This document shows, one piece after another, positions 1 through 64,000 of a DNA stretch of 64,000 nucleotides. Within the stretch, counting starts at the first letter, position 1; each line of letters starts with the position of its first letter. The notes beneath the pieces are model-generated. The model saw only the letters and a list, made by a program, of their open reading frames with translations, did not search any database and was not told where the DNA came from. Both the position numbers and the translations under genes were made by a program. The DNA comes from Halodesulfovibrio sp. (GTDB taxonomy: Bacteria > Desulfobacterota > Desulfovibrionia > Desulfovibrionales > Desulfovibrionaceae), in the NCBI RefSeq assembly GCF_015482765.1, contig NZ_JADMLB010000067.1:1-64000 (forward strand), given 5' to 3'.

Positions 1-84
1 TAATTCAAGACCACCGGTCTGACGATCGATCTCTTGAAAAATGGAACGGCCTACTTCGGGATCTTGGATAAAGACTTCATCCAT
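1..84 (-). CDS. glyA: Serine hydroxymethyltransferase, N-terminal fragment
   Basis: Only the first 28 codons lie in the window; the gene runs off the left edge. The visible residues ([12 protein letters not shown], then RQTGGLEL) match the start of bacterial GlyA, the PLP enzyme that interconverts serine and glycine and loads tetrahydrofolate with a one-carbon unit. The start at 84 has AAGGGG about 8 bases upstream, and an in-frame stop lies five codons before it. It is last in the fatty-acid operon visible here, behind a probable terminator after fabF, so its expression may be partly uncoupled. Identification from 28 residues is good but not certain. Confidence 0.8.
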
Positions 85-116
85 GAGTGATGCCCCTTAC
101 GATTTAAATGAGGAAG

Positions 117-152
117 AAAAAGGGCGTACACAACTACACGTTGCATACGCCC
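117..152 (-). terminator. Probable terminator/attenuator between fabF and glyA
   Basis: On the minus strand GGGCGTA pairs with TACGCCC, with an inner CAAC/GTTG pairing, and the stem is followed by TTTTTC. It lies just after the fabF stop and about 30 bases before the glyA start. Its likely role is to reduce read-through into glyA. Confidence 0.6.
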
Positions 153-157
153 ACACA

Positions 158-1405
158 TTACCCGTCGAAACGCTTGAACAGCACACTTGCGTTTGTGCCG
201 CCAAAGCCGAAGTTGTTGCTGAGAACGAACTCAGCTTGATACTTCTCTGAACCATTCCCCATGTAGTTCAGATCGCATTCTGGGTCTGGTGATTCTTGGT
301 TTGCGGTTCCCGGAACAATTCCTTTATCAAGCGTCAAGCAGGAGAATACCCCCTCCATGCCGCCAGCAGCACCTAACAGGTGTCCCGTCTGAGATTTGTT
401 CGCAGAGATACGCAGTTTGTACGCATGATCACCAAAGACTTTTTTCATCGCACCCGTCTCTGCCTTGTCATTAAGAGCGGTAGAGGTAGCGTGTGCGTTG
501 ATGCAGTCCACAGCATCAGGTGCAATGCCCGCTTCTTCAATAGCGTCGAGCATTGACTGAGCCATTCCTTCGGAATCTTCACGTGGTGCAGTCATATGGA
601 ATGCATCACCTGTAGAACCGAAGCCCACAACTTCCGCGTAAATTTTTGCACCGCGGGCTTTTGCAGAATCGTATGATTCGAGAAGGAGCAGACCTGCGCC
701 TTCACCGATGATGAAGCCGGAGCGTTCTGCGTCGAATGGACGGGAAGCTTTAAGCGGCTCATCGTTACGGTTGCTGCAAAGCGCTTTAAGCGCGGTAAAG
801 CCGGATACACCCATTGGGGTGATAGTGGATTCTACACCGCCTGTGATGACAGCATCACAGCGTCCGTATTTAATATCTTCAAATGCGTGTCCGATTGCGT
901 GGGTACCGGATGCACAAGCACTGGTGAATACAAGGTTTGGACCTTTTGCGCCAGTAAAAATAGATACTTGTCCCGGTGCCATGTTTGAAATCAGCATTGG
1001 AATCCAGAATGGGCTGATTTTGTTTGGACCGGCGCTTGTGAGTTTTGTGTGGAAGGTTTCGATGGTATTAAGACCACCAAGACCTACACCCAGCATTACG
1101 CCCACGCGCTTCGCATTTTCATCGGTAATTTCGTATTCAGAGCTTTCCATGAGCTGTTTTGCACATGCTACGCCGAACTGTACGAAACGGTCCATGCGGC
1201 GAGCCTGTTTAGCCGGAATATGGTCAGCTGCATTAAAATCTTTAACTTCGCCTGCAATCTGTGAAGTGAACTCGCTTGCATCGAACTGGGTGATAGGACC
1301 GATTCCGGATTCGCCGGCAATCAGTTTCTCCCAGCTTGTGTCAACATCGTTCCCGAGTGGGTTGATGGTGGCAACGCCAGTTACTACTACTCTTTTTTCA
1401 GTCAT
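158..1405 (-). CDS. fabF: Beta-ketoacyl-ACP synthase II
   Basis: Condenses malonyl-ACP with acyl-ACP in the fatty-acid elongation cycle (cytosolic). The 415-residue protein has the thiolase-fold catalytic triad: Cys164 in TSACASG, His305 in NAHATST and His342 in GHLLGAAGG. The C-terminal NNFGFGGTNAS motif is also present. Length is normal for FabF. The start MTEKRVVVTG at 1405 is preferred over upstream in-frame codons because AGGA sits 9 bases before it and the N-terminus then matches the family. It follows acpP in the operon across a 170-base gap that holds a strong hairpin (1518-1549). Confidence 0.96.
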   Translation of the reverse strand: MTEKRVVVTGVATINPLGNDVDTSWEKLIAGESGIGPITQFDASEFTSQIAGEVKDFNAADHIPAKQARRMDRFVQFGVACAKQLMESSEYEITDENAKRVGVMLGVGLGGLNTIETFHTKLTSAGPNKISPFWIPMLISNMAPGQVSIFTGAKGPNLVFTSACASGTHAIGHAFEDIKYGRCDAVITGGVESTITPMGVSGFTALKALCSNRNDEPLKASRPFDAERSGFIIGEGAGLLLLESYDSAKARGAKIYAEVVGFGSTGDAFHMTAPREDSEGMAQSMLDAIEEAGIAPDAVDCINAHATSTALNDKAETGAMKKVFGDHAYKLRISANKSQTGHLLGAAGGMEGVFSCLTLDKGIVPGTANQESPDPECDLNYMGNGSEKYQAEFVLSNNFGFGGTNASVLFKRFDG

Positions 1406-1517
1406 ATGCTTCATTCCTGGGAAAAAGTGCGCTGTATAAGAGATCAATTCAACCCGCTTCTCTTCACGTTGCGCCGATGACACTACCTCATTTATGTGTC
1501 ATCAAAATAAGCGGGTA

Positions 1518-1549
1518 AGGCGTCTTATGCAGTAATGCACAAGACGCCT
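1518..1549 (-). other. Intercistronic hairpin between acpP and fabF
   Basis: AGGCGTCTT and AAGACGCCT form a perfect 9-bp outer stem, with further pairing of TGCA segments inside. No T-run follows on the minus strand, so this is not a standard intrinsic terminator. In an operon mRNA such a structure can act as an RNA-processing or 3' stabilising element. That would fit the need for much more ACP than FabF, but this is inference. Confidence 0.6.
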
Positions 1550-1576
1550 GTATATAAAACGCTGTAACAGTGCTGA

Positions 1577-1807
1577 CTACTGCTGTTTAGCAATGTAGTC
1601 GTATGCATCCTGAACTTTCAGGATTTTCTGTGCGTCGTCGTCGTCAATTTCAACGCCGAACTCTTCTTCCATAGCCATGATGAGTTCGGTGAGGTCGAGG
1701 GAGTCAGCGCCGAGGTCTTCAACGAAAGATGCTTCGTTTTTAACTTCTTCTTCAGATACGCCGAGCTGCTCAATGATGATCTGTTTTACTTTTGCTTCTG
1801 CAGACAT
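1577..1807 (-). CDS. acpP: Acyl carrier protein
   Basis: Small acidic carrier (76 residues) that holds growing acyl chains on a phosphopantetheine arm. The attachment site is Ser36 in [10 protein letters not shown]. The rest is the usual four-helix ACP sequence ending [12 protein letters not shown]. The start MSAEAKVKQ at 1807 has GGAGGA 4 bases upstream; an in-frame ATG four codons earlier overlaps that ribosome site and is rejected. It sits between fabG and fabF, the classical fab cluster order. It would be modified by holo-ACP synthase, which is not in this window. Confidence 0.97.
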
Positions 1808-1891
1808 GGATTCCTCCAACGGATTGTTTCTTTTTGTTATTTTGCCTTCTCAAAGGAAAGCAGTAAAGTTTTATTACGGACAAAGAGTCCG

Positions 1892-2632
1892 CTAGCAGTA
1901 CAAGCCGCCATTAACGGCAATAACTTGTCCTGTGATGTAGCCGGCACCATCTGATGCAAGGAAAGCTACTGTATTTGCAATGTCCTCTACGTTGCCCATG
2001 CGTTTGAGAGGGATTGCTTTTTCGTAATCACCGCGCACTTTCTCTGGAAGAGCGTCCGTCATATCGGTTTGGATAAAACCAGGGGCAACAGCGTTAACGG
2101 TGATATTACGTGCACCGAGTTCTTTTGCCATAGATTTTGTCATACCGATAATACCGGCTTTAGCAGAGCAGTAATTAGCCTGACCAGCGTTGCCCATCTG
2201 GCCCACTACGGAAGTGAGGTTGATGATACGGCCGCAGCGCTGTTTGCTCATGATTTTTGCTGCTTCTCTACAAGCAACAAAAGCTCCGCGCAGGTTTACG
2301 TTAATGACACGATCGAAATCTTCATTCTTCATACGAAGGAGAAGACCGTCTTTAGTGACACCGGCGTTGTTAACAAGAACATCCAGTTTCACTTTGTCTT
2401 TAATTTCTTCTTTAAAAAATGCTGCAATCTCTTCAGGATTGCCAACATCTAATTTGAACGCTTTTGCTTTACCACCGGCAGCTTCAATTGCTGCTGCTAC
2501 GTTCTGAGCTTCTTCCGGCTTAGAAACGTATGTGAGGTAAACCTGAAATCCGGCTTTACCCAGCTGCTCAGCAATAGATTTTCCAATGCCGCGAGAGCCG
2601 CCGGTAACCAGTGCAGTTGAAAGTAAGTCCAT
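1892..2632 (-). CDS. fabG: 3-oxoacyl-ACP reductase
   Basis: NADPH-dependent reduction of beta-ketoacyl-ACP, the second step of the elongation cycle. A short-chain dehydrogenase of 246 residues. The Rossmann motif TGGSRGIG is at 10-17, NNAG at 88-91, and the catalytic set is Ser141, Tyr154 and Lys158 (NYCSAKAG) with Asn113. The start has only a weak ribosome site, but the N-terminus fits FabG. The gene is separated from fabH by 138 bases that contain a plausible internal promoter (2670-2698). Confidence 0.95.
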   Translation of the reverse strand: MDLLSTALVTGGSRGIGKSIAEQLGKAGFQVYLTYVSKPEEAQNVAAAIEAAGGKAKAFKLDVGNPEEIAAFFKEEIKDKVKLDVLVNNAGVTKDGLLLRMKNEDFDRVINVNLRGAFVACREAAKIMSKQRCGRIINLTSVVGQMGNAGQANYCSAKAGIIGMTKSMAKELGARNITVNAVAPGFIQTDMTDALPEKVRGDYEKAIPLKRMGNVEDIANTVAFLASDGAGYITGQVIAVNGGLYC

Positions 2633-2669
2633 AATAATTCGCTTCTGGTTAGGGTGTTAAAAGCAATGC

Positions 2670-2698
2670 CTTATACCTTAAAGAGAGTATAACTTCAA
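2670..2698 (-). promoter_or_regulatory. Possible internal promoter upstream of fabG
   Basis: On the minus strand TTGAAG and TATAAG are separated by 17 bases, close to a sigma-70 layout, 38 bases before the fabG start. The same stretch contains a TTATAC/GTATAA inverted repeat with a 10-base spacer that could be an operator. Sequence-only prediction. Confidence 0.4.
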
Positions 2699-2770
2699 TT
2701 CCCAAAACTGGCTGTGTAACATGTAATAATGTTTAGCTTTTAGAAAGAGAAGGGCATTAGTTTCCAGTCT

Positions 2771-3760
2771 CTATGTTCTCAGAAGTGCTGCGCCCCAGGT
2801 GAAACCGCCGCCGAATGTTGTCAGCAGAATGTTTTTACCCGGTTCGAGTAAACCGTCAGCTTTTGCCTGTCCAAGTGCAATAGGAATAGAAGCAGCAGAG
2901 GTGTTCCCTACTTTATCTACGTTTACGAACACTCGTTCAGTCGCAATGGTAAGTTTTTTACCGACAGCTTCGATGATGCGCATATTAGCCTGATGAGGAA
3001 TGAGCATGTCAATATCATCAGGAGTGAGACCGTTGCGTTCCATAAGGTCTTTACACACGCCTACCATGCTGCGGACAGCGTGTTTGAAGACTTCGCGTCC
3101 CTGCATCATAATGAAGTGTTCATCTGGAACTGTCTGACCGACTTTGTACGGCAGAGAAGATCCGCCACCGCGGATTGTCAGCAGGTCTCGCAGAGAACCA
3201 TCAGAGGAAAGTTCGACGTCTACAACAGCAGTAGAATTTTCTGTAGGTGTGGCTGAGATAATGACTGCGCCGGCACCGTCACCGAAAAGAACGCATGTGT
3301 TGCGGTCTTCCCAGTTAGTACGGGATGACATAGTCTCACCGCCGCACAGAAGGATGTTTGCATCTTCTTCTGTCTGGACAAGAGAGCTAGCCAGTTTCAG
3401 CCCGTATACAAAGCCGGAGCATGCTGCGCTCAAATCGAGAGCCATGCGGCCTTTTAAGCCGATTTTGTCTTCAGTGATGCATGCTGTGTTTGGGCAGTAG
3501 GCATCTGGAGTACAGGTCGCCACAAGAATATGAGATAACTCTTCCCGGTTCATCTTCGCATCAGCAAGGGCAACTTCAGCTGCCTGAGAGGTGAGGTCGG
3601 AAGTTGACTGACCTTCTGCCACAATGTGGCGCTGCTCAATACCTGTGCGAGTTTTGATCCATTCGTCGCTTGTGTCGACCATCTTTTCGAGGTCGAAGTT
3701 GGTTAGAACCTTTTCAGGAACAAATGCTCCGAAGCCCCGGATGTAACATTGCTTTTTCAT
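2771..3760 (-). CDS. fabH: Beta-ketoacyl-ACP synthase III
   Basis: Starts fatty-acid synthesis by condensing acetyl-CoA with malonyl-ACP. The 329-residue protein has the FabH triad: Cys114 in AACSGF, His256 in PHQANMRI and Asn286 in VGNTSAAS. The start MKKQCYIRGFG at 3760 gives the usual length. An in-frame ATG ten codons upstream (3790) has GAGG about 16 bases before it and cannot be fully excluded. The gene lies 23 bases downstream of plsX by the longer start, or 53 by the chosen one, and is very probably co-transcribed with it. Confidence 0.96.
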   Translation of the reverse strand: MKKQCYIRGFGAFVPEKVLTNFDLEKMVDTSDEWIKTRTGIEQRHIVAEGQSTSDLTSQAAEVALADAKMNREELSHILVATCTPDAYCPNTACITEDKIGLKGRMALDLSAACSGFVYGLKLASSLVQTEEDANILLCGGETMSSRTNWEDRNTCVLFGDGAGAVIISATPTENSTAVVDVELSSDGSLRDLLTIRGGGSSLPYKVGQTVPDEHFIMMQGREVFKHAVRSMVGVCKDLMERNGLTPDDIDMLIPHQANMRIIEAVGKKLTIATERVFVNVDKVGNTSAASIPIALGQAKADGLLEPGKNILLTTFGGGFTWGAALLRT

Positions 3761-3813
3761 TGCAGTTTCCGGAAAGCTACAAAGCGGCACAGTAGTACTG
3801 CACCGCCTCAGCT

Positions 3814-4854
3814 TTAGTTCTTAATAGCTCTGCCGAAGCTTGTCAGCTCTTCATTGGCGCTGATTGCTTCAACTAGGCGTTCATTTGTTTTTTTGCGTAC
3901 GAAAGTAGATGCCATTTTTACGGCATTGAAGATAGCTTTATCATTCGATGCGCCGTGACATACAATCGCGATCCCCTTAAGTCCCAAAACTGGTGCGCCG
4001 CCATATTCGGCGTAGTCCACAATTTTTGCAAACTTTTTAAACGCTTTTTTCGCCAGTAATGTTCCTATCTTAGCAATTGTACTTGACATCAACTGTCGTT
4101 TTAACAGCCGGCTCATTGAGGTGCTGAGACCTTCACTGAGCTTCAAGGCCACGTTGCCTACAAAACCGTCGCAGACAACAACGTCAACTTCACCTGTAAA
4201 GAGGTCACGTCCCTCAACGTTCCCCAGGAAGTTAATGTCGTTTGTCAGTTTGAACAGGTCGTAGGCTTCTTTTACCTGAACGTTGCCTTTCCCTTCTTCT
4301 TCACCGATGGAAAGAAGGCCGATTCGTGGAGATTCATACTCCAGAAGGTCACGGGCAAAGGCGTTGGCCATAAGGCCGAACTGGAACAGGTGCTGAGGCT
4401 TACAATCTACGTTGGCTCCTACATCAAGAAGAACGATAGGGTTCTTCTCTGTAGGCATTACGCTCGCTAGGGCAGGGCGTTCTACGCCGGCAATGCGTCC
4501 AATAATAAACATGCCGCACGCAACTGTGGCACCGGAGTTACCGGCGCTGACGATGCCGTCAGCTTTGCCTTCTTTTACAAGGCGGCATGCAACTTGGATA
4601 GATGCATTTTTTTTGCGACGAAGAATATCGGAAGGCTTCTCGTCCATCCCTGCCACCTCGTCGGTGTGCACTACTTCATAGGCCACCCCGTTAAGGGGTA
4701 GCCTATCGAGTTCGGCATTAATCAGCTTCTCGTTACCGACAAGGATGACTTTGATACCGAAGGTGCGAGCAGCCTTGATAGCACCTGGGACGTTAACGGA
4801 CGGGCCAATGTCACCGCCCATTGCGTCCACGGCTATAACGGGAATGCTATGCAT
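3814..4854 (-). CDS. plsX: Phosphate acyltransferase PlsX
   Basis: Converts acyl-ACP to acyl-phosphate for the PlsY pathway of phospholipid synthesis; peripheral membrane enzyme. The 346-residue protein begins MHSIPVIAVDAMGGD and carries the family signatures VDAMGGDIGP and SAGNSGATVACGMF. The start codon at 4854 overlaps the last 8 bases of rpmF, so translation is probably coupled. An AAGGA lies unusually close (2 bases) to the ATG, inside rpmF. The rpmF-plsX pair is widely conserved. Confidence 0.95.
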   Translation of the reverse strand: MHSIPVIAVDAMGGDIGPSVNVPGAIKAARTFGIKVILVGNEKLINAELDRLPLNGVAYEVVHTDEVAGMDEKPSDILRRKKNASIQVACRLVKEGKADGIVSAGNSGATVACGMFIIGRIAGVERPALASVMPTEKNPIVLLDVGANVDCKPQHLFQFGLMANAFARDLLEYESPRIGLLSIGEEEGKGNVQVKEAYDLFKLTNDINFLGNVEGRDLFTGEVDVVVCDGFVGNVALKLSEGLSTSMSRLLKRQLMSSTIAKIGTLLAKKAFKKFAKIVDYAEYGGAPVLGLKGIAIVCHGASNDKAIFNAVKMASTFVRKKTNERLVEAISANEELTSFGRAIKN

Positions 4855-5023
4855 CGTCCTTACTGATCTGACGACCGTTGTAAGTGCCACAAGCTGCACA
4901 AACGCGGTGTGGAAGCGCTGCTTCGCCGCATTCGCAGTATACTACGGAAGGTACAGCCACACGGTGGTGGGAGCGACGCATGCCCTTACGGGACTTAGAT
5001 TTTCTTTTCTGTGCTACAGCCAT
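4847..5023 (-). CDS. rpmF: 50S ribosomal protein L32
   Basis: Fifty-eight residues, short enough to be missed by length cut-offs. It begins MAVAQKRKSKSRKGMRRSHH, the typical basic L32 N-terminus, followed by a zinc-ribbon-like stretch with Cys30, Cys32, Cys42 and Cys45. The first pair is spaced C-x-C. AGAGAGGT precedes the ATG at 5023. It ends inside the start region of plsX (8-base overlap), coupling ribosome and membrane lipid synthesis genes as in many bacteria. Confidence 0.95.
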   Translation of the reverse strand: MAVAQKRKSKSRKGMRRSHHRVAVPSVVYCECGEAALPHRVCAACGTYNGRQISKDDA

Positions 5024-5074
5024 GACAGACCTCTCTTTAATCTGCTTTCGAACGAATTCCGAAAGACGTAATCG

Positions 5075-5605
5075 TTATTTATTCACTTTAAGGTTCCGAA
5101 GAACCGCAAAGCGAGGATCGAGTGTTGAATCTTCACACTCGCATTTTCCAGTGTTTAAGTCTTTGCCGCACTCAGCGCAAAGACCCTTACAGTCTTCCTT
5201 GCATAAGGGTTTGACCGGAAGGGCGATGACAAATTCTTCCCAAAGTACACTTGCAATCTCAATTTCGATTCCAGTACTTTCGTTTGCGATGCGAACATTA
5301 GGTTCGGTATCGTCCGAACTTAGCTCTTCGTCAAGCATGAATACTTCATCAAAATTTTGATTGATGGTAATGGTTGCGTCTTGAGTACAACGGTTGCATG
5401 GCAGATTAACAGTACCTGTCAGGCTGCCGTGCAAAATACATCCCTGCTCTTGAGGGATGAGGAATAAACGGGCTGCAAACTCTTCCTTAATAGTGTAGGG
5501 AAGAGCGAACTCATCAATGGGACCTTGCCATATGGACTGGTCGTTGATGATTATTTCCTTGCCTTCAGGAGGCAGATCCTTGATTGCTAGCCAAAGTTGT
5601 TTCAT
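5075..5605 (-). CDS. yceD: YceD/DUF177 family protein
   Basis: A 176-residue protein of the YceD (DUF177) family, which almost always precedes rpmF and is linked to 23S rRNA or ribosome metabolism; the precise activity is not established. Visible features are a CNRC pair near the middle and a C-terminal Cys-rich segment (CKEDC, CAECG, CEC) that may bind metal. AGAGGA lies 7 bases before the ATG. It is first in the operon, behind a good promoter (5631-5660). The 51-base gap to rpmF shows no terminator. Confidence 0.88.
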   Translation of the reverse strand: MKQLWLAIKDLPPEGKEIIINDQSIWQGPIDEFALPYTIKEEFAARLFLIPQEQGCILHGSLTGTVNLPCNRCTQDATITINQNFDEVFMLDEELSSDDTEPNVRIANESTGIEIEIASVLWEEFVIALPVKPLCKEDCKGLCAECGKDLNTGKCECEDSTLDPRFAVLRNLKVNK

Positions 5606-5630
5606 ATTGATGTCCTCTTGCGGAAGGGGA

Positions 5631-5660
5631 TTTCTACATGCGACAGTGTTTGTTTGTCAA
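5631..5660 (-). promoter_or_regulatory. Promoter of the yceD-rpmF-plsX-fab operon
   Basis: On the minus strand a perfect TTGACA (5655-5660) is followed after 18 bases by TAGAAA (5631-5636), ending about 25 bases before the yceD start. It lies back to back with a plus-strand promoter candidate for rpmB, so the two ribosomal-protein transcription units diverge from one small region. Confidence 0.6.
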
Positions 5661-5668
5661 GAAAAGGG

Positions 5669-5695
5669 TTGCCTTTTTTGTATCGAGGGTATAAT
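5669..5695 (+). promoter_or_regulatory. Probable promoter of rpmB
   Basis: A perfect TATAAT at 5690-5695 with TTGCCT at 5669-5674 (15-base spacing, somewhat short). Transcription would start near 5702 and leave a leader of about 100 bases before rpmB. The -35 element is only moderate. Confidence 0.5.
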
Positions 5696-5801
5696 ACACC
5701 CATCTCTTTGCTTGCGCAGTTGCAGTAAAACTTTTAGAGAAGTTCTGCCCGCGTGACAATAAAAGCAATAAATTTTTTTCTTTAATATACGGAGAATCGC
5801 C

Positions 5802-6011
5802 ATGGCTAAAGAATGTGCTATTTGCGGTAAAGGCCCACAGGTCGGTAACAATGTTTCTCACTCACACATCAAAACCAAACGTCGTTTTCTGCCTAACCTC
5901 CAGCGTGTACGTCATCAGTTCCCTACTGGTCAGGTAAAATCTATCAACGTTTGCACCCGTTGTCTGCGCTCTGGCGCTGTTGTGAAGCCTGTAGCAACTA
6001 AGAGTGCTTAA
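5802..6011 (+). CDS. rpmB: 50S ribosomal protein L28
   Basis: Structural protein of the large ribosomal subunit, 69 residues. It begins [16 protein letters not shown] and has a second Cys pair (VCTRCLRSG), making the zinc-binding form of L28. The body ([16 protein letters not shown]) is diagnostic. GGAG lies 7 bases before the ATG. It is a single-gene unit with its own promoter and a strong terminator just downstream. It is divergent from the yceD-fab operon. Confidence 0.97.
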
Positions 6012-6042
6012 GCTTTTTCGGCGATCCAGATTGGACAAGAAA

Positions 6043-6079
6043 AGAAAAAATCTCATCAGCAATGATGAGATTTTTTTTT
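6043..6079 (+). terminator. Intrinsic terminator of rpmB
   Basis: A 10-bp stem, AATCTCATCA paired with TGATGAGATT, with a GCAA tetraloop, followed by a run of T. Confidence 0.9.
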
Positions 6080-6430
6080 ATCAAAAAAATATTTCAAGCA
6101 TTCCCTCCTTATATAATCTGCTCTGTTTTTCGCATTAGCCTCTTTACTAATCAGTGCAGATAGTGAAATCTGTTTTCATAGATTCTATCAAATTACTATA
6201 ATTTTGCAGTATGCTACTTTTTACATATGCCTGCTTTGTTTTTTGAGCGCAGGTATTAGTATGTGTACAGGGCAGCAAGTGGTGGTGACTTGTTGCATAA
6301 TTCCTGTATATTAGAGTAGACCGTTCTGTTTAGGTGGGGGCGTAGCCATAAAAAACCTTGTCATCTCTTACAGAATGACTAGTTGTTCATGGTACGGATA
6401 GATTGCTTAGAACTTGAAGGGCACAACAAT
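6080..6430 (+). other. Intergenic region upstream of fxsA
   Basis: About 350 AT-rich bases with no supported gene. A weak plus-strand promoter candidate (TTGTTG, 16 bases, TAGAGT) lies around 6291-6318. I see no convincing hairpin or repeat. Confidence 0.5.
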
Positions 6431-6967
6431 ATGTTTGGAAGATTATTTTTACTGTTTACACTTATTCCGATTATTGAATTATATACGCTGGTTTCTGTAG
6501 GCTCTGTCATTGGCGGGTTGCCTACAATCGGAATTGTGATTCTTACCGGTATTGCCGGTGCGTGGCTTGCCCGCATGGAAGGCTTTAATACCATGCAGAA
6601 GGTTCGCCAGTCTCTGAATGAGGGACAGGTGCCTGCTGATGAAATGGTGGAAGCGTTACTCATCCTTGTTGCCGGCTTGCTGCTTCTTACACCGGGATTT
6701 GTGACTGACTTTGCCGGTCTTGCTATGTTGCTTCCATTTACAAGAAAGCCGCTGGCACGATGGATGCGTAAGCAGTTTAATGCAGCTGCTGTTCGTAGCG
6801 CAGGTCAGAACCATGCTGGATTTACCTATTACACATGGCACTCCTCTGGTGGTCAGCAGAAAGATGAACAGACCGTTTTTACTGAAATAAAAAACGATGA
6901 AAAAAATCAGACTCCTCGGCAGGCAATAGTGATCGATTGTGAGCCGGTTGATGACGACAAGAAGTAG
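6431..6967 (+). CDS. fxsA: FxsA family membrane protein
   Basis: A 178-residue inner-membrane protein of the FxsA family. In E. coli, overproduction of FxsA relieves exclusion of phage T7 by the F plasmid; the normal cellular role is unknown. The sequence shows the usual hydrophobic segments (LFLLFTLIPIIELYTLV, a Gly-rich second segment, and LLILVAGLLLLTPGFVTD) and then a polar tail of about 70 residues. The start MFGRLFLLF at 6431 has AAGGG about 10 bases upstream. An in-frame ATG 16 codons earlier would add a polar leader that the family lacks. Confidence 0.88.
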   Translation: MFGRLFLLFTLIPIIELYTLVSVGSVIGGLPTIGIVILTGIAGAWLARMEGFNTMQKVRQSLNEGQVPADEMVEALLILVAGLLLLTPGFVTDFAGLAMLLPFTRKPLARWMRKQFNAAAVRSAGQNHAGFTYYTWHSSGGQQKDEQTVFTEIKNDEKNQTPRQAIVIDCEPVDDDKK

Positions 6968-6982
6968 ACCTGAACAAACGAA

Positions 6983-7018
6983 AACGCTCTTCACAGATGT
7001 GAAGAGCGTTTTTTTTTT
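6983..7018 (+). terminator. Terminator between fxsA and the glycosyltransferase gene
   Basis: AACGCTCTTCAC pairs perfectly with GTGAAGAGCGTT around an AGAT loop, followed by ten T. It serves fxsA. With only a short T-run on the other strand it may also help end the convergent gene. Confidence 0.92.
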
Positions 7019-7034
7019 GTCTGGTAAGTATCAG

Positions 7035-9626
7035 TTAGTTAGCTGGAATGGTGAGATCTGTTGTTACAGGGCTGACCATAGCGGCTTTCGGCTGTGCTGC
7101 GTCGGGTGAAGTTGCTGTTGTGCTGTTGTCATTCAGTGGTTCACGAAGCGGTGCCGGATCTTCTTCATTGTCAGTTTGCGGTGCATCTAACGTTGGTTCG
7201 TTTTGAACTGGAGGAGTTGTTTCCGGCTCATTTACAGTCGGCTGTTCATCAGTTGCCGGAGGTGTCATATTTTCCGGCTGAGGTTCTGTAGAGTCTTGAG
7301 GCATGTATCTGGTGGATCGTTTTTCCTGTATTGCAAGCACAAATCCTTTTCCCAGATGAGGAATTGCTGCACCCTGCCGGCCTACTAATTCCAGAGATTC
7401 CGGTTTTGTGAGCCAGTTTTCCCACTCTGCGGCAGTCATAATGAGTACAACATTCTTGTTTGCGTTCAAAAGTGTTGTGAGCGAGTGGAGATCAAATGCG
7501 TGAGTGATAGGTTTTTCGACATAGTATGCGAATGGGGCAGGGTCAGTGTTGTACACGACCGGTACAAAATCTTTAGCTGCGTATTCTTCCATAGTCACGG
7601 AGATATCTTTTGTTGAGATGAAGCTGTTAATTGCAGGCGCAGACATAATGAAAAGCGGCTGCAACAACAGTGTCATAACGACTGTGATACCGACAATGCC
7701 GAGTCGGCTGTTGAGCGGGAATTTGATCCAGAAAATACCGGCAGCGGCTAACAGGATGGCAGACATGTACATCCAGCCGTCAATGGCGAATGGAACAACA
7801 TCGGTAAAGTTTACAAGACCAATGAGACCTGCTCCTGCACCAAGGAAGAGAACAGCAAGGAGTCTGTAGAATATTTTGCTGCGTAATGGTGAGAAGTTGC
7901 TGATAGCCCGTGCTGCAAGAATTGCCAGCTGCGGGAGCAGTACGAGAAGCCAGACTGGTGTCATGTAGTCCAGCACACAGTAGAGTGCACAGGTTAAAAC
8001 GGCTGAGAGCCATAGGTAGGCAATGCCGATGAATTCAGGATTTCTTGTGGCCAGAATGTTTTTGTACAGTGAGATGCTGAAAAGTTTTGTCCATGGGAGA
8101 AGGAGAATAACAATAAGCCATGGCAGTAAAAGGAATGGCAGCATTGCAAGCATATGCCACCAGTATGGGAGGTGGTTTAATGCGCCTTCAAATGGTGCTG
8201 CAAGGATGTTTGGTACAAGGTTTAAGAGATATTCCGGCTGCACTGCAAAATATACATATGCAAACCAGCTGAGTACGATTGAAAGGTAGATTCCGAACCC
8301 GCCGGCTACATCCCATTCGCCGAAACGTGTCGGGCGTTTTCTCCAGCAGGAAACAAAAATAATGCTGAACAGCGGCAGGAAGAGTCCCGGGAAGCCTCCG
8401 GTAAGTGTTGCCGCAGCAGCACAGATAAAGCCTATAAGAAGCCAGAAGAAAGAGCGTTGACGCTTCCAGCCCATGACGAAGGCTGCATGCGCAAATGTTA
8501 CCAGTGCTGCAAAGAGTGTTTCCAATCCGTTGATTTGCATAGTTACAGCAGGAAGGAATGCAGCCATGACAAGCAGACCAGAGGTCAGGCTTGTTTTTTT
8601 ACTGATTCCGGCTGCCCGCGAGAACAGGTAGGTGGAAAGAACAAAAAGCATGCTGCTGATAACGGTAGCGGCTTTAACTGCAAAGGTGAGGGCTACGTCA
8701 GGAATCAGTGCCACAGCGCTTGTGAACCAGAAGTATAGTGGCATTGCACCGCTGTACGGTTTTCCGTCCAGCATAGGAGTCAGCCAGTTGGAAGCTGCAA
8801 GCGTATCTTTTACTACAGCGGCAGTCTGAGTTTCCTGAAGTGGCCAGAGGTCACGGAAGAAAAGGGCGATACCGCCTTGTAATGCCGCAAAAGCAAGCAA
8901 TGTGACACATGGGAGTAGGGAAAGAAGCGTAAGAGTTTTGCTTTCCGGAGCGACATCCGGAAGTGGTTCCTTCGGCTTTTTCTCTTTCTTTTGTTTCTTT
9001 TCTTTTGGAGGCACTTCAGCTGAAACCGTACCGTGGTGCGGTTTTTCTTTTTCAAGAGTCTCTGAATCAGCCGGTTCAGGATCTGGGTAAATTTTCTCTG
9101 TGCGTGTTCCGCCAAAGCGACTGCTGACTTTTGATGCTGCGGCAGCAACTATCAATTCATCATCTGTGTCGTTTGTGTCATCATCGGAAATGGTGTCGGA
9201 AATAGGTTCGTCAGTGTCCTGCTCTTTAGCAGAATCAACCGGAGACGCATCTGTGCTTTCAGTTGACTCTGTATAGTCAACCTCGGAAGGGACTATCGTC
9301 TCTGATTCTTCTTGAGGAGGTTCTTCCTCAGAAGTAATTGATGCTGGCTCTTCGCTCTCTATAGAAGAGTGCTCTTCGGTAGCAGGAAGCTCTGGCGATT
9401 CAGTATATTCAGACCAAGCGATTTCGCTGTCTTGTTTTTGTTCAGCGGACTCTTCTTCAGCAGGTATAATTTCTTCTGAAGGAGTTTCATCGAGAGGCGT
9501 TTCCTCTTCACTGGTCTGAGTGGGAACAGAAGACTCCGCAGCCTTTTCAGGCGGGGCTTCCGAGGTATTGTCTTCGGTGCGTTTCGGGTTTTCTTGTGAC
9601 TTTGTAGGATCAGAAACGTCGCTCAT
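7035..9626 (-). CDS. Membrane glycosyltransferase (PMT/ArnT-like) with long disordered ends
   Basis: An 863-residue protein. Residues 1-160 are extremely rich in Glu, Ser, Asp, Thr and Pro. A Lys/Glu linker (about 190-225) follows, then roughly 10-12 membrane spans (231 to about 650), a periplasmic segment, and a Pro/Glu/Thr tail of about 95 residues. The segment after the first span (RDLWPLQETQTAAVV, then WLTPMLDGKPYSGAMPLYFW) matches the first periplasmic loop of PMT/ArnT-type enzymes (GT39/GT83), which move sugars from polyprenyl-phosphate carriers to lipids or proteins. Donor and acceptor cannot be read. The start at 9626 has AGGA 7 bases upstream; an upstream in-frame ATG lacks one. The charged N-terminus is not typical of the family. 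Confidence 0.75.
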   Translation of the reverse strand: MSDVSDPTKSQENPKRTEDNTSEAPPEKAAESSVPTQTSEEETPLDETPSEEIIPAEEESAEQKQDSEIAWSEYTESPELPATEEHSSIESEEPASITSEEEPPQEESETIVPSEVDYTESTESTDASPVDSAKEQDTDEPISDTISDDDTNDTDDELIVAAAASKVSSRFGGTRTEKIYPDPEPADSETLEKEKPHHGTVSAEVPPKEKKQKKEKKPKEPLPDVAPESKTLTLLSLLPCVTLLAFAALQGGIALFFRDLWPLQETQTAAVVKDTLAASNWLTPMLDGKPYSGAMPLYFWFTSAVALIPDVALTFAVKAATVISSMLFVLSTYLFSRAAGISKKTSLTSGLLVMAAFLPAVTMQINGLETLFAALVTFAHAAFVMGWKRQRSFFWLLIGFICAAAATLTGGFPGLFLPLFSIIFVSCWRKRPTRFGEWDVAGGFGIYLSIVLSWFAYVYFAVQPEYLLNLVPNILAAPFEGALNHLPYWWHMLAMLPFLLLPWLIVILLLPWTKLFSISLYKNILATRNPEFIGIAYLWLSAVLTCALYCVLDYMTPVWLLVLLPQLAILAARAISNFSPLRSKIFYRLLAVLFLGAGAGLIGLVNFTDVVPFAIDGWMYMSAILLAAAGIFWIKFPLNSRLGIVGITVVMTLLLQPLFIMSAPAINSFISTKDISVTMEEYAAKDFVPVVYNTDPAPFAYYVEKPITHAFDLHSLTTLLNANKNVVLIMTAAEWENWLTKPESLELVGRQGAAIPHLGKGFVLAIQEKRSTRYMPQDSTEPQPENMTPPATDEQPTVNEPETTPPVQNEPTLDAPQTDNEEDPAPLREPLNDNSTTATSPDAAQPKAAMVSPVTTDLTIPAN

Positions 9627-10102
9627 GGTATATCCTGTATGGTTGAGTAGCTTCAAAAAAACTAGGTTGTGCATTCAAAGTTAGCATAAAATAAGCTTGA
9701 TTGGATGAGAAACTCAAGAAAATACTAGGGTTAAAATGCATCCAAGAAAAAATGAACACACGTTTACTTTTCATACACGGATAACATGCCGTGTTGAAAG
9801 GATAAACTTTTGAATGCATCTTTTTCTTGTAAAATAAAAATTGCTTGCGTAGAACGTGTCTTCTTATTTCAATAAAAATTGATTTTGTTAGTTCAATTTT
9901 TATTGATTCAACTAGTTGAATCAAATTTGATGTAAGGAATGCTGTGCCCTGATTTGTACAAAGCGACGAGGCATAAAATTCTGTCTTGTGCTTTGTTTCG
10001 GGTATGAGTATTCGTTTCGCAACATATAGTTATTACGTCCTGTTTATATGTGGCTTTGTTGGATTGCCTCTATATTCAGGGGATTACCTCAGGAGTTTGT
10101 AA
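9627..10102. other. Divergent intergenic region with dyads, before the MATE gene
   Basis: About 475 AT-rich bases between the minus-strand glycosyltransferase and the plus-strand MATE gene. No gene is supported. It contains a 12-bp inverted repeat with a 10-base spacer (9871-9904) running into a 22-bp perfect palindrome (9903-9924), described separately. AGGAG before 10103 is the only clear translation signal. Confidence 0.6.
9871..9924. promoter_or_regulatory. Nested dyads, candidate operator
   Basis: AATAAAAATTGA (9871-9882) and TCAATTTTTATT (9893-9904) are perfect inverted copies. They are followed immediately by a perfect palindrome at 9903-9924 whose half is TTGATTCAACT. The short word ATTGA/TCAAT recurs throughout. 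The location between divergent genes and the lack of a T-run suit a repressor-binding region better than a terminator. Confidence 0.5.
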
Positions 10103-11518
10103 ATGTTATCTCGTTTGAAAAGACGCTGGAAAGAACCGTTCGGGTATCGTGATGTTCTTAATGTCGGATTGCCGCTTGTTGTAAGCTTAGGCTCCACAAC
10201 TGCAATGGAATTTACCGACCGTATTTTTCTTAGTAATTATTCACTGATATCTATTGCTGCTGCTTTGCCTGCTGCGATGGTCAATCTGGTGTTCTTGTTG
10301 TTTGCCTTGGGTATTTCTGCCTATAGCTCTGTATTTATTGCTCAATATTACGGGGCATGTAAGTGCAAAAAGATCGGCTCCGTTGTTTGGCAGGCAATTT
10401 ATTTTTGCTGCGTTGCGTGGGTGTTGCTTGCCTCGCTGGCATTATTTGCTGAACCGTTTTTTGCCTTTGTAGGCCATGCGCCGGAAGTACAGCGTGAAGA
10501 AGTGATTTACTTCTCTATCCTTACTGTCGGTTCAGGATGTGCGCTGGTAGCCAATGCTATCGGTTGTTTCTTTACCGGCTTAGGGCAGACGCGTCCTAAC
10601 ATGGTGGTTAACATTATCGCCGTGATTATCAATATTCCTCTCGATTACATGCTTATTAACGGTGTGTGGATTTTTCCTGAGATGGGTATTGCAGGTGCAG
10701 GGATTGCAACAGTTTCTTCATGGGCTATGCAGATTGTTATGTATGCATGGCTGGTGTTTACCAAGAAGAATGATGAAACATATCATGTTATCCGTTCATG
10801 GCGTTTCAACAAGGACTTGTTTGTTCGCATGATGCGCTACGGTGTTCCAAGCGGTGTGAACAACTTCTTTGATGTTTTTGCCTTTACCGTATTTATTATG
10901 GTTATCGGCCGACTGGGTGAAACAGAGCTTGCGGCTTCAAACATTGTATTGTCTATCAACTCCTTGGCTTTTCTTCCGGTTGTGGGGCTGAATATTGCAG
11001 CTTCTATTCTGGTTGGTCAGGCTATGGGGAAAAACAACGTTGGTCAGGCTACTGTAGCTGCGCACAGCGTATTGCATGTGGCGTTGGTCTGGATGGGAAC
11101 ATTCGGCGCGATCTTTGTGTTATTCCCGTATGAATTGACTTCGCTTTTTAAGCCGGCAGATCTTTCTGCTGCGGATTTCACACAGATTCAGGCAACATGT
11201 CAGATTCTGTTGGCGTATGTTGCTCTCTTCTGCATTCAGGATGCGATTGCTCTGATCTTCTTCGGTTCCTTGAAAGGAGCCGGTGATACGATGTATGTAA
11301 TGTGGGCAATTGCCATCTGCGCAACCCTGTGTCTTGGTGTGCCGGTATTCATCGGACGCTTTGTCTTTGATGCAGGCTTACATGTGCTGTGGGGCATGCT
11401 TATTGTGTACGTATGTACTCTTGCAATTGCAGCCTTCAGTCGATTCCGCGGCGGCAAGTGGATGAGTATTCAGATGATCGAAAAAGAACACGGTGCATGT
11501 TCCGAAGAGGGACAGTAA
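10103..11518 (+). CDS. MATE family efflux transporter
   Basis: A 471-residue integral membrane protein with about 12 hydrophobic segments in two similar halves. The MATE pattern is visible in the first half (GLPLVVSLGSTTAMEFTDRI) and repeated near residue 250 (YGVPSGVNNFFDVFAFTVF). MATE proteins export drugs or other organic cations using Na+ or H+ gradients. The substrate cannot be inferred. AGGAG lies 8 bases before the ATG. It is a single-gene unit with a dyad-rich upstream region that may hold its operator. A lateral role in metabolite export is equally possible. Confidence 0.88.
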   Translation: MLSRLKRRWKEPFGYRDVLNVGLPLVVSLGSTTAMEFTDRIFLSNYSLISIAAALPAAMVNLVFLLFALGISAYSSVFIAQYYGACKCKKIGSVVWQAIYFCCVAWVLLASLALFAEPFFAFVGHAPEVQREEVIYFSILTVGSGCALVANAIGCFFTGLGQTRPNMVVNIIAVIINIPLDYMLINGVWIFPEMGIAGAGIATVSSWAMQIVMYAWLVFTKKNDETYHVIRSWRFNKDLFVRMMRYGVPSGVNNFFDVFAFTVFIMVIGRLGETELAASNIVLSINSLAFLPVVGLNIAASILVGQAMGKNNVGQATVAAHSVLHVALVWMGTFGAIFVLFPYELTSLFKPADLSAADFTQIQATCQILLAYVALFCIQDAIALIFFGSLKGAGDTMYVMWAIAICATLCLGVPVFIGRFVFDAGLHVLWGMLIVYVCTLAIAAFSRFRGGKWMSIQMIEKEHGACSEEGQ

Positions 11519-11575
11519 TCTACAGCCGTTGTTCTTGTTAGGCGTCAGAGACGTGTTCTCTTCCATGACGAAAAC

Positions 11576-11614
11576 AAAGCCGAGTGTCAGACAATTCTGA
11601 TACTCGGCTTTTAT
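11576..11614. terminator. Bidirectional terminator between MATE and MTH1187-family genes
   Basis: A 15-base arm AAAGCCGAGTGTCAG pairs with CTGATACTCGGCTTT (one G-T wobble) around ACAATT. Short T-runs occur on both strands, which suits the convergent genes on either side. Confidence 0.75.
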
Positions 11615-11634
11615 ATTCACGACGGGAAAAGCGG

Positions 11635-11931
11635 CTACGCCATTTTTGCTGCCACGGATTCCGTTTTACCTTTCAATCCGCCTGTTCGCCCTTTGCGGGC
11701 ATCTACTTTCAGTGTGAGGTAGATTCTGTCACAGTCCTGTTCCAGCTCTTTGTAGCAGGCGGAGACTGTCTGCATAACGTCGTCCCATTCTCCCTCTATT
11801 GTCGTTCCCATCGGTCCGAAATCGTAGGCCAGGCCGCTTGCTTTAATGACTGTTACAACACGGGCGACATAGGGGCTCATGCTGACGCCTTTATCCATCG
11901 GGAAAATTGAAAGTTCTGCTATCACAGACAT
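11635..11931 (-). CDS. MTH1187 (DUF77) family protein, thiamine-binding-like fold
   Basis: A 98-residue protein of the MTH1187/YkoF-like superfamily. The sequence starts MSVIAELSIFPMDKG and includes YDFGPMGTTIEGEWDDV and LTLKVDARKG, which are typical. Members have a ferredoxin-like fold and are suggested to bind thiamine or a related ligand; the cellular role is unsettled. AAGGAT sits 6 bases before the ATG. It is divergent from the antiporter gene at 12121, with a 190-base gap between them. No other thiamine genes are nearby. Confidence 0.85.
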   Translation of the reverse strand: MSVIAELSIFPMDKGVSMSPYVARVVTVIKASGLAYDFGPMGTTIEGEWDDVMQTVSACYKELEQDCDRIYLTLKVDARKGRTGGLKGKTESVAAKMA

Positions 11932-12120
11932 GGTATATCCTTTTGAGTAGAGTTAACGTGTGTAGGGTAGAATACGCTTGCATGGAGTATTCTTCAACTC
12001 TCGAAAGGATAGAATTATACCCAAATGCTAGACAACTGAGGGAACTCATCTTACACCACCTCTTTGTTTTGCAACGTGTTTTTCCAACTGGGCTTACTAA
12101 CTTTTTTATCAGGTAACTAC

Positions 12121-13074
12121 ATGCTTTTATATATTGCGTACCTTTTTGCTGGCGGGCTTCTTCTTTGGAAAGGAGCTGACTGGGTTGTGGATGCTGCTTC
12201 AGCTATCGCTCGACGTTTCGGCATTTCTGAACTTGTAATCGGGTTGACGATTGTTGCAATGGGAACCAGTCTGCCGGAGTTTCTGGTAACATTAACTGCC
12301 GCATTGAAAGGGATTCCATCCATTTCGTTCGCGAACATAGTTGGTTCAAATATTTTTAATCTAGGGATTATTCTTGGCGCTGTTGCGATGATTAAAAGTG
12401 TTTCCGGTAGCAAGGCGCTTATTCTTCGTGATATTCCAATTCTCTTCGGTGTTGAGCTTTTTACACGCCTTGCTGTTTCTCAGGGGTATCTTGAGCGTTG
12501 GAGCGGCGTTATCTTAACCACCGTCTTTGTGGGCTATCTGGTCTGGATGTATTTCCGCTGTAAAAAGCCGGCTTCCGGTGAAGGAACCGCGTTGTGTGAT
12601 GCTCCCGGTGAAGGCGAAGCTGCTACCCTTAAAGATTATCTACTTCTTCCGCTTGGGCTTCTTGCTGTAAGTTTCGGCAGTCAGTTTGTTGTGGATGGAG
12701 CATCAGGCGTTGCACGAGTTTTCGGTTTGAGCGAGTGGTTTATTGGTGTGACTATTGTTGCAGCAGGAACTTCGCTTCCTGAACTTGTGACGTGTCTTGC
12801 TGCTTCTATGAAGGGCAAAAATGATATGATTCTGGGGAACCTTGTCGGCAGTGACTTTTTCAACTTTGCCGGTGTACTCGGAATTACAGCCTTGATTAAA
12901 CCTCTGGCAGTAAGACCGGGTGAGCTTTTGAATATGAGTCTTGCTGTCGGCGTTGTGGCGCTGCTGTGGCTGATTATTCGAATGCGCGGCAAAGTAGGGC
13001 GAAATGAAGGGCTGCTGCTGTTCTCGGTCGGTATCGGGCGTTGGTTGCTGGAGATTTGGCGGGGCGCAATGTAA
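12121..13074 (+). CDS. Calcium/sodium antiporter (CaCA family, YrbG type)
   Basis: A 317-residue inner-membrane exchanger with two inverted alpha repeats. The first carries GLTIVAMGTSLPEF (GTSLPE at 48-53) and the second GVTIVAAGTSLPEL followed by GNLVGSDFFN. These Glu residues form the ion site in Ca2+/cation exchangers. About ten hydrophobic spans are visible and the length is typical of YrbG-type proteins. The start MLLYIAYLFAGG has AGGT 7 bases upstream. An upstream in-frame ATG would add a leader unlike the family. The gene ends in a strong terminator. Confidence 0.92.
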   Translation: MLLYIAYLFAGGLLLWKGADWVVDAASAIARRFGISELVIGLTIVAMGTSLPEFLVTLTAALKGIPSISFANIVGSNIFNLGIILGAVAMIKSVSGSKALILRDIPILFGVELFTRLAVSQGYLERWSGVILTTVFVGYLVWMYFRCKKPASGEGTALCDAPGEGEAATLKDYLLLPLGLLAVSFGSQFVVDGASGVARVFGLSEWFIGVTIVAAGTSLPELVTCLAASMKGKNDMILGNLVGSDFFNFAGVLGITALIKPLAVRPGELLNMSLAVGVVALLWLIIRMRGKVGRNEGLLLFSVGIGRWLLEIWRGAM

Positions 13075-13084
13075 AGAAAATATG

Positions 13085-13120
13085 AAGCGGGTGGATCATT
13101 TGATCCACCCGCTTTTTTTA
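13085..13120 (+). terminator. Intrinsic terminator of the antiporter gene
   Basis: AAGCGGGTGGATCA and TGATCCACCCGCTT are perfect complements around two bases, followed by seven T. The opposite strand lacks a good T-run, though the stem could still affect the convergent gene. Confidence 0.92.
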
Positions 13121-13136
13121 TTGAAAGAAGAAAAGG

Positions 13137-13667
13137 CTAGAGGAGTCCGAGCGGTTCCAGCACGTTTTCAATGAGATCTTCAGGCTCTTTCCAGCCATGG
13201 AGAATGAAATGGAGCGAAGCGAGCATGTGTGGCTCAAGCTCAGAAAAATCTGCGCCCAGTGTTTCGCGTCCCTGTTCAGCATCAAGACCCAGATTATGGG
13301 CAAGGTGCAGAAGTTCCGTCATGAGGTAGAATACCTTCCCATGGTTGCGCAGGGCGTTGCGTACGTCTTCATTACGGATTGCAGATTGTGGAACAACAAT
13401 GATTGATCCTTTCTGCTGGCAGAGAGTCTGCAATGCATCCAAAGATGGAATTTCGTCCGGTGCCTGCACGCTCATGCTGAGTTTGTCTGAAAGCAGTTCA
13501 GCGAGTGTATGCCGTTTGCTTCCGGTAAAACCGATCAGGAAAATGATACCGTCCTCAGGGGAAAAGGTATCCAGCTCTGTTTTTTTGCCGAAGGTCATGG
13601 TTGCGTCTGCATCCTCAACTTCCGCTTTATCTTTGAGAAAATGATTTGTGCCGTTTATAACTGCCAT
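13137..13667 (-). CDS. Shikimate-kinase-like P-loop protein with degenerate motif
   Basis: A 176-residue protein. After a 40-residue N-terminal extension, IIFLIGFTGSKRHTLAELLSDKL (41-63) has the layout of a shikimate kinase beta1/P-loop/alpha1 unit. The Walker A sequence is however altered: GFTGSKRHT instead of the usual GxxGxGKS/T. A later IIVVPQSAIRNEDVRNALR segment resembles the lid-side region of that family. Shikimate kinases are about 170 residues, so length fits. ATP binding is doubtful, and the protein may be a paralog with another role. The start at 13667 has GGAG about 9 bases upstream. It lies 214 bases downstream of the nitroreductase gene on the same strand. Confidence 0.55.
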   Translation of the reverse strand: MAVINGTNHFLKDKAEVEDADATMTFGKKTELDTFSPEDGIIFLIGFTGSKRHTLAELLSDKLSMSVQAPDEIPSLDALQTLCQQKGSIIVVPQSAIRNEDVRNALRNHGKVFYLMTELLHLAHNLGLDAEQGRETLGADFSELEPHMLASLHFILHGWKEPEDLIENVLEPLGLL

Positions 13668-13772
13668 TGTATCTACTCCGGTTGTAACGCATTCTGTATC
13701 AGTTGATGACAACCTTGCGCATTGTTGCGTGTTTCAAAACGTTCAGAATTGTTCGTACGCTTATGCTTGTTG

Positions 13773-13796
13773 GCGCAGAATTTTTTTGTTCTGCGC
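13773..13796. other. Hairpin between the nitroreductase and P-loop genes
   Basis: GCGCAGAA and TTCTGCGC are perfect complements around an 8-base T-rich loop. No T-run follows the stem on the minus strand, so it is not a clear terminator. It could be an operator or an mRNA structure. Confidence 0.4.
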
Positions 13797-13881
13797 TGTG
13801 CAAGGGGGGCAATCTAATAAAAATGACTTTGTAACAGTCGTTACGTTGTTCTTACGGGCATACAGTTGGCTTCTATGACGG

Positions 13882-14706
13882 TTACAACCAGTTGACGGGT
13901 AACTTTTTGCGCATTGGTATCCGTGGATAGGTGAATTTAGGGTAACCGAGCATATGGCCGCCACAGCAAACGTGGTTTTCTTGCAGCCCTAACTTTTCTC
14001 TTAGCGGCATATAATCATTGGCACAATAGGTAAAAAATCCGGCAAAGCAGGCTCCGACTCCGCGTGAATGGGCTGCCAACTCCAGATAGGAAAGGGCAAT
14101 AGCGCTGTCTGTGTCGTGCCATGTTTTATTTTTATCCATGTAGGAAATTGCAAGATGCGGTGCGCCGCGAAGGATGAGATCCTGTCCTTTTTTCCATCCG
14201 GCAATAAGTCCTGCTACGCTGTATTTCTTAGCAAGCTCACGGTTGTTTTTGCGCAGTTCCATCATCCATTCGATGGTCATTTCAGCCATCTCGCGTACTG
14301 ATTCCGGAGATTCGACCATTACCCACTGAACCGGCTGTTTGTGGCTTGCTGATGGAGCATAGTTTGTAAGATCAACAATCGCCTGAAGTGTGTCATGTTC
14401 TACGGGCTTAGATTTAAAAGAGCGGATGGAACGGCGGGTGCGCATAAACTGGTCCGCTTGCTCTGATGAAATAGACAGAGATGAATCAACCTGAAGAAAA
14501 TGATCGTTAGGCATTGGTTCGAGCTGGACACAGTCTACCGGACAGGCAGCTACACAGTGCCCGCATTGAAGGCAGGCAGCTTCAGCACCGATACGCATTT
14601 TGGGAAAACCAGTTTCTTTATCTTTCAGGAGAAGTTTATTGGGGCACACTTCTGCACAGATGAAGCATTTTTTACATTTTGTTTGATCTATAGAATAAAA
14701 AGACAT
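13882..14706 (-). CDS. Ferredoxin-nitroreductase fusion protein
   Basis: A 274-residue flavoprotein. The N-terminus holds two [4Fe-4S] motifs (Cys11/14/17/21 and Cys45/48/51/55). An FMN-dependent nitroreductase domain follows from about residue 88 (RTRRSIRSFKSKPV). This domain pair is common in anaerobes, where ferredoxin-linked electrons would reduce nitro, quinone or similar substrates; the natural substrate is unknown. AAGGAT is 6 bases before the ATG. It appears to be the first gene of its unit, divergent from the lipoprotein at 15381 across a long gap. Confidence 0.9.
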   Translation of the reverse strand: MSFYSIDQTKCKKCFICAEVCPNKLLLKDKETGFPKMRIGAEAACLQCGHCVAACPVDCVQLEPMPNDHFLQVDSSLSISSEQADQFMRTRRSIRSFKSKPVEHDTLQAIVDLTNYAPSASHKQPVQWVMVESPESVREMAEMTIEWMMELRKNNRELAKKYSVAGLIAGWKKGQDLILRGAPHLAISYMDKNKTWHDTDSAIALSYLELAAHSRGVGACFAGFFTYCANDYMPLREKLGLQENHVCCGGHMLGYPKFTYPRIPMRKKLPVNWL

Positions 14707-15380
14707 GGATTATCCTTGGTTGCGTTAATAAAAACACTTCGTGTTTAGTGCACGAAAAAAGTATGTATCACAACAGGATGTGTACATGGCATCTTGAAAG
14801 CCTGAAAGTTCTCGTGCTAATGAATGCAGGGTGTCAGGAAGGACACTTGATTGGCGGAAGAATAGTACTATTCACGAAGCAGACTGGTTGATTGAACAAT
14901 ATTTTTGCATTCTGTAAAGGAAAAAATAGCATCACTCTTTTCCCTTACTCTTATTACTTTGATTTGTTGTGTTGAAGAGTAATTATTTCAGCACAGTGTT
15001 TTTTGCTGTTATTTTTTGTTGCATGATTCGCATCTAAAGCACTTGCCTGTTCGTTAATTTGCGAGCAATGTATGCGACGGTTGATATCGGGTATCGTTTT
15101 TTCTTGTTTTCAATCAACAGCCCTGAACATGTGCATACGTAGAATACAGTGCTCTGAGTGCTTATCTACCTGTTATTTTGACTTGTTAATTTTTTTGTAG
15201 CGTGTCGGGGAGAAGAGGGCTTCGCGGGTAGCGTTGCCGTTTTGTGAATGAGTTGAATGGATTTTTTATATGACTGTCATTACCGCAAATACTGAGATGT
15301 TGAATACGTGTTATTTGCGTGTGGTATTTAGATAACAGCATCTTACGCTCCGGCGTATGTGGTGTGGAGTTTTTGCCCAT
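14707..15380. other. 674-base divergent intergenic region
   Basis: AT-rich DNA between the nitroreductase and the GH13-like lipoprotein. No gene or RNA is supported. Small features seen: an AAACAC/GTGTTT hairpin near 14729-14743 close to the nitroreductase start, and a 14-bp perfect palindrome GAATAGTACTATTC at 14860-14873. No promoter stands out. Confidence 0.5.
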
Positions 15381-17540
15381 ATGAAAAAAAAGATATTGTT
15401 GCTTGTTGCTCTTTTCTGCATGGTCTCAGGTTGTACCCCTCCGGGGCTTGTCCGCTCTCAAAAACCTTCTGATTTATCTATGGAAACAGAGGTGATGGGC
15501 AGGGCGAATCCGGGATATGTCCAGTGGTTGGAAAAGCAGGCAATGCTGACAAATTCTGAAAAGCTTTCCAGTGTTGTTTCCGGCACAAATTTATTCTGGC
15601 TTGGCCCTTATGAAAAGCCCCGTGTTGATATGATGCTTAATCTGGCTCCGGTTTGGGTAACCTTTGACGCAGCCCGTACGCTGCCGTCCGGTACCGGAAC
15701 AGTGGTTTCTGCCTTGCAGAGCGAAGGATTTCTCAAAACGATGAAGAGTTTGGGAGTTCGTGGCATTCATATCCGCTCAATGCGTGAAAGCGGCGCTATC
15801 TGGGGAAGTCCTACAGAGCAGCGTCAGCTTGGTGATGATACGGTGAGTTACCTTTTCTCAAAAGGATTTGGTGACGAACGCGGGTTTAATGAGTTTTTAC
15901 GCAAAGCCAATAAACATGGAATGATAGTCGGGGATGCTACTATTCCTTTTGCAACAGGACGAGGAGCAGACTACTTTTTAAGCGCACGCGGTGTAGAATC
16001 ATACAAGGGATTATATTGTATGGTTGAGGTGCCTCGGGAGTATTGGAAGCATCTTCCACAGATTGAAACCAGAACCCGTGCAGTGCCTGTAGATGATGCT
16101 GCGTTAAAGACGTTGCGCGGTGCGCGGATTTTACCGCCTCCTTTAGTTCGTGAATCGCTAACGCTTTCTGTGATTCCTTTGAACTGGTATGCAACTGATG
16201 TTGTGCAGGGACTGGATGGAAACGGCCGTCGATTTGTTTATTTGGGATATGGTTCGGAATCTCGTCCTGTATTGAACTGGAATGATCCTTCAAAGTCTGC
16301 GCGTCGTGTTATTTCCGGTTCTTTGATTCAGGAAATAGGCATGCTTCATGCGGCTATGACCAGTGTGAGTGTAGCGCCTTTATACGGACTTGAACCTGCA
16401 TACCCGAATGCCGCAACATCCGGCTTTGGTGTTGGTGATACTGCTGTTCAGGCTGCACGAGACATTGCACAGGAAGCTCGACGGTATGGTGGTTGGACAT
16501 TCCTTGAAGATAACCTGCCGTTACCGGATCTTAAGGCTGCAACTGAAGGCGGCGTTGATTTTGTGGTAAACCATGCGCTGGCAACGTCTGCTGAATATGC
16601 CTATGCAACCGGTGATGCCACATTGCTTGCGCAGACGTTGTTTACGACGTTGCAGATGGGGATAGATCAGAAACGCTTTATTCACCGTATTCAACCGGAA
16701 CCGTATATTAACTTTTCATTTCCATTCATGGCGAATCCTCAGCAGAAGAACAATACCGCAATGCGAAAACGGTACTTGGATACTGTTCGAGGAAAACTCG
16801 CAACAACCGGTGGGGATGTCTATTTTTCCGGAGACAAGCTCTACCTGACTCCTGCTGGTTTTGTTGCTTCTGTTCAAGGGATACGCAAATTACGGAATTT
16901 GACAGATGAGCAGCGGACAGCAGTGACTTCCGGTCTTACTTTGCTCGGGCATACTCAGGCAATGCAACCCGGTATTTTTATGCTTTCAGCGGATGAATTG
17001 CTCGGCATATTGCCCCTTAAAGCCGGTTTGCTTGATTACGTGACAGAAGAAGATGCATTACGGCAGAATGTTGCCGGCGGGTATGATATTACATCCCGTG
17101 GCGGTACTAACATTCTTACAGAAATTGGTTTGCCGAAGGCTCAAACTGTCTTTGATGATTTAGATTCAGATGTGCGGATGGCGGAATCTTTCGCCGGAAA
17201 TATGCGCCGGTTAATTAAACTGCGTAATGCTCTCGGAATGCAGAATGCTCGAGTTGTTCAACTGCCTAAAGTGAAGAACAAGGGTGTACTTATTCAGGTA
17301 TTCCAGTTGCCTCCGGATAACAGTCTAAAAGCACTGGCGGCGGTAAATGTAATTAACTTTGGTGAGACTGAAGCGACTGAAACCTTTTCTTTATTGCAAC
17401 GAGTCGCTTCCGGCGACGTTCTTCTAGAGGAAGGAATTACAGGTGAAGTTATTTCCGGAGCTGCTAATCAGCTTTCGGTTACTGTACCTGCCCGTACTGC
17501 ACAGACATATATTGTAAAGAGTGGCACAGTAGCTGAGTAG
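15381..17540 (+). CDS. GH13-like (TreS-related) lipoprotein, probably inactive
   Basis: A 719-residue predicted lipoprotein: MKKKILLLVALFCMVSGC with a VSGC lipobox and Thr at +2, which suggests the outer membrane. The body resembles GH13 amylase/trehalose-synthase-like proteins in order: LGVRGIHIRSM, KGFGDERGFNEFLRKAN, ATGRGADYFLSARG, YKGLYCMVEVPREYW, GWTFLEDNLPL and the TGDATLLAQTL region. Where relatives have the conserved QNHDEL (region IV His-Asp), this protein reads RIQPEPY, and a GxRxD nucleophile motif is not seen. It may therefore bind rather than cut glucans. The start at 15381 is chosen for the signal peptide; GGAG lies 11 bases upstream. It converges with trmFO. Family assignment is by recalled motifs. 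Confidence 0.6.
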   Translation: MKKKILLLVALFCMVSGCTPPGLVRSQKPSDLSMETEVMGRANPGYVQWLEKQAMLTNSEKLSSVVSGTNLFWLGPYEKPRVDMMLNLAPVWVTFDAARTLPSGTGTVVSALQSEGFLKTMKSLGVRGIHIRSMRESGAIWGSPTEQRQLGDDTVSYLFSKGFGDERGFNEFLRKANKHGMIVGDATIPFATGRGADYFLSARGVESYKGLYCMVEVPREYWKHLPQIETRTRAVPVDDAALKTLRGARILPPPLVRESLTLSVIPLNWYATDVVQGLDGNGRRFVYLGYGSESRPVLNWNDPSKSARRVISGSLIQEIGMLHAAMTSVSVAPLYGLEPAYPNAATSGFGVGDTAVQAARDIAQEARRYGGWTFLEDNLPLPDLKAATEGGVDFVVNHALATSAEYAYATGDATLLAQTLFTTLQMGIDQKRFIHRIQPEPYINFSFPFMANPQQKNNTAMRKRYLDTVRGKLATTGGDVYFSGDKLYLTPAGFVASVQGIRKLRNLTDEQRTAVTSGLTLLGHTQAMQPGIFMLSADELLGILPLKAGLLDYVTEEDALRQNVAGGYDITSRGGTNILTEIGLPKAQTVFDDLDSDVRMAESFAGNMRRLIKLRNALGMQNARVVQLPKVKNKGVLIQVFQLPPDNSLKALAAVNVINFGETEATETFSLLQRVASGDVLLEEGITGEVISGAANQLSVTVPARTAQTYIVKSGTVAE

Positions 17541-17600
17541 TTGGCTTAAGGTTTTGAAGAGGCGAACCGTGTTACGGGCTGCCCTCTATAAATAAAAATA

Positions 17601-17637
17601 AAAAAGCGTGGTTCATATGAACCACGCTTTTTTTTAT
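17601..17637. terminator. Bidirectional terminator, lipoprotein/trmFO
   Basis: A 32-base perfect palindrome (half AAAAAGCGTGGTTCAT, 17601-17632) with A-tracts and T-tracts on both sides, between convergent genes. It overlaps the trmFO stop region. Confidence 0.93.
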
Positions 17638-18983
17638 AAACAACAATCTTCGAGAGTTTCTTTCTGTTCTTCGAGCCACGCAGTGAATTTTTCACGGGCA
17701 CGTTGTGCATACAATGCTTTACGTTCCTTTTTACGAGCTTTGCGGTTCAGTGCCGGAGTAAGACCGAACTGAACGTTGGCAGGCTGGAAGTTTTTCTGCT
17801 CTGTACGCAAGTGCGTAAGAAGACCGCCGAGGCATGTTTCCGCAGGAGGTTCTGCAAGCTCAAGCTTTTTGGCTTTTGCCGCAAGCATGGTGCCTAACCA
17901 CAGACCACAAGCCGCAGACTCAACGTAGCCTTCTACACCGGTAATCTGTCCTGCGAGGAAGATGTTTGGGCGGCTGTTGAGAGCCAGTTCTTCAGTCAGT
18001 GTTTTTGGCGCATTCACATACGTGTTGCGGTGGACACTGCCGTAACGGACGAACTCAGCATTTTCGAGACCGGGAATCATACGGAAGATACGATCCTGCT
18101 CTTTGTACTTGAGCTTTGTCTGACAGCCAACGAGGTTGAACATGGATTTGTTCAAGTTCTCTGTACGCAGCTGAACCAGAGCAAAAGGACGTTCTCCTGT
18201 ACGCGGGTCGGTGAAGCCGACCGGCTTAAAAGAACCGAATGCCAGAGTCATTTCGCCGCGTTCTGCCAGCGCTTCAATCGGCATGCACCCTTCAAAGTGA
18301 ATTTCTTTTTCAAAATCTTTGGTAGGAGCTTTTTCTCCGGCAATCAGAGCTTCACGAAGAGCATGGTATTCTTCTTCATTCAGGGCGCAGTTCAGGTAGT
18401 CCTTGTCTTCAGGATTGTAGCGGGAACCCCAGAATGCGATATCCATGTTAATGGATTCAGCTGAAATAATCGGTGCAATTGCATCGTAGAAGTAGAGATG
18501 TGTTGCATCGATAGTTGCTGCTAAGGAGTCGCTCAGTGCGTTGCTGGCAAGTGGACCTGCTGCAAGAACAATGGCGTCAAATTCTGCAAGTTCTTCAGCA
18601 TCAAGCGATGTAATTTCTTTGTGAATGAGGGTGATGTTTTCATCCTCATTGATGGCTTTCGTAATGTAGTCGCTGAATAACTCACGGTTAACAGCTAAAG
18701 CTTTACCGGCAGGAACGCGGGTTGCTTCCGCAGCTTCAAGTACGAGGCTGTCGAGTTCACGCATTTCCTGTTTCAGGATACCGACAGCAGCATCAGGCTG
18801 GTCGGAGCGGAAGGAGTTTGAGCATACAAGCTCTGCAAGTCCTTCGTAGCTGTGTGCCGGAGAGTACTGCTCCGGTTTCATTTCAAATATAGTAACGGCA
18901 ACGCCTGCTCTGGAGAGCTTGCGGGCACATTCGCAGCCTGCAAGGCCGCCGCCGATGATAGCAATCTTGGATAGTTCTGACAC
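17634..18983 (-). CDS. trmFO: Methylenetetrahydrofolate-tRNA-(uracil-5-)-methyltransferase
   Basis: Forms 5-methyluridine at position 54 of tRNA using methylene-THF and FADH2. The 449-residue protein begins with a dinucleotide-binding motif (IIGGGLAGCECA, 9-20) and contains the family's conserved cysteines: Cys54 (ELVCSNSF) and the catalytic-type Cys233 (FEGCMPIE). The start codon is GTG at 18983, with GGAGG 5 bases upstream. The 140-base gap to the upstream glgP holds a terminator hairpin, so trmFO probably has its own promoter. Confidence 0.95.
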   Translation of the reverse strand: MSELSKIAIIGGGLAGCECARKLSRAGVAVTIFEMKPEQYSPAHSYEGLAELVCSNSFRSDQPDAAVGILKQEMRELDSLVLEAAEATRVPAGKALAVNRELFSDYITKAINEDENITLIHKEITSLDAEELAEFDAIVLAAGPLASNALSDSLAATIDATHLYFYDAIAPIISAESINMDIAFWGSRYNPEDKDYLNCALNEEEYHALREALIAGEKAPTKDFEKEIHFEGCMPIEALAERGEMTLAFGSFKPVGFTDPRTGERPFALVQLRTENLNKSMFNLVGCQTKLKYKEQDRIFRMIPGLENAEFVRYGSVHRNTYVNAPKTLTEELALNSRPNIFLAGQITGVEGYVESAACGLWLGTMLAAKAKKLELAEPPAETCLGGLLTHLRTEQKNFQPANVQFGLTPALNRKARKKERKALYAQRAREKFTAWLEEQKETLEDCCL

Positions 18984-19040
18984 AGAAGCCTCCTATGGGA
19001 ATGTGCGTCAAATAGACCATTGGCTTCAGTTTAGCAACTG

Positions 19041-19079
19041 TTTTGAAAAGGGCGAAGGTGCTGTGTGCACCTTCGCCCT
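19041..19079 (-). terminator. Probable terminator of glgP
   Basis: On the minus strand AGGGCGAAGGTGC and GCACCTTCGCCCT pair perfectly around a 5-base loop and are followed by TTTTC. It sits in the glgP-trmFO gap. Confidence 0.7.
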
Positions 19080-19123
19080 ATATATAATGATATGAAATTA
19101 AGGTTTAGTTGAGTGCCTATGCT

Positions 19124-21706
19124 CTAGGAAGATGTTTCTTGCGGCACTGCCCAGCGGATGAGACCAAGTGATCGTGGATCAATGAGAAGCGGGTTGGTAG
19201 GGATAATGCGGATTGTGTATCCGAATCGACCCGGACGTGAAGGTGTGACAACGCCTTCAAAGTGCTGCCAGCCTTCTGTGTCAGGAGTTCCTACAGGTTT
19301 CAGTTTACGGATGTGTCGGGAGGCGAATTCGCCGTTTTGTTGAACTTGTCCGAAGTACGCTTCCGCTGAAAGACTTTCGCAGGCGATACCGTTCAGCTTT
19401 ACATCCACACTGATTTTTATGGATTGTCCGACATAAGTTTCATCAAGAATTTCAATTTGAGCATTACGTAAATCAATTCCACTCCACTTAGTCATAATAT
19501 CGTTACGCCAGTCTGCGAGTTCCCGTGCCGGTTGGAAGTCATAACGGGAGAGGTTGATGTAGTTATCATACGCGGGCTTGTATGCTTTATGCACGTAGTC
19601 CATGACCATACGGTGCGAGTTGAATTCCGGCCCGAGCGTTGTTAACGCTTTTTTCATTCTGCGTATCCATTGGCGGGGGAGACCGCCGCGTCCGCGATCG
19701 TAGAACTCCGGAATAATTTCAAATTCGAGCACGTTGAAAAGAGTGCGCAGTTCAACGTAGTCCTGATAATCAGGGTCGGTGTATTCTTCACCTTTGCCGA
19801 TTGCCCAGCCTATGCTGTTATCCGGCAGATATGCTTCGTCCCACCAGCCATCAAGCGTACTGAAGGTCAGCACGCCGTTAAAAATTGCTTTCATCCCGCT
19901 TGTACCGCACGCTTCGTACGGACGGCGTGGTGTGTTAAGCCACACATCGCAACCGGCAAGCATATGTTTTGCGATTTCGATGTCGTAGTCTTCCAGAAAT
20001 ACCATATGGAATCGGTAATCGAGGCTACGGCATGTAGAAACTACTTCTTTAATGTACTTTTTCCCTTCGTTATCCGCAGGGTGTGCTTTGCCTGCGAAAA
20101 CAAATTGGATAGGTCTGTCCACATCTCTGAACAAGCGTAGAAGTTTTTCTTTTTCGCGCATGATAAGGTTTGCGCGTTTGTATGTGGCAAAGCGTCTTGC
20201 GAAGCCAATGGTTAGTGCTTGAGGATTTAAGATTTCATCAGCATTTTGAATTTCTTGTTTTCGTGCGCCATGTGCCTGAAGTTGTTCGCGAAGGCGTTTA
20301 CGGGAGAAATCGACAAGTCGTGCGCGGAGGCGTTCATGGGTTCGCCAGAGTTCTGCGTCCGAAATGTTTGCGGCACGGCTCCATAAGGTTTTGCAGTCCG
20401 GATCTTCACGCCAGTTTGTACCGAGATAGCGATCGAATACTTCGCCCATGTCGCCTGCTGTCCATGTTGGTGCGTGGATTCCGTTGGTAAGGGCGGATAT
20501 CGGGATATCATCGTGAGGATAGAGCGGCCAGAGGGCTTTCCACATTCTGCGGGAGACATGCTTATGGAGTTTTGAAACGCCGTTGTTAAAACGGGAAAGT
20601 TTCAATGCGAGGACGGTCATGCAGAATTCTTCCTGATCATCAAACGGGTTTTCTCGTCCGAATGAGAGAAAAACTTTGAACGCCAGACCGAGATCCCGTG
20701 CGTATTCTGAAAAATATTGTTCCATGAGCGCAGGACTGAATCTGTCGTTACCGGCCGGAACCGGTGTATGTGTGGTGAAAACGGAGCTTGAAGCTACGAT
20801 TTCTGATGCCGATTCAAATGACAGCCCTTTTTGCATAAACGAGCGTATGCGTTCTACGCCTGCGAACGCAGAGTGTCCTTCATTCATGTGAATTACTTGT
20901 GGATTGTATCCGCAGACTTCAAGAACCTTCATGCCGCCGATACCAAGCAGGATTTCCTGCCACAGGCGCATTTCCTTGCCTCCACCATAGAGGCTGGCTG
21001 TGATTGCGCGCAGTTCAGGCGGGTTTTCAGCAATTTCTGTATCCATAAGAAGCAGCGTAATGCGTCCTACCTGAGCCTTCCAGATTTGTGCCTGAAGCTG
21101 CTGGTTGCCAAGTGGAATGCTGATGCGACGATGTTTGCCGTTTTCATCTTCAACCGGAAGAATCGGAATCTGATCAAAATCGAGATCCGGATAGGATTCC
21201 TGCTGCCAGCCGTCCGGTGTGAGGTACTGGCGGTAGTAGCCGTGCTTGTAGAGAAGCCCTATGCCCACCAGAGGGATATTCAGGTCTGATGCAGATTTTA
21301 GATGGTCACCCGCAAGGATGCCCAGCCCGCCGGAGTAAATAGGCATGCAGCTGGCGATGCCGAATTCAAAGCTGAAGTACGCAACAGCAGGGTTTTCTGG
21401 TGATGCGTCTTTTATGACTGGTGAAGGTCGTTCTTCAAAGTATTCGTTCAGAGTCTCGATGGTCAGCTTGAGTTGTGATTGGAAGAACGGGTCTTTTGCT
21501 ACTGTTTCCAATCTTTTGGGATCAACAAGGTGGAGGAATAAGAGTGGGTTGTGGCTTGTTGTTGACCAGAGTTGCTGATCGATTTGTTTAAAAACATTAT
21601 CGGTGTACCCGCACCATGAGAATCGGAAATTATAGGCCAGCTGCCACAGATCTTCGAGGCCCTCCGGCAGCTTTGGAATTACATTGAATATTTTTAACGG
21701 CTGCAT
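19124..21706 (-). CDS. glgP: Alpha-glucan (glycogen/maltodextrin) phosphorylase
   Basis: Releases glucose-1-phosphate from alpha-1,4-glucans; GT35, PLP-dependent, cytosolic. The 860-residue protein has the N-terminal DUF3417-type region (LPKLPEGLEDLWQLAYNFRF) seen in the short phosphorylase branch, YSGGLGILAGDHLKSASDL, HMNEGHSAF, and the PLP site motif EACGTSGMKAIFNG. The start MQPLKIFNVIP at 21706 has AGGAGA 6 bases upstream; an earlier in-frame ATG lacks support. It is a single-gene unit ended by a hairpin. The GH13-like lipoprotein two genes away may be related to glucan handling, but it is not in the same unit. Confidence 0.93.
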   Translation of the reverse strand: MQPLKIFNVIPKLPEGLEDLWQLAYNFRFSWCGYTDNVFKQIDQQLWSTTSHNPLLFLHLVDPKRLETVAKDPFFQSQLKLTIETLNEYFEERPSPVIKDASPENPAVAYFSFEFGIASCMPIYSGGLGILAGDHLKSASDLNIPLVGIGLLYKHGYYRQYLTPDGWQQESYPDLDFDQIPILPVEDENGKHRRISIPLGNQQLQAQIWKAQVGRITLLLMDTEIAENPPELRAITASLYGGGKEMRLWQEILLGIGGMKVLEVCGYNPQVIHMNEGHSAFAGVERIRSFMQKGLSFESASEIVASSSVFTTHTPVPAGNDRFSPALMEQYFSEYARDLGLAFKVFLSFGRENPFDDQEEFCMTVLALKLSRFNNGVSKLHKHVSRRMWKALWPLYPHDDIPISALTNGIHAPTWTAGDMGEVFDRYLGTNWREDPDCKTLWSRAANISDAELWRTHERLRARLVDFSRKRLREQLQAHGARKQEIQNADEILNPQALTIGFARRFATYKRANLIMREKEKLLRLFRDVDRPIQFVFAGKAHPADNEGKKYIKEVVSTCRSLDYRFHMVFLEDYDIEIAKHMLAGCDVWLNTPRRPYEACGTSGMKAIFNGVLTFSTLDGWWDEAYLPDNSIGWAIGKGEEYTDPDYQDYVELRTLFNVLEFEIIPEFYDRGRGGLPRQWIRRMKKALTTLGPEFNSHRMVMDYVHKAYKPAYDNYINLSRYDFQPARELADWRNDIMTKWSGIDLRNAQIEILDETYVGQSIKISVDVKLNGIACESLSAEAYFGQVQQNGEFASRHIRKLKPVGTPDTEGWQHFEGVVTPSRPGRFGYTIRIIPTNPLLIDPRSLGLIRWAVPQETSS

Positions 21707-21780
21707 GCTGTTTCTCCTGCGTACAATTAGAGCATTCAAGCCTGTTATGCCACAGAGTCACTTTTTTCGCAGTGTTTTTG

Positions 21781-21821
21781 ATGATTAATCATACTACTGT
21801 TATCCGTGTTTTTCGGATAAC
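21781..21821. promoter_or_regulatory. Two dyads between glgP and dut
   Basis: A 12-bp perfect palindrome ATGATTAATCAT (21781-21792) is followed 6 bases later by GTTATCCG / CGGATAAC with a 7-base spacer (21799-21821). They lie between divergent genes. Candidate operator sites for glgP or dut; the regulator is unknown. Confidence 0.4.
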
Positions 21822-21970
21822 TTTCCGATATTTTTTTGAAAAATGATAATCTGGACTGTACATATTGCACGAAGAGTGGGAACGTGTTTTCGTTTCTTTA
21901 CTCTCTGCCGTGTCTGGAATATTGATGTGTTTGTTTGACCAAATATTTGACTAACATTCTGGAGTTATCT

Positions 21971-22480
21971 GTGAGTAATCAGGATTCAATGCAGAACCCT
22001 ATGACATTACAGCTGAACGTTCGTTTTTTACGCGATTCAGCAGCAGAATTATATGGTACTGAAAATGGCGCTGACGGGCTTGCGTATGCAACACCGTATT
22101 CAGCCGGTCTGGATTTACGTGCCTGTTTTGACGAGAAAGAAATTATGATTCCGGCAGGCGGGCGATACGCCGTTCCTGCAGGGATAGCTATAGATCCGCA
22201 AAGCACAACTGTTGCCGGTTTTATTTATTCCCGAAGCGGGCTTGGAACCAAAAAGGGCTTAACAGTGAGTCAGGGAGTCGGGGTTGTTGATCCGGACTAC
22301 CGTGGTGAAATTTTTATTTCCTTATTAAATACTTCCGGTGAAGACCGTGTGATTACGCGTGGTGAACGTGTAGCACAGCTTGTCTTTCAGCCGTTTTTCC
22401 GTGCTCAGATTTCCGTTGTGGATTCACTTGAAGAAACTGAGCGTGGCGAAGGTGGTTTCGGTCATACCGGAACTATGTAG
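21971..22480 (+). CDS. dut: dUTP diphosphatase (dUTPase)
   Basis: Hydrolyses dUTP to dUMP and pyrophosphate, keeping uracil out of DNA and supplying dTMP synthesis. All five trimeric dUTPase motifs are present: AGLDLRA, YSRSGLGTKKGL, GVVDPDYRGEI, RVAQLVFQP and the C-terminal arm RGEGGFGHTG. With the GTG start at 21971 the protein has 169 residues. GGAG lies 6 bases before this GTG, whereas the upstream in-frame ATG at 21935 has no ribosome site. argD follows 46 bases later and may be co-transcribed. Confidence 0.95.
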   Translation: MSNQDSMQNPMTLQLNVRFLRDSAAELYGTENGADGLAYATPYSAGLDLRACFDEKEIMIPAGGRYAVPAGIAIDPQSTTVAGFIYSRSGLGTKKGLTVSQGVGVVDPDYRGEIFISLLNTSGEDRVITRGERVAQLVFQPFFRAQISVVDSLEETERGEGGFGHTGTM

Positions 22481-22526
22481 CGTAACCTTGTAACCCGCAG
22501 TGAGCGGTAAAAAAGCGGATAATAGA

Positions 22527-23720
22527 ATGAGTACTAGTTTTGATGCGTTGAAACAGCGTGAAGAAAAGCTTTTATGCCGCACTTACGGACGATACCCCAT
22601 CGCTATTAAGCATGGTGAAGGCGCCCGTTTATATGACTTTGATGGTAAAGAGTACATTGATCTGTTAGCCGGTATTGCTGTGACCAACGTTGGTCATTGC
22701 CGACCTGAGCTGGCAGAAGTGGTAGCTGAGCAGTCACGAAAACTCGTGCATGTGAGCAACTTGTTTTATCAGGAAGAGCAGCTTGATCTTGCAGAAAAGC
22801 TTCTTGCAACCTGTCATTTTGACAAAGCATTTTTCTGTAACTCAGGTGCTGAAGCAAACGAAGCTGCCATTAAACTTTGCCGACGATACACACAGCGGGT
22901 TCAAGGGCGTGATGCCGGTGAAATTATTACATTTACTGGTGCATTCCATGGTAGAACTCTGGCGACGGTTGCTGCTACCGGTCAGGCAAAATTTGCTGAC
23001 GGGTTTGCACCTATCCCGCAAGGGTTTACGCAAGTGGAGTGGGGTAATCTTTCTGCTCTTGAAGAAGCTATTTCTGACAAAACAGCCGGTGTGCTTGTAG
23101 AAGTTATTCAGGGTGAGGGTGGTATTCGCCCTATGACCGCTGAATTTGCGCAAGGTGTTGAGCGTATCTGTCGGGAGAAGGGAATTCTCTTTATGGTGGA
23201 TGAAATTCAGACCGGTCTGTGTCGTACAGGCAAGTTCTGGGCTCACCAGTTATTTGATCTCAAACCTGACGTGATGAGTTCTGCAAAAGCATTAGCAAAC
23301 GGACTTCCTATGGGTGCAATGCTCTGCACCGATGAAGTGGCTCAGGGCTTTGAGCCTGGCAGCCATGCAACTACTTTTGGTGCAGGTGCTGTTCTTTCTG
23401 CCGTTGCAGCCAAAGTTGTTGATATTATGGTTGATGAAAAGCTTGCAGAGCATGCTCATGATCTTGGTGAGTATGCAATGAAGAGCTTCCGTGAAATCGG
23501 AGAACGTCATCCGGGTACTATTGATGAAGTACGCGGTCATGGCCTGATGATAGGGATTGTTCTGTCACAGCCAGGGAAAGACGTTTGGAATGCTTTGATT
23601 GAGCGTGGTTTTATTTTGAACCTGACTCAAGAACGTGTTCTGCGCCTTGTGCCGCCGCTTGTTATCACCAAAGAAGACATTGATTCCTTTGCAAACGTAT
23701 TGGAAGAGCTTCTCTCTTAA
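22527..23720 (+). CDS. argD: Acetylornithine aminotransferase (class III aminotransferase)
   Basis: PLP enzyme that transaminates N-acetylornithine in arginine synthesis; related enzymes act on succinyl-diaminopimelate. The 397-residue protein shows the class III pattern: NSGAEANEAAIKL, FTGAFHGRTLA, MVDEIQTGLCRTG, the PLP lysine in SSAKALANGLPMGA, and ATTFGAGAV. The ATG at 22527 is preferred over the GTG at 22500, although its ribosome site is weak. It sits behind dut and ends at a strong terminator. ArgD is the most likely assignment; an ornithine or 4-aminobutyrate aminotransferase is less likely. Confidence 0.88.
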   Translation: MSTSFDALKQREEKLLCRTYGRYPIAIKHGEGARLYDFDGKEYIDLLAGIAVTNVGHCRPELAEVVAEQSRKLVHVSNLFYQEEQLDLAEKLLATCHFDKAFFCNSGAEANEAAIKLCRRYTQRVQGRDAGEIITFTGAFHGRTLATVAATGQAKFADGFAPIPQGFTQVEWGNLSALEEAISDKTAGVLVEVIQGEGGIRPMTAEFAQGVERICREKGILFMVDEIQTGLCRTGKFWAHQLFDLKPDVMSSAKALANGLPMGAMLCTDEVAQGFEPGSHATTFGAGAVLSAVAAKVVDIMVDEKLAEHAHDLGEYAMKSFREIGERHPGTIDEVRGHGLMIGIVLSQPGKDVWNALIERGFILNLTQERVLRLVPPLVITKEDIDSFANVLEELLS

Positions 23721-23753
23721 AATAAGTAGCATTACTACTTTTTCCATTACTGG

Positions 23754-23790
23754 AAATCCCCGTCTTATTAGAGGCGGGGATTTTTTTTTA
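23754..23790 (+). terminator. Intrinsic terminator of dut-argD
   Basis: AATCCCCG pairs with CGGGGATT, with a short extension of the stem, followed by nine T. Confidence 0.9.
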
Positions 23791-23863
23791 TAATTTTACA
23801 ATTTTTTTTTCAGAAAAATTTGTAACAGCACAAATTGTAATGACTTGTCAGGTTGTCATCGCG

Positions 23864-23882
23864 ATTGTCGACAATATTGTCG
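23864..23882. promoter_or_regulatory. Overlapping palindromes, GntR/FadR-like operator candidate
   Basis: The word ATTGTCG occurs three times in alternating orientation and makes two overlapping perfect palindromes: ATTGTCGACAAT (23864-23875) and CGACAATATTGTCG (23869-23882). TTGTCGACAA resembles binding sites reported for FadR-type GntR regulators; that link is an inference from the pattern. It lies about 260 bases upstream of the predicted promoter. Confidence 0.5.
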
Positions 23883-23975
23883 CTGATAAACCGCTAAGAT
23901 AGCAGGTGTGTTTTGAAGTTCAAATAAAATATAACAAATTTGTAAAACTCGCGAACAGTCGAGTTTTGCGTTGTA

Positions 23976-23994
23976 TTTTTCAAATTTTGAAAAA
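23976..23994. promoter_or_regulatory. AT-rich palindrome upstream of glnQ
   Basis: TTTTTCAAA and TTTGAAAAA form a perfect 19-base palindrome around a single T. A similar word recurs at 24225-24242, so the pair may be two sites for one protein. Confidence 0.35.
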
Positions 23995-24144
23995 GAAAAA
24001 AAGACTATATTTATTCTAGAAAGTAGATACTTGCTTCAGTCTCTTTTTGTGATATAAGGTATTATAATATAGGAGAAAAGTCTTTGATGGTTGTGCGGGC
24101 AGTTAAATCAAATTTTAGGTTTTTCGGAGAGAATCGCAGTTGAG

Positions 24145-24174
24145 TTGACAAAAAATAAAATACTCATGTAATAA
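24145..24174 (+). promoter_or_regulatory. Promoter of the amino-acid ABC transporter operon
   Basis: A perfect TTGACA (24145-24150) and TAATAA (24169-24174) with 18-base spacing, about 195 bases before the first gene. Confidence 0.65.
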
Positions 24175-24224
24175 GATTGGGAGGTTAGCGGAGTTGCGTT
24201 CGAGGGGGTGTATGGGGTTTTACT

Positions 24225-24242
24225 TTTTGAAAATTTTCAAAA
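24225..24242. promoter_or_regulatory. AT-rich palindrome in the leader of the ABC operon
   Basis: TTTTGAAAA and TTTTCAAAA form a perfect 18-base palindrome about 45 bases downstream of the predicted transcription start. In RNA it would be a weak hairpin; in DNA it could be an operator. Confidence 0.35.
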
Positions 24243-24368
24243 TAGCCTCATTTTTTAGTTCGCATTGTACATTTTCTTCTCTTGTAGAACGTCATCTTCT
24301 TCTTTTTCTAAATAACAAAAATGGAAACGGGACGCTTTTTAGCGGGCCCGATATAGGATGTATTCATC

Positions 24369-25097
24369 ATGGCGATGATTGAAATCAAAGATATCAACAA
24401 GTGGTATGGCGATTTTCACGTTTTGAAAAACGTGAGTGAAAAGGTTGAACAGGGTGAGGTTCTGGTTATTTGTGGACCTTCAGGCTCTGGTAAATCTACC
24501 TTTATTCGTTGTATCAACCGCCTTGAAGAAATCCAGAAGGGCGAAATTCTGCTTGAAGGACATTCCATTCATGCAGATGACGTTAATGTAAACGACCTTC
24601 GTACTGAGGTTGGCATGGTGTTCCAGCAGTTCAACCTGTACCCGCACCTCAGTGTTCTTGATAACGTAACACTTGCACCTATCAAAGTGCGCAACATGGC
24701 GAAAGGGCAGGCTGAAGAGCTTGCAATGAAGCTGCTTGAGCGCGTTGGTATTCATGATCAGGCAAGTAAATATCCAATCGAACTTTCCGGTGGTCAGCAG
24801 CAGCGTGTGGCAATTGCCCGTGCGCTTGCTATGCGTCCTAAAGTAATGCTTTTTGACGAACCGACCTCTGCTCTTGATCCGGAAATGATCAACGAAGTTC
24901 TTAACGCCATGAAGGACCTTGCACGCGAAGGCATGACAATGCTGTGTGTAACGCACGAAATGGGCTTTGCCCGTGAAGTTGCTGACCGTGTAATCTTTAT
25001 GGACGGCGGAGAAATTGTTGAAGAAGGCACTCCTGAGCATTTCTTCAGCAACCCGCAGCATGAGCGAACAAAGGCTTTCTTGAAGGAAATCCTCTAG
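24369..25097 (+). CDS. glnQ: Polar amino-acid ABC transporter, ATP-binding protein
   Basis: ATPase of a polar amino-acid importer (GlnQ/HisP type), 242 residues. Walker [10 protein letters not shown], the Q-loop region [17 protein letters not shown], signature [15 protein letters not shown], Walker [15 protein letters not shown] and the H-loop VTHEMGFA are all intact. It is the first gene of a five-gene unit with the binding protein, two permeases and prmA. AGGAT lies about 10 bases before the ATG. The exact substrate (glutamine, glutamate or another polar amino acid) cannot be told, so the symbol is by family. Confidence 0.93.
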
Positions 25098-25155
25098 AAT
25101 AATATGGGTTTGTTATTTTTCGCAAACTCTGGACCAGCTAAATAGGAGTAAGTAT

Positions 25156-25968
25156 ATGAAACGTTTTGTGCTGATGGCATTGACTTTATGTCTCGTACTG
25201 GCCTGCACTACTGCTTTTGCGGGTAAAATTGACGACATTAAAGCACGTGGTGCATTAGTTTGTGGCGTTAAAGACTCTGTAGTTCCTTTCGGTTACGTGG
25301 ATCAGAATTCCAGCCAGCTTGTTGGTTTTGATGTTGATATCTGCCGCGCAATTGCAAAAGATCTTGGTGTAGAACTGCAGCTTAAGACAGTTACTTCCTC
25401 CACCCGTATTCCTATGGTTGTTAATGGACAGATTGATATCGCTGCTGCGACCATGACTCATAAGCATGCTCGTGACGAAGTTATTGATTTCTCCATCACA
25501 TACTTCATGGATGGTCAGAAACTGCTCGTAGCGAAAGATTCCGGTATTAAATCAGCTGCTGACCTTGCAGGCAAAAAAGTTGCAACCGTAAAAGGTTCTA
25601 CTTCTGAAAAAAATATTAAATCTGCTCAGCCTAAAGCACGCGTACTTTCTTTTGACGAGTACCCGCAGGCATTCCTTGCTCTCAAACAGGGCAAAGCTGT
25701 TGCTGTAACTACTGACTCTACTATCCTTCTCGGTCTTAAAAACTCTGCTCCAGACCCAAGCAAATGGGCTATCGTTGGCGATTACATCGCTGCTGAGCCT
25801 TACGGTCTTGGTATTGCAGAAAACGATTCCGACTTCCGCGATTTTATCAACAAATCTTTGAACGACCTGTGGCGCTCTGGTGAGTACCAGAAAATCTACA
25901 ACAAATGGTTCGGCAAAGATTCCAACTACTATCTGCCTCTTACTTGGCAGATGGAACTGTGGCCATAA
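25156..25968 (+). CDS. Polar amino-acid ABC transporter, periplasmic binding protein
   Basis: A 270-residue solute-binding protein (SBP_bac_3). The N-terminus MKRFVLMALTLCLVLACTTAFA is a signal peptide, with likely cleavage after AFA at 22. A Cys at 17 leaves a weak lipobox alternative. The mature part has VGFDVDICRAIAKDLGVEL, the family helix motif, and a C-terminal WRSGEYQKIYNKWFG. AGGAG lies 7 bases before the ATG. A terminator-like hairpin follows before the first permease gene, which should raise the ratio of binding protein to membrane parts. Confidence 0.93.
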   Translation: MKRFVLMALTLCLVLACTTAFAGKIDDIKARGALVCGVKDSVVPFGYVDQNSSQLVGFDVDICRAIAKDLGVELQLKTVTSSTRIPMVVNGQIDIAAATMTHKHARDEVIDFSITYFMDGQKLLVAKDSGIKSAADLAGKKVATVKGSTSEKNIKSAQPKARVLSFDEYPQAFLALKQGKAVAVTTDSTILLGLKNSAPDPSKWAIVGDYIAAEPYGLGIAENDSDFRDFINKSLNDLWRSGEYQKIYNKWFGKDSNYYLPLTWQMELWP

Positions 25969-25984
25969 GCTCTAACTAACCGAT

Positions 25985-26020
25985 AAAGAGCGCAATGGCT
26001 GCATTGCGCTCTTTATTTTA
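25985..26020 (+). terminator. Intra-operon hairpin between binding protein and permease
   Basis: AAAGAGCGCAATG pairs perfectly with CATTGCGCTCTTT around a 4-base loop, followed by ATTTTA. It is a leaky intrinsic terminator or a 3' stabilising hairpin. The ATG at 25995, which a simple start call would use for the next gene, is buried in this stem. Confidence 0.75.
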
Positions 26021-26036
26021 CTGTTTCGAGGCTGTT

Positions 26037-26738
26037 TTGAATTATACCTTCGATTGGAACAAAGTCCTTTCCGGTGAGTATCTGGATTGGATTATCAGTG
26101 GTGTCGGCGTTACTCTGCAGATTTCTGCGGTCTCGCTTGCCATTGCTTTACTGCTCGGTACTGCTATCGCTGTAATGCGAATGACTAAAGTTAAACCACT
26201 TATCTGGTTTAGCGCTTCATTTACAGAATTTTTCCGTAATACCCCGCTCCTTGTACAAATATTTTTCTGGTACTTCGGCGCAGACAGTCTGCTTCCTCGT
26301 TTTGCCCTTGATTGGCTTTACGAACAGGATTTTGAATTCTGTGCCGGTGTTATTGCATTATCTGTTTACACCGCGGCATTTATTGCTGAAGAAATTCGTG
26401 CCGGTGTAAACTCTATTCCTAAGAACCAGCTTGAAGCCTCACGCGCATGCGGCCTTACCTTTGTTCAGGCTATGCGCTACGTCATTTTGCCTCAGGCTTT
26501 CAGGATTATTGTTCCGCCTATGATTTCACAGGCGCTTAACCTTGTTAAAAACTCTTCCCTTTGTATGACTATCGGTGTTGCAGAGCTTACGTACATGGCA
26601 CGCCAGATTGAATCCTACACATTCCGTGGATTCGAAGCGTTCACCATCAGTACACTTATTTACCTGTGTATCTCGCTGATAGTTTCTTTCTCCATCAACT
26701 TCTACAACAAACGCTACATGCGTGCTGTTAGCTACTAG
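26037..26738 (+). CDS. Polar amino-acid ABC transporter, permease 1
   Basis: Inner-membrane permease of the HisM/GlnP type. The proposed start is TTG at 26037 (GAGG 5 bases upstream), giving 233 residues. The in-frame ATG at 25995 lies inside a terminator-like hairpin and has no good ribosome site. About five membrane spans are visible, with FTEFFRNTPLLVQIFFWYF typical of the family and the EAA loop EASRACGLTFVQAMRYVILPQA that contacts the ATPase. The second permease follows 11 bases later. Confidence 0.88.
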   Translation: MNYTFDWNKVLSGEYLDWIISGVGVTLQISAVSLAIALLLGTAIAVMRMTKVKPLIWFSASFTEFFRNTPLLVQIFFWYFGADSLLPRFALDWLYEQDFEFCAGVIALSVYTAAFIAEEIRAGVNSIPKNQLEASRACGLTFVQAMRYVILPQAFRIIVPPMISQALNLVKNSSLCMTIGVAELTYMARQIESYTFRGFEAFTISTLIYLCISLIVSFSINFYNKRYMRAVSY

Positions 26739-26749
26739 GAGAACGACAT

Positions 26750-27442
26750 ATGCAATGGGATATTGTAATAGATAACTTTCCGTATCTTCTTTGGGGTGCT
26801 TATCCGGAAGGACCGTTAGGCGGCCTTGCGTTAAGTATTCTGCTCTCCATCGGTGGTATTTTCGGTGCGTTCTGGATTGGCCTTGCAGCCGGTCTGATGC
26901 GTTTGTCCAAACGTTGGTACATTAAATACCCGTCTGTTGTGTACATTGAAATTATCCGCGGTGTACCTTTGTTGATGCTTATTTTCTGGTTCTATTTCCT
27001 TGCACCGATTTTACTTGGAAAAACATTACCGGAAGCTGAATCTGCATTGGTTGCTTTTATCGTGTTTACGGGCGCCTATATTGGTGAAATTGTACGTGCG
27101 GGTGTAATTGCTCTGCCAAAAGGACAGATGGAAGCTTCGCGAGCAAGCGGACTTACTCACCTTCAGGCAATGCGCTACGTTATTTTACCGCAGGCGCTGC
27201 GCAATATGATTCCTTCTTTCGTTAACCAGTTTGTATCATTGACCAAAGATACATCGCTGGCATACGTTATCGGGGTTGTCGAACTCACACGTGCAGCAGT
27301 ACAGATAAACAACCGTACGCTTTCCGCTCCGATGGAGATCTACCTTACCATCCTTGTCATGTACTTCGTGATTTGTTACGTCCTTACTGCCTTGAGTCGA
27401 AAACTCGAAAAGAAAATGGCTCGATATCAGGCAAGAGGATAA
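26750..27442 (+). CDS. Polar amino-acid ABC transporter, permease 2
   Basis: A 230-residue inner-membrane permease, a paralog of the preceding gene, forming the heterodimeric channel of the importer. It has the IEIIRGVPLLMLIFWFYF segment and the EAA loop EASRASGLTHLQAMRYVILP. TAGGAGA lies 8 bases before the ATG. prmA follows only 7 bases after its stop, so all five genes are likely one transcript. Confidence 0.92.
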   Translation: MQWDIVIDNFPYLLWGAYPEGPLGGLALSILLSIGGIFGAFWIGLAAGLMRLSKRWYIKYPSVVYIEIIRGVPLLMLIFWFYFLAPILLGKTLPEAESALVAFIVFTGAYIGEIVRAGVIALPKGQMEASRASGLTHLQAMRYVILPQALRNMIPSFVNQFVSLTKDTSLAYVIGVVELTRAAVQINNRTLSAPMEIYLTILVMYFVICYVLTALSRKLEKKMARYQARG

Positions 27443-27449
27443 TTAATTT

Positions 27450-28301
27450 ATGGCAGACCTTGTCAGACTGGAAATACGTGTTCCCGAGCACATGCAGGAC
27501 ATGGCAACCATTGCTATGGTTCAGCAGCTCAATTACGGATGGGAAGAAGAAAACCTTCCTACCGGCGATATTCTTTACCGTGTTCACATTGAGAATCCGG
27601 CATTCTGTGAAGAGTTTTTAACGGCGCTTTACAGTGCTGTTCCGGAAGCTGATGTGGTACGTTCTGATGTTCCTAATCAGGATTGGATGAAAGCTTGGCG
27701 TGACTTCTTTACACCGGTAAAAATCGGTGAGCACTTCAAGGTTATTGCACCTTGGATGTGTGACTCAGAACCGCTTGAAGGCAGAACTCCGATTGTGATT
27801 GAACCGAAAACTGCTTTCGGTACCGGGCATCATCCTACAACAGCATTGTGCCTTGCTTCTGTTTCTCAGCTTGCGTCTGAAGGGCGTATTCATGAGGGAC
27901 AAAAGTTCCTTGATCTTGGAACTGGGTCAGGCATCCTCGGCATCGGGTGTGTAAAGCTTGGACTTTCCGGCGTGGGTGTCGATATCGACATGCTCGCAAT
28001 TGAAAATACAGAAGAGAACAAAGTTCTGAACGAAGTTTCTTCTGACTTCTTTGAAGTCTACCAAGGTTCAGCTGATGCTGTATGTGGTGACTTTGATGTT
28101 GTTCTTGCAAACATTCTGGCTCGTCCGTTGATGGAAATGGCTGTTGAGATCTTCAAGCTTGTTAAGCCGGGTGGATGTCTTGTTCTTTCTGGTTTGCTTG
28201 AGACGCAGGCAAATCAGGTTGAAGCTGTCTACAGAGAGCTTGGACTTCCTGAAGCTCGTCGTATTATTGAAGGCGAATGGGCTGCCCTTATTTGGGAATA
28301 G
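27450..28301 (+). CDS. prmA: Ribosomal protein L11 methyltransferase
   Basis: SAM-dependent methyltransferase (283 residues) that methylates ribosomal protein L11. The N-terminal substrate domain is followed by the family-specific IEPKTAFGTGHHPTT, the SAM motif LDLGTGSGILGIG and DVVLANILARPL, the NxL post-motif. AGAGGAT is about 10 bases upstream of the ATG. It is last in the amino-acid transporter operon; a functional link to transport is not evident. A strong bidirectional terminator follows. Confidence 0.93.
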   Translation: MADLVRLEIRVPEHMQDMATIAMVQQLNYGWEEENLPTGDILYRVHIENPAFCEEFLTALYSAVPEADVVRSDVPNQDWMKAWRDFFTPVKIGEHFKVIAPWMCDSEPLEGRTPIVIEPKTAFGTGHHPTTALCLASVSQLASEGRIHEGQKFLDLGTGSGILGIGCVKLGLSGVGVDIDMLAIENTEENKVLNEVSSDFFEVYQGSADAVCGDFDVVLANILARPLMEMAVEIFKLVKPGGCLVLSGLLETQANQVEAVYRELGLPEARRIIEGEWAALIWE

Positions 28302-28412
28302 CATACGTTATTACCGGTTACGTGTTCTTACGGAATGTAGGTTTGCGTAGATCAAAAGAAACAGTGACAGATTTCGATACGTTTACGAGCTGTTACTGGA
28401 CGATAGAGAATA

Positions 28413-28447
28413 AAAAAATCCCCGCTGAATTCAGCGGGGATTTTTTA
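28413..28447. terminator. Bidirectional terminator, prmA/dsbD
   Basis: A perfect palindrome (half AATCCCCGCTGAA) extended by A- and T-runs on both sides, between convergent genes. Confidence 0.93.
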
Positions 28448-28457
28448 TTTTATGGAA

Positions 28458-30443
28458 CTATTCTTCAAACGCTTTTCTAAGGGCGCCTTCCATCTGGCTT
28501 GTCGTGAATATATCCCTCAGGACGATTGGGGCGTTGGCTCTTTCTCCTGTCGGGAAAATTGCGACAACCGGAATAGAACTGGAACCAAGCGACTCAAGGA
28601 ATTTTTGTTTTTCTGCATCTTCTTTTGTGAGATCGACACGAACAAATACTACGTTGTATTTTTGCTCCCATTTTGCCCGATTTTCCGGTGTGAGAACTGT
28701 TTGTTCCAGAACTTTGCAGTTCGGGCACCAGTCGGCAGTAAAATCAACAACCATTCGTTTATTATGGATTTCTGAGAAGAAAGTTTGCGGAGTAAAGTCC
28801 TGCCAGTCTTTTGCTTTAGGCGGTTCTCTAAAGACGGTTGTTACTGTGAAAGCAACAAGAGCCACGCATGTAAGTCTTACAAGAATGTTTCTTCTGCGCG
28901 AGAATGCCAAGCCGGAGAATTTACCCCATGTCCATGCTGCGATAGCTGTGATCCATAGGATAAAAAGCATGCCCGGCAGTACTTTTGTAGGCAGTACGTA
29001 GAGAAGATATACAACTGTTCCCATCAGGAAGAAGCCGACAATGTGCGACAGCGTACCTGTCCATGCTCCGGGACGAGGGAAGCGACCTACGAGAGCCGGA
29101 AATGCAGCCATAGCGATATACGGTAACGCCATGCCGACACCGATGGATAGGAAGATGAACGCCAGAACACCTACCGGTTGCAGGAATGCCCACCCGAGAA
29201 CGCCGCCAAGGAAAGGCCCGCTGCATGGTGTTGCCAGCAGTGTTGCCAGCAGGCCCGTAGAAAAGGCGCTCCATCTGTCGTGTCCGTTTTCGGTGCCTCG
29301 TCCTGTCAGGTTGAACATCGGTAACGGAAAGATATCGAATATTGAAAGTGCAAGGACAAAAATCAGAATTGCAAGACCGATAAGAAGACCCTGATTCTGG
29401 AAAAGTTGTCCCCACGCCAGTTCAAAACTGGTGAGGATAATTGTGAGAAGTGAGAACCATGTGAGAATACCGAGAGCAAAAAACATATTGTGATCTCGGA
29501 ACATTTTTTTCCGTTCAGCCTTATCAGTAATCTGTGCCGCAGCAACAAGAGAGGATAATTTGAGACTGATAACGGGCAGAACACACGGCATAAAGTTGAG
29601 AATAAGACCTGCGATGAGTCCGAAGAGGATGGCTTTACTCAGTGTTGAGACTTCAAGCACCTGTAGGAAGAAGCGCGGCGTGAAATCATATTCATATTTT
29701 ATGACTTCAGGTGCTGCCGGAGCATAACTTTTTGCTTCAGAAAATTTGTTGGATTGCCTTGTTAAGGCGTTTGGTTCTGACTGCGAGGAGAACGATGAAC
29801 TGATTGAAGGGCTGACAGTTCGAGCAGTCTCAGTGGTAGACGGAAGCTGGACTCCGAGCTTTTCTGCCAGTTCTTTGTTCTGTTTTCCGGTTGCTGCATT
29901 GCTGTCTGTATTTTTGTCAGGTGCAATCGGTTTGATGGCGGTGTATTTTTTCCACCAAAGTTGTGCCTCTGCGTCGGGAAGGTCGAGATTGTTCCAATCC
30001 AACGGCAGTACCTTGTGAACAGGTGTACAGCGGACGTCTGAGCACAGAAGAATAGAAGCGATCAATTTTACTTTTGTAATTGAATGATCCGGTATGGTGA
30101 TGAAGATATCTTCAGCACCTTCATACAGGTAGGTTGTTTTATCTGTCAGGATAGGATCTTGAGATTTTATTCCCGCGGGATAGCGGACAGTAGCATCAGC
30201 TATTTTAGGTGAAACAGATATGGAGGATGGTCTTCCGGTTTCACCTTTTTCCCGGGAGTAAAAATGGTACTCTGCATCCGGTGTGATTCGAAGTTTAAGA
30301 ATGGTGGCATGGTCTTGAGACGCAGAAGTGAACGCCTCAACGGAGAATTGAGCGGGTGCTTCAGCTGCAAAGCTGATAGATACCGCTGCCACCAAGAAGA
30401 GCAAACATGCAAAAAGAGTATAAAGTCGGTTTATCTGTTTCAT
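28458..30443 (-). CDS. dsbD: Thiol:disulfide interchange protein DsbD
   Basis: Passes reducing power from cytoplasmic thioredoxin to periplasmic thiol proteins. The 661-residue protein has a signal peptide (MKQINRLYTLFACLLFLVAAV), an N-terminal periplasmic domain with a Cys pair around LLCSDVRC, and about eight membrane spans carrying the redox cysteines in FMPCVLPV and LLATPCSGPF. The C-terminal thioredoxin domain has the active site DWCPNCKVLE. All three DsbD modules are thus present. The start at 30443 is set by the signal peptide; the ribosome site is weak. Confidence 0.93.
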   Translation of the reverse strand: MKQINRLYTLFACLLFLVAAVSISFAAEAPAQFSVEAFTSASQDHATILKLRITPDAEYHFYSREKGETGRPSSISVSPKIADATVRYPAGIKSQDPILTDKTTYLYEGAEDIFITIPDHSITKVKLIASILLCSDVRCTPVHKVLPLDWNNLDLPDAEAQLWWKKYTAIKPIAPDKNTDSNAATGKQNKELAEKLGVQLPSTTETARTVSPSISSSFSSQSEPNALTRQSNKFSEAKSYAPAAPEVIKYEYDFTPRFFLQVLEVSTLSKAILFGLIAGLILNFMPCVLPVISLKLSSLVAAAQITDKAERKKMFRDHNMFFALGILTWFSLLTIILTSFELAWGQLFQNQGLLIGLAILIFVLALSIFDIFPLPMFNLTGRGTENGHDRWSAFSTGLLATLLATPCSGPFLGGVLGWAFLQPVGVLAFIFLSIGVGMALPYIAMAAFPALVGRFPRPGAWTGTLSHIVGFFLMGTVVYLLYVLPTKVLPGMLFILWITAIAAWTWGKFSGLAFSRRRNILVRLTCVALVAFTVTTVFREPPKAKDWQDFTPQTFFSEIHNKRMVVDFTADWCPNCKVLEQTVLTPENRAKWEQKYNVVFVRVDLTKEDAEKQKFLESLGSSSIPVVAIFPTGERANAPIVLRDIFTTSQMEGALRKAFEE

Positions 30444-30528
30444 ACTCTTGTTATGAGGGATTTTGTATCGTTTGGCTAGCATGTTTGCCAAATTCAAACA
30501 TGCCAGCCAAAGTTATAGTCAGATGAAT

Positions 30529-31773
30529 TTATTCAACACATATCATGTCGTATTGATTACCGGTTAAACAAACGCTTGCGCCGTCAGTTACTTCAAAAGT
30601 GTTTTCAACGCCGACCATGCCGATTCCCGGAATACCTATTTTAGGTTCAAGGGCGATGACGTTCCCTTTTTCAATAGGGGCATCGAACCCTTTTGCAATA
30701 ACGGGATGTTCATCGATACCAAGTCCGATACCGTGTCCGAGGAATTTGACTTTGTTGCCTCCAAGCGCCATGAATCCGTCTTCAAATCCGGCTTTTTCAG
30801 CCATCTTGAGTGACTTTGCATACAGCTCTGAAGGAATACTTCCGGGACGAAGTTCTTCTGCGATAGTGTTTTGAATTTCTGTGCAGATATCCTGTGCATT
30901 GCGAACAACATCTGGAATTTTATTTTTGTTTCCAGCCCAGAATACTTGCGTTTTATCTGTATGATATCCTTCAAGAGCGAAGCCGATATCTACAGCAAGA
31001 GGGGAGTTTTGACGCCAGACTTTTCCGGCATATCCCATAAACGGCGTGGCAGGGTGTTCACCCATGAGCCCAAGGGGACCGTTAAAGTGACTCGGGTAGT
31101 TTCCTGATTCACCTGCTGCTATGTGTCCTAAAAAGATGTCTTCTCCGAAGGCGTTCATGCGAAGCATGCCGCAGTGGCCTTTCTGGAAAAAAATCTCCCA
31201 CGATACATGCGCAATTTCACGCTCGGTCATGCCGATATGAAGGCGTTTCGGAAGGTCGTGATACAGTGCCTGATGATGGCGTTCGCCGCTCATGCGAAGT
31301 TTTTTCAGTTCCCATTCTGTTTTTACAGCCCGTGCAGCTGTAAGAATCCGGTCGCATGGGATAAATGATATATGAGGAAGTTTTTTACGGAGTAAATCAC
31401 CCACCTGCCATGTTACTCCGCCAAAATCGACAGCAACATCTGCTGCTTCTGCGGGAAGTAACGGCGTTCCTACATCGCTCAATATTTTTTCAATATCGCT
31501 GAATGAACGGAATGGGTGGATTTCTTCGATAGAACTTTCTAGGCGGCAGCGCTCAACACCATGGCGGGCCATAAGTACAGGCTTCCCTTCTTTCGGGAGC
31601 CAGAAGACTCCGTTCGCCAACGTACCTGTCAGGTGGTAGAGTTGGATGCGGGAAAAAATAAGCATGCCTGATACATCCGGCATAAAGCGGTCTAATAGAT
31701 CGCGGCAGCGAGCATGACGCAGTGCCAGCTCTTCTGCAGGAATTTTCTCAATAACTGGTAGAATCTTAGACAT
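30529..31773 (-). CDS. Peptidase M24 family (Xaa-Pro aminopeptidase-like)
   Basis: A 414-residue creatinase/aminopeptidase-P-type protein, probably a cytosolic di-metal peptidase that acts on X-Pro bonds. The catalytic half has the metal ligands in order: Asp (AVDIGFALEGYH), Asp (TDKTQVF), His (LGHGIGLGIDEHP), Glu (VIALEPKIG) and a C-terminal Glu (MVGVENTFEV). The N-terminal creatinase-like domain covers about 1-165. AAGGAG lies 6 bases before the ATG at 31773; an earlier in-frame ATG is not needed. It lies 86 bases upstream of dsbD on the same strand. Confidence 0.88.
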   Translation of the reverse strand: MSKILPVIEKIPAEELALRHARCRDLLDRFMPDVSGMLIFSRIQLYHLTGTLANGVFWLPKEGKPVLMARHGVERCRLESSIEEIHPFRSFSDIEKILSDVGTPLLPAEAADVAVDFGGVTWQVGDLLRKKLPHISFIPCDRILTAARAVKTEWELKKLRMSGERHHQALYHDLPKRLHIGMTEREIAHVSWEIFFQKGHCGMLRMNAFGEDIFLGHIAAGESGNYPSHFNGPLGLMGEHPATPFMGYAGKVWRQNSPLAVDIGFALEGYHTDKTQVFWAGNKNKIPDVVRNAQDICTEIQNTIAEELRPGSIPSELYAKSLKMAEKAGFEDGFMALGGNKVKFLGHGIGLGIDEHPVIAKGFDAPIEKGNVIALEPKIGIPGIGMVGVENTFEVTDGASVCLTGNQYDMICVE

Positions 31774-32004
31774 AAGCGCTCCTTCGATGTGCTGTTGGTT
31801 ATATGCCAATCTGCACCTGTGAGCAATGAGGATATGAACTGCTGGTGTTCGGGGCGAATACAGTATACAGAAACCACTGGCTGCTGTACTTACATTGGAT
31901 GCTGCGCGAAAAAATGGCTTGTACAGGCTGTTTTGAGTTAGCGGTGTTGCTATTGCAGCCCGCGCAACCGTTTAGTTGTCGCGAATCTTTTCTGAGAGGA
32001 CGTT

Positions 32005-32424
32005 ATGATTTTTGATGAATCCATGCGCGAAATTCTTGCTGAGGCAAAAGTGATCGCGGTTATCGGTGCAAAAGATAAAGCCGGTCAGCCTGTTAATATG
32101 GTTGGTACATATCTTATCGATCAGGGATACACCGTAATTCCTGTGCATCCTGTCAGGCAGAATGTATGGGGACTGACGACATATAAGTCCATTGCAGATA
32201 TTCCTGTACCTGTTGATATCGTAAACGTATTCCGTGCATCTGAATACTGTGCGGCTCATGCTGACGAAGTGCTTGCTTTGTCTGATAAGCCGACCATGTT
32301 CTGGATGCAGTCCGGTATCAGAAGTCAGGAAGCCGGAGAAAAACTTGCTGCCAATAAGATTGCTGTAGTTGAAGACAAATGTATTATGGTCGAACACAGC
32401 AGGCTTGGTTTGGAGAAAAAATAG
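32005..32424 (+). CDS. CoA-binding domain protein (YccU type)
   Basis: A 139-residue single-domain Rossmann protein. AVIGAKDKAGQPVNMVGTYL, VIPVHPVRQNVWG and MFWMQSGIRSQEAGEKL match the YccU-type CoA-binding family, which has the SucD N-terminal fold but no ligase part. The biochemical role is not established. AGAGGA lies 5 bases before the ATG. The next gene starts at the base after its stop codon, so the two are co-translated. Confidence 0.85.
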   Translation: MIFDESMREILAEAKVIAVIGAKDKAGQPVNMVGTYLIDQGYTVIPVHPVRQNVWGLTTYKSIADIPVPVDIVNVFRASEYCAAHADEVLALSDKPTMFWMQSGIRSQEAGEKLAANKIAVVEDKCIMVEHSRLGLEKK

Positions 32425-32868
32425 ATGAAAGTAGCGTTTGATTGCCAGATGTGCGGACACTGTTGTGAAGGTGAAGGCGGCATTATTGTCAGCCCTACAG
32501 ATCTTACCCGCATTACTGAACACTTGAAAATGTCCGCTGAAGAATTCACCGAAAAATATGGTGAAATTAAAGATGGCAAACTTCGCATCCGTGTGGGTGA
32601 AGATAATTACTGTATTTTCTTTGTGCAGGGTAAAGGCTGCGGTGTTCACATTGCCAAGCCTGATATTTGCCGTGCATGGCCGTATTTCCGTGGAAACGTA
32701 ATTGATGCAGACTCTTGGGAAATGGCTAAAGACTTTTGTCCCGGCATCCGAAGAGATGTAACCCACGATGAATTTGCCAAGCAGGGAAGAGAATATCTTC
32801 GCGAACATAACCTGCTTGCCAGTGATAAAAGCTGTGAGGCACGTGCTCTTATTCTTGATGATGAATAA
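32425..32868 (+). CDS. YkgJ family cysteine-cluster protein
   Basis: A 147-residue protein of the YkgJ (UPF0153) zinc- or iron-chelating family. The N-terminal FDCQMCGHCCEGEGG is the family hallmark, with later Cys at NYCIFF, GKGCGVH, DICRAWPYF and DFCPGI. A single metal or Fe-S site is expected; the function is unknown. The ATG follows the previous stop directly (TAGATG). It ends about 35 bases before a terminator. Confidence 0.87.
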   Translation: MKVAFDCQMCGHCCEGEGGIIVSPTDLTRITEHLKMSAEEFTEKYGEIKDGKLRIRVGEDNYCIFFVQGKGCGVHIAKPDICRAWPYFRGNVIDADSWEMAKDFCPGIRRDVTHDEFAKQGREYLREHNLLASDKSCEARALILDDE

Positions 32869-32903
32869 GTTTGCATAGATATCACATTTTTTTTGCATAT
32901 AAA

Positions 32904-32953
32904 GAGGCTGGGTATTCATAAGGTTCTGTACTTATGAAACCAGCCTTTTTTTA
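32904..32953 (+). terminator. Intrinsic terminator of the CoA-binding/YkgJ pair
   Basis: AGGCTGG...TTCATAAG pairs with CTTATGAA...CCAGCCT, with a small bulge and an 8-base loop, followed by seven T. Confidence 0.85.
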
Positions 32954-33165
32954 TATATAATGTTAGCGTATGGTATAGCTCGTACAATTACAGGTTGTTG
33001 CAGTACGGTGCGATGCTGTTTTGTATTTTTCTTTTCTTGTTTTGTCGTGCTTTTTGGGGAAAGCATGGCAGTGCTGTCTGTTATCTCTGCTTGCAGCATT
33101 GTACTTCTTTATACAACAATGGGGCTCGCTCCTCATCGTGTCAGTTTGTTTTCATGGAGGAAAAC

Positions 33166-34011
33166 GTGACGTTACGTGAATGCTACAAATTATTGAATGT
33201 ACCTAACGGGGCATCGGAAGATGCCGTAAAGCAAGCATACCGTAAGCGTGCGTTTGAATTGCATCCTGATTTGCATCCTGATGATCCTGATGCTTCCAAG
33301 AAGTTTCAAAAGCTGAATGAAGCGTATGTTATTATTACTTCTTCTGCCAAAGACGGGGGGCCGAAGCGTTCTTCACAGTCTACCGGTAAAGCTCGTTCTG
33401 CTGCGAGCGGATATCGTTCCGAGCGTGCTTCTCGTGATGGCAATGTGCGTGATAGAGCGCGGGCTGCATATCGAAAAGCAAAAACTAATTTTGATGCGCA
33501 ACGGAATAAAGCTTCGCAGAGTGGTGATACATATAATAAGGAGCGTCCTGAATTTGATGATTCCTTCTGGAGCAAAGAGCAGCGCAGCTATTCAAAAGAA
33601 TCTGTTCTTAATGAAATTTTAAATGATCCATTTGCAAAGCGTGTTTTTGAAGACATTTATCGGGAAATACGCAGGGATGGTGGCACATCAATAAAGCTGC
33701 CTAAGAAACGTAAGTTTTCTATGCAGTGGGGTGAGCGTGATTTTTCAGTCGACATGACTGGTGGAATGAAAGGATGGTTGCAAAGGCAGCTTGATGACAA
33801 TCAGGTAATGCACCTGCCTATGCATAACCTGCGCCCCGGAGCAAAAGTTCGTCTTACTCTTTCTCAGGGGCTTGCCGGTGGAACCCGACAGTTGGAAATA
33901 ACGTTGCCGCAAGATTTTCGTGTCGGGCATCCGATACGTTTACGAAAGCTTGGTCGCAAGATCGGGGGCTGGGTCGGTGATTTGTACCTGACAATTCACG
34001 GACGTATGTAG
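33166..34011 (+). CDS. J-domain protein (DnaJ-like co-chaperone)
   Basis: A 281-residue protein. Residues 1-65 form a J domain with the HPD motif at 33-35 (ELHPDLHPDD), which stimulates DnaK. A basic, Ser-rich linker follows and then a C-terminal region (LRPGAKVRLTLSQGLAGGTRQLEITLP) that resembles part of the DnaJ/CbpA substrate domain. There is no zinc finger. The start is taken as GTG at 33166, with GGAGG 5 bases upstream. Upstream in-frame codons would add a 57-residue hydrophobic leader of low plausibility. Single-gene unit. Confidence 0.8.
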   Translation: MTLRECYKLLNVPNGASEDAVKQAYRKRAFELHPDLHPDDPDASKKFQKLNEAYVIITSSAKDGGPKRSSQSTGKARSAASGYRSERASRDGNVRDRARAAYRKAKTNFDAQRNKASQSGDTYNKERPEFDDSFWSKEQRSYSKESVLNEILNDPFAKRVFEDIYREIRRDGGTSIKLPKKRKFSMQWGERDFSVDMTGGMKGWLQRQLDDNQVMHLPMHNLRPGAKVRLTLSQGLAGGTRQLEITLPQDFRVGHPIRLRKLGRKIGGWVGDLYLTIHGRM

Positions 34012-34020
34012 TTTGAATAA

Positions 34021-34056
34021 AAAAATCCTGCCGAAGTACTTCGGCAGGATTTTTTG
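34021..34056. terminator. Bidirectional terminator, J-domain/YdjM-type genes
   Basis: A 34-base perfect palindrome (half AAAAATCCTGCCGAAGT) with A- and T-runs outward, between convergent genes. Confidence 0.93.
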
Positions 34057-34059
34057 TTT

Positions 34060-34509
34060 TTAAAACTCTCTATCGAGCAGCAGGTGTGAAAAATATCCTA
34101 CAACAGCTGCAAGGTAGTAAGGCAGTGTGACAACCCATGTCTCGCGGAAGAATATCCACGGCAGCGCAATAAGCGGTGCAGGTACGAGCAGCATTGCCCA
34201 CCATGTATGTGTCCAGCCTCTGTGTTTTCCCAATGCTGGGAGCATCGCAAACAGACCGAGTATTGCAGCCCATTGATAGTATTTGTTCACAATGAGCAGC
34301 ACATCCGTAATTGCCATGATCGAGTAAAAAAAGTTCTGCCCCTTGGATTCTGTGTCTGTATCGGGGAAGAGGGATGCCATGACTGCTATGGCAAACAGCA
34401 CTGATAGAAGCCAGACATCCTGAGGAAGGTAGGAAAAGTAAACTGCAGCAGCAATGGTGCTGCCGCCTAATACTGCGCCACCTGTAAGGTGAGCTTTATA
34501 TCCGGGCAT
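34060..34509 (-). CDS. YdjM/DUF457 family membrane-bound metal-dependent hydrolase-like protein
   Basis: A 149-residue membrane protein. It has an N-terminal HLTGGAVLGG, an acidic FPDTDTES motif, HRGWTHTWWAMLL and a C-terminal FSHLLLDREF. This His/Asp layout is typical of the YdjM (DUF457) family, predicted membrane-bound metal hydrolases; no substrate is established. About four hydrophobic spans are visible. AAGGA lies 7 bases before the ATG. The protein is slightly short at the C-terminus compared with many members. Confidence 0.75.
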   Translation of the reverse strand: MPGYKAHLTGGAVLGGSTIAAAVYFSYLPQDVWLLSVLFAIAVMASLFPDTDTESKGQNFFYSIMAITDVLLIVNKYYQWAAILGLFAMLPALGKHRGWTHTWWAMLLVPAPLIALPWIFFRETWVVTLPYYLAAVVGYFSHLLLDREF

Positions 34510-34681
34510 AGTAATTCCTTATGGTGAAGAAAATTTAGTCAGTAATGTACATAAATTATGTGTACCGGTAAAGACAAGAGGGTGGGCGGTAGTGGGGTGA
34601 TGTACAACTGTTAGTAGGCATCTAGCTGTTATAGAAGTGTTTTTTTCTGTCTCATATCATAGCGAAGATAAAACTTATGGG

Positions 34682-34837
34682 CATAATACAACCAGTGTAG
34701 AGCAGGACGGGCACGCTGCCTGTTTGCACATAAAGTGCCGGGGGGACGCCCTCGGCCAATGGAAACACTCCGAGCCTTCGGGCAGGTTTGCGGGGAAAAA
34801 GAGTGGAATTTATTCCACTTTTTTTCCCCGTTTTTTT
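34682..34837 (+). ncRNA. Candidate small structured RNA with intrinsic terminator
   Basis: A GC-rich stretch in an AT-rich gap, with several mutually consistent hairpins: GCAC/GTGC (34726-34738), a stable GCCG...CGGC stem (34737-34756), CCGA/UCGG (34770-34781) and a long-range CUGCC/GGCAG pairing (34716-34720 with 34781-34785). It ends in an 18-base stem plus seven T (34791-34837). CATAAT at 34682-34687 is a possible -10 element. I do not recognise 6S, SRP, tmRNA, RNase P or a known riboswitch. The class and true 5' end are unknown. Confidence 0.4.
34791..34837 (+). terminator. Strong intrinsic terminator with no upstream gene
   Basis: CGGGGAAAAAGAGTGGAA pairs with TTCCACTTTTTTTCCCCG (one mismatch), followed by TTTTTTT. 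The nearest upstream gene is on the opposite strand, so a plus-strand non-coding transcript is implied. Confidence 0.8.
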
Positions 34838-34869
34838 GCGCTTGAAGAGATGGATATTCGTTTCCTAAT

Positions 34870-34920
34870 ATTTGAGCGATCAATCAAATATTTTTTTACA
34901 AAATGATTGAACGCTCAAAT
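34870..34920. promoter_or_regulatory. Large inverted repeat upstream of Hdr-Flox
   Basis: Seventeen-base arms (34870-34886 and 34904-34920) match with one mismatch around a 17-base AT spacer. Each arm contains TTGA-4-TCAA, itself a small dyad (TTGAGCGATCAA and TTGAACGCTCAA). This looks like two copies of an operator in inverted orientation. Confidence 0.55.
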
Positions 34921-34970
34921 CAGCACAAAATTTCAATGATTTCGTATTATCCAGTAAAATATTGTAGTTA

Positions 34971-34990
34971 TTGTGATGGTAAAATCACAA
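34971..34990. promoter_or_regulatory. TTGTGAT-6-ATCACAA dyad
   Basis: Perfect 7-bp arms with a 6-base spacer. It resembles sites of the CRP/FNR family and of Rex, though the spacing differs from the usual TGTGA-N6-TCACA and from Rex sites by two bases. Confidence 0.5.
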
Positions 34991-35008
34991 AACAGCGTTT
35001 TTTTTGAA

Positions 35009-35037
35009 TTTTTTTGCAGAAAATAAATGCAAAAAAA
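35009..35037. repeat. T-tract/A-tract inverted repeat
   Basis: TTTTTTTGCA and TGCAAAAAAA are perfect 10-bp arms with a 9-base spacer. The A/T tracts may bend DNA; a terminator role is unlikely because an A-run, not a T-run, follows on the plus strand. Confidence 0.4.
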
Positions 35038-35115
35038 AACACTATACGGGTTGCCAATGTTTGTTAGCGGCGTTAGTCTATGGATATAAATAGAGTGATA
35101 CACTTCATCCCTATT

Positions 35116-35136
35116 ATTGTGATTGGTACCCACAAT
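35116..35136. promoter_or_regulatory. ATTGTG-9-CACAAT dyad
   Basis: Perfect 6-bp arms with a 9-base spacer, using the same TTGTG half-site as the dyad at 34971. It lies 300 bases before hdrC. Confidence 0.4.
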
Positions 35137-35435
35137 GTTTACGGGGATTAAGTTGGAAGAGTTGATGTGTGAGACAGCACTTGTTTGCCTACCTGAGAAA
35201 GTACGGTTTTTGTTGTTTATGGGTTAAAGCAACAAAAAGATCCGCACTCTTTTCGAGTATATTCCGTAAAAAGCTGACGATATGGTCAGCCCTGTCTCGC
35301 CTTTGTTGCATATCAGTTGGGGTCTGAAGTGCTTCCGAGTTCTTCGTTTTCCTGTATCACGCTGTGCTGAACTGGTGTTTAGGCATGTTTTGTATGCCAA
35401 TTTGCTGCCTTTTTCAGTCAACATTCGGAGGAGCC

Positions 35436-36005
35436 ATGGAAACCATCCCTCTTAACTCACCGGATAGAGAATTCATCCGTGAAGTTCAGGAGAGAAGTGG
35501 ACAGAATGTGTTAGCTTGCTACCAGTGTGGCAACTGCACCGCTGGCTGTCCTTATAACTTTGCGTACGACCTCTCTGTAAGTCGCGTGATGCGTCTTGTG
35601 CAGCTTGGTCAGCGTGAAGCTGTTCTTAAAAGCCATTCAATATGGCTGTGTGCAACCTGTCAGTCCTGTACAACTCGCTGTCCTAACAGCATTGATGTCG
35701 CCAAAATTATGGATGTTCTGCGTCACATGGCACGTGAAGCAGGCTACGCTACTGAGCGTAATGTTAAAGCATTCGGCGATGCTTTCCTTGAATCGGTCGA
35801 AAAGCACGGTCGTGTGTATGAACTTGGCGTAACAGCTACATACATTCGCAAAACTGGTAGATTCTGGACAGATGTTGATCTCGCTCCAGCAATGCTTCCT
35901 AAAAATAAGCTTTCGATTAAACCGCATGAAATTCGCGGTAAAGAACACGTATCTGAAATTTTCAAACGTTTCAGAGAGCGTGATGCCGTCAAGGAGAACA
36001 GCTAA
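35436..36005 (+). CDS. hdrC: Heterodisulfide reductase-like subunit C
   Basis: A 189-residue iron-sulfur protein with two [4Fe-4S] motifs, CYQCGNCTAGCP (Cys28/31/34/38) and CATCQSCTTRCP (Cys72/75/78/82). It passes electrons between HdrA and HdrB. It is the first gene of the seven-gene hdrCBA-flox set. The start METIPLNSPDREF at 35436 has GGAGG 5 bases upstream; the hydrophobic leader of the longer frame is not real. Its stop overlaps the hdrB start (TAATG). In sulfate reducers this soluble HdrABC acts with Flox on a substrate proposed to be the DsrC disulfide. Confidence 0.93.
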   Translation: METIPLNSPDREFIREVQERSGQNVLACYQCGNCTAGCPYNFAYDLSVSRVMRLVQLGQREAVLKSHSIWLCATCQSCTTRCPNSIDVAKIMDVLRHMAREAGYATERNVKAFGDAFLESVEKHGRVYELGVTATYIRKTGRFWTDVDLAPAMLPKNKLSIKPHEIRGKEHVSEIFKRFRERDAVKENS

Positions 36006-36880
36006 TGTCAATTTCTGTAGGATACTACCCGGGCTGCTCCGGTAGTGGCACGTCTGTAGAATACGACAAGTCCACCCGTGCAGTCTGTAAAAAGCTCGGT
36101 ATCGAGCTTCACGAAATCGACGATTGGAGCTGTTGTGGCTCCACTCCGGCTCATACAGTAAACCACACTCTTTCTGCAGCACTTTCTGCTCGCAACCTCG
36201 TTCTTGCTGCTAAGCAGGGACAGGAAGAAGTTGTAACTCCTTGTCCGAGCTGTCTTGCCAACCTTCGCACTGCTTCTCATAAAATTGAAGACGAAGAATA
36301 TCGTCCGAAAGTTGAAGCTCTGCTTGATGAATCCTGTGAAGAAGCGGCTTCTGTTGCTTCTACCTTGCAGCTCATCATCGAACGCGTAGGCATTGATGCT
36401 ATCAAGAAAGCTGTTGTTAAGCCTCTTAAAGATCTTAACGTAGCTTGTTACTACGGCTGCATTATGAACCGCCCGCCGGAACTGATGAAGTTTGATGATC
36501 CTGAAAATCCAATGGCGATGGACAAGATCATGGAAGCTTGCGGTGCGACTGTACTGCCTTTCCCGCTTAAAGTTGAGTGCTGCGGTGCCGCAGCCGGTAT
36601 GCCCAAGAAAAATATCGTAACTGAACTTTCAGGTCGTCTGCTTGAAGTGGCTGATTCCCTGAATACAGAGATTATCGTTACTGCGTGTCCTTTGTGTCAG
36701 ATGAACCTCGACCTTCGTCAGGGTCAGGTGAATCGTGCAAACGGCAAAAGCTACGATATTCCGGTTGTGTACTTTACACAGCTGCTCGGTTTGGCTCTTG
36801 GTCTTTCTGCTGAAGAGGTTGGCTTGTCCAAGCTCGTAGTAGACCCGACACCTCGTCTGCGTTTTGCTGACGTTTTATAG
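36005..36880 (+). CDS. hdrB: Heterodisulfide reductase-like subunit B
   Basis: Predicted disulfide-reducing subunit, 291 residues, with two Cys-rich CCG domains: WSCCGSTPAH with CPSC, and VECCGAAAGM with CPLC, preceded by PGCSGSG and YYGCIMNRP. In methanogen HdrB these bind two non-cubane [4Fe-4S] clusters where the disulfide is cleaved. All cysteines appear to be retained. It overlaps hdrC by one base and is followed by hdrA after 12 bases. The physiological disulfide cannot be read from the sequence. Confidence 0.93.
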   Translation: MSISVGYYPGCSGSGTSVEYDKSTRAVCKKLGIELHEIDDWSCCGSTPAHTVNHTLSAALSARNLVLAAKQGQEEVVTPCPSCLANLRTASHKIEDEEYRPKVEALLDESCEEAASVASTLQLIIERVGIDAIKKAVVKPLKDLNVACYYGCIMNRPPELMKFDDPENPMAMDKIMEACGATVLPFPLKVECCGAAAGMPKKNIVTELSGRLLEVADSLNTEIIVTACPLCQMNLDLRQGQVNRANGKSYDIPVVYFTQLLGLALGLSAEEVGLSKLVVDPTPRLRFADVL

Positions 36881-36892
36881 CAAGGAGAGAGT

Positions 36893-38866
36893 ATGCGTAT
36901 AGGCGTATTTATCTGTCACTGTGGCAGTAACATCGCGGCTACTGTTGACTGTCCGGCTGTAGCGGAGCAAGCAAAGGGTTTGCAGGACGTAGTGTTTACT
37001 ACAGACACTATGTACACCTGTTCCGAGCCGGGACAGAATGAAATTATTGAAGCCATTAAAGAGCACAAGCTTGACGGCGTAGTGGTAGCTTCCTGTTCAC
37101 CACGTATGCACGAAGCAACGTTCCGTCGTGCTCTTGAGCGTGCCGGTCTTAACCGTTACATGCTCGAAATGGCGAACATTCGTGAACACGTTTCCTGGAT
37201 CGGTAAGAACAAGGAACGTAACACGGTTAAAGCTTTTGAGCTGGTATCTATTGCTGTTGCCAAACTGCGTAACAACAATCCACTTTACGCAAACAAGTTC
37301 GACGTAACAAAACGCGTTCTTGTTATCGGTGGTGGTGTTGCCGGTATTCAGGCTGCACTTGATTGTGCTGATGCCGGATATCAGGTTGTGATGGTTGAGC
37401 GTGAGCAATCCATCGGCGGCAAAATGGCAAAAATCGATAAAACCTTCCCGACTGTCGACTGTTCCTCATGTATTTTGGGACCGAAGATGGTAGACGTATC
37501 ACAGCATGAAAACATCACGCTGTATGCTTTGTCTGAAGTGGAAAAAATCGAAGGCTACGTTGGTAACTTTGATGTGCAGGTGCGCAAAAAAGCTACATAC
37601 GTAAACTGGGATGAGTGCACCGGTTGTGGCGCATGTATGGAAAAATGCCCAAGTAAAAAGAACATTGATAAGTTCAACGAAGGCATTTCCAAGTGTACCT
37701 CAATTAACATTCCTTTCCCGCAGGCTATTCCTAAGAAAGCCGCTATCAATCCTGAAGGCTGTCTGATGCTTCAGAAAGGCAAATGCGGCGTTTGTGCCAA
37801 AGTTTGTCCTACTAAGTGCATCGACTTTGAGCAGAAGGATGAAATTATTACCGAAAAAGTCGGCGCTGTTATCGCCGCTACCGGTTACGACATGTTCGAC
37901 CACTCTGTGTACAAACAGTATGGCGCAGGTCAGTACCCGGACGTTATTACCTCCCTGCAGTATGAGCGTCTTATGAACGCATCCGGCCCTACCGGTGGTC
38001 ACATTATTCGTCCATCCGATGGTAAAGAGCCGAAAAAAGTTGTGTTTGTACAGTGCGTAGGCTCTCGTGATCCTTCCGTAGGCCGCCCTTACTGCTCCGG
38101 TTTCTGCTGCATGTACACTGCAAAGCAGGCTATCCTTACTAAGGATCACATCCCTGATTCTGATTCCTACGTTTTCTACATGGACATTCGTTCCCCTGGT
38201 AAAGGATACGATGAGTTCACCCGTAGAGCACAGGAACAGTACGGCGTTCAGTACCTCCGCGGTCGCGTATCCATGATCTACCCTAAAGGCGATCGTTACG
38301 TTGTTCGTGGTTCTGATACTCTTGCCGGTACTCAGGTTGAAGTGGAAGCTGACCTTGTTGTTCTGGCTGTTGGTGCGGAAAGTGCGAAAAATGCACCTGC
38401 ACTCGCTGAAAAAATGCGTATCTCTTACGATAACTACGGCTTCTTTATGGAAGCTCACCCTAAACTGAAGCCTGTTGAAACAAACACTGCCGGTGTTTAC
38501 CTTGCAGGTTCCTGTGTAGGCCCAAGAGATATTCCAACTTCTGTTGGTCAGGGTAGTGCAGCCGCAGCTAAAGTTATGACTCTGTTCTCCAAAGACAAGC
38601 TTGAAAGCGACCCGCAGGTTTCCAGCGTGAATACTTCCCGCTGCATAGGCTGTATGAAGTGTGCTACCACTTGTCCGTTCGGTGCAATCAAAGAAGTAAC
38701 CGACCGTGCAGGCAATGTGAAAGCTGAAGTTATTGAAACAGTATGTCAGGGTTGCGGTATTTGTACCGTTACCTGTCCTCAGGGTGCTATCCAGCTGCAG
38801 CACTTTACAGACAACCAGATTCTCGCGGAGGTTAACGCCTTATGTCAGGCTCAACTGGACTTTTAA
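36893..38866 (+). CDS. hdrA: Heterodisulfide reductase-like subunit A (FAD, bifurcating)
   Basis: A 657-residue flavoprotein and the proposed bifurcation site. It has an N-terminal HdrA domain (VFICHCGSNI, SCSPRMHE), an FAD-binding motif VLVIGGGVAGIQAA (142-155), the HdrA-specific Cys group DCSSCILGPKM, and ferredoxin motifs near 242-252 and CGVCAKVCPTKC. Two more [4Fe-4S] motifs lie at the C-terminus (RCIGCMKCATTCP, VCQGCGICTVTCP). Length is as in methanogen HdrA, with Cys and no visible selenocysteine. AAGGAGAG precedes the ATG. The end overlaps the next gene by 25 bases. Confidence 0.94.
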   Translation: MRIGVFICHCGSNIAATVDCPAVAEQAKGLQDVVFTTDTMYTCSEPGQNEIIEAIKEHKLDGVVVASCSPRMHEATFRRALERAGLNRYMLEMANIREHVSWIGKNKERNTVKAFELVSIAVAKLRNNNPLYANKFDVTKRVLVIGGGVAGIQAALDCADAGYQVVMVEREQSIGGKMAKIDKTFPTVDCSSCILGPKMVDVSQHENITLYALSEVEKIEGYVGNFDVQVRKKATYVNWDECTGCGACMEKCPSKKNIDKFNEGISKCTSINIPFPQAIPKKAAINPEGCLMLQKGKCGVCAKVCPTKCIDFEQKDEIITEKVGAVIAATGYDMFDHSVYKQYGAGQYPDVITSLQYERLMNASGPTGGHIIRPSDGKEPKKVVFVQCVGSRDPSVGRPYCSGFCCMYTAKQAILTKDHIPDSDSYVFYMDIRSPGKGYDEFTRRAQEQYGVQYLRGRVSMIYPKGDRYVVRGSDTLAGTQVEVEADLVVLAVGAESAKNAPALAEKMRISYDNYGFFMEAHPKLKPVETNTAGVYLAGSCVGPRDIPTSVGQGSAAAAKVMTLFSKDKLESDPQVSSVNTSRCIGCMKCATTCPFGAIKEVTDRAGNVKAEVIETVCQGCGICTVTCPQGAIQLQHFTDNQILAEVNALCQAQLDF

Positions 38867-39366
38867 CAGAAGGCCAAGATCTTCGTATCGTTGGTTTCCT
38901 GTGTAACTGGTGCTCCTACGGTGGTGCAGATACCGCAGGTGTTGCTCGCTTTGAACAGCCTACAGATTTACGCGTAATCCGCGTACCTTGTTCCGGTCGT
39001 ATTGACCCGCTGTTTATTGCACGTGCACTCCTTAGCGGTGCTGATGGCGTACTCGTATCCGGTTGTCACCCACGTGACTGCCACTACGCTGAAGGTAACT
39101 TCTACGCCCGCCGTCGCTTTGAAATGCTCAAGCAGTTCCTGTCCGTTACCGGTATTGATCCGGAACGCTTTCATTACACATGGGTTTCTGCATCTGAAGG
39201 CCAGCGCTGGCAGGATGTTGTTACCTCCTTTACAGAACGTATTCGCAAACTGGGACCGGCTACAAAAATGGCTGGCGGCACCGGTTATGATGAAGAGTGT
39301 CTGAAAGAAATCGCGGCTGCTGTTTCCCTTGGTGACCAGTGCCCGTGCCATAAGGAGAAAGCGTAA
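38842..39366 (+). CDS. floxD: MvhD-like electron-transfer subunit (FloxD)
   Basis: A 174-residue protein of the MvhD family, which in methanogens carries a [2Fe-2S] cluster between hydrogenase and HdrA. Conserved features are CNWCSYGGADTAG, RVPCSGRIDP, SGCHPRDCHY and a C-terminal CPCH. Here it would connect Flox to HdrA. The start lies inside the hdrA end (25-base overlap), with GGAGG 10 bases upstream. Flox naming follows the published Desulfovibrio set; letter assignment is by domain type. Confidence 0.88.
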   Translation: MSGSTGLLTEGQDLRIVGFLCNWCSYGGADTAGVARFEQPTDLRVIRVPCSGRIDPLFIARALLSGADGVLVSGCHPRDCHYAEGNFYARRRFEMLKQFLSVTGIDPERFHYTWVSASEGQRWQDVVTSFTERIRKLGPATKMAGGTGYDEECLKEIAAAVSLGDQCPCHKEKA

Positions 39367-40322
39367 TGCAGGCTCTTGCAGAACTTAAAGAACAAATCCG
39401 TCAGGCATTACCTGATCTGGATGTAGTTATCGGTTGGCAGCAGGGTTATGATGCATTGCACACCAGCCCTCTCTTTATCCGCTCTGAAGAAGATATTGAT
39501 AAGCTCGTTGTTAACGAATTCTGCGTTGTGAACCCGGCTACTTACCTGCGTGAAATGCGCGGCGGTAAGAAAGTTGGTCTCGTGCTGAAAGGGTGTGACT
39601 CCCGTTCCGTTATCCAGCTTCTTCAGGAGAAACTTCTTAAAGAAGAAGATCTCACTATCTTCGGCTTCGGTTGTAACGGTGTTTTGAACCACACAAAACT
39701 TCAGGCTCGTTTCGGCGACATCGGCTTCATTACGTCTCTTGAAAACGACGGTACAAACGTAACCGTTGAAGCCGGCGACAAAAAAGAAACTGTGCCGTTT
39801 ACTGAATTGTGTGCTGATAAGTGCTTAACATGCTCTTACCCTAACACCTTGCAGTGTTCTCACTTTGCTGGTGAGGAATCCGCTAAACAGGCTGATTCTG
39901 CAACAGATAAAGCTCTTGAAGATTTCGAGAAGCTTACCATGGAAGAACGCTTTACATTCTGGCAGGACCAGATGCGTCGTTGTATCCGTTGTTACGCATG
40001 CCGTAACGCGTGTCCGATGTGTGTATGTAAAGATCACTGCCTTGCAAACTCTCGTGAGCCTAAATGGCTGAGCGAAGATGTTGATGTGCAGAATAACTTC
40101 ATGTTCCAGCTTATTCACGTAATGCACCTTACCGGTCGTTGTGTTGAGTGCGGTGAATGTGAACGTGCTTGTCCAATGGATATTCCGATTATGCTGTTAA
40201 GACGCAAAATGGCTGGCATTGTACGCGATGTATTTGCATACAATGCAGGAACCAACGCGGAAGAGACTCCTCCGCTTATGTGTTTTAAAGTGGAAGAACC
40301 AACTATCGAGGAGCGGCACTAG
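39366..40322 (+). CDS. floxC: Iron-sulfur oxidoreductase subunit (FloxC-like, FrhB-like N-terminus)
   Basis: A 318-residue protein. The N-terminal part (GLVLKGCDSRSVIQLLQEK, FGFGCNGVL, CLTCSYPNTLQCSH) resembles FrhB/FdhB-type flavin and iron-sulfur subunits. The C-terminal part has two [4Fe-4S] motifs, CIRCYACRNACPMCVC and CVECGECERACP. It is expected to relay electrons from FloxA/B to FloxD. It overlaps floxD by one base (TAATG) and is followed by the next subunit after 2 bases. Confidence 0.85.
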   Translation: MQALAELKEQIRQALPDLDVVIGWQQGYDALHTSPLFIRSEEDIDKLVVNEFCVVNPATYLREMRGGKKVGLVLKGCDSRSVIQLLQEKLLKEEDLTIFGFGCNGVLNHTKLQARFGDIGFITSLENDGTNVTVEAGDKKETVPFTELCADKCLTCSYPNTLQCSHFAGEESAKQADSATDKALEDFEKLTMEERFTFWQDQMRRCIRCYACRNACPMCVCKDHCLANSREPKWLSEDVDVQNNFMFQLIHVMHLTGRCVECGECERACPMDIPIMLLRRKMAGIVRDVFAYNAGTNAEETPPLMCFKVEEPTIEERH

Positions 40323-40324
40323 TC

Positions 40325-41383
40325 ATGGCTTGCAAATTTATCTCACACGAAGACACAAACCAGTGGCTTGAGGCTCTTGCTAAAGACCACGTAGTGTTTA
40401 TTCCGGTGGATGATGGCGGAAGTGTGACCTTCCGTCCGTATGGAGAAGGCCGTAAGCCGGTTCTTGACCGTATGCCAGTGCGTTCACCTAAAGAAGCAGT
40501 GTTCCCTCAGAACGAAACTCTGCTTACTTACAAGTATGATAAAGATCCGGAAGACCCGGAACGTACCTCTGTTCGCATTAAAGAAACTCTGCCGAAAGAA
40601 CGTGCAGTAGTTTTCGGTGCGCGTCCTTGTGGTACCCGTGGTATGACCGTTTTTGATAGCGTGTTTGTAAACGATCGTATTCGCGATCCTTACTACGCAA
40701 CACGTCGTGAAAACACATTGTACGTTACTCTCGCTTGTCACGAAGTAGAGTCTACCTGTTTCTGTCATGAAGTTGGTAGCGGTCCTGCTGATACAGCTGG
40801 TTCTGACGTACTGTTGACTCCTGTTCAGGGCGGCTACACTGCTGAAGCTGTTACCGAGCGCGGCGAAAAGATGCTTGAAGCAAGCTTCTTCGCTGACGGC
40901 GGTGACAAATGTGCTGAAGCTGAAGCTGTGAAGAAGGCAACCCGTGAAATGCTTGGCGAAGCACATGACTTCTCCAACGCTCCGGAAGCACTTCTTGCTG
41001 TGTTTGATGATGACGAGTTCTGGGATGATCAGGCTGCAGCTTGCTTGAGCTGTGGTGCATGTACGTACCTTTGCCCAACCTGTTACTGCTTCAACATTAC
41101 TGATGAATCAACAGGCACAACCGGCAAGCGTCTGCGTTCATGGGATACCTGCATGAGCTTCCAGTACACCTTGGAAGGTAGCGGTCACAACCCGCGTACA
41201 ACAAAAGGTAAACGTCTTAAAAACCGTGTGAACCACAAGTTCGCATACTTCCCTGATACATACGATCAGCATCTTGCTTGCTGTGGTTGTGGTCGTTGCA
41301 TCAAGAGTTGTCCTGCTTCTATTGATATCCGTTCAATTGTTAAAGCAGCACAGGCTCGCAGCGCTCAGAAGGAGTCTAAATAA
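40325..41383 (+). CDS. floxB: Iron-sulfur subunit (FloxB-like, HydB/AsrA type)
   Basis: A 352-residue protein similar to the beta subunit of sulfhydrogenases and to AsrA. The N-terminal part contains VVFGARPCGTRGMTVFDSVF and TLACHEVESTCFC. Two [4Fe-4S] motifs follow, CLSCGACTYLCPTCYC and CCGCGRCIKSCP, ending in a helix. It should link the FAD/NAD subunit to the other Flox clusters. It overlaps floxA by one base (TAATG), so the whole module is translationally coupled. Confidence 0.86.
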   Translation: MACKFISHEDTNQWLEALAKDHVVFIPVDDGGSVTFRPYGEGRKPVLDRMPVRSPKEAVFPQNETLLTYKYDKDPEDPERTSVRIKETLPKERAVVFGARPCGTRGMTVFDSVFVNDRIRDPYYATRRENTLYVTLACHEVESTCFCHEVGSGPADTAGSDVLLTPVQGGYTAEAVTERGEKMLEASFFADGGDKCAEAEAVKKATREMLGEAHDFSNAPEALLAVFDDDEFWDDQAAACLSCGACTYLCPTCYCFNITDESTGTTGKRLRSWDTCMSFQYTLEGSGHNPRTTKGKRLKNRVNHKFAYFPDTYDQHLACCGCGRCIKSCPASIDIRSIVKAAQARSAQKESK

Positions 41384-42222
41384 TGAAAGCTAATCCAGTT
41401 CTGCCGGATATGGCTACCATCATGGAAGTTGTTGAAGAGACCTCCAACATTAAAACCTTCCGTGTGCGTTTTGATGATGAGAATGTGATGAAAAACTTCA
41501 CCTTTGAACCGGGTCAGGTGGGTCAGCTGTCTGTTTTCGGTATCGGTGAATCAACATTCGTAATCAACTCTTCTCCAACCCGTATGGATTACCTCCAGTT
41601 CTCCGTTATGCGAGTAGGTGAAGTTACTTCCCGTATCCACCAGCTTAAAGCTGGCGATTCTGTCGGCGTGCGTGCACCGCTTGGTAACGCATTCCCGACT
41701 GAAGAGATGAAAGGACAGGATGTAACTTTCATCGGTGGTGGTATCGGTATGGCTCCGCTTCGTACACTTCTTGTGTACTTGTTGGATAACCGCGATGACT
41801 ACGGCAAAATTACTCTGCTTTACGGTGCTCGTACTCCTCAGGATTTGAGCTATCAGGAAGATATTGCAGAGTGGCTTGGGCGTGACGACATTGATGTAGT
41901 ATTGACCGTTGATAATCCGGACGAAGAATGGGGCAAAAATCCTCATGAAAAGACCGGTCTTATCCCGAACGTACTCAAGGAGATCAATCCGGACAACAGC
42001 GGCTACGCTGTGACCTGTGGACCTCCAATCATGATTAAGTTCACTCTCATGGCTCTTAATGAGCTTGGCTTTAAAGATGACAAAATCATCACTACTCTCG
42101 AAAAACGTATGAAGTGCGGTGTTGGCCTTTGCGGTCGTTGTAACATCGGTGACAAATACGTTTGTGTAGATGGTCCTGTGTTCAAGTATTCTGAACTTCA
42201 GGAACTGCCTAACGAACTGTAG
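41383..42222 (+). CDS. floxA: FAD/NAD(P)-binding oxidoreductase subunit (FloxA-like, HydG type)
   Basis: A 279-residue ferredoxin-NAD(P) reductase-type protein similar to the gamma subunit of sulfhydrogenases and to PyrK. The FAD domain covers about 1-105. The NAD domain begins VTFIGGGIGMAPLRTLLVYL and includes AVTCGPPIMIKF. A C-terminal Cys group (Cys245/250/253/261, MKCGVGLCGRC...YVC) binds a [2Fe-2S] cluster. It is the NAD(H) entry or exit of the Flox-Hdr complex. It is last in the operon; a strong terminator follows 20 bases later. Confidence 0.9.
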   Translation: MKANPVLPDMATIMEVVEETSNIKTFRVRFDDENVMKNFTFEPGQVGQLSVFGIGESTFVINSSPTRMDYLQFSVMRVGEVTSRIHQLKAGDSVGVRAPLGNAFPTEEMKGQDVTFIGGGIGMAPLRTLLVYLLDNRDDYGKITLLYGARTPQDLSYQEDIAEWLGRDDIDVVLTVDNPDEEWGKNPHEKTGLIPNVLKEINPDNSGYAVTCGPPIMIKFTLMALNELGFKDDKIITTLEKRMKCGVGLCGRCNIGDKYVCVDGPVFKYSELQELPNEL

Positions 42223-42242
42223 TCATTTTGATTCAGTATATG

Positions 42243-42278
42243 AAGCCCCCGATGCATACGTGTCGGGGGCTTTTTTTG
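42243..42278 (+). terminator. Intrinsic terminator of the Hdr-Flox operon
   Basis: AAGCCCCCGA pairs with TCGGGGGCTT around a 10-base loop, followed by seven T. Confidence 0.92.
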
Positions 42279-42375
42279 TTTGCCTCCGGCGGCTTTCCGA
42301 GGGGCAAAGGGCGCTGCCCCTTGCATCCCCGCAAGGGAGCCCGCCCCTTTGATCCCGATTAGGGAAGTTTTTTGT
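42279..42375. repeat. GC-rich extragenic element
   Basis: A short GC-rich, base-skewed segment (CCTCCGGCGGC, then GGGGCAAAGGGCGCTGCCCC, then CCCCGCAAGGG, then CCCGCCCCTTTGATCCC) between two terminators, unlike the surrounding AT-richer DNA. It has several small internal inverted repeats such as GGGGCA/TGCCCC and CCTTGC/GCAAGG. It resembles GC-rich extragenic repeats I recall from Desulfovibrio genomes. It occurs once in this window, so repeat status is inferred. Confidence 0.45.
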
Positions 42376-42401
42376 GTGTGGGGGCTCGAACATGTGCATA
42401 A

Positions 42402-42434
42402 AAAAAAGCCCGCTGCTAATGCAACGGGCTTTTT
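42402..42434 (-). terminator. Intrinsic terminator of fba-gap
   Basis: On the minus strand AAAAAGCCCGTTGC and GCAGCGGGCTTTTT pair (one mismatch) around ATTA, with a run of eight T. It lies 20 bases after the gap stop. Confidence 0.9.
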
Positions 42435-42453
42435 CTTTGTACTCAAATGAGTT

Positions 42454-43455
42454 CTACAGGGATGCGCCAACCATACGGAGGAGGCGAGCGAGCTGGTTGG
42501 TAAAGCCGGCTTCGTTATCGTACCATACGAGAACTTTAACCATGTTACCGTCCATTACGCTTGTGCAGAGGCTGTCTACTACGCCGCCATGAGTGTCGCC
42601 GATGTAATCAACGGAAACAAGTGGTTCGTCGGAGTAGCCAAGGTGTGCGCCCATAGAACCTTCAGAAGCAGCTTTGAGTGCTGCGTTGACTTCTTCTACA
42701 GTGGTGTTTTTATCCACAGTACAAGTAAGGTCAATGAGGGAACCGTCAGGGATTGGTACACGAATAGCCATGCCATCGAGTTTACCCTGAAGTTCAGGAA
42801 GCACAAGACCAACAGCTTTAGCTGCGCCTGTAGTTGTTGGAATCATAGACATACCCGCCGCGCGTGCGCGACGAAGGTCTTTATGGGAACCGTCAAGGAT
42901 TCGCTGGCCCATTGTGTAACCATGAATGGTTGTCATGAGACCATGCTGGATGCCGAAAGCATCGTTAATTACCTTAGCTGCCGGAGCAAGACAGTTAGTG
43001 GAGCAGGATGCGTTGGAGAGCACGTGATGTTTTTCAGCATCATATGTGTCATCGTTAACGCCCATTACAATGGTAGCATCCACGCCGTTGCCTGGTGCAG
43101 AAATGATAGATTTCTTTGCACCGCATGCAATATGCTCGGCAAGACCGTCACGGTCTTTGATGGTACCTGTGGTTTCTACAGCGATCTCTACTCCGAGTTC
43201 ACCCCAAATCCATTCGCCGCGTGCACAGCGGGTAACGATAATCTGTTTACCGTTAACTTTGAAACCTTCTTCGTTTGCTTCAACTTCTCCGGCAAATGTA
43301 CCGTGAACGGAATCATATTTGAAAAGATGAGCAAGGGTTTCGTTGTCTGCGCGTGCGTTAATCGCAGCAATTTCGAGTTCAGGGTCGTCAGCAAGAAGAC
43401 GAACGAGATAGCGGCCAATACGACCAAAACCATTGATACCAAGCTTCACAGCCAT
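42454..43455 (-). CDS. gap: Glyceraldehyde-3-phosphate dehydrogenase
   Basis: Glycolytic/gluconeogenic dehydrogenase of 333 residues. It has the Rossmann motif GINGFGRIGR (6-15), catalytic Cys151 in SNASCSTNCLAP and His178 in TIHGYT. The residue that is Asp in NAD-specific enzymes (after AIN) is Ala34, and the loop that reads LDLPHKD in NAD enzymes is LDGSHKD here. Both changes are of the NADP or dual-cofactor type. GGGAGC precedes the ATG. It lies 26 bases behind fba on the same strand, with a shared terminator. Confidence 0.95.
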   Translation of the reverse strand: MAVKLGINGFGRIGRYLVRLLADDPELEIAAINARADNETLAHLFKYDSVHGTFAGEVEANEEGFKVNGKQIIVTRCARGEWIWGELGVEIAVETTGTIKDRDGLAEHIACGAKKSIISAPGNGVDATIVMGVNDDTYDAEKHHVLSNASCSTNCLAPAAKVINDAFGIQHGLMTTIHGYTMGQRILDGSHKDLRRARAAGMSMIPTTTGAAKAVGLVLPELQGKLDGMAIRVPIPDGSLIDLTCTVDKNTTVEEVNAALKAASEGSMGAHLGYSDEPLVSVDYIGDTHGGVVDSLCTSVMDGNMVKVLVWYDNEAGFTNQLARLLRMVGASL

Positions 43456-43481
43456 GAGAAAGCTCCCTAAGCGGTAGTGTG

Positions 43482-44405
43482 TTAAATCTTATTAGAGCAG
43501 CCCAGCACGTGTTTAATCTTGTGCTGAACCATATCTTTTACAGCCTGACGGGCTGGTTTGAGGTACTGGCGTGGATCAAAATGGGATGGGTTCTCTGCAA
43601 AATGTTTGCGGATGTTTGCTGTCATTGCAAGACGGATATCTGTGTCGATGTTGATCTTGCAAACACCGTAAGTGGCAGCCTTACGGAGCAGTTCTTCCGG
43701 AACACCTCGAGCAGAGCCAATGTCTCCACCGTATTTGTTTGCCATTTCAACAAACTCCTGAGGCACGGAAGAGGAACCGTGGAGTACAATAGGGTACTCT
43801 GGGAGCATGTTGCTGATTTTTTCAAGGCGATCAAAATCAAGGCGTGCTTCACCTGTGAATTTGTATGCGCCATGACTTGTTCCGATAGCAATAGCAAGAG
43901 AGTCACAACCGGTGCGCTCTACAAATTCTACTGCCTGATCAGGATCAGTGTAGATGGACTCGTCAGACTGTACATCATCTTCAACGCCTGCAAGACGACC
44001 AAGTTCTGCTTCAACAACAACACCGCGCTCGTGCGCGTATTCAACTACCTGCTTGGTAATTTTGATGTTTTCTTCAAAGTCGAGGTGGGAACCATCGAAC
44101 ATTACAGAAGAGAAGCCGCCGTCAATGCACTGCTTACAAATTTCAAAGTCCTGACCATGGTCAAGGTGTAACGCGAGAGGATGGTCTGTTTCTACAAGAG
44201 CAGCTTCGATGAGCTTTTTAATGTAGGTCTGACCTGCGTAGCGGCGTGCGCCTGCGGATACCTGCAGGATGAGAGGAGCCTTTTCTTCCTGAGCTGCCTC
44301 CATGATACCCTGAATGATTTCCATGTTGTTTACGTTAAACGCACCAACTGCGTAGCCTTCCTTGTATGCACGAGCAAACATCTCTTTAGTACCGATCAGT
44401 GGCAT
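43482..44405 (-). CDS. fba: Class II fructose-1,6-bisphosphate aldolase
   Basis: Zinc-dependent aldolase, 307 residues, interconverting fructose-1,6-bisphosphate with DHAP and GAP. The substrate of the next gene (gap) is its product. Motifs are LHLDHGQDFEICKQCIDGG, the zinc His in AIGTSHGAYKF, IVLHGSSSVP, and NIDTDIRLA. The start MPLIGTKEMF at 44405 has GGAGG 7 bases upstream. It is the first gene of the fba-gap unit, preceded by a 507-base non-coding region. Confidence 0.95.
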   Translation of the reverse strand: MPLIGTKEMFARAYKEGYAVGAFNVNNMEIIQGIMEAAQEEKAPLILQVSAGARRYAGQTYIKKLIEAALVETDHPLALHLDHGQDFEICKQCIDGGFSSVMFDGSHLDFEENIKITKQVVEYAHERGVVVEAELGRLAGVEDDVQSDESIYTDPDQAVEFVERTGCDSLAIAIGTSHGAYKFTGEARLDFDRLEKISNMLPEYPIVLHGSSSVPQEFVEMANKYGGDIGSARGVPEELLRKAATYGVCKINIDTDIRLAMTANIRKHFAENPSHFDPRQYLKPARQAVKDMVQHKIKHVLGCSNKI

Positions 44406-44912
44406 AAATAACCTCCTCAAAAAAAATTATGGTAGCCATTGTATTACGTATAACAAGCTATAATACTATGATTACTGATACAAAACACATACGTCCAACG
44501 CTGCCACATTGCTACTAAAAAGACGAGTTCGACCATGGGCGCGTATGGGCCGTGCGGTAAGTTAACCGTTTACACTCGACTGTAGCAAAGCACCGGCTCG
44601 GTGCCTCATGGGGCAGTAGACGCAGGTTGAAAATGGTATATCCAGTTTAACGCGCGGAGAATATTTCTCTCTGACGTCAAACATGTGTACTTTACACGTG
44701 GTGCTCATAAAAGCAAAGTAAACAAACTGCAATAGCTAGTTGCATATTTCTCAAATTATTTTTGTGAACAATCGTAAAAACTACTGTTTGCACCGGTTTG
44801 CAATGGTCAATTTTTCTTACTAATTGTACCGTACTGCGGTAGGAAACAGCAGCACGATACGGGTAGTACTGTTCTTTTGTTGAAAGCTACTTCACTAAAC
44901 AGCAGTGCTGAG
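44406..44912. other. 507-base region upstream of fba
   Basis: No gene is supported. Visible are a GCACCG/CGGTGC hairpin (44590-44604), a GTTTGC-4-GTTTGC direct repeat (44786-44801) and a TGACGTCA palindrome near 44674-44681. It probably contains the end of the surE transcript and the fba promoter and leader. No clear terminator or -10/-35 pair stands out. Confidence 0.5.
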
Positions 44913-45671
44913 CTACTGGTCTGTATTCAAAACCGACAACGCTGACAGGGTTTGCTCATCCGTGAATTCAAATTTCAGTGGAGTTAATGTGACGTATCCT
45001 TCAGTTAAGAGGTCACGATCTGTTCCCATTGCTACATCTTCCGGTGGAATCTTTCCATCCAGCCACCAGTAACTACCACCCCGCGGGTCTGTTTTGTGTA
45101 CATACCAGTCTTTCCATGTAGCGCTGGTTTGCGGGCAGACTCTCAGCCCTTTTGCTTGATCCATTGGAATGTTAGGGAAGTTCAAGTTTACAACGCAGCG
45201 CCTTGGCAGTGCATTCCATGGCAAGTTTTCCGCAAGTTCCACTGCAAACTTTGCTTGCTCGGACAAGTCTTCAGGGCGGAAGTTGTCATAGGATACTGCC
45301 ATTGACGGGTACCCCATACTTGCTCCTTCTGTCGCAGCTGAAACTGTTCCGGAGTAAAGGATATCCGGCCCTACGTTTGCTCCTGCGTTAATTCCGGAGA
45401 TGACAAGGTCTATTTTTTCATCAATAAGGCTGTTGAGTCCAAGCTTGACGCAGTCTACGGGTGTTCCGTATACGCCTTTTCCCTTGAAGCCGTTTTCTTT
45501 GAACTCTTTGATTCGAAGAGGCATGGAAAGTGTTACAGCGTGGCCTACAGCAGATTGTTCTGTAACCGGAGCTACACAATGGACGGTATGGCCTGCTTCG
45601 ACGAGTGCCTTGTAAATGGCTCTTAAACCCGGTGCCTGTATTCCGTCATCATTAGTAAGTGCAATAATCAT
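44913..45671 (-). CDS. surE: 5'/3'-nucleotidase SurE
   Basis: A 252-residue metal-dependent nucleotidase, stationary-phase survival protein. The metal-binding NDDGIQAPG is at 7-15, followed by TEQSAVGHAVTL, GTPVDCVKLGL, SGINAGANVGPDILYSGTVSAA and EGYVTLTPL, all typical. AGAGG lies 6 bases before the ATG. It stands alone between fba and the divergent nuclease gene. In many bacteria surE sits with pcm, which is absent here. Confidence 0.94.
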   Translation of the reverse strand: MIIALTNDDGIQAPGLRAIYKALVEAGHTVHCVAPVTEQSAVGHAVTLSMPLRIKEFKENGFKGKGVYGTPVDCVKLGLNSLIDEKIDLVISGINAGANVGPDILYSGTVSAATEGASMGYPSMAVSYDNFRPEDLSEQAKFAVELAENLPWNALPRRCVVNLNFPNIPMDQAKGLRVCPQTSATWKDWYVHKTDPRGGSYWWLDGKIPPEDVAMGTDRDLLTEGYVTLTPLKFEFTDEQTLSALSVLNTDQ

Positions 45672-45958
45672 AAGAACCTCTGGTAATTGCGTGTATTTTC
45701 CAGCATCAAATGGTTTGACAACTTCTTTAAAAAACAGGAAGCATATCTTTGTTAATGATAGAAGTGGTACTTGCTGGTATTACTTTTGAAACGTAAATTC
45801 TGCCTGCGCTTTGAGCACAGCTTTTATGTGTGCTTACTGTTTTTCTGTGTATTTCAGAAAAAATCAATGAGCAGGTGTTATACTGTATAGTTTATAAACT
45901 GGCTGCGTTTACGCGGCTGTTGTAAAAACGTCGTATGTTTATTTCTTCAGGGTATAAA

Positions 45959-47044
45959 ATGGACCTTAAAAAAATACAATTTGTTCGAGATATTTCCAAT
46001 AATGATGAAGTACTTTCCATTTTTTCCATCACTCAGGCAACGCTTGCTCAAGCCCGTAATGGACCGTACTGGAGACTCGAATTATCTGATATGACCGGCT
46101 CAATCGGGGCAAAGGTCTGGAGTCCTCTTGCTCAGCAGTTCCCTGAAATTGCCGCGGGGCAAATGCTTGCGGTAAAAGGTCGTGCCAGTACGTATCGGGA
46201 CATTTTGGATGTGAATATTGAGCATATGAAAATACTCACACCTGAAGATGAATCAGAGCTTGATATGGGCGATTTTGTTGCAGCAGCAGAGCGGCATCCT
46301 GATGACATGTATGCAGATCTTCTTGCGTTGTGTTCTTCAGTTTTTACACATGCTCCGTGGATGACATTTGTTCAGAGTGCTCTTGATGATGAAGAAATTT
46401 CTGCACGTTTCAAGAATGCTATTGGTGCGAAAAATGTTCACCATGCATATCTTGGCGGCCTGCTCGAACATACGTTGTCTGTTGCTGAACTGTGCATGAA
46501 GTTGTGTGATCATTACCCTGAGCTTGATCGTCAGGTATTGCTTGCCGGAGCAATTTTCCATGACATCGGGAAGGCATGGGAATTGAGTGCCGGATTGGTT
46601 AAAGACTACACGGACGAAGGCCGACTGATCGGGCACATCAATATCGGTTTAGAAAAAGTTGAGCCGTATTTGGCTGCTTCCGGATTGTCTATTGAGCTTC
46701 AGATGCACTTTAAGCATCTGATCCTCGGACACCATGGGCAGCGTGAATGGGGTTCCCCAGTACTTCCTGCTACCGCTGAAGCACTGGTGCTGCATTATGC
46801 TGATAATATTGATGCAAAGCTTGCACAGCTTCGCGGCTTATTCAGTGATTTTGAAGATGGTGATACTGGTTGGACTCCGTATCAGAATACATTAGGTCGG
46901 TTTATTTTTAAGCCGAAAATGACCCCGCCGGAGCCGAATGCACTTGCAGAAGAAGTATTCGGTACAACTGCTGTCACTCATTCTCCTGAAGCGTTTTCAG
47001 ATACATCAACGCCTTCGGGTACACCTACAACAGGCGAAGAGTAG
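45959..47044 (+). CDS. YhaM-like OB-fold/HD-domain nuclease
   Basis: A 361-residue protein with an N-terminal OB-fold nucleic-acid-binding domain (about 10-100) and a C-terminal HD domain with HHAYLGGLLEHTLSV, AIFHDIGKAWEL and ILGHHGQ. This is the layout of YhaM 3'-to-5' exoribonucleases and related HD phosphohydrolases. The start MDLKKIQFVRD at 45959 has AGGG 7 bases upstream. A Thr/Pro-rich tail ends the protein. It leads a run of five closely spaced genes; tmk follows 116 bases later. Confidence 0.85.
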   Translation: MDLKKIQFVRDISNNDEVLSIFSITQATLAQARNGPYWRLELSDMTGSIGAKVWSPLAQQFPEIAAGQMLAVKGRASTYRDILDVNIEHMKILTPEDESELDMGDFVAAAERHPDDMYADLLALCSSVFTHAPWMTFVQSALDDEEISARFKNAIGAKNVHHAYLGGLLEHTLSVAELCMKLCDHYPELDRQVLLAGAIFHDIGKAWELSAGLVKDYTDEGRLIGHINIGLEKVEPYLAASGLSIELQMHFKHLILGHHGQREWGSPVLPATAEALVLHYADNIDAKLAQLRGLFSDFEDGDTGWTPYQNTLGRFIFKPKMTPPEPNALAEEVFGTTAVTHSPEAFSDTSTPSGTPTTGEE

Positions 47045-47160
47045 AGTCTTTTTCGTAGTTGATTATTTTGCGAACGAATTTGAAATGCTGAAAAGCCACC
47101 TCCTTGTAACGGGGGATTGTTTCGCAACAGACTCGCCCAAGGCGCTAGTAAGGATACATT

Positions 47161-47817
47161 ATGTTTATTTCTTTGGAAGGAATGGAAGGTTCCGGTAAAA
47201 GTACCGTTTTAAAAAGATTACACGCCTGGTTGGAAGGCGAAGGGTACGAAGTACTGCTTACTCGTGAGCCGGGTGGCAGCGAGCTTGGTAAAACTCTTCG
47301 CGCTTTACTGCTTGATGTTGAGAATACAGATATTACCAGCGAAGCTGAGCTGTTCATGTATCTTGCTGACAGAGCGCAGCATGTATCGCAAGTTATTAAG
47401 CCTGCTCTTGAAGAGGGAAAGGTTGTTCTTTGTGATCGTTACGCTGATTCAACTGTTGTCTATCAGGGGTATGGTCGCGGTTTAGATCCGAATCTGCTTC
47501 ATTCCTTTAACGAAGTTGCCACCAAAGGGCTTTGGCCGGATGTGAGTCTGCTTCTTGATGTTGAACCTGAAATTGGTTTGCGTCGTGCTTTGTCTCGTAA
47601 CATTGAGCAGGGACTTTCCCGAGCGGAAGGGCGTTTTGAAGCTGAGGCGATGGAATTTCATTCCCGCGTGCGTGAAGGGTATCTTACCTGGGCAGCTTTG
47701 AACAATAAACGCTTTGCTGTTGTAGACGCTTCCTTAACTCCTGATGAAGTATTTGAACAGGTGGTTGATAAGATGCGAACAGCTATTGCAATGATGAAAA
47801 CTGAGAGTGTTGACTAA
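47161..47817 (+). CDS. tmk: Thymidylate kinase
   Basis: Phosphorylates dTMP to dTDP for DNA synthesis. The 218-residue protein has the P-loop [10 protein letters not shown] (6-15), the DR(Y/H) motif [28 protein letters not shown] with the conserved Arg, and an LID region [15 protein letters not shown] lies 5 bases before the ATG. Its end overlaps the following gene by 11 bases if that gene uses the GTG at 47807. Confidence 0.94.
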
Positions 47818-49213
47818 ACAAAAAATGTTGAGTCAACGGTTGTTGGCTGGCAAGAGCAGGCAGAAAAAACGTATGCTACGAGCGAAGAATTCTTTAGGGG
47901 TTATTTTTTTCCCCGCCTATGACTGGGCAATAAGTGCAACGCATCCGGAACGAGAAGAACGTCTTTTGTACACACAGGATCAACTGCGTGAAGAAGGACT
48001 TTTCGATATTGAAGGCATTTCAGAGTACAAACCGCTGGTGGCTTCTTTGGAAGATGTGGAACGCACGCATTTTTGTTTTCCCAACGTAGAGAGCGTGTGC
48101 ACTAAGTCACATTTAATTTCTGCCGGTGGTGCTATTCGTGCTGCTCAGCTGGTGATGGAGGGAGAAAAGGATAAAGCGTTTGCTTTGGTTCGCCCTCCCG
48201 GTCATCACGCGATGAAATCAGTTCATGGTTCCCGAGGATTCTGCAATATCAATATTGAAGCTGTGATGATTGAGTACATACGGGAAACCTATGGCCCGCT
48301 CAAAATTGCCGTTGTTGATACTGATTGCCATCATGGCGACGGAACGCAGGATGTGTACTGGAATGATAAGGACGTTCTGTTTATTTCCATGCATCAGGAT
48401 GGGCGTACGCTGTATCCGGGAAGTGGTTTTCCGGCAGAACGCGGCGGTGTAAATGCCTATGGCAAAACGCTCAATATTCCGCTGCCGCCGAATACTTCTG
48501 ATGAAGGATTCTTGTACGCCATCGAAAACATTGTGCTTCCGGTACTGGACGACTTTAAACCGGATATCATAATAAATTCAGCTGGGCAGGATAATCACTA
48601 TTCAGACCCTATTACGAATATGAATTTTTCTGCACGCGGGTACGCAAAACTTAACGAGTTGCTGAATCCGCATATTGCAGTTCTTGAAGGCGGTTATTCA
48701 ATCCAAGGCGCATTGCCGTATGTAAACCTCGGCATATGTCTGGCAATGGCAGGTATCGATTACGGATATGTTGCAGAGCCGGATTTTGATCCGCGACGCT
48801 ATGCGCAGACGGAACAGGTAACCGAATATATTAAAGCGCTTTCCAGCGAATTGCTGGACGGCTACTTTGCTTCTTCAACGCCGGATATTGATGCGTTGGT
48901 GAAAGAGCAGGGGTATGATCGCGACGGCGATTTTATTGTTCGCGCGAAAGATGTGTATTACGATACTGACGGGATCAGCGAGAGTCAGATTGAGTCTGTG
49001 TTGCTGTGTCCTGAGTGTTCCGGAGTTTTACGTCTCGAAACGTGGTCATCTGTGAATCCTCTCAGCTTAGGTGTTGAGATTCCGGTTGGAGCATGTGACC
49101 GATGCAGGGATATTGGTAAAAAAGTTCTTGAACAGGCATGTAACAATGAAAAGTATCGATTTATACAAAGCATTAACCGCAGGGACAAGGAGTACATGCG
49201 GTATGGTTTTTAA
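47807..49213 (+). CDS. Histone-deacetylase-family enzyme with C-terminal zinc ribbon
   Basis: A 468-residue protein from GTG 47807. The arginase/deacetylase fold is complete: tandem His133-His134 (VRPPGHHA), zinc ligands Asp171/Asp173 with His175 ([10 protein letters not shown]), Asp262 ([11 protein letters not shown]) and the active-site Tyr297 in LEGGY. Bacterial relatives deacetylate polyamines, acetoin-related or lysine substrates; the target is unknown. After residue 340 comes an extra region with Cys401/404 and Cys430/433, spaced like a zinc ribbon. The true start is uncertain (ATGs at 47825 and 47873 also lack good ribosome sites). It overlaps tmk by 11 bases and the next gene by 11. 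Confidence 0.82.
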
Positions 49214-50567
49214 TAGAATACGTAACGGCGCGGGGGCTTTGCTCCTCGCCGTTTGTTTTTGTGCGGGAATGATTCTTCCTGCGACAGCAAGTACATTTAT
49301 TTCTCCTGAATTGCAGGTGAAACTTGCTGACAGTGACAAAGTGTACGCTTCACTGTTGAGTGCTTATGAAAATCGAAAGTGGTCACAAGTGCTTTCACTT
49401 TCGAAAGAATTTTCTAAGCAGTACGCGTTGCTTAATCTTTCTCCTCGAAGGTCTACAGCCTTCAGTGTAGATAGAGATGAAAAGAACAGGCAGGACAAAG
49501 GGATTAAGTTTTTTAATTCCCTGCGGAAAAAAAAGAAGAAAGAGTTTGTGATGTCTCAGGGGCTGGCAGCTATTGCTCTTGCTCATAAACGAGATTTTGT
49601 TGCTGCGCATGATATTCTTCGAACTGTTGAAGACAGCGGTGATGACTACGCTGTTATTCCGGCTGCACGTGGTGTTATTGCCTACAAAATGAAAGATTAT
49701 AATGCGGCCGAACCTTTTTTAAAAACAGCACATATGTATGATTCCACCATGATGGAGCCGGTGTATTATCTTTACAAGATTGCATTAAAAAAAGGCGAAT
49801 ATGGAACAGCATATTTCTGGCTTGAGAAAGCGGCTGCGTTGGCTCCTGAGCGGTTGAATTTAATGATGGCACAAGGACGACTGTTGCAGAAACTTGGGCA
49901 GTCTTCCGCGGCTGAAATTATGTATTCAAAGTTGATTGAACGGGATTCCAGTAATGCCGTTGCCTACAATAACAGAGGATATTGCAGGATTGCGCTGGGA
50001 AAACTGGATGCAGCGTTCAGTGATTTCAACAGTGCTATCTCAATTAACAGTGAATATTCTGAAGCGTTACTTAACCGTGCCGCTTTGTGGCGTGCTACCG
50101 GTAATCTTCCCGCTGCTATTGAGGATTTGAATACCGGATTGGCTTCTACACCGAGTGATGCCCGTTTACTTGTTTCCAGAATGCAGACGTTTAGCGATAT
50201 GGGTGATTTTGTTTCAGCAAAAGCTGACATGGAGCAGATTCTGTTGCTGTCCGGTTCTATTTCTGCCGTTAATGAAGCCGCATGGTTTTTAGCAACATCT
50301 CCTGATGATTCTGTACGGGATGGAACGCGTGCTGTTGCTTTGCTTCTTCCGCTTGTTGAACGAAGCAAAAGACATCCGCGTGTGCTTGATTCTTTAGCTG
50401 CGGCGTATGCAGCCTCTGGCGAATTTGAAAAGGCTGTGGCTACACAGCAGGAAGCTGTGAAACGAGGCGTTCAATATAGATTGCCTAACTTCCAGCTGAC
50501 GAAATACGAAAAGCGGTTGGCTCTGTATAAAGAGAACAAACCATTTAAAACAGGTATGGATGACTAG
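49203..50567 (+). CDS. Exported TPR-repeat protein
   Basis: A 454-residue protein with a signal peptide (hydrophobic GALLLAVCFCAGMIL, likely cleavage after ATA), so it is probably periplasmic. Several tetratricopeptide repeats are visible, clearest in VAYNNRGYCRIALGKLDAAF and in the repeats that follow (SEALLNRAALWRATGNLPAA). No catalytic domain is seen. The start at 49203 has AAGGAG 10 bases upstream and overlaps the end of the HDAC-like gene. It likely serves in protein-protein contacts in the envelope. The LUD gene follows 2 bases after its stop. Confidence 0.78.
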   Translation: MVFNRIRNGAGALLLAVCFCAGMILPATASTFISPELQVKLADSDKVYASLLSAYENRKWSQVLSLSKEFSKQYALLNLSPRRSTAFSVDRDEKNRQDKGIKFFNSLRKKKKKEFVMSQGLAAIALAHKRDFVAAHDILRTVEDSGDDYAVIPAARGVIAYKMKDYNAAEPFLKTAHMYDSTMMEPVYYLYKIALKKGEYGTAYFWLEKAAALAPERLNLMMAQGRLLQKLGQSSAAEIMYSKLIERDSSNAVAYNNRGYCRIALGKLDAAFSDFNSAISINSEYSEALLNRAALWRATGNLPAAIEDLNTGLASTPSDARLLVSRMQTFSDMGDFVSAKADMEQILLLSGSISAVNEAAWFLATSPDDSVRDGTRAVALLLPLVERSKRHPRVLDSLAAAYAASGEFEKAVATQQEAVKRGVQYRLPNFQLTKYEKRLALYKENKPFKTGMDD

Positions 50568-50569
50568 TT

Positions 50570-51226
50570 ATGACGAAACCGATCGAAACTTACTGGGCTT
50601 TACGTCTTGAAGAACTGAAGCTGGCTCTTGAAAAAAATAACTTTGAAGTTTTCATGGCAGATTCAGTTGCCGATTCTAAAAAAGTTTTTGAAGAACAGAT
50701 TCTGCCTTCCCTTGAAGGTGTAAAAACTGTGTCTTTCGGTGGCTCTGCAACGCTTATGGATACTGGTATTGTGGAAGCTGTACGCGAAGATGATTCTTTG
50801 GACGTTATTGATACATACAACAAGTCACTGCCTAACGAAGAGAAGTACGAACTTCGCCGTCAGTCTTTACTTGCAGATTTGTACCTTACAGGCACCAACG
50901 CAGTAACTGAATGCGGTAAGCTGGTTAACCTTGATATGGTTGGTAACCGTGTTGCTGCAATGAACTTTGGCCCTAAACATGTTGTGCTTTTCATCAGCCG
51001 TAATAAATTGGTTGAAACTGTCGATGACGCGATGTTCCGCGTAAAAGATTATGCTGCACCAGTTAACACCATGCGCTTGGACATGAAAACTCCTTGCAAA
51101 AAAACAGGTCACTGTATGGACTGTTCCAGCCCGCAGCGTATCTGTAATATCTGGACTATCACTGAAAAGTCTTTCCCTGCAAAACGCATTAAAGTTGTTC
51201 TTATTAATGAAGATGCAGGTTTTTAA
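50570..51226 (+). CDS. LUD-domain protein (LutC/DUF162 family)
   Basis: A 218-residue protein of the LUD family, which includes LutC and the C-terminal part of LutB of lactate utilisation. Typical segments are VSFGGSATLMDTGI, LYLTGTNAVTECGKLVNLDMVGNRVAAM and a C-terminal Cys cluster (PCKKTGHCMDCSSPQRIC). The exact role of single LUD proteins is not settled. It lies 2 bases after the TPR gene. In sulfate reducers such genes often sit near lactate oxidation genes, but only an acyl-CoA ligase is near here. Confidence 0.85.
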   Translation: MTKPIETYWALRLEELKLALEKNNFEVFMADSVADSKKVFEEQILPSLEGVKTVSFGGSATLMDTGIVEAVREDDSLDVIDTYNKSLPNEEKYELRRQSLLADLYLTGTNAVTECGKLVNLDMVGNRVAAMNFGPKHVVLFISRNKLVETVDDAMFRVKDYAAPVNTMRLDMKTPCKKTGHCMDCSSPQRICNIWTITEKSFPAKRIKVVLINEDAGF

Positions 51227-51269
51227 TTTGCTATCGTTTTATAGCAGGTTAGTACATGCGTAGATAATG

Positions 51270-51292
51270 GCAGTGCCCGCTACGGGCACTGC
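51270..51292 (+). other. Hairpin after the LUD gene
   Basis: Perfect 10-bp stem with a 3-base loop; flanking AGATA/TATCT can extend it. There is no T-run, so it may be a Rho-type or 3' stabilising structure rather than an intrinsic terminator. Confidence 0.5.
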
Positions 51293-51367
51293 GTATCTCA
51301 ACAGTTTGCAATATTAGCCACATGAAAAGGCGATTGTTGAGGGGGTATGAAATGATACCTGTATGAA

Positions 51368-51395
51368 TTGTTCACTTGATAGGATAGTGCATAAT
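51368..51395 (+). promoter_or_regulatory. Possible promoter of the fused acyl-CoA ligase gene
   Basis: TTGTTC (51368-51373) and CATAAT (51390-51395) with 16-base spacing, about 230 bases before the start codon. Moderate match only. Confidence 0.35.
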
Positions 51396-51631
51396 GCGTA
51401 CGGTTAAAAAGCTGGATGTAAGTATTTGATGAAAAAGTGTTTTTAGTCGGTATTTCTCCGGATGTAGTGAGAGGACGCAAACTCTGGAGTGTCATCAGTG
51501 TATATGTCACCTGCTGGCATAAGCAGATGTCTTTATCCGACATGTACGGGAAACTGTACGCAAATATTCTTGTCCAGCGAATGGTTCCATGACTTGATGA
51601 CTGACAACTCTCATCTTACGGACGGAGCACC

Positions 51632-53740
51632 ATGTTTCTGAACGAGCACTTGAGCAAGAAGTTATTTGGCGAGGCAGGAATTACAATCCCAGAGGGAATT
51701 TTATTAACTCCAGAGTCTGTTTCTGTTCCCGAAAATATGAGTCCACCATGGTATCTGAAAGCACAGGTGCTGACAGGCGGGCGTGGTAAAGCCGGTGGTA
51801 TTTTACGGGCGGATACGCCTGAAGATTTTCACCGGAATGCAGAAAAAATTTTTTCCATGCAGATTAAAGGCAATTCGGTTCCGTTTATTCGCGTAGAAGA
51901 AGCAACTGATATTGCAAAAGAATGTTACCTTTCTTTTGTGCTTTCCCGTGAGCGCAAAGACCTTCTTTTCACAGTAAGTTCCGCAGGCGGTATTGAGGTT
52001 GAGAATTCAACACAAGCTGCCAAACCCCTTATTCAGCGTATTCATCTCCTTTCCGGTCTCAAATCTCATCACTTGCGTGCTGCGTTTTTTGAGCTTGGGG
52101 TGGGTAAAGAACATTTTGCGGGATTCTGCGATCTCGTTAAAAAGCTCTACGGTATTGTCACAGAACTTGGTCTGCTTATGGCAGAGATCAATCCGCTTGT
52201 TATTACGCCGCAAGGGCAGTGGGTTGCGCTTGATGGTAAAGTTGAGCTGGATGACAACATGGTTGAGTTGTATCCGGACAGGCTTGAAGAGTACTACACG
52301 CCTGAGCATCATTCCCGCGAAGAAACTGTCGCTCGTGAAGCAGGGCTGAGTTATGTGGAGCTTAAGGGCTGGGTAGGTATCCTTGTTAACGGTGCAGGGT
52401 TGGCTATGGCAACCATGGACTTGTTGAACTTTAACGGTCTGACTGCTGCAAACTTTATGGATCTTGGCGGTGCGGCCGACAGAGAACGTATTAAGCGGGC
52501 TTTGGATCTTTTGTTCGGTAACAAGGATGTGAAGGCTGTTTTCATAAATTTATTCGGTGGAATTGTTTCGTGTAAAGAAGTTGGCGCGGCTTTGCTGGCT
52601 GTTTTGGAAGGCGAACCTGCACCGAAACCGATTGTTATCCGTATGGCCGGTTTTGAATCAGAAGAGGGACGGGCTTTAATGGATGAAGCTGCTGTGGAAA
52701 ATGTATTCATAGCAGGTGAAATGAACGAAGCACTAGAAACGCTTCATTCGTTGAAGCCAGTTGATGCTCCCACTGTAGAATACGTTCTTGATGAAGAAGA
52801 GATACCTTCATTGATGCCTCCGTTTACCAGAACTGGTTTAGATAATGTGGTTGGTGTCGATAAGGACACACAAGTTCTGGTGCAGGGGATAACTGGTAAA
52901 GTTGCCCAGAGGCATGTTGCGTTGATGCAGGAGTACGGAACAAAAATCGTTGCCGGTGTCACTCCGTTCAAAGGTGGGCAAGAGGTTATGGGGATTCCTG
53001 TATACAACTCTGTTCATGAAGCAAAAAAACATCACCGCATAGATGCATCAATCATTTTTGTTCCTGCCGGATTTGCAGCCGATGCCGTGGCTGAAGCCGC
53101 AGCTGAGGATATCCCTTGGGTTATCTGTATTACAGAAGGTATTGCGCAAGCGAGTATGCTGTCTGCACTTAAGGATATTTCCGGAACAAGAACACGGATC
53201 ATCGGCCCGAACACGCCGGGAATAATTGTTCCTGAACAATGCAAGATCGGGATTATGCCGGCAAAAGTTTTCACAGCCGGTAATGTCGCAATCTTCTCCC
53301 GTTCAGGCACGTTGACGTATGAAGCTGCAGACAGACTTTCTCAGGCTGGAATAGGGCAGTCAGTATGTGTTGGTATCGGCGGCGATTCTTTTATCGGAAC
53401 AAGCTTTACTGATCTTTTTGAACTGGTACGTAATGATGATAACACGCACGCAGTTCTTATTCTGGGTGAAGTGGGCGGTTCTGCTGAAGAAGAGCTTGCC
53501 CGTTATGTGAAGATGACTGGTTTTGAAAAGCCTGTCGTTTCCTTCATTGCGGCGCGAACAGCTCCTCCGGGTAAAAGGTTGGGGCATGCCGGTGCAATTC
53601 TGGATGAAAAGACAGGAGGCATTGAAGGAAAGCTTCAGGCCATGCGTGATGCTGGTTTTGTTATCAGTCCTGATTTGGCGCAATTGCCGGAGCTTGTGAA
53701 AGGTGTTCTTGATAACTCTGCAAAGAGATCCGCTGTGTAA
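51632..53740 (+). CDS. Fused SucC-SucD type acyl-CoA synthetase (NDP-forming)
   Basis: A 702-residue single chain. Residues 1 to about 390 match the beta subunit (ATP-grasp; LKAQVLTGGRGKAGG, AEINPLVITPQGQWVALDGKVELDDN, NLFGGIVSCKEVG). Residues from about 405 match the alpha subunit (VQGITGKVAQRHVALMQEYG, GPNTPGIIVPEQCKIGIMP, FSRSGTLTYEAA), with the phospho-His652 in KRLGHAGAIL. It makes or uses ATP while interconverting an acid and its CoA ester (succinate, acetate or another acid). The order beta-alpha is preserved and no break is seen. GGAG lies 5 bases before the ATG. Confidence 0.88.
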   Translation: MFLNEHLSKKLFGEAGITIPEGILLTPESVSVPENMSPPWYLKAQVLTGGRGKAGGILRADTPEDFHRNAEKIFSMQIKGNSVPFIRVEEATDIAKECYLSFVLSRERKDLLFTVSSAGGIEVENSTQAAKPLIQRIHLLSGLKSHHLRAAFFELGVGKEHFAGFCDLVKKLYGIVTELGLLMAEINPLVITPQGQWVALDGKVELDDNMVELYPDRLEEYYTPEHHSREETVAREAGLSYVELKGWVGILVNGAGLAMATMDLLNFNGLTAANFMDLGGAADRERIKRALDLLFGNKDVKAVFINLFGGIVSCKEVGAALLAVLEGEPAPKPIVIRMAGFESEEGRALMDEAAVENVFIAGEMNEALETLHSLKPVDAPTVEYVLDEEEIPSLMPPFTRTGLDNVVGVDKDTQVLVQGITGKVAQRHVALMQEYGTKIVAGVTPFKGGQEVMGIPVYNSVHEAKKHHRIDASIIFVPAGFAADAVAEAAAEDIPWVICITEGIAQASMLSALKDISGTRTRIIGPNTPGIIVPEQCKIGIMPAKVFTAGNVAIFSRSGTLTYEAADRLSQAGIGQSVCVGIGGDSFIGTSFTDLFELVRNDDNTHAVLILGEVGGSAEEELARYVKMTGFEKPVVSFIAARTAPPGKRLGHAGAILDEKTGGIEGKLQAMRDAGFVISPDLAQLPELVKGVLDNSAKRSAV

Positions 53741-53768
53741 ACAGGTAACACAAAATATAAAGAAACAG

Positions 53769-53796
53769 GCAGCCGCATCTTTTGCGGCTGCTTTTA
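53769..53796 (+). terminator. Intrinsic terminator after the fused ligase
   Basis: GCAGCCGCA pairs with TGCGGCTGC around TCTTT, followed by TTTTA. It is only 13 bases before the next start codon, so mepA may be read partly from read-through. Confidence 0.75.
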
Positions 53797-53809
53797 TTAG
53801 AAGTATCGA

Positions 53810-54526
53810 ATGAGTAAAATAGGTAAAATTGCCTGTTTCGTAATGCTGATAAGCATTGCTTTTGGGTGTTGTTCGCAGGTGTGGGCAGAAGAGAGTATTT
53901 GTTTTGGAAAAACGAAACATGGGCGTTTAGCTGGCGGAGTTTCACTTCCCTATAGCGGCGATAATTTTTCCGCATACTCGACCGTGGGGTGGCTTGCAGG
54001 AAGAACGTATGTTCATTCCAAGGTTGCTCAGGTTGTGCTTGCTTCATATGCTTCTTTGAAAAAGACAATACCTGATGCCGTATTTGTGTATGGAGAAACA
54101 GGCTGGGAGAGTGGTGGATCATTTAAACCGCACAAGACGCATCAAAACGGACTATCGGTTGATTTGATGGTGCCGGTCAGAGATGCAGAGGGGCGTTCAG
54201 TTCCTTTGCCGTGTTCTGTTTTTAACAAACTCGGATACGCGCTAGAGTTCGATAGTGCCGGTCGGATGGGGTCGCTACAGATAGATTTTGAAGCGTTGGC
54301 AGAGCAGATTTATTGGCTGCACAAGAAGGCGTCGGCTTACGATATACGAATATGGAGAGTAATTTTTGATTCGGAACTTCAGAAAAACTTGAAAAAGACA
54401 AAGCGATGGACGTATCTTTCCAAGCACATAGCTTTTTCTACCCGACGTTCATGGGTGCGTCATGATGAGCATATTCATGTTGATTTTATTGTGCCGTGTA
54501 AGCCGCTTTCTCACTTTGAAAGGTAA
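53810..54526 (+). CDS. mepA: Penicillin-insensitive murein endopeptidase (MepA family)
   Basis: Periplasmic zinc peptidase (M74) that cuts cross-links in peptidoglycan. The 238-residue protein has an N-terminal signal (hydrophobic IACFVMLISIAFGCC, likely cut after VWA). It also has the M74 pattern GETGWESGGSFKPHKTHQNG with SVDLMVPV (His and Asp ligands) and RHDEHIHVDF near the C-terminus (His ligand). Length is a little short of E. coli MepA. The ribosome site is weak and a terminator hairpin lies just upstream. Confidence 0.87.
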   Translation: MSKIGKIACFVMLISIAFGCCSQVWAEESICFGKTKHGRLAGGVSLPYSGDNFSAYSTVGWLAGRTYVHSKVAQVVLASYASLKKTIPDAVFVYGETGWESGGSFKPHKTHQNGLSVDLMVPVRDAEGRSVPLPCSVFNKLGYALEFDSAGRMGSLQIDFEALAEQIYWLHKKASAYDIRIWRVIFDSELQKNLKKTKRWTYLSKHIAFSTRRSWVRHDEHIHVDFIVPCKPLSHFER

Positions 54527-54567
54527 GCGCTGTATATAGACCTCAGGTATGATGTATGAAGTGAAAT

Positions 54568-54602
54568 AAAAAAGGGGGAACCAGTAGGTTCCCCCTTTTT
54601 TA
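54568..54602. terminator. Bidirectional terminator, mepA/SNF2 helicase
   Basis: AAAAAAGGGGGAACC pairs perfectly with its complement around AGTA, with A- and T-runs outward, between convergent genes. Confidence 0.93.
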
Positions 54603-54622
54603 TCGCTTGTTTTTTTTGAGAC

Positions 54623-57600
54623 TTAAATGTCGAATAACATTTCGAGGTCGTCTCTGGTGAGGGACTTCCATGCTTCCTTGCCAGGAATAATGGAGTCTGC
54701 CACACCTTTTTTCATGTCCTGAAGTTTGAGGATCTTTTCTTCAACTGTATTCTGACAAATCATTTTGTATGAGAATACCTGTGACTTCTGACCAATACGG
54801 TGAGCACGGTCAGTTGCCTGATCTTCAACAGCAGGGTTCCACCACGGGTCGTAGTGGATAACGTAATCAGCACTTGTCAGGTTAAGACCGGTACCGCCCG
54901 CCTTCAGGGAAATCAGGAAGATCGGGATATCCGGAGAATCGTTAAACCTGTCAACCTGATCAAAACGGTCTTTTGAAGTACCGTCAAGGTACGCGTACGG
55001 AATATCTGCGATCTGTAACCATGAGCGAATGATGTGCAGCATGGATACAAACTGTGAGAAGACCAGTACTTTGTGACCTTCAGAAACGATATCTGTAATC
55101 ATATCCTTGAATGCATCAAACTTACCGGACGGAAGGTTTGTTGTGAATCCAGGCATGTTGAGGTTCAACAGGCGCGGGTGACAACAAATCTGACGCAGTT
55201 TGAGTAATGCATCCAGAATGGACATTTGACTTTTTGCCATGCCTTTTTCGTCAACGTCGGACATAACCTGTTCTTTCAGCTTAGCAGCGAGTGCGCCGTA
55301 AAGCTCTGCCTGCTCTTCAGCAAGTGCACAGTATTGAACGTTTTCGATTTTAGGCGGCAGGTCTTTTGCCACTTCTGCCTTTGTACGACGCAGAATGAAC
55401 GGACGTACGCGGGTACGGAGCTGCTCAATGGTTTCTACATCGCCATCCTTGATCGGCTTTACAATGCCGCGCTGGAATGCGTGCTGAGAACCAAGGAAGC
55501 CCGGCATAAGGAACTCGAATAATGACCACAGTTCGAACAAGTTGTTTTCAATCGGGGTACCTGAGAGACAGAGTCTCTGACGGGCATTGATTTTTCGAAC
55601 TGAACGGGCTGTGATTGTGTTCGGGTTCTTAATGTTCTGTGCTTCGTCAAGAATGATAGAGTTGAACTCGTAGTTCTGAAGCTCTTCAAGGTCACGACGG
55701 AGCAATGCGTATGTTGTGACAACCAGATCAGATTCGTTGATCTGTTTAAACATGTTCTCACGACGGGTTCCGTAAATAATCAGACGCTTAAGTTCAGGTA
55801 CGAACTTGGAAGCCTCACGATCCCAGTTAGGAAGAACGGATGTCGGTACAACAATGAGGTTAGGCCCAGTGTCTCCGCGTTCAACCATGTGCTGAATGAA
55901 GGAAAGTGTCTGAATTGTTTTACCAAGACCCATTTCATCCGCAAGAATACCGCCGAAGCCGTATTCACGCAGGAAGTTGAGATAACTGAGACCCTGCTGC
56001 TGGTATCCTCGAAGAGTTGCCTGCAGGCCAGCCGGCTGGTTGACCACAGAAATCTCTTTAAAGGTGTGAATTTTTTCACGCAATGTGTCCCAGAAACCGT
56101 CAGTTTCAACTTCAGGAAGATCATCAAGCAGGTTGTCCAATACAGGTGCTTCGTACTGTTCAAAACGCTGCTGAGGTGGTTTTTCCGGATCAAGACCCAT
56201 TGCACGCAGTTTGTGTGCAACTTTCTCGAGCCATGATTCCGGCAGGCTTGTGTATGAACCGTCTTTCAACTGAACATAGCGTTTGCCCTGTGACCATGCC
56301 TTCCAGATAAGGTCGATAGGAACTTTCTGGCCGTCGTAATCAACTTCGATATCAAGAGAGAACCATTTTTCGTCTTCATTGGATTCCACAGTGGCATTGA
56401 TAACCGGTGTGGCAAGGCGAACCTTGTATTTAGAGAGCGCTTTTTCACCGAATACACGGTATTGCTCAATAAGTTTTGGATACGCATCCAGAAGGAACGT
56501 AATGGCTTCTTCCGGTTCGAGGAACCAGATTCGGTTGTTACGTGGCTGGAAGTTCATTTCAAGCAGTTTTTCAGCAAGCTTTGCCTCTTCATCTTGCATG
56601 CGACGAATGAGGTAGGTTGTGTCTTCGAAAGAATAACTGCCTGTCATAAATTCAGGGTTAGGTCCCGGAAGCAGGAATTCACCATGAATTGTTTCGTAAA
56701 AGTTCTGAATTTCTAAAGTGAGCAGTGAGCCTTCTTCGTCGAGGAACAATTTTGGATTATATGTACCCGGTACAAAGATCGGTTCCATATGCTCCAAAAA
56801 CTTTTCAGGCTCGTGCAGATCGGATGTAGGGAACTGTGTCCATACCCTGTCAAGAAATTCCGGAATATCGTCACGGCTGACATGAGGAGGATGCTGCACA
56901 AGATCCTGAACGAGCATGGAGTCCAGTGTTGTGTGCACAGGGTGGAACCCTTTTTTCCAGCAAACCCATAATGGCATTTGACCGTGAAAAGAAACATCTT
57001 CTTCAGTAATGGATAACGGTTGCTTACCGCTTCCTTCAATCATTACTGCAAAAGTAAGTCCTGCGTCCTCAAGATCGGGCTTGAGTTTAAGCTGCATTGT
57101 TGTCGTTTCAATACGACACGGCTTATCTGTGTCCTGCCAGAACAAGTAATACTCGTTTTTAACAGTCCACAGGAACCAAGTGAGCAGCCCGTCAGGGATC
57201 TCTACACGATGTCCGAAATAGTCGTTGTATTTACCAACCTGCTCCAGCAGCTCTGCAAGACCGGAGATCTGTTCATGCCAGTCCGGATGATCAAGAATTT
57301 GCTGGATTGTAATTTCGTTATGTACGGTGGACAGTCCGGATTTGTTCTGTCTCGCACGGAAGAACGAAACCTGCAGTCTGCCCGGTTCAGGGTGAAAACG
57401 GTAAAGAAGGTAGTGTCTACCGGCCTCTGGTTCGAGCTCGGTTGCAAAGTAAGACCTGAAGTTTTGTCTCCAGTCAGAGCGCGGCTTTGCAGGAGCTGCT
57501 TCCGTTGCATTACCTTCTTCAAGTGAAGGAATGAACTTAAGTGCAGCAGCACCGACGTGACGGCACGCACCGGAAAATGCCTCCGGGCAGTTACAAATGA

Positions 57601-57826
57601 AATTCGTGGAATTTTCATGGAAATCCAACGAAATTTTCGGAGAATAAATCTGAAAATCTTCACCTTGAACTGTGCCGGAAATATCCCAGTATCCGTCCCC
57701 TTTTTTGACGCTGATCTTTTGAACTCCACCGGAGTCTAAAAGATATTGGGAACCTTCGATAATATATTCTGGAATGGTACTCGATACCAATTCATGAAGC
57801 AGTTTTTTTGCGGAAGCCTCATCCAT
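54623..57826 (-). CDS. SNF2-family helicase with SWIM zinc finger
   Basis: A 1067-residue ATPase. The N-terminus has a SWIM-type finger (FICNCPEAFSGACRHVGAAAL, about 93-113). After a long middle region the SNF2 motor follows: motif I ADEMGLGKTIQTL, motif II LDEAQ, motif III LSGTPIENNLFELWSLFEF, motif V SLKAGGTGLNLTSADYV and motif VI DQATDRAHRIGQ. Bacterial members (RapA-distant, HepA-like) translocate on double-stranded DNA; the process served here is unknown. AAGGAG lies 10 bases before the ATG. Single-gene unit, no restriction or defence genes adjacent. Confidence 0.92.
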   Translation of the reverse strand: MDEASAKKLLHELVSSTIPEYIIEGSQYLLDSGGVQKISVKKGDGYWDISGTVQGEDFQIYSPKISLDFHENSTNFICNCPEAFSGACRHVGAAALKFIPSLEEGNATEAAPAKPRSDWRQNFRSYFATELEPEAGRHYLLYRFHPEPGRLQVSFFRARQNKSGLSTVHNEITIQQILDHPDWHEQISGLAELLEQVGKYNDYFGHRVEIPDGLLTWFLWTVKNEYYLFWQDTDKPCRIETTTMQLKLKPDLEDAGLTFAVMIEGSGKQPLSITEEDVSFHGQMPLWVCWKKGFHPVHTTLDSMLVQDLVQHPPHVSRDDIPEFLDRVWTQFPTSDLHEPEKFLEHMEPIFVPGTYNPKLFLDEEGSLLTLEIQNFYETIHGEFLLPGPNPEFMTGSYSFEDTTYLIRRMQDEEAKLAEKLLEMNFQPRNNRIWFLEPEEAITFLLDAYPKLIEQYRVFGEKALSKYKVRLATPVINATVESNEDEKWFSLDIEVDYDGQKVPIDLIWKAWSQGKRYVQLKDGSYTSLPESWLEKVAHKLRAMGLDPEKPPQQRFEQYEAPVLDNLLDDLPEVETDGFWDTLREKIHTFKEISVVNQPAGLQATLRGYQQQGLSYLNFLREYGFGGILADEMGLGKTIQTLSFIQHMVERGDTGPNLIVVPTSVLPNWDREASKFVPELKRLIIYGTRRENMFKQINESDLVVTTYALLRRDLEELQNYEFNSIILDEAQNIKNPNTITARSVRKINARQRLCLSGTPIENNLFELWSLFEFLMPGFLGSQHAFQRGIVKPIKDGDVETIEQLRTRVRPFILRRTKAEVAKDLPPKIENVQYCALAEEQAELYGALAAKLKEQVMSDVDEKGMAKSQMSILDALLKLRQICCHPRLLNLNMPGFTTNLPSGKFDAFKDMITDIVSEGHKVLVFSQFVSMLHIIRSWLQIADIPYAYLDGTSKDRFDQVDRFNDSPDIPIFLISLKAGGTGLNLTSADYVIHYDPWWNPAVEDQATDRAHRIGQKSQVFSYKMICQNTVEEKILKLQDMKKGVADSIIPGKEAWKSLTRDDLEMLFDI

Positions 57827-58030
57827 CTAAAAAAGCTCCTTGTGGAGTGTAACGCCTGTCGGGCGTCCTGCTATGTTACCCTATAGCAAGAGGGGCATAA
57901 GGTTATTCAAAATTCAATCAGTTTTCAATAGAGTAGAAGTTTGTTAGCGTTACTTCTACCGTCTGAAATGTTTATATCCGTATCTACTCAGGATACGCTA
58001 TCTGATGATTTTGGCAATAGTGAGGATGCT

Positions 58031-59725
58031 ATGCATTGCAGTTTGCAAAACAGAGTGCTTTTGGGAGCACTGATTTGTTTTTTACTTTTAACAGGTTGCA
58101 GCTCTCCTGCTGAAAAAAAGCAATCAGCATCCAGCTCTTCTGCGTCTGCTGGTACGCAATCCGAAAGAGCCGTTGGAGACAATACAACAAATATTCAGAA
58201 ACCGGAATACGGTGGGCGCATTATTTTAGGCTCAATAGGCGATATTACAAATTTGATCCCTATGTTGAGCTCGGATGCAATGTCTCATCAAGTGGCTTCA
58301 GATATTTATGTTTCTCCGTTAAAGTATGATAAAGACCTGAATATTGTTCCATATGCTGCCGAATCGTATGAAGTTTTAGATGATGGAAAAAAGATACGTA
58401 TTACAATGCGTAAAGACGTTGTATGGGAAGACGGAACACCGCTTACTGCGGAGGATGTAGAGTTTACATACAAACTTTACATCGATCCCAATACTCCTAC
58501 AGCGTATGCGCAAGATTATCTTTTAGTTAAAAAGTTTACCTTAGTAGATAAATACACCTTTGAAGCAACATATGAAAAACCCCTTGCACGGGTGTTGCTT
58601 AGCTGGATGATGGACATAATGCCCAAGCATTTGCTGGAGGGGAAGGACATTACAAAAACTCCTTTGTCACAACATCCGATCGGAGCAGGCCCTTTTAGGT
58701 TTAAGCAATGGGATCGGGGACAGAAGGTTGTTCTTGAGGCAAGCGATACATATTTTAAGGGAAGACCTTATTTAGATGAAATGGTCTACAGGGTTATTCC
58801 GGACATCACCACAATGTTTCTTGAATTGAAAGCCGGTCATCTTGATATGATGACTCTGACTCCCCAACAATACCTCTATCAGACTGATAGTACATATTTT
58901 ACTGATAATTTTAACAAATATAGGTATTTGTCATTTGGGTATTCCTTTTTAGGGTTTAATTTTAAGAATAAGTTGTTTCAGGACAGAAATGTACGTCAGG
59001 CTATATCGTATGCCATTGATAAGGAAGGGCTTGTTAAAGGTGTTCTGTTCGGACAGGGAAAGCCTACTGTGGGGCCGTACAAACCGGGTACATGGGTCTA
59101 CAACGATTCCATTATAGACTACGGCTACAATCCCGAAAAGGCTTCAGCATTGTTGGAAAAATCCGGCTGGCACAAAAATAAAAAAGGTATTTTAGAAAAA
59201 GACGGAATACCGTTTAAATTCACTATCTTGACGAACCAAGGTAATGAAGAACGAATAAAAACTGCCACGATCATTCAAAGTCAGTTGAAAGATATCGGTA
59301 TTCAGGTCACTATTAGAACTGTTGAATGGGCAGCATTCATCAAAGAATTTTTGAATAAGGGACGCTTTGACGCGCTTATTTTGGGGTGGAATATCCTTCA
59401 GGATCCGGATATCTCAACAGTTTGGCACTCTTCACGGGCTGTGGAAGGCGGGCTGAACTTTATACATTATATTAATCCGGAACTGGATAAATGGCTTGAG
59501 AGGGGAAGGAACACACTCGATATGAATGTTCGCAAGGAATCGTATGACCGTGTGCAGGAAATTTTGCATACCGACCAGCCGTATTGTTTCTTGTTTGTTT
59601 CATATTCGCTCCCGATTATTCACAAGCGATTTAAAGGAATTGAACCTGCGCTTGCAGGCATTACGCATAATTTAGACCGATGGTGGGTTCCTAAAAGCCA
59701 GAGGCGTTACGAGGTTGTAAACTAA
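58031..59725 (+). CDS. Peptide/nickel-type ABC transporter substrate-binding lipoprotein, orphan
   Basis: A 564-residue lipoprotein (lipobox LLTGC near residue 22, then a Ser/Ala-rich linker) with the SBP_bac_5 fold: GGRIILGSIGDITNLIPML, TMRKDVVWEDGTPLTAEDVEFTYK, HPIGAGPFRFKQWDRGQ and VRQAISYAIDKEGLVKGVLFGQG. This family binds oligopeptides or similar ligands. No permease or ATPase gene is adjacent. The start at 58031 is set by GAGGAT 5 bases upstream and the signal peptide; an upstream frame extension is unsupported. rel starts 3 bases after its stop. Confidence 0.9.
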   Translation: MHCSLQNRVLLGALICFLLLTGCSSPAEKKQSASSSSASAGTQSERAVGDNTTNIQKPEYGGRIILGSIGDITNLIPMLSSDAMSHQVASDIYVSPLKYDKDLNIVPYAAESYEVLDDGKKIRITMRKDVVWEDGTPLTAEDVEFTYKLYIDPNTPTAYAQDYLLVKKFTLVDKYTFEATYEKPLARVLLSWMMDIMPKHLLEGKDITKTPLSQHPIGAGPFRFKQWDRGQKVVLEASDTYFKGRPYLDEMVYRVIPDITTMFLELKAGHLDMMTLTPQQYLYQTDSTYFTDNFNKYRYLSFGYSFLGFNFKNKLFQDRNVRQAISYAIDKEGLVKGVLFGQGKPTVGPYKPGTWVYNDSIIDYGYNPEKASALLEKSGWHKNKKGILEKDGIPFKFTILTNQGNEERIKTATIIQSQLKDIGIQVTIRTVEWAAFIKEFLNKGRFDALILGWNILQDPDISTVWHSSRAVEGGLNFIHYINPELDKWLERGRNTLDMNVRKESYDRVQEILHTDQPYCFLFVSYSLPIIHKRFKGIEPALAGITHNLDRWWVPKSQRRYEVVN

Positions 59726-59728
59726 TCC

Positions 59729-61885
59729 ATGATCAGGATTCAGGAAATTTTAGATAAAGTAACAGAACTTCGTCCCGATGCGGACGTTGCTCTGATTCAG
59801 AAAGCGTATGTGTTTTCTGCTGCTGCGCATGCCGGTCAAACTCGTCTTTCCGGCGAGCCGTATCTGTCGCATCCGCTTTCTGTCGCTTATGAGCTTGCCT
59901 GTATGCGAATGGATGATGTTTCCATTGCTGCGGGGCTGCTGCATGACACTGTAGAAGATACTTCTGCGAGTATCGAAGCTATTGATGCGCAGTTCGGTGA
60001 AGAAGTGGCAGACGTTGTTGACGGTGTAACCAAAATTAGTCTGATGACTTTTGAAAGCAAGGAAGCTGCTCAAGCGGAGAATATCCGTAAGATGATTCTT
60101 GCTATGGCGGAAGATATTCGAGTGCTTATTGTTAAGCTTGCTGACAGGCTTCATAACATGCGCACATTGGATTTTCAGAAGCCGCACAAGCAGAAACTGA
60201 TTTCTCAGGAGACAATGGACATCTATGTTCCGTTGGCTAACCGTCTTGGCTTGCACCGCATTAAGCTTGAGCTTGAAGATTTAAGTTTTAGATATTTGCG
60301 TCCTGAAGTGTTTAATTCCATTACAGAGTGGTTGGAAGAAAACAGAAGCTCAGGACAGGAATATATTCAGAGCGTAATCCAGCTGCTGTCATCAATGATG
60401 ACAGACAACAAAATTAAAGCCGAGATCAAAGGGCGAATTAAGTATCGTTACTCCATTTACCGTAAAATGGAGCAGCAGCACCTTACCCTTGATCAGGTTC
60501 ATGACATTATCGCGTTCCGCGTTATCGTAAAAGATGTTCGTGACTGTTACGCTGTTCTGGGGCTTGTTCATGCTATGTGGAAGCCTGTGCACGGGAGATT
60601 TAAAGATTACATCTCCATGCCTAAGGCGAACATGTATCAGAGTCTGCACACCACTGTTATGGGGCCGGAAGGCGAGCGCATTGAAATTCAGATCCGTACT
60701 GACGAAATGGATCAGATGGCTGAATTCGGTGTTGCTTCTCACTGGCTTTACAAAGAAGGGGGCGGTGGTCGTCTTAAGGCTCGAGATGTACAGCAGTTTA
60801 CATGGCTTCGAGAGCTTTTGGACTGGCAGAAGATGGAAACGGATTCCAAAGAGTTTATGCGCTCTTTGAAGTTCGATCTGTTTAAAGACGAAGTATATGT
60901 ATTTACTCCCGGTGGTGATGTAAAAGAATTACCGGAAGAGGCCAGTCCTGTCGATTTTGCGTACATGATTCATACGCAGGTCGGTGATAAATGTTCCGGC
61001 GCTAAAGTTAACGGTAAGCTCGTTCCGCTTTCTACTCCGTTGAAAAACGGTGATACTGTAGAAATTATTACAGATCAGCACAGGCATCCGAGCAGGGACT
61101 GGTTGCGGTTTGTAAAAACTGCAAAAGCACGCACCCGTATTAATCACTTTATCCGTACCGAAGAGCGCACCCGTTCTATCAGCCTCGGTAAAGAAATGCT
61201 TGAAAAGCTCGGTCGCCGTATGGACATCAATGTTCAGAAAGCACTGAAAGAAGGCGCGTTTGATGCAGTAGCAGAAGAGTTCAACTTGAAAGAAGTTGAT
61301 GAGCTTCTTTCTCAGGTTGGTTATGCCCGCCTTACTCCGCGTAAGGTATTGCAGCGCCTGCTTCCTAAAGAAGCACCGGAGCCGGAAGAAAAAGAAGTTG
61401 AACCGCAGCAGGAAGAGTCACGGGTTGAGCATACTCATGCAAACAGTGTCGGTATTAAAGGTGTAGACGATGTGCTGGTTCGATTTGCACGTTGTTGTAC
61501 TCCTGTGCCGGGTGAAGCCATTGTTGGCTTTATCAGCCGTGGACGCGGTGTAACTGTGCATACCTCTGACTGTCCTAACGTGCAGAACCTTGAGGCCGAA
61601 CGCCTGATTTCTGTATATTGGGATGGTACTGAAGATAAACCGTACCCTGCCCGCATCAAGATGATTTCTAAAAACATTATGGGCATGATGGCGAAGGTTA
61701 GTGACCTGTTAATGCAGGAGAAAGTAAACCTTGATGCCGGTATGTTCCATTCAATGGTAGATGGAATGTCTGAAATGGAGTTTACTGTAGAGGTTCGGGA
61801 TATTGCCCATCTGTACAGAACTATTGATAAACTTCGTGCTCTTGATGGAATGGTGGAAGTATCTAGACTTTCCTCTTCAGATTAA
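59729..61885 (+). CDS. rel: Bifunctional (p)ppGpp synthetase/hydrolase
   Basis: A 718-residue RelA/SpoT homolog controlling the stringent response. The hydrolase domain is intact (HAGQ at 34, HPLSVAYEL at 48, HDTVEDT with His72-Asp73). The synthetase domain has GRFKDYISMPKANMYQSLHT, and the RFKD charge motif is the one found in bifunctional enzymes. TGS (VYVFTPGGDVKELPEEASPVDF) and a C-terminal ACT domain follow. The ribosome site is weak; the ATG is 3 bases behind the binding-protein stop, so translation is probably coupled. Confidence 0.95.
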   Translation: MIRIQEILDKVTELRPDADVALIQKAYVFSAAAHAGQTRLSGEPYLSHPLSVAYELACMRMDDVSIAAGLLHDTVEDTSASIEAIDAQFGEEVADVVDGVTKISLMTFESKEAAQAENIRKMILAMAEDIRVLIVKLADRLHNMRTLDFQKPHKQKLISQETMDIYVPLANRLGLHRIKLELEDLSFRYLRPEVFNSITEWLEENRSSGQEYIQSVIQLLSSMMTDNKIKAEIKGRIKYRYSIYRKMEQQHLTLDQVHDIIAFRVIVKDVRDCYAVLGLVHAMWKPVHGRFKDYISMPKANMYQSLHTTVMGPEGERIEIQIRTDEMDQMAEFGVASHWLYKEGGGGRLKARDVQQFTWLRELLDWQKMETDSKEFMRSLKFDLFKDEVYVFTPGGDVKELPEEASPVDFAYMIHTQVGDKCSGAKVNGKLVPLSTPLKNGDTVEIITDQHRHPSRDWLRFVKTAKARTRINHFIRTEERTRSISLGKEMLEKLGRRMDINVQKALKEGAFDAVAEEFNLKEVDELLSQVGYARLTPRKVLQRLLPKEAPEPEEKEVEPQQEESRVEHTHANSVGIKGVDDVLVRFARCCTPVPGEAIVGFISRGRGVTVHTSDCPNVQNLEAERLISVYWDGTEDKPYPARIKMISKNIMGMMAKVSDLLMQEKVNLDAGMFHSMVDGMSEMEFTVEVRDIAHLYRTIDKLRALDGMVEVSRLSSSD

Positions 61886-62289
61886 TTTAATTTTGCCGAT
61901 AAGCATTGTAGCCGCGGTTTTTTGCGACTACAAATGCTGTATCTGCGATACATGTAGTTTCTATAGAATGTAAAAGCCGCGATGCCTGAAAATGGTTTCG
62001 CGGCTTTTTTTGATGTTACTTCTGTTTAGTCTCTATTGTAGGTGGCAGGATGTTTTTTTAGAGTCTGCACTTTGTATTGTGCAAGCCGTACTCGCATGAC
62101 TTTAGTCGTTGCTGTAGAGTAATTAAAAGAGAATTACTTTTTGTTAAAAATAGCCAATGCTTGCCTATTGTAAAATAACAAGAATTCTCTATGGTGTTCT
62201 AAACAGACTGGAAGCTTTATACAGTATGTCGCTGGTGGAATATACGCGTACTGTACTGGTCCGTTGAAAAATGTGAACAGGAGATTCTG
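61886..62289. other. 404-base region between rel and cheB
   Basis: No gene is supported. It contains a TTGTAG/CTACAA inverted repeat (about 61908-61933), the rel terminator (61972-62014), and small repeats GCAC/GTGC and GTAATT/AATTAC further on. No clear promoter for cheB is seen. Confidence 0.5.
61972..62014 (+). terminator. Intrinsic terminator of the binding-protein/rel unit
   Basis: AAAAGCCGCGA pairs with TCGCGGCTTTT around a 15-base loop, followed by T-run. Confidence 0.85.
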
Positions 62290-63339
62290 TTGATTAGGGT
62301 TGTAGTAGTTGATGATTCCGCTTTCATGCGGAAAGCGCTGACAACAATGCTGGAGAAGGATCCAGATATCAAAGTTGTTGCAACGGCACGTAATGGTGCC
62401 GAGGGGCTTACTGTTATCCGACAGTATGATCCGGATGTTGTTACGCTTGATATTGAGATGCCTAAAATGGACGGCCTTACTGCGCTGCGTCATATTATGA
62501 TGGAGATGCCGCGTCCTGTTTTGATGATCAGTTCTCTTACAACGGAAGGTGCGGAGTCTACACTTAAGGCTATGGAGCTTGGTGCGGTAGACTTTATTCC
62601 AAAGCAGCTTTCCAAGGTTTCCCTTGAGATCGTTAAAATAGAAAAAGATCTTCAGCAAAAAGTTAAGTATGTTTCCCGCCGCAAAATCCGTGCGCCACGT
62701 ACCAGCAGACCGCCTGTAGCTGCTAGGACTGCTCGCGTAGCTCCTCCGGTTATGCGTGGTAGACCTAAACGTGATGTTGTTGCGATTGGTGTTTCTACCG
62801 GCGGCCCGCCTGCTGTGCAGAAAGTATTATCTAAACTTCCGGCAAACTTTCCGGCTGCTATTCTTATTGCGCAGCATATGCCGGCAGCTTTTACAGGTCC
62901 TTTTGCAAAACGTCTCGACAGTGTTTGTAAGATTACCGTTAAAGAAGCTTCAGGCTCAGAACCCGTTGCTCCGGGAACAGCATATATCGCTCCCGGTGGT
63001 AAGCACATTGTGTTGCAGCAACGCGGATCACGAATGGAAGTTGTCGTTAAAGAAGAACCGGCCGATGCGTTGTATAAGCCATCTGCAAACGTATTAATTG
63101 AGTCGGTTGCGAAAGCACAGGGACGCCGTGCCGTGGGGGCAATTTTTACTGGTATGGGGAATGATGGCTTACTGGGGATTCGTGAACTTAAGAATAAAGG
63201 CGGCTACATTTTAGCTCAGAATGATGCCTCCTGTGTTGTTTACGGAATGCCTAAAGCCATTGTGGACGCTAAGCTGACCGATGAGATACTCGATATCGAT
63301 GATATGGCTGCAGCGCTGATGGCAAGCATTTACAAATAA
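62290..63339 (+). CDS. cheB: Chemotaxis protein-glutamate methylesterase CheB
   Basis: Response-regulator methylesterase (349 residues) that removes methyl groups from chemoreceptors. The receiver domain (1-120) has VVDDSAFMRK, the phospho-Asp in VTLDIEMPKMDG and the Lys in FIPKQ. An Arg/Pro-rich linker of about 30 residues precedes the esterase domain with its triad: Ser in GVSTGGP, His in AQHMPAAFT and Asp in FTGMGNDG. The start is TTG at 62290, supported by AGGAG 6 bases upstream. A HEAT-repeat gene follows after 37 bases, with no other che gene in view. Confidence 0.95.
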   Translation: MIRVVVVDDSAFMRKALTTMLEKDPDIKVVATARNGAEGLTVIRQYDPDVVTLDIEMPKMDGLTALRHIMMEMPRPVLMISSLTTEGAESTLKAMELGAVDFIPKQLSKVSLEIVKIEKDLQQKVKYVSRRKIRAPRTSRPPVAARTARVAPPVMRGRPKRDVVAIGVSTGGPPAVQKVLSKLPANFPAAILIAQHMPAAFTGPFAKRLDSVCKITVKEASGSEPVAPGTAYIAPGGKHIVLQQRGSRMEVVVKEEPADALYKPSANVLIESVAKAQGRRAVGAIFTGMGNDGLLGIRELKNKGGYILAQNDASCVVYGMPKAIVDAKLTDEILDIDDMAAALMASIYK

Positions 63340-63376
63340 TGAATGCGGAATTTCCGCCAAGTAAGAAGGTATACGT

Positions 63377-64000
63377 ATGTCTGAATGTGACAAAATTTTA
63401 AATCAGTTACGCTCTGATGATTCCGAGTCCGTTCGTGATGCTGCCTTTGTTGCAGGCACTGAAAAACTCGAATGTGCGGTTCCGGAACTTATCCGCCATA
63501 TTCAGGAAGGAAACCTTGGGGTGCAGGAAGCTGCAGATCGTGCTCTTCGAGTTATCCGCGGGGATAAAACAGTTCAGGCGGTCATTCCGCTTCTCGCTTC
63601 TGAAGAAGCACCTGTACGTAACGCTGCTATGGATATTCTTCGCGAAATTGCGGAGGACGATCTTGAAAGTGTTATGAGCCAGCTTGAAAGCTCTGATCCG
63701 GACTTACGAATTTTTATTTCTGATATTCTTGGATCTTCCAATAGTCTGTTTGCTGTAGCACCGCTTTGTGACGCTCTTTTAAAAGATGACGAAGTTAACG
63801 TACGCTATCAGGCCGCTGTGAGTTTGGGGGAACTTGGTTTTTCTGATGCTGCTGACAGCTTGATTCAAGCTCTTGAAGATGAAGAGTGGGTTCAGTTCTC
63901 CGTTATTGAAGCGTTGACTAAAATCGGTGCTGCTCAAACTGCCGGTGCGTTAGTTCGTGCGCTCAGTAAATCAACACCGCTTGTTGCTTCCATGATTGTA
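63377..64000 (+). CDS. HEAT-repeat protein, truncated by the window end
   Basis: Open from ATG 63377 (AAGGT about 9 bases upstream) to the end, 208 codons so far. The protein consists of about 30-residue alpha-helical repeats of the HEAT/PBS-lyase type: SVRDAAFVAGTEKLECAVPEL, VQEAADRALRVIRG, VRNAAMDILREIAED, VRYQAAVSLGELGFSDAADSL. No catalytic motif is seen. It is 37 bases behind cheB and probably in the same transcript. It may be a scaffold in signalling; the C-terminus is not visible. Confidence 0.85.
   Translation, partial: MSECDKILNQLRSDDSESVRDAAFVAGTEKLECAVPELIRHIQEGNLGVQEAADRALRVIRGDKTVQAVIPLLASEEAPVRNAAMDILREIAEDDLESVMSQLESSDPDLRIFISDILGSSNSLFAVAPLCDALLKDDEVNVRYQAAVSLGELGFSDAADSLIQALEDEEWVQFSVIEALTKIGAAQTAGALVRALSKSTPLVASMIV

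Follow-up and report, generated by a model that had tools for sequence, protein, structure and literature searches.

A candidate small non-coding RNA conserved upstream of a putative Hdr-Flox gene run in Halodesulfovibrio

The intergenic region upstream of hdrC in Halodesulfovibrio sp. contains a GC-rich element of approximately 140 nt (34695-34837) that folds into four hairpins, the last of which is an intrinsic terminator. The window analyzed comprises 64,000 nucleotides (contig NZ_JADMLB010000067.1), and all positions refer to this window. We propose, with a probability of approximately 0.6, that the element is a stand-alone small RNA (sRNA) gene with its own promoter and intrinsic terminator, the seeds of which pair with mRNAs in trans without Hfq. 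The conservation, structure, terminator, and subclade distribution of the element are supported by sequence comparisons. The initial annotation of this DNA had pointed to a candidate sRNA, and the proposal was strengthened by conservation limited to the element, base pairs changed on both sides, a -10-like box, the terminator, the absence of a conserved open reading frame, and the absence of an Rfam match. The candidate sRNA would represent a new family within a familiar class of RNAs. Its parts and the neighboring genes are listed in Table 1.

Table 1. Features of the candidate sRNA locus
Feature	Position	Strand	Remarks
ydjM-like gene	34060-34509	-	PF04307
Promoter-like block GGGCATAATACA	34679-34690	+	Invariant in 6/6 genomes
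-10-like CATAAT	34682-34687	+	Invariant; followed by 7 bases and then the conserved core
Proposed sRNA, ~140 nt	34695-34837	+	5' end placed by the -10-like box and by where conservation begins; 3' end by the terminator
Hairpin I	34702-34727	+	11 pairs, loop CGC; sequence nearly invariant
Linker 1, ACAUAAAG(U/C)	34728-34736	+	First 8 letters invariant; 34730-34734 predicted unpaired; seed candidate
Hairpin II	34737-34756	+	8 pairs, loop GACG
Linker 2, CAAUGGAAACAC	34757-34768	+	Predicted largely unpaired; identical in 5/6
Hairpin III	34769-34782	+	UCCGA/UUCGG; competing GCC-UUCG-GGC form
Intrinsic terminator	34791-34837	+	18-pair stem, loop UUUA, U tract
Hdr-Flox gene run	35436-42222	+	Domain content of the products as expected for Hdr-Flox

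The element lies in a gap of 926 bases (34510-35435) between the divergent ydjM-like gene and a gene run that we take to be an Hdr-Flox operon, a name adopted from the initial annotation and from recall. An AT-rich gap of this size with a GC-rich island had been described, and the GC profile bears this out: the GC fraction is 0.63 at 34700-34799, 0.34-0.42 in 100-base intervals of 34500-34699, and 0.26-0.32 in those of 34800-35099. As had also been claimed, no plus-strand gene lies directly upstream: ydjM occupies the minus strand, and the dnaJ-like gene stops at 34011 and has a terminator-like site of its own. Between these convergent genes, an inverted repeat (AAAAAATCCTGCCGAAG ... CTTCGGCAGGATTTTTT) with A and T at its ends is present at 34020-34055, and it looks like an ordinary bidirectional terminator. 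ydjM and hdrC flank the element in all six genomes that carry it, and the distance from its core to the hdrC start region is 712-732 bases.

Conservation follows the element closely. In 25-base steps across 34681-34830, the fractions of positions identical in the six genomes were 0.68, 1.00, 0.80, 0.84, 0.52, and 0.56. The invariant fraction of the flanks was 0.16-0.48 (34531-34680) and 0.12-0.44 (34831-34955), and that of coding DNA was 0.68-0.96 in the first 300 bases from 35431 (hdrC) and 0.52-0.84 in ydjM. The core is approximately as invariant as the adjacent coding DNA, and the flanks drift.

The initial annotation had suggested that conservation in close relatives be examined, and the element was found in six of the ten genomes of the genus Halodesulfovibrio, matching over 118-119 bases with identities of 97, 92, 91, 88, and 88% in the five relatives. 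When 59 genomes, including that of the window, were searched, strong matches (E 8.9e-49 or better) were obtained in these six genomes of a single genus. The remaining genomes yielded mostly short matches with E 0.014-1, and 52 of the 59 had a match of some kind at E<=1. A covariance model of the core run against 348 genomes of the order returned the same six and no others at E<=0.01, under the stricter filters of large model searches, by which weak matches can be lost. A family-wide model search (288 genomes) gave 11 further genomes at E 0.012-0.75, with 18-26 bits versus 102-117 bits for the six carriers; we took these matches as chance, and in the five of the 11 alignments that were read, agreement was mostly centred on one hairpin. 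In a genome collection that may omit the records nearest to the window, an exact 21-base stretch of the core occurred in a single named genome, that of Halodesulfovibrio spirochaetisodalis.

The four genus members in which the element was not found were compared at this locus. In G005 and G006, ydjM and hdrC are separated by 9.4 and 10.0 kb, respectively, with other open reading frames in between. By eye, those of G005 (L075, 2144-11574) and G006 (L076, 1860-11887) resemble transporters, a TPP enzyme, an aldehyde dehydrogenase, AraC, and a glyoxalase, and they do not lie between ydjM and hdrC in the carriers. A blastn search of the gap against these two intervals produced matches of 12-23 bases only (E 0.9 or worse), and E 0.057 was the best value in an unfiltered model search that covered both of these syntenic intervals and three further stretches from outgroups. 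The G002 contig stops approximately 0.8 kb upstream of hdrC, and in G003 the hdrC relative is only 59% identical and ydjM has no match. Since the element was found in only six genomes and the ydjM-hdrC intervals of G005 and G006 gave no convincing match, it appears to be confined to one Halodesulfovibrio subclade of closely related marine sulfate reducers.

The predicted minimum free energy of 34682-34837 was -73.5 kcal/mol (z -7.5). Most of this excess stability is attributable to the terminator because the 95-nt core alone had a z of -1.95 in this genome, and the cores of the five homologues gave values of -2.1 to -3.3. The four hairpins, with the terminator stem counted at 34791-34830, comprise 43 counted pairs, and 97.3% of 256 cells in the six-genome comparison held a standard pair. 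Covariation on homologous gaps had been named as a check on the candidate, and five pairs were changed on both sides, one in hairpin II and four in the terminator. None of 500 shuffles equalled the observed pairing, the doubly changed pairs or cells, or the covariation score. The six sequences come from close relatives, and the shuffle counts are not to be read as probabilities. When the partner was slid by 1-3 columns, pairing fell to 38-61% with 0-2 doubly changed pairs. The number of further pair types did not exceed that of the shuffles (159 of 500).

This evidence is distributed unevenly among the hairpins. The stable stem at 34737-34756 noted from the single sequence was recovered as hairpin II, in which one pair is changed on both sides in the homologues and another varies among G-U, A-U, and G-C. 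Two of the four doubly changed terminator pairs are at the loop end, where, in some genomes, the loop left by the last counted pair would be too small. Hairpin I was paired in 100% of cells in the six genomes; however, it is without covariation support because its single change is one-sided (G-U to A-U). A competing 5' fold of 14 pairs (34695-34729) was the lowest-energy structure in five of the six cores, and four of these pairs are lost in G007, as is one in G001. Hairpin I was preferred over this fold since its pairing holds in every one of the six genomes. Another possible closing pair joins GUGU at 34695-34698 to ACAC at 34765-34768; it was whole in five of the six genomes, and two of its four pairs were lost in G007.

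The alternative pairings originally pointed out did not survive the comparison. GUGCC and its potential partners GGCAC and GCAC are located where they had been reported; however, the pairing is not conserved, as GUGCC becomes GCGCC and an A-C mismatch arises in three of the six genomes. Similarly, the letters of a long-range CUGCC/GGCAG closing pair are in place, but the pair is complete in only two of the six genomes. Both were rejected as conserved features since they break in the homologues. An ambiguity between alternative folds, different from that first described, exists at the 5' end in five of the six genomes.

The terminator described earlier was confirmed in this genome. The 18-base stem is present (34791-34808 with 34813-34830; 19 pairs when a G-U pair is included), as is the run of seven T at 34831-34837. 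However, this run is not conserved: only this genome has seven T following the full stem, and the relatives have 4-5 T. In contrast, seven or more consecutive T within the stem (34819-34825) are kept in all six genomes. Therefore, the 3' end of the RNA may lie near 34825 or near 34837. A terminator scan reported a plus-strand site at 34790-34831, among five sites in a 1.6-kb region versus 1.5 (sd 1.4) expected.

The element matched no family in Rfam 15: across the 64-kb window and the five homologous loci, no model scored at or above its gathering threshold. This agrees with the earlier observation that the sequence could not be matched to 6S, SRP, tmRNA, RNase P, or a riboswitch. At E<=10, 31 matches were obtained on 34500-35200, mostly to microRNA, snoRNA, and unrelated sRNA models, and all scored less than half of the gathering score. 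The best of these (E 0.003) placed MIR8008, a microRNA model, on the stem of the terminator, and we took it as chance. The 6S model (RF00013) was absent among the 31 matches and had no match in the genome at E<=1, while six of 14 control genomes matched. Hfq (PF17209) likewise had no match in the genome at E<=1, while six of 14 controls matched. Hfq or 6S may be present in this genome (G000) in too divergent a form.

Trans-encoded intergenic sRNAs are typically stand-alone loci of 50-250 nt with stem-loops, exposed conserved linkers, an intrinsic terminator, and a narrow phylogenetic range. The element shares its stand-alone locus, size, stem-loops, exposed conserved linkers, intrinsic terminator, and narrow range with this class. 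It differs in that no Hfq is recognizable in the genome and no family matches. We propose that transcription would start at a promoter just upstream, yield an RNA of approximately 140 nt, and stop at the element's own intrinsic terminator. The RNA would fold into the short hairpins and the terminator, leaving the linkers ACAUAAAG and CAAUGGAAACAC largely single-stranded. Conserved unpaired linkers are the usual place for seeds. Since both linkers are conserved and predicted to be largely unpaired, we infer from this anatomy that pairing would occur in trans; one or both linkers may be seeds for mRNAs from other loci, with ribosome binding sites as the likeliest points of contact, and seed pairing may lower or raise the translation of the targets in an Hfq-independent manner. 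Transcription, the pairing mechanism, and the targets are thus presented here as predictions. Several observations count against the sRNA reading. The lack of covariation support for hairpin I, the competing 5' fold, and the number of further pair types, all described above, are among them. No Hfq was recognized in the genome, and the commonest pairing chaperone would be missing. No -35 hexamer was recognized by eye at the usual distance from CATAAT, and the CATAAT block was absent from the list returned by a sigma-70 scan. Furthermore, the seed-complement searches described below gave no carrier-specific enrichment over controls.

The position of the element on the same strand upstream of hdrC in all six genomes, with a terminator at its end, would also be expected of a riboswitch or attenuator, that is, a cis-acting leader of the Hdr-Flox operon in which the terminator controls read-through into hdrC. 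Terminator-type riboswitches are similarly structured GC-rich RNAs that precede an operon and have an intrinsic terminator at their 3' side. However, approximately 600 bases separate the terminator from hdrC, and this stretch has its own conserved blocks (35050-35080, 35116-35130, and 35381-35430), of which the first and the last may represent the operon's promoter and leader. Moreover, no checked competing fold is kept in all homologues: the pairings first suggested fail in three or four of the six genomes, and a GAGUG/CACUC antiterminator pairing, examined by eye among the pairings checked, is kept in three of six. No Rfam riboswitch reached its gathering score. We consider a leader unlikely. 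The 5' part of the element is almost invariant, more so than pairing requires, and this extreme conservation could instead reflect a protein ligand. A protein-binding RNA, either a CsrA sponge or a 6S-like decoy of RNA polymerase, is in our view similarly improbable. In its favour, three GGA triplets were noted by eye in the core, and the genome gave no 6S match at E<=1. However, several conserved motifs are expected of a CsrA-sequestering RNA, and by eye there is a single ANGGA motif, which is lost in G007. 6S RNA has the shape of one long rod with a central bubble; the element is also a small structured RNA of similar size, but its helices form four separate hairpins without such a rod, and it did not match the 6S model.

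The terminator stem is also readable, more weakly, on the minus strand, which is compatible with conserved DNA only, consisting of regulatory sites and a stray bidirectional terminator without an RNA gene. The doubly changed pairs in hairpin II and in the terminator stem argue against this reading, as do the extent of the conserved block and the poor conservation of its flanks, and we regard it as quite unlikely. A small peptide, encoded by a dual-function RNA or an mRNA, is the least probable reading and hardly credible. In each of the six genomes, a CTG frame at 34720, an ATG at 34759 within it, and a TTG frame at 34724 remain open over 12 to 60 codons (28-48 codons for the CTG-initiated frame). 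However, across the six genomes, no open reading frame with a start codon in the element had its sequence, length, and ribosome binding site all kept. None of the frames has a plausible ribosome binding site, and indels, including a 1-base insertion in G007, alter their length and C-terminal sequence. In hairpin II of G001, both arms are changed such that pairing is kept and the would-be residues are altered; the changes are non-synonymous and yet preserve pairing. On these comparisons, the element is most probably non-coding, and a stand-alone sRNA gene remains our preferred reading.

Complements of the linkers were searched for as candidate target sites of the sRNA. The pattern GGAG-N(2-10)-CTTTATGT occurred at 21 sites in the six carriers versus 23 for the reversed pattern, and at 11 versus 10 in the four non-carriers. 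With one mismatch, AGTGTTTCCATTG occurred 84 times in the carriers versus 33 for the reversed pattern (the sRNA gene itself being counted in five), and 22 versus 9 times in the non-carriers. Since this excess is approximately equal in carriers and non-carriers, it is not carrier-specific.

One site was considered individually. CUUUAUGU spans the start of a bamA-like gene in five of the six carriers and in none of the four genus members that gave no match to the sRNA. The sixth carrier, G008, has CTATATGT at this start, and the four non-carriers have CTGTATGA (two genomes), CTGTATGT, and ATCTATGA. The gene has an open frame of approximately 917 codons, with POTRA domains in the part examined. 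The pairing predicted between the linker and this site is 8-9 bp, at -7.2 to -8.1 kcal/mol, versus -3.5 kcal/mol in G008. The difference at the site amounts to one to a few bases between two clades. Furthermore, an upstream frame is open through the start stretch by eye, and this overlapping frame may conserve the site regardless of the sRNA. The seed complement at the bamA start codon is a lead no stronger than chance. We consider it very unlikely that a lineage-specific, Hfq-independent sRNA blocks the start codon of bamA, an outer-membrane assembly factor, through the linker ACAUAAAG. If this were true, the sRNA and its bamA target site may have arisen together.

Transcript maps exist for Desulfovibrio vulgaris. 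Among the titles and abstract openings listed for sRNAs, Hfq, RNA motifs, and transcriptomes in Desulfovibrio and Halodesulfovibrio, no report describes the element. The non-coding RNAs of Oleidesulfovibrio alaskensis G20 have been surveyed computationally, in an article whose main text does not include Halodesulfovibrio (PMC11124144). Little sRNA work on Desulfovibrionaceae was found in literature listings, and a conserved RNA of narrow range may be a convenient entry point to sRNA function in this family. Elements of this kind are expected in many genera upon careful comparative annotation.

The gap contains other repeats downstream of the candidate sRNA. Directly 3' of the terminator, at 34871-34920, is an inverted repeat (TTTGAGCGATCAATCAAAT ... 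ATGATTGAACGCTCAAAT), which is present with changes in the four other carriers compared and is a possible operator. Two TTGTG-N-CACAA palindromes, at 34971-34990 (TTGTGATGGTAAAATCACAA) and 35117-35135 (TTGTGATTGGTACCCACAA), were the only matches to this pattern on the window's plus strand. They resemble operators of the CRP/FNR or Rex type, and the latter falls inside a partly invariant block.
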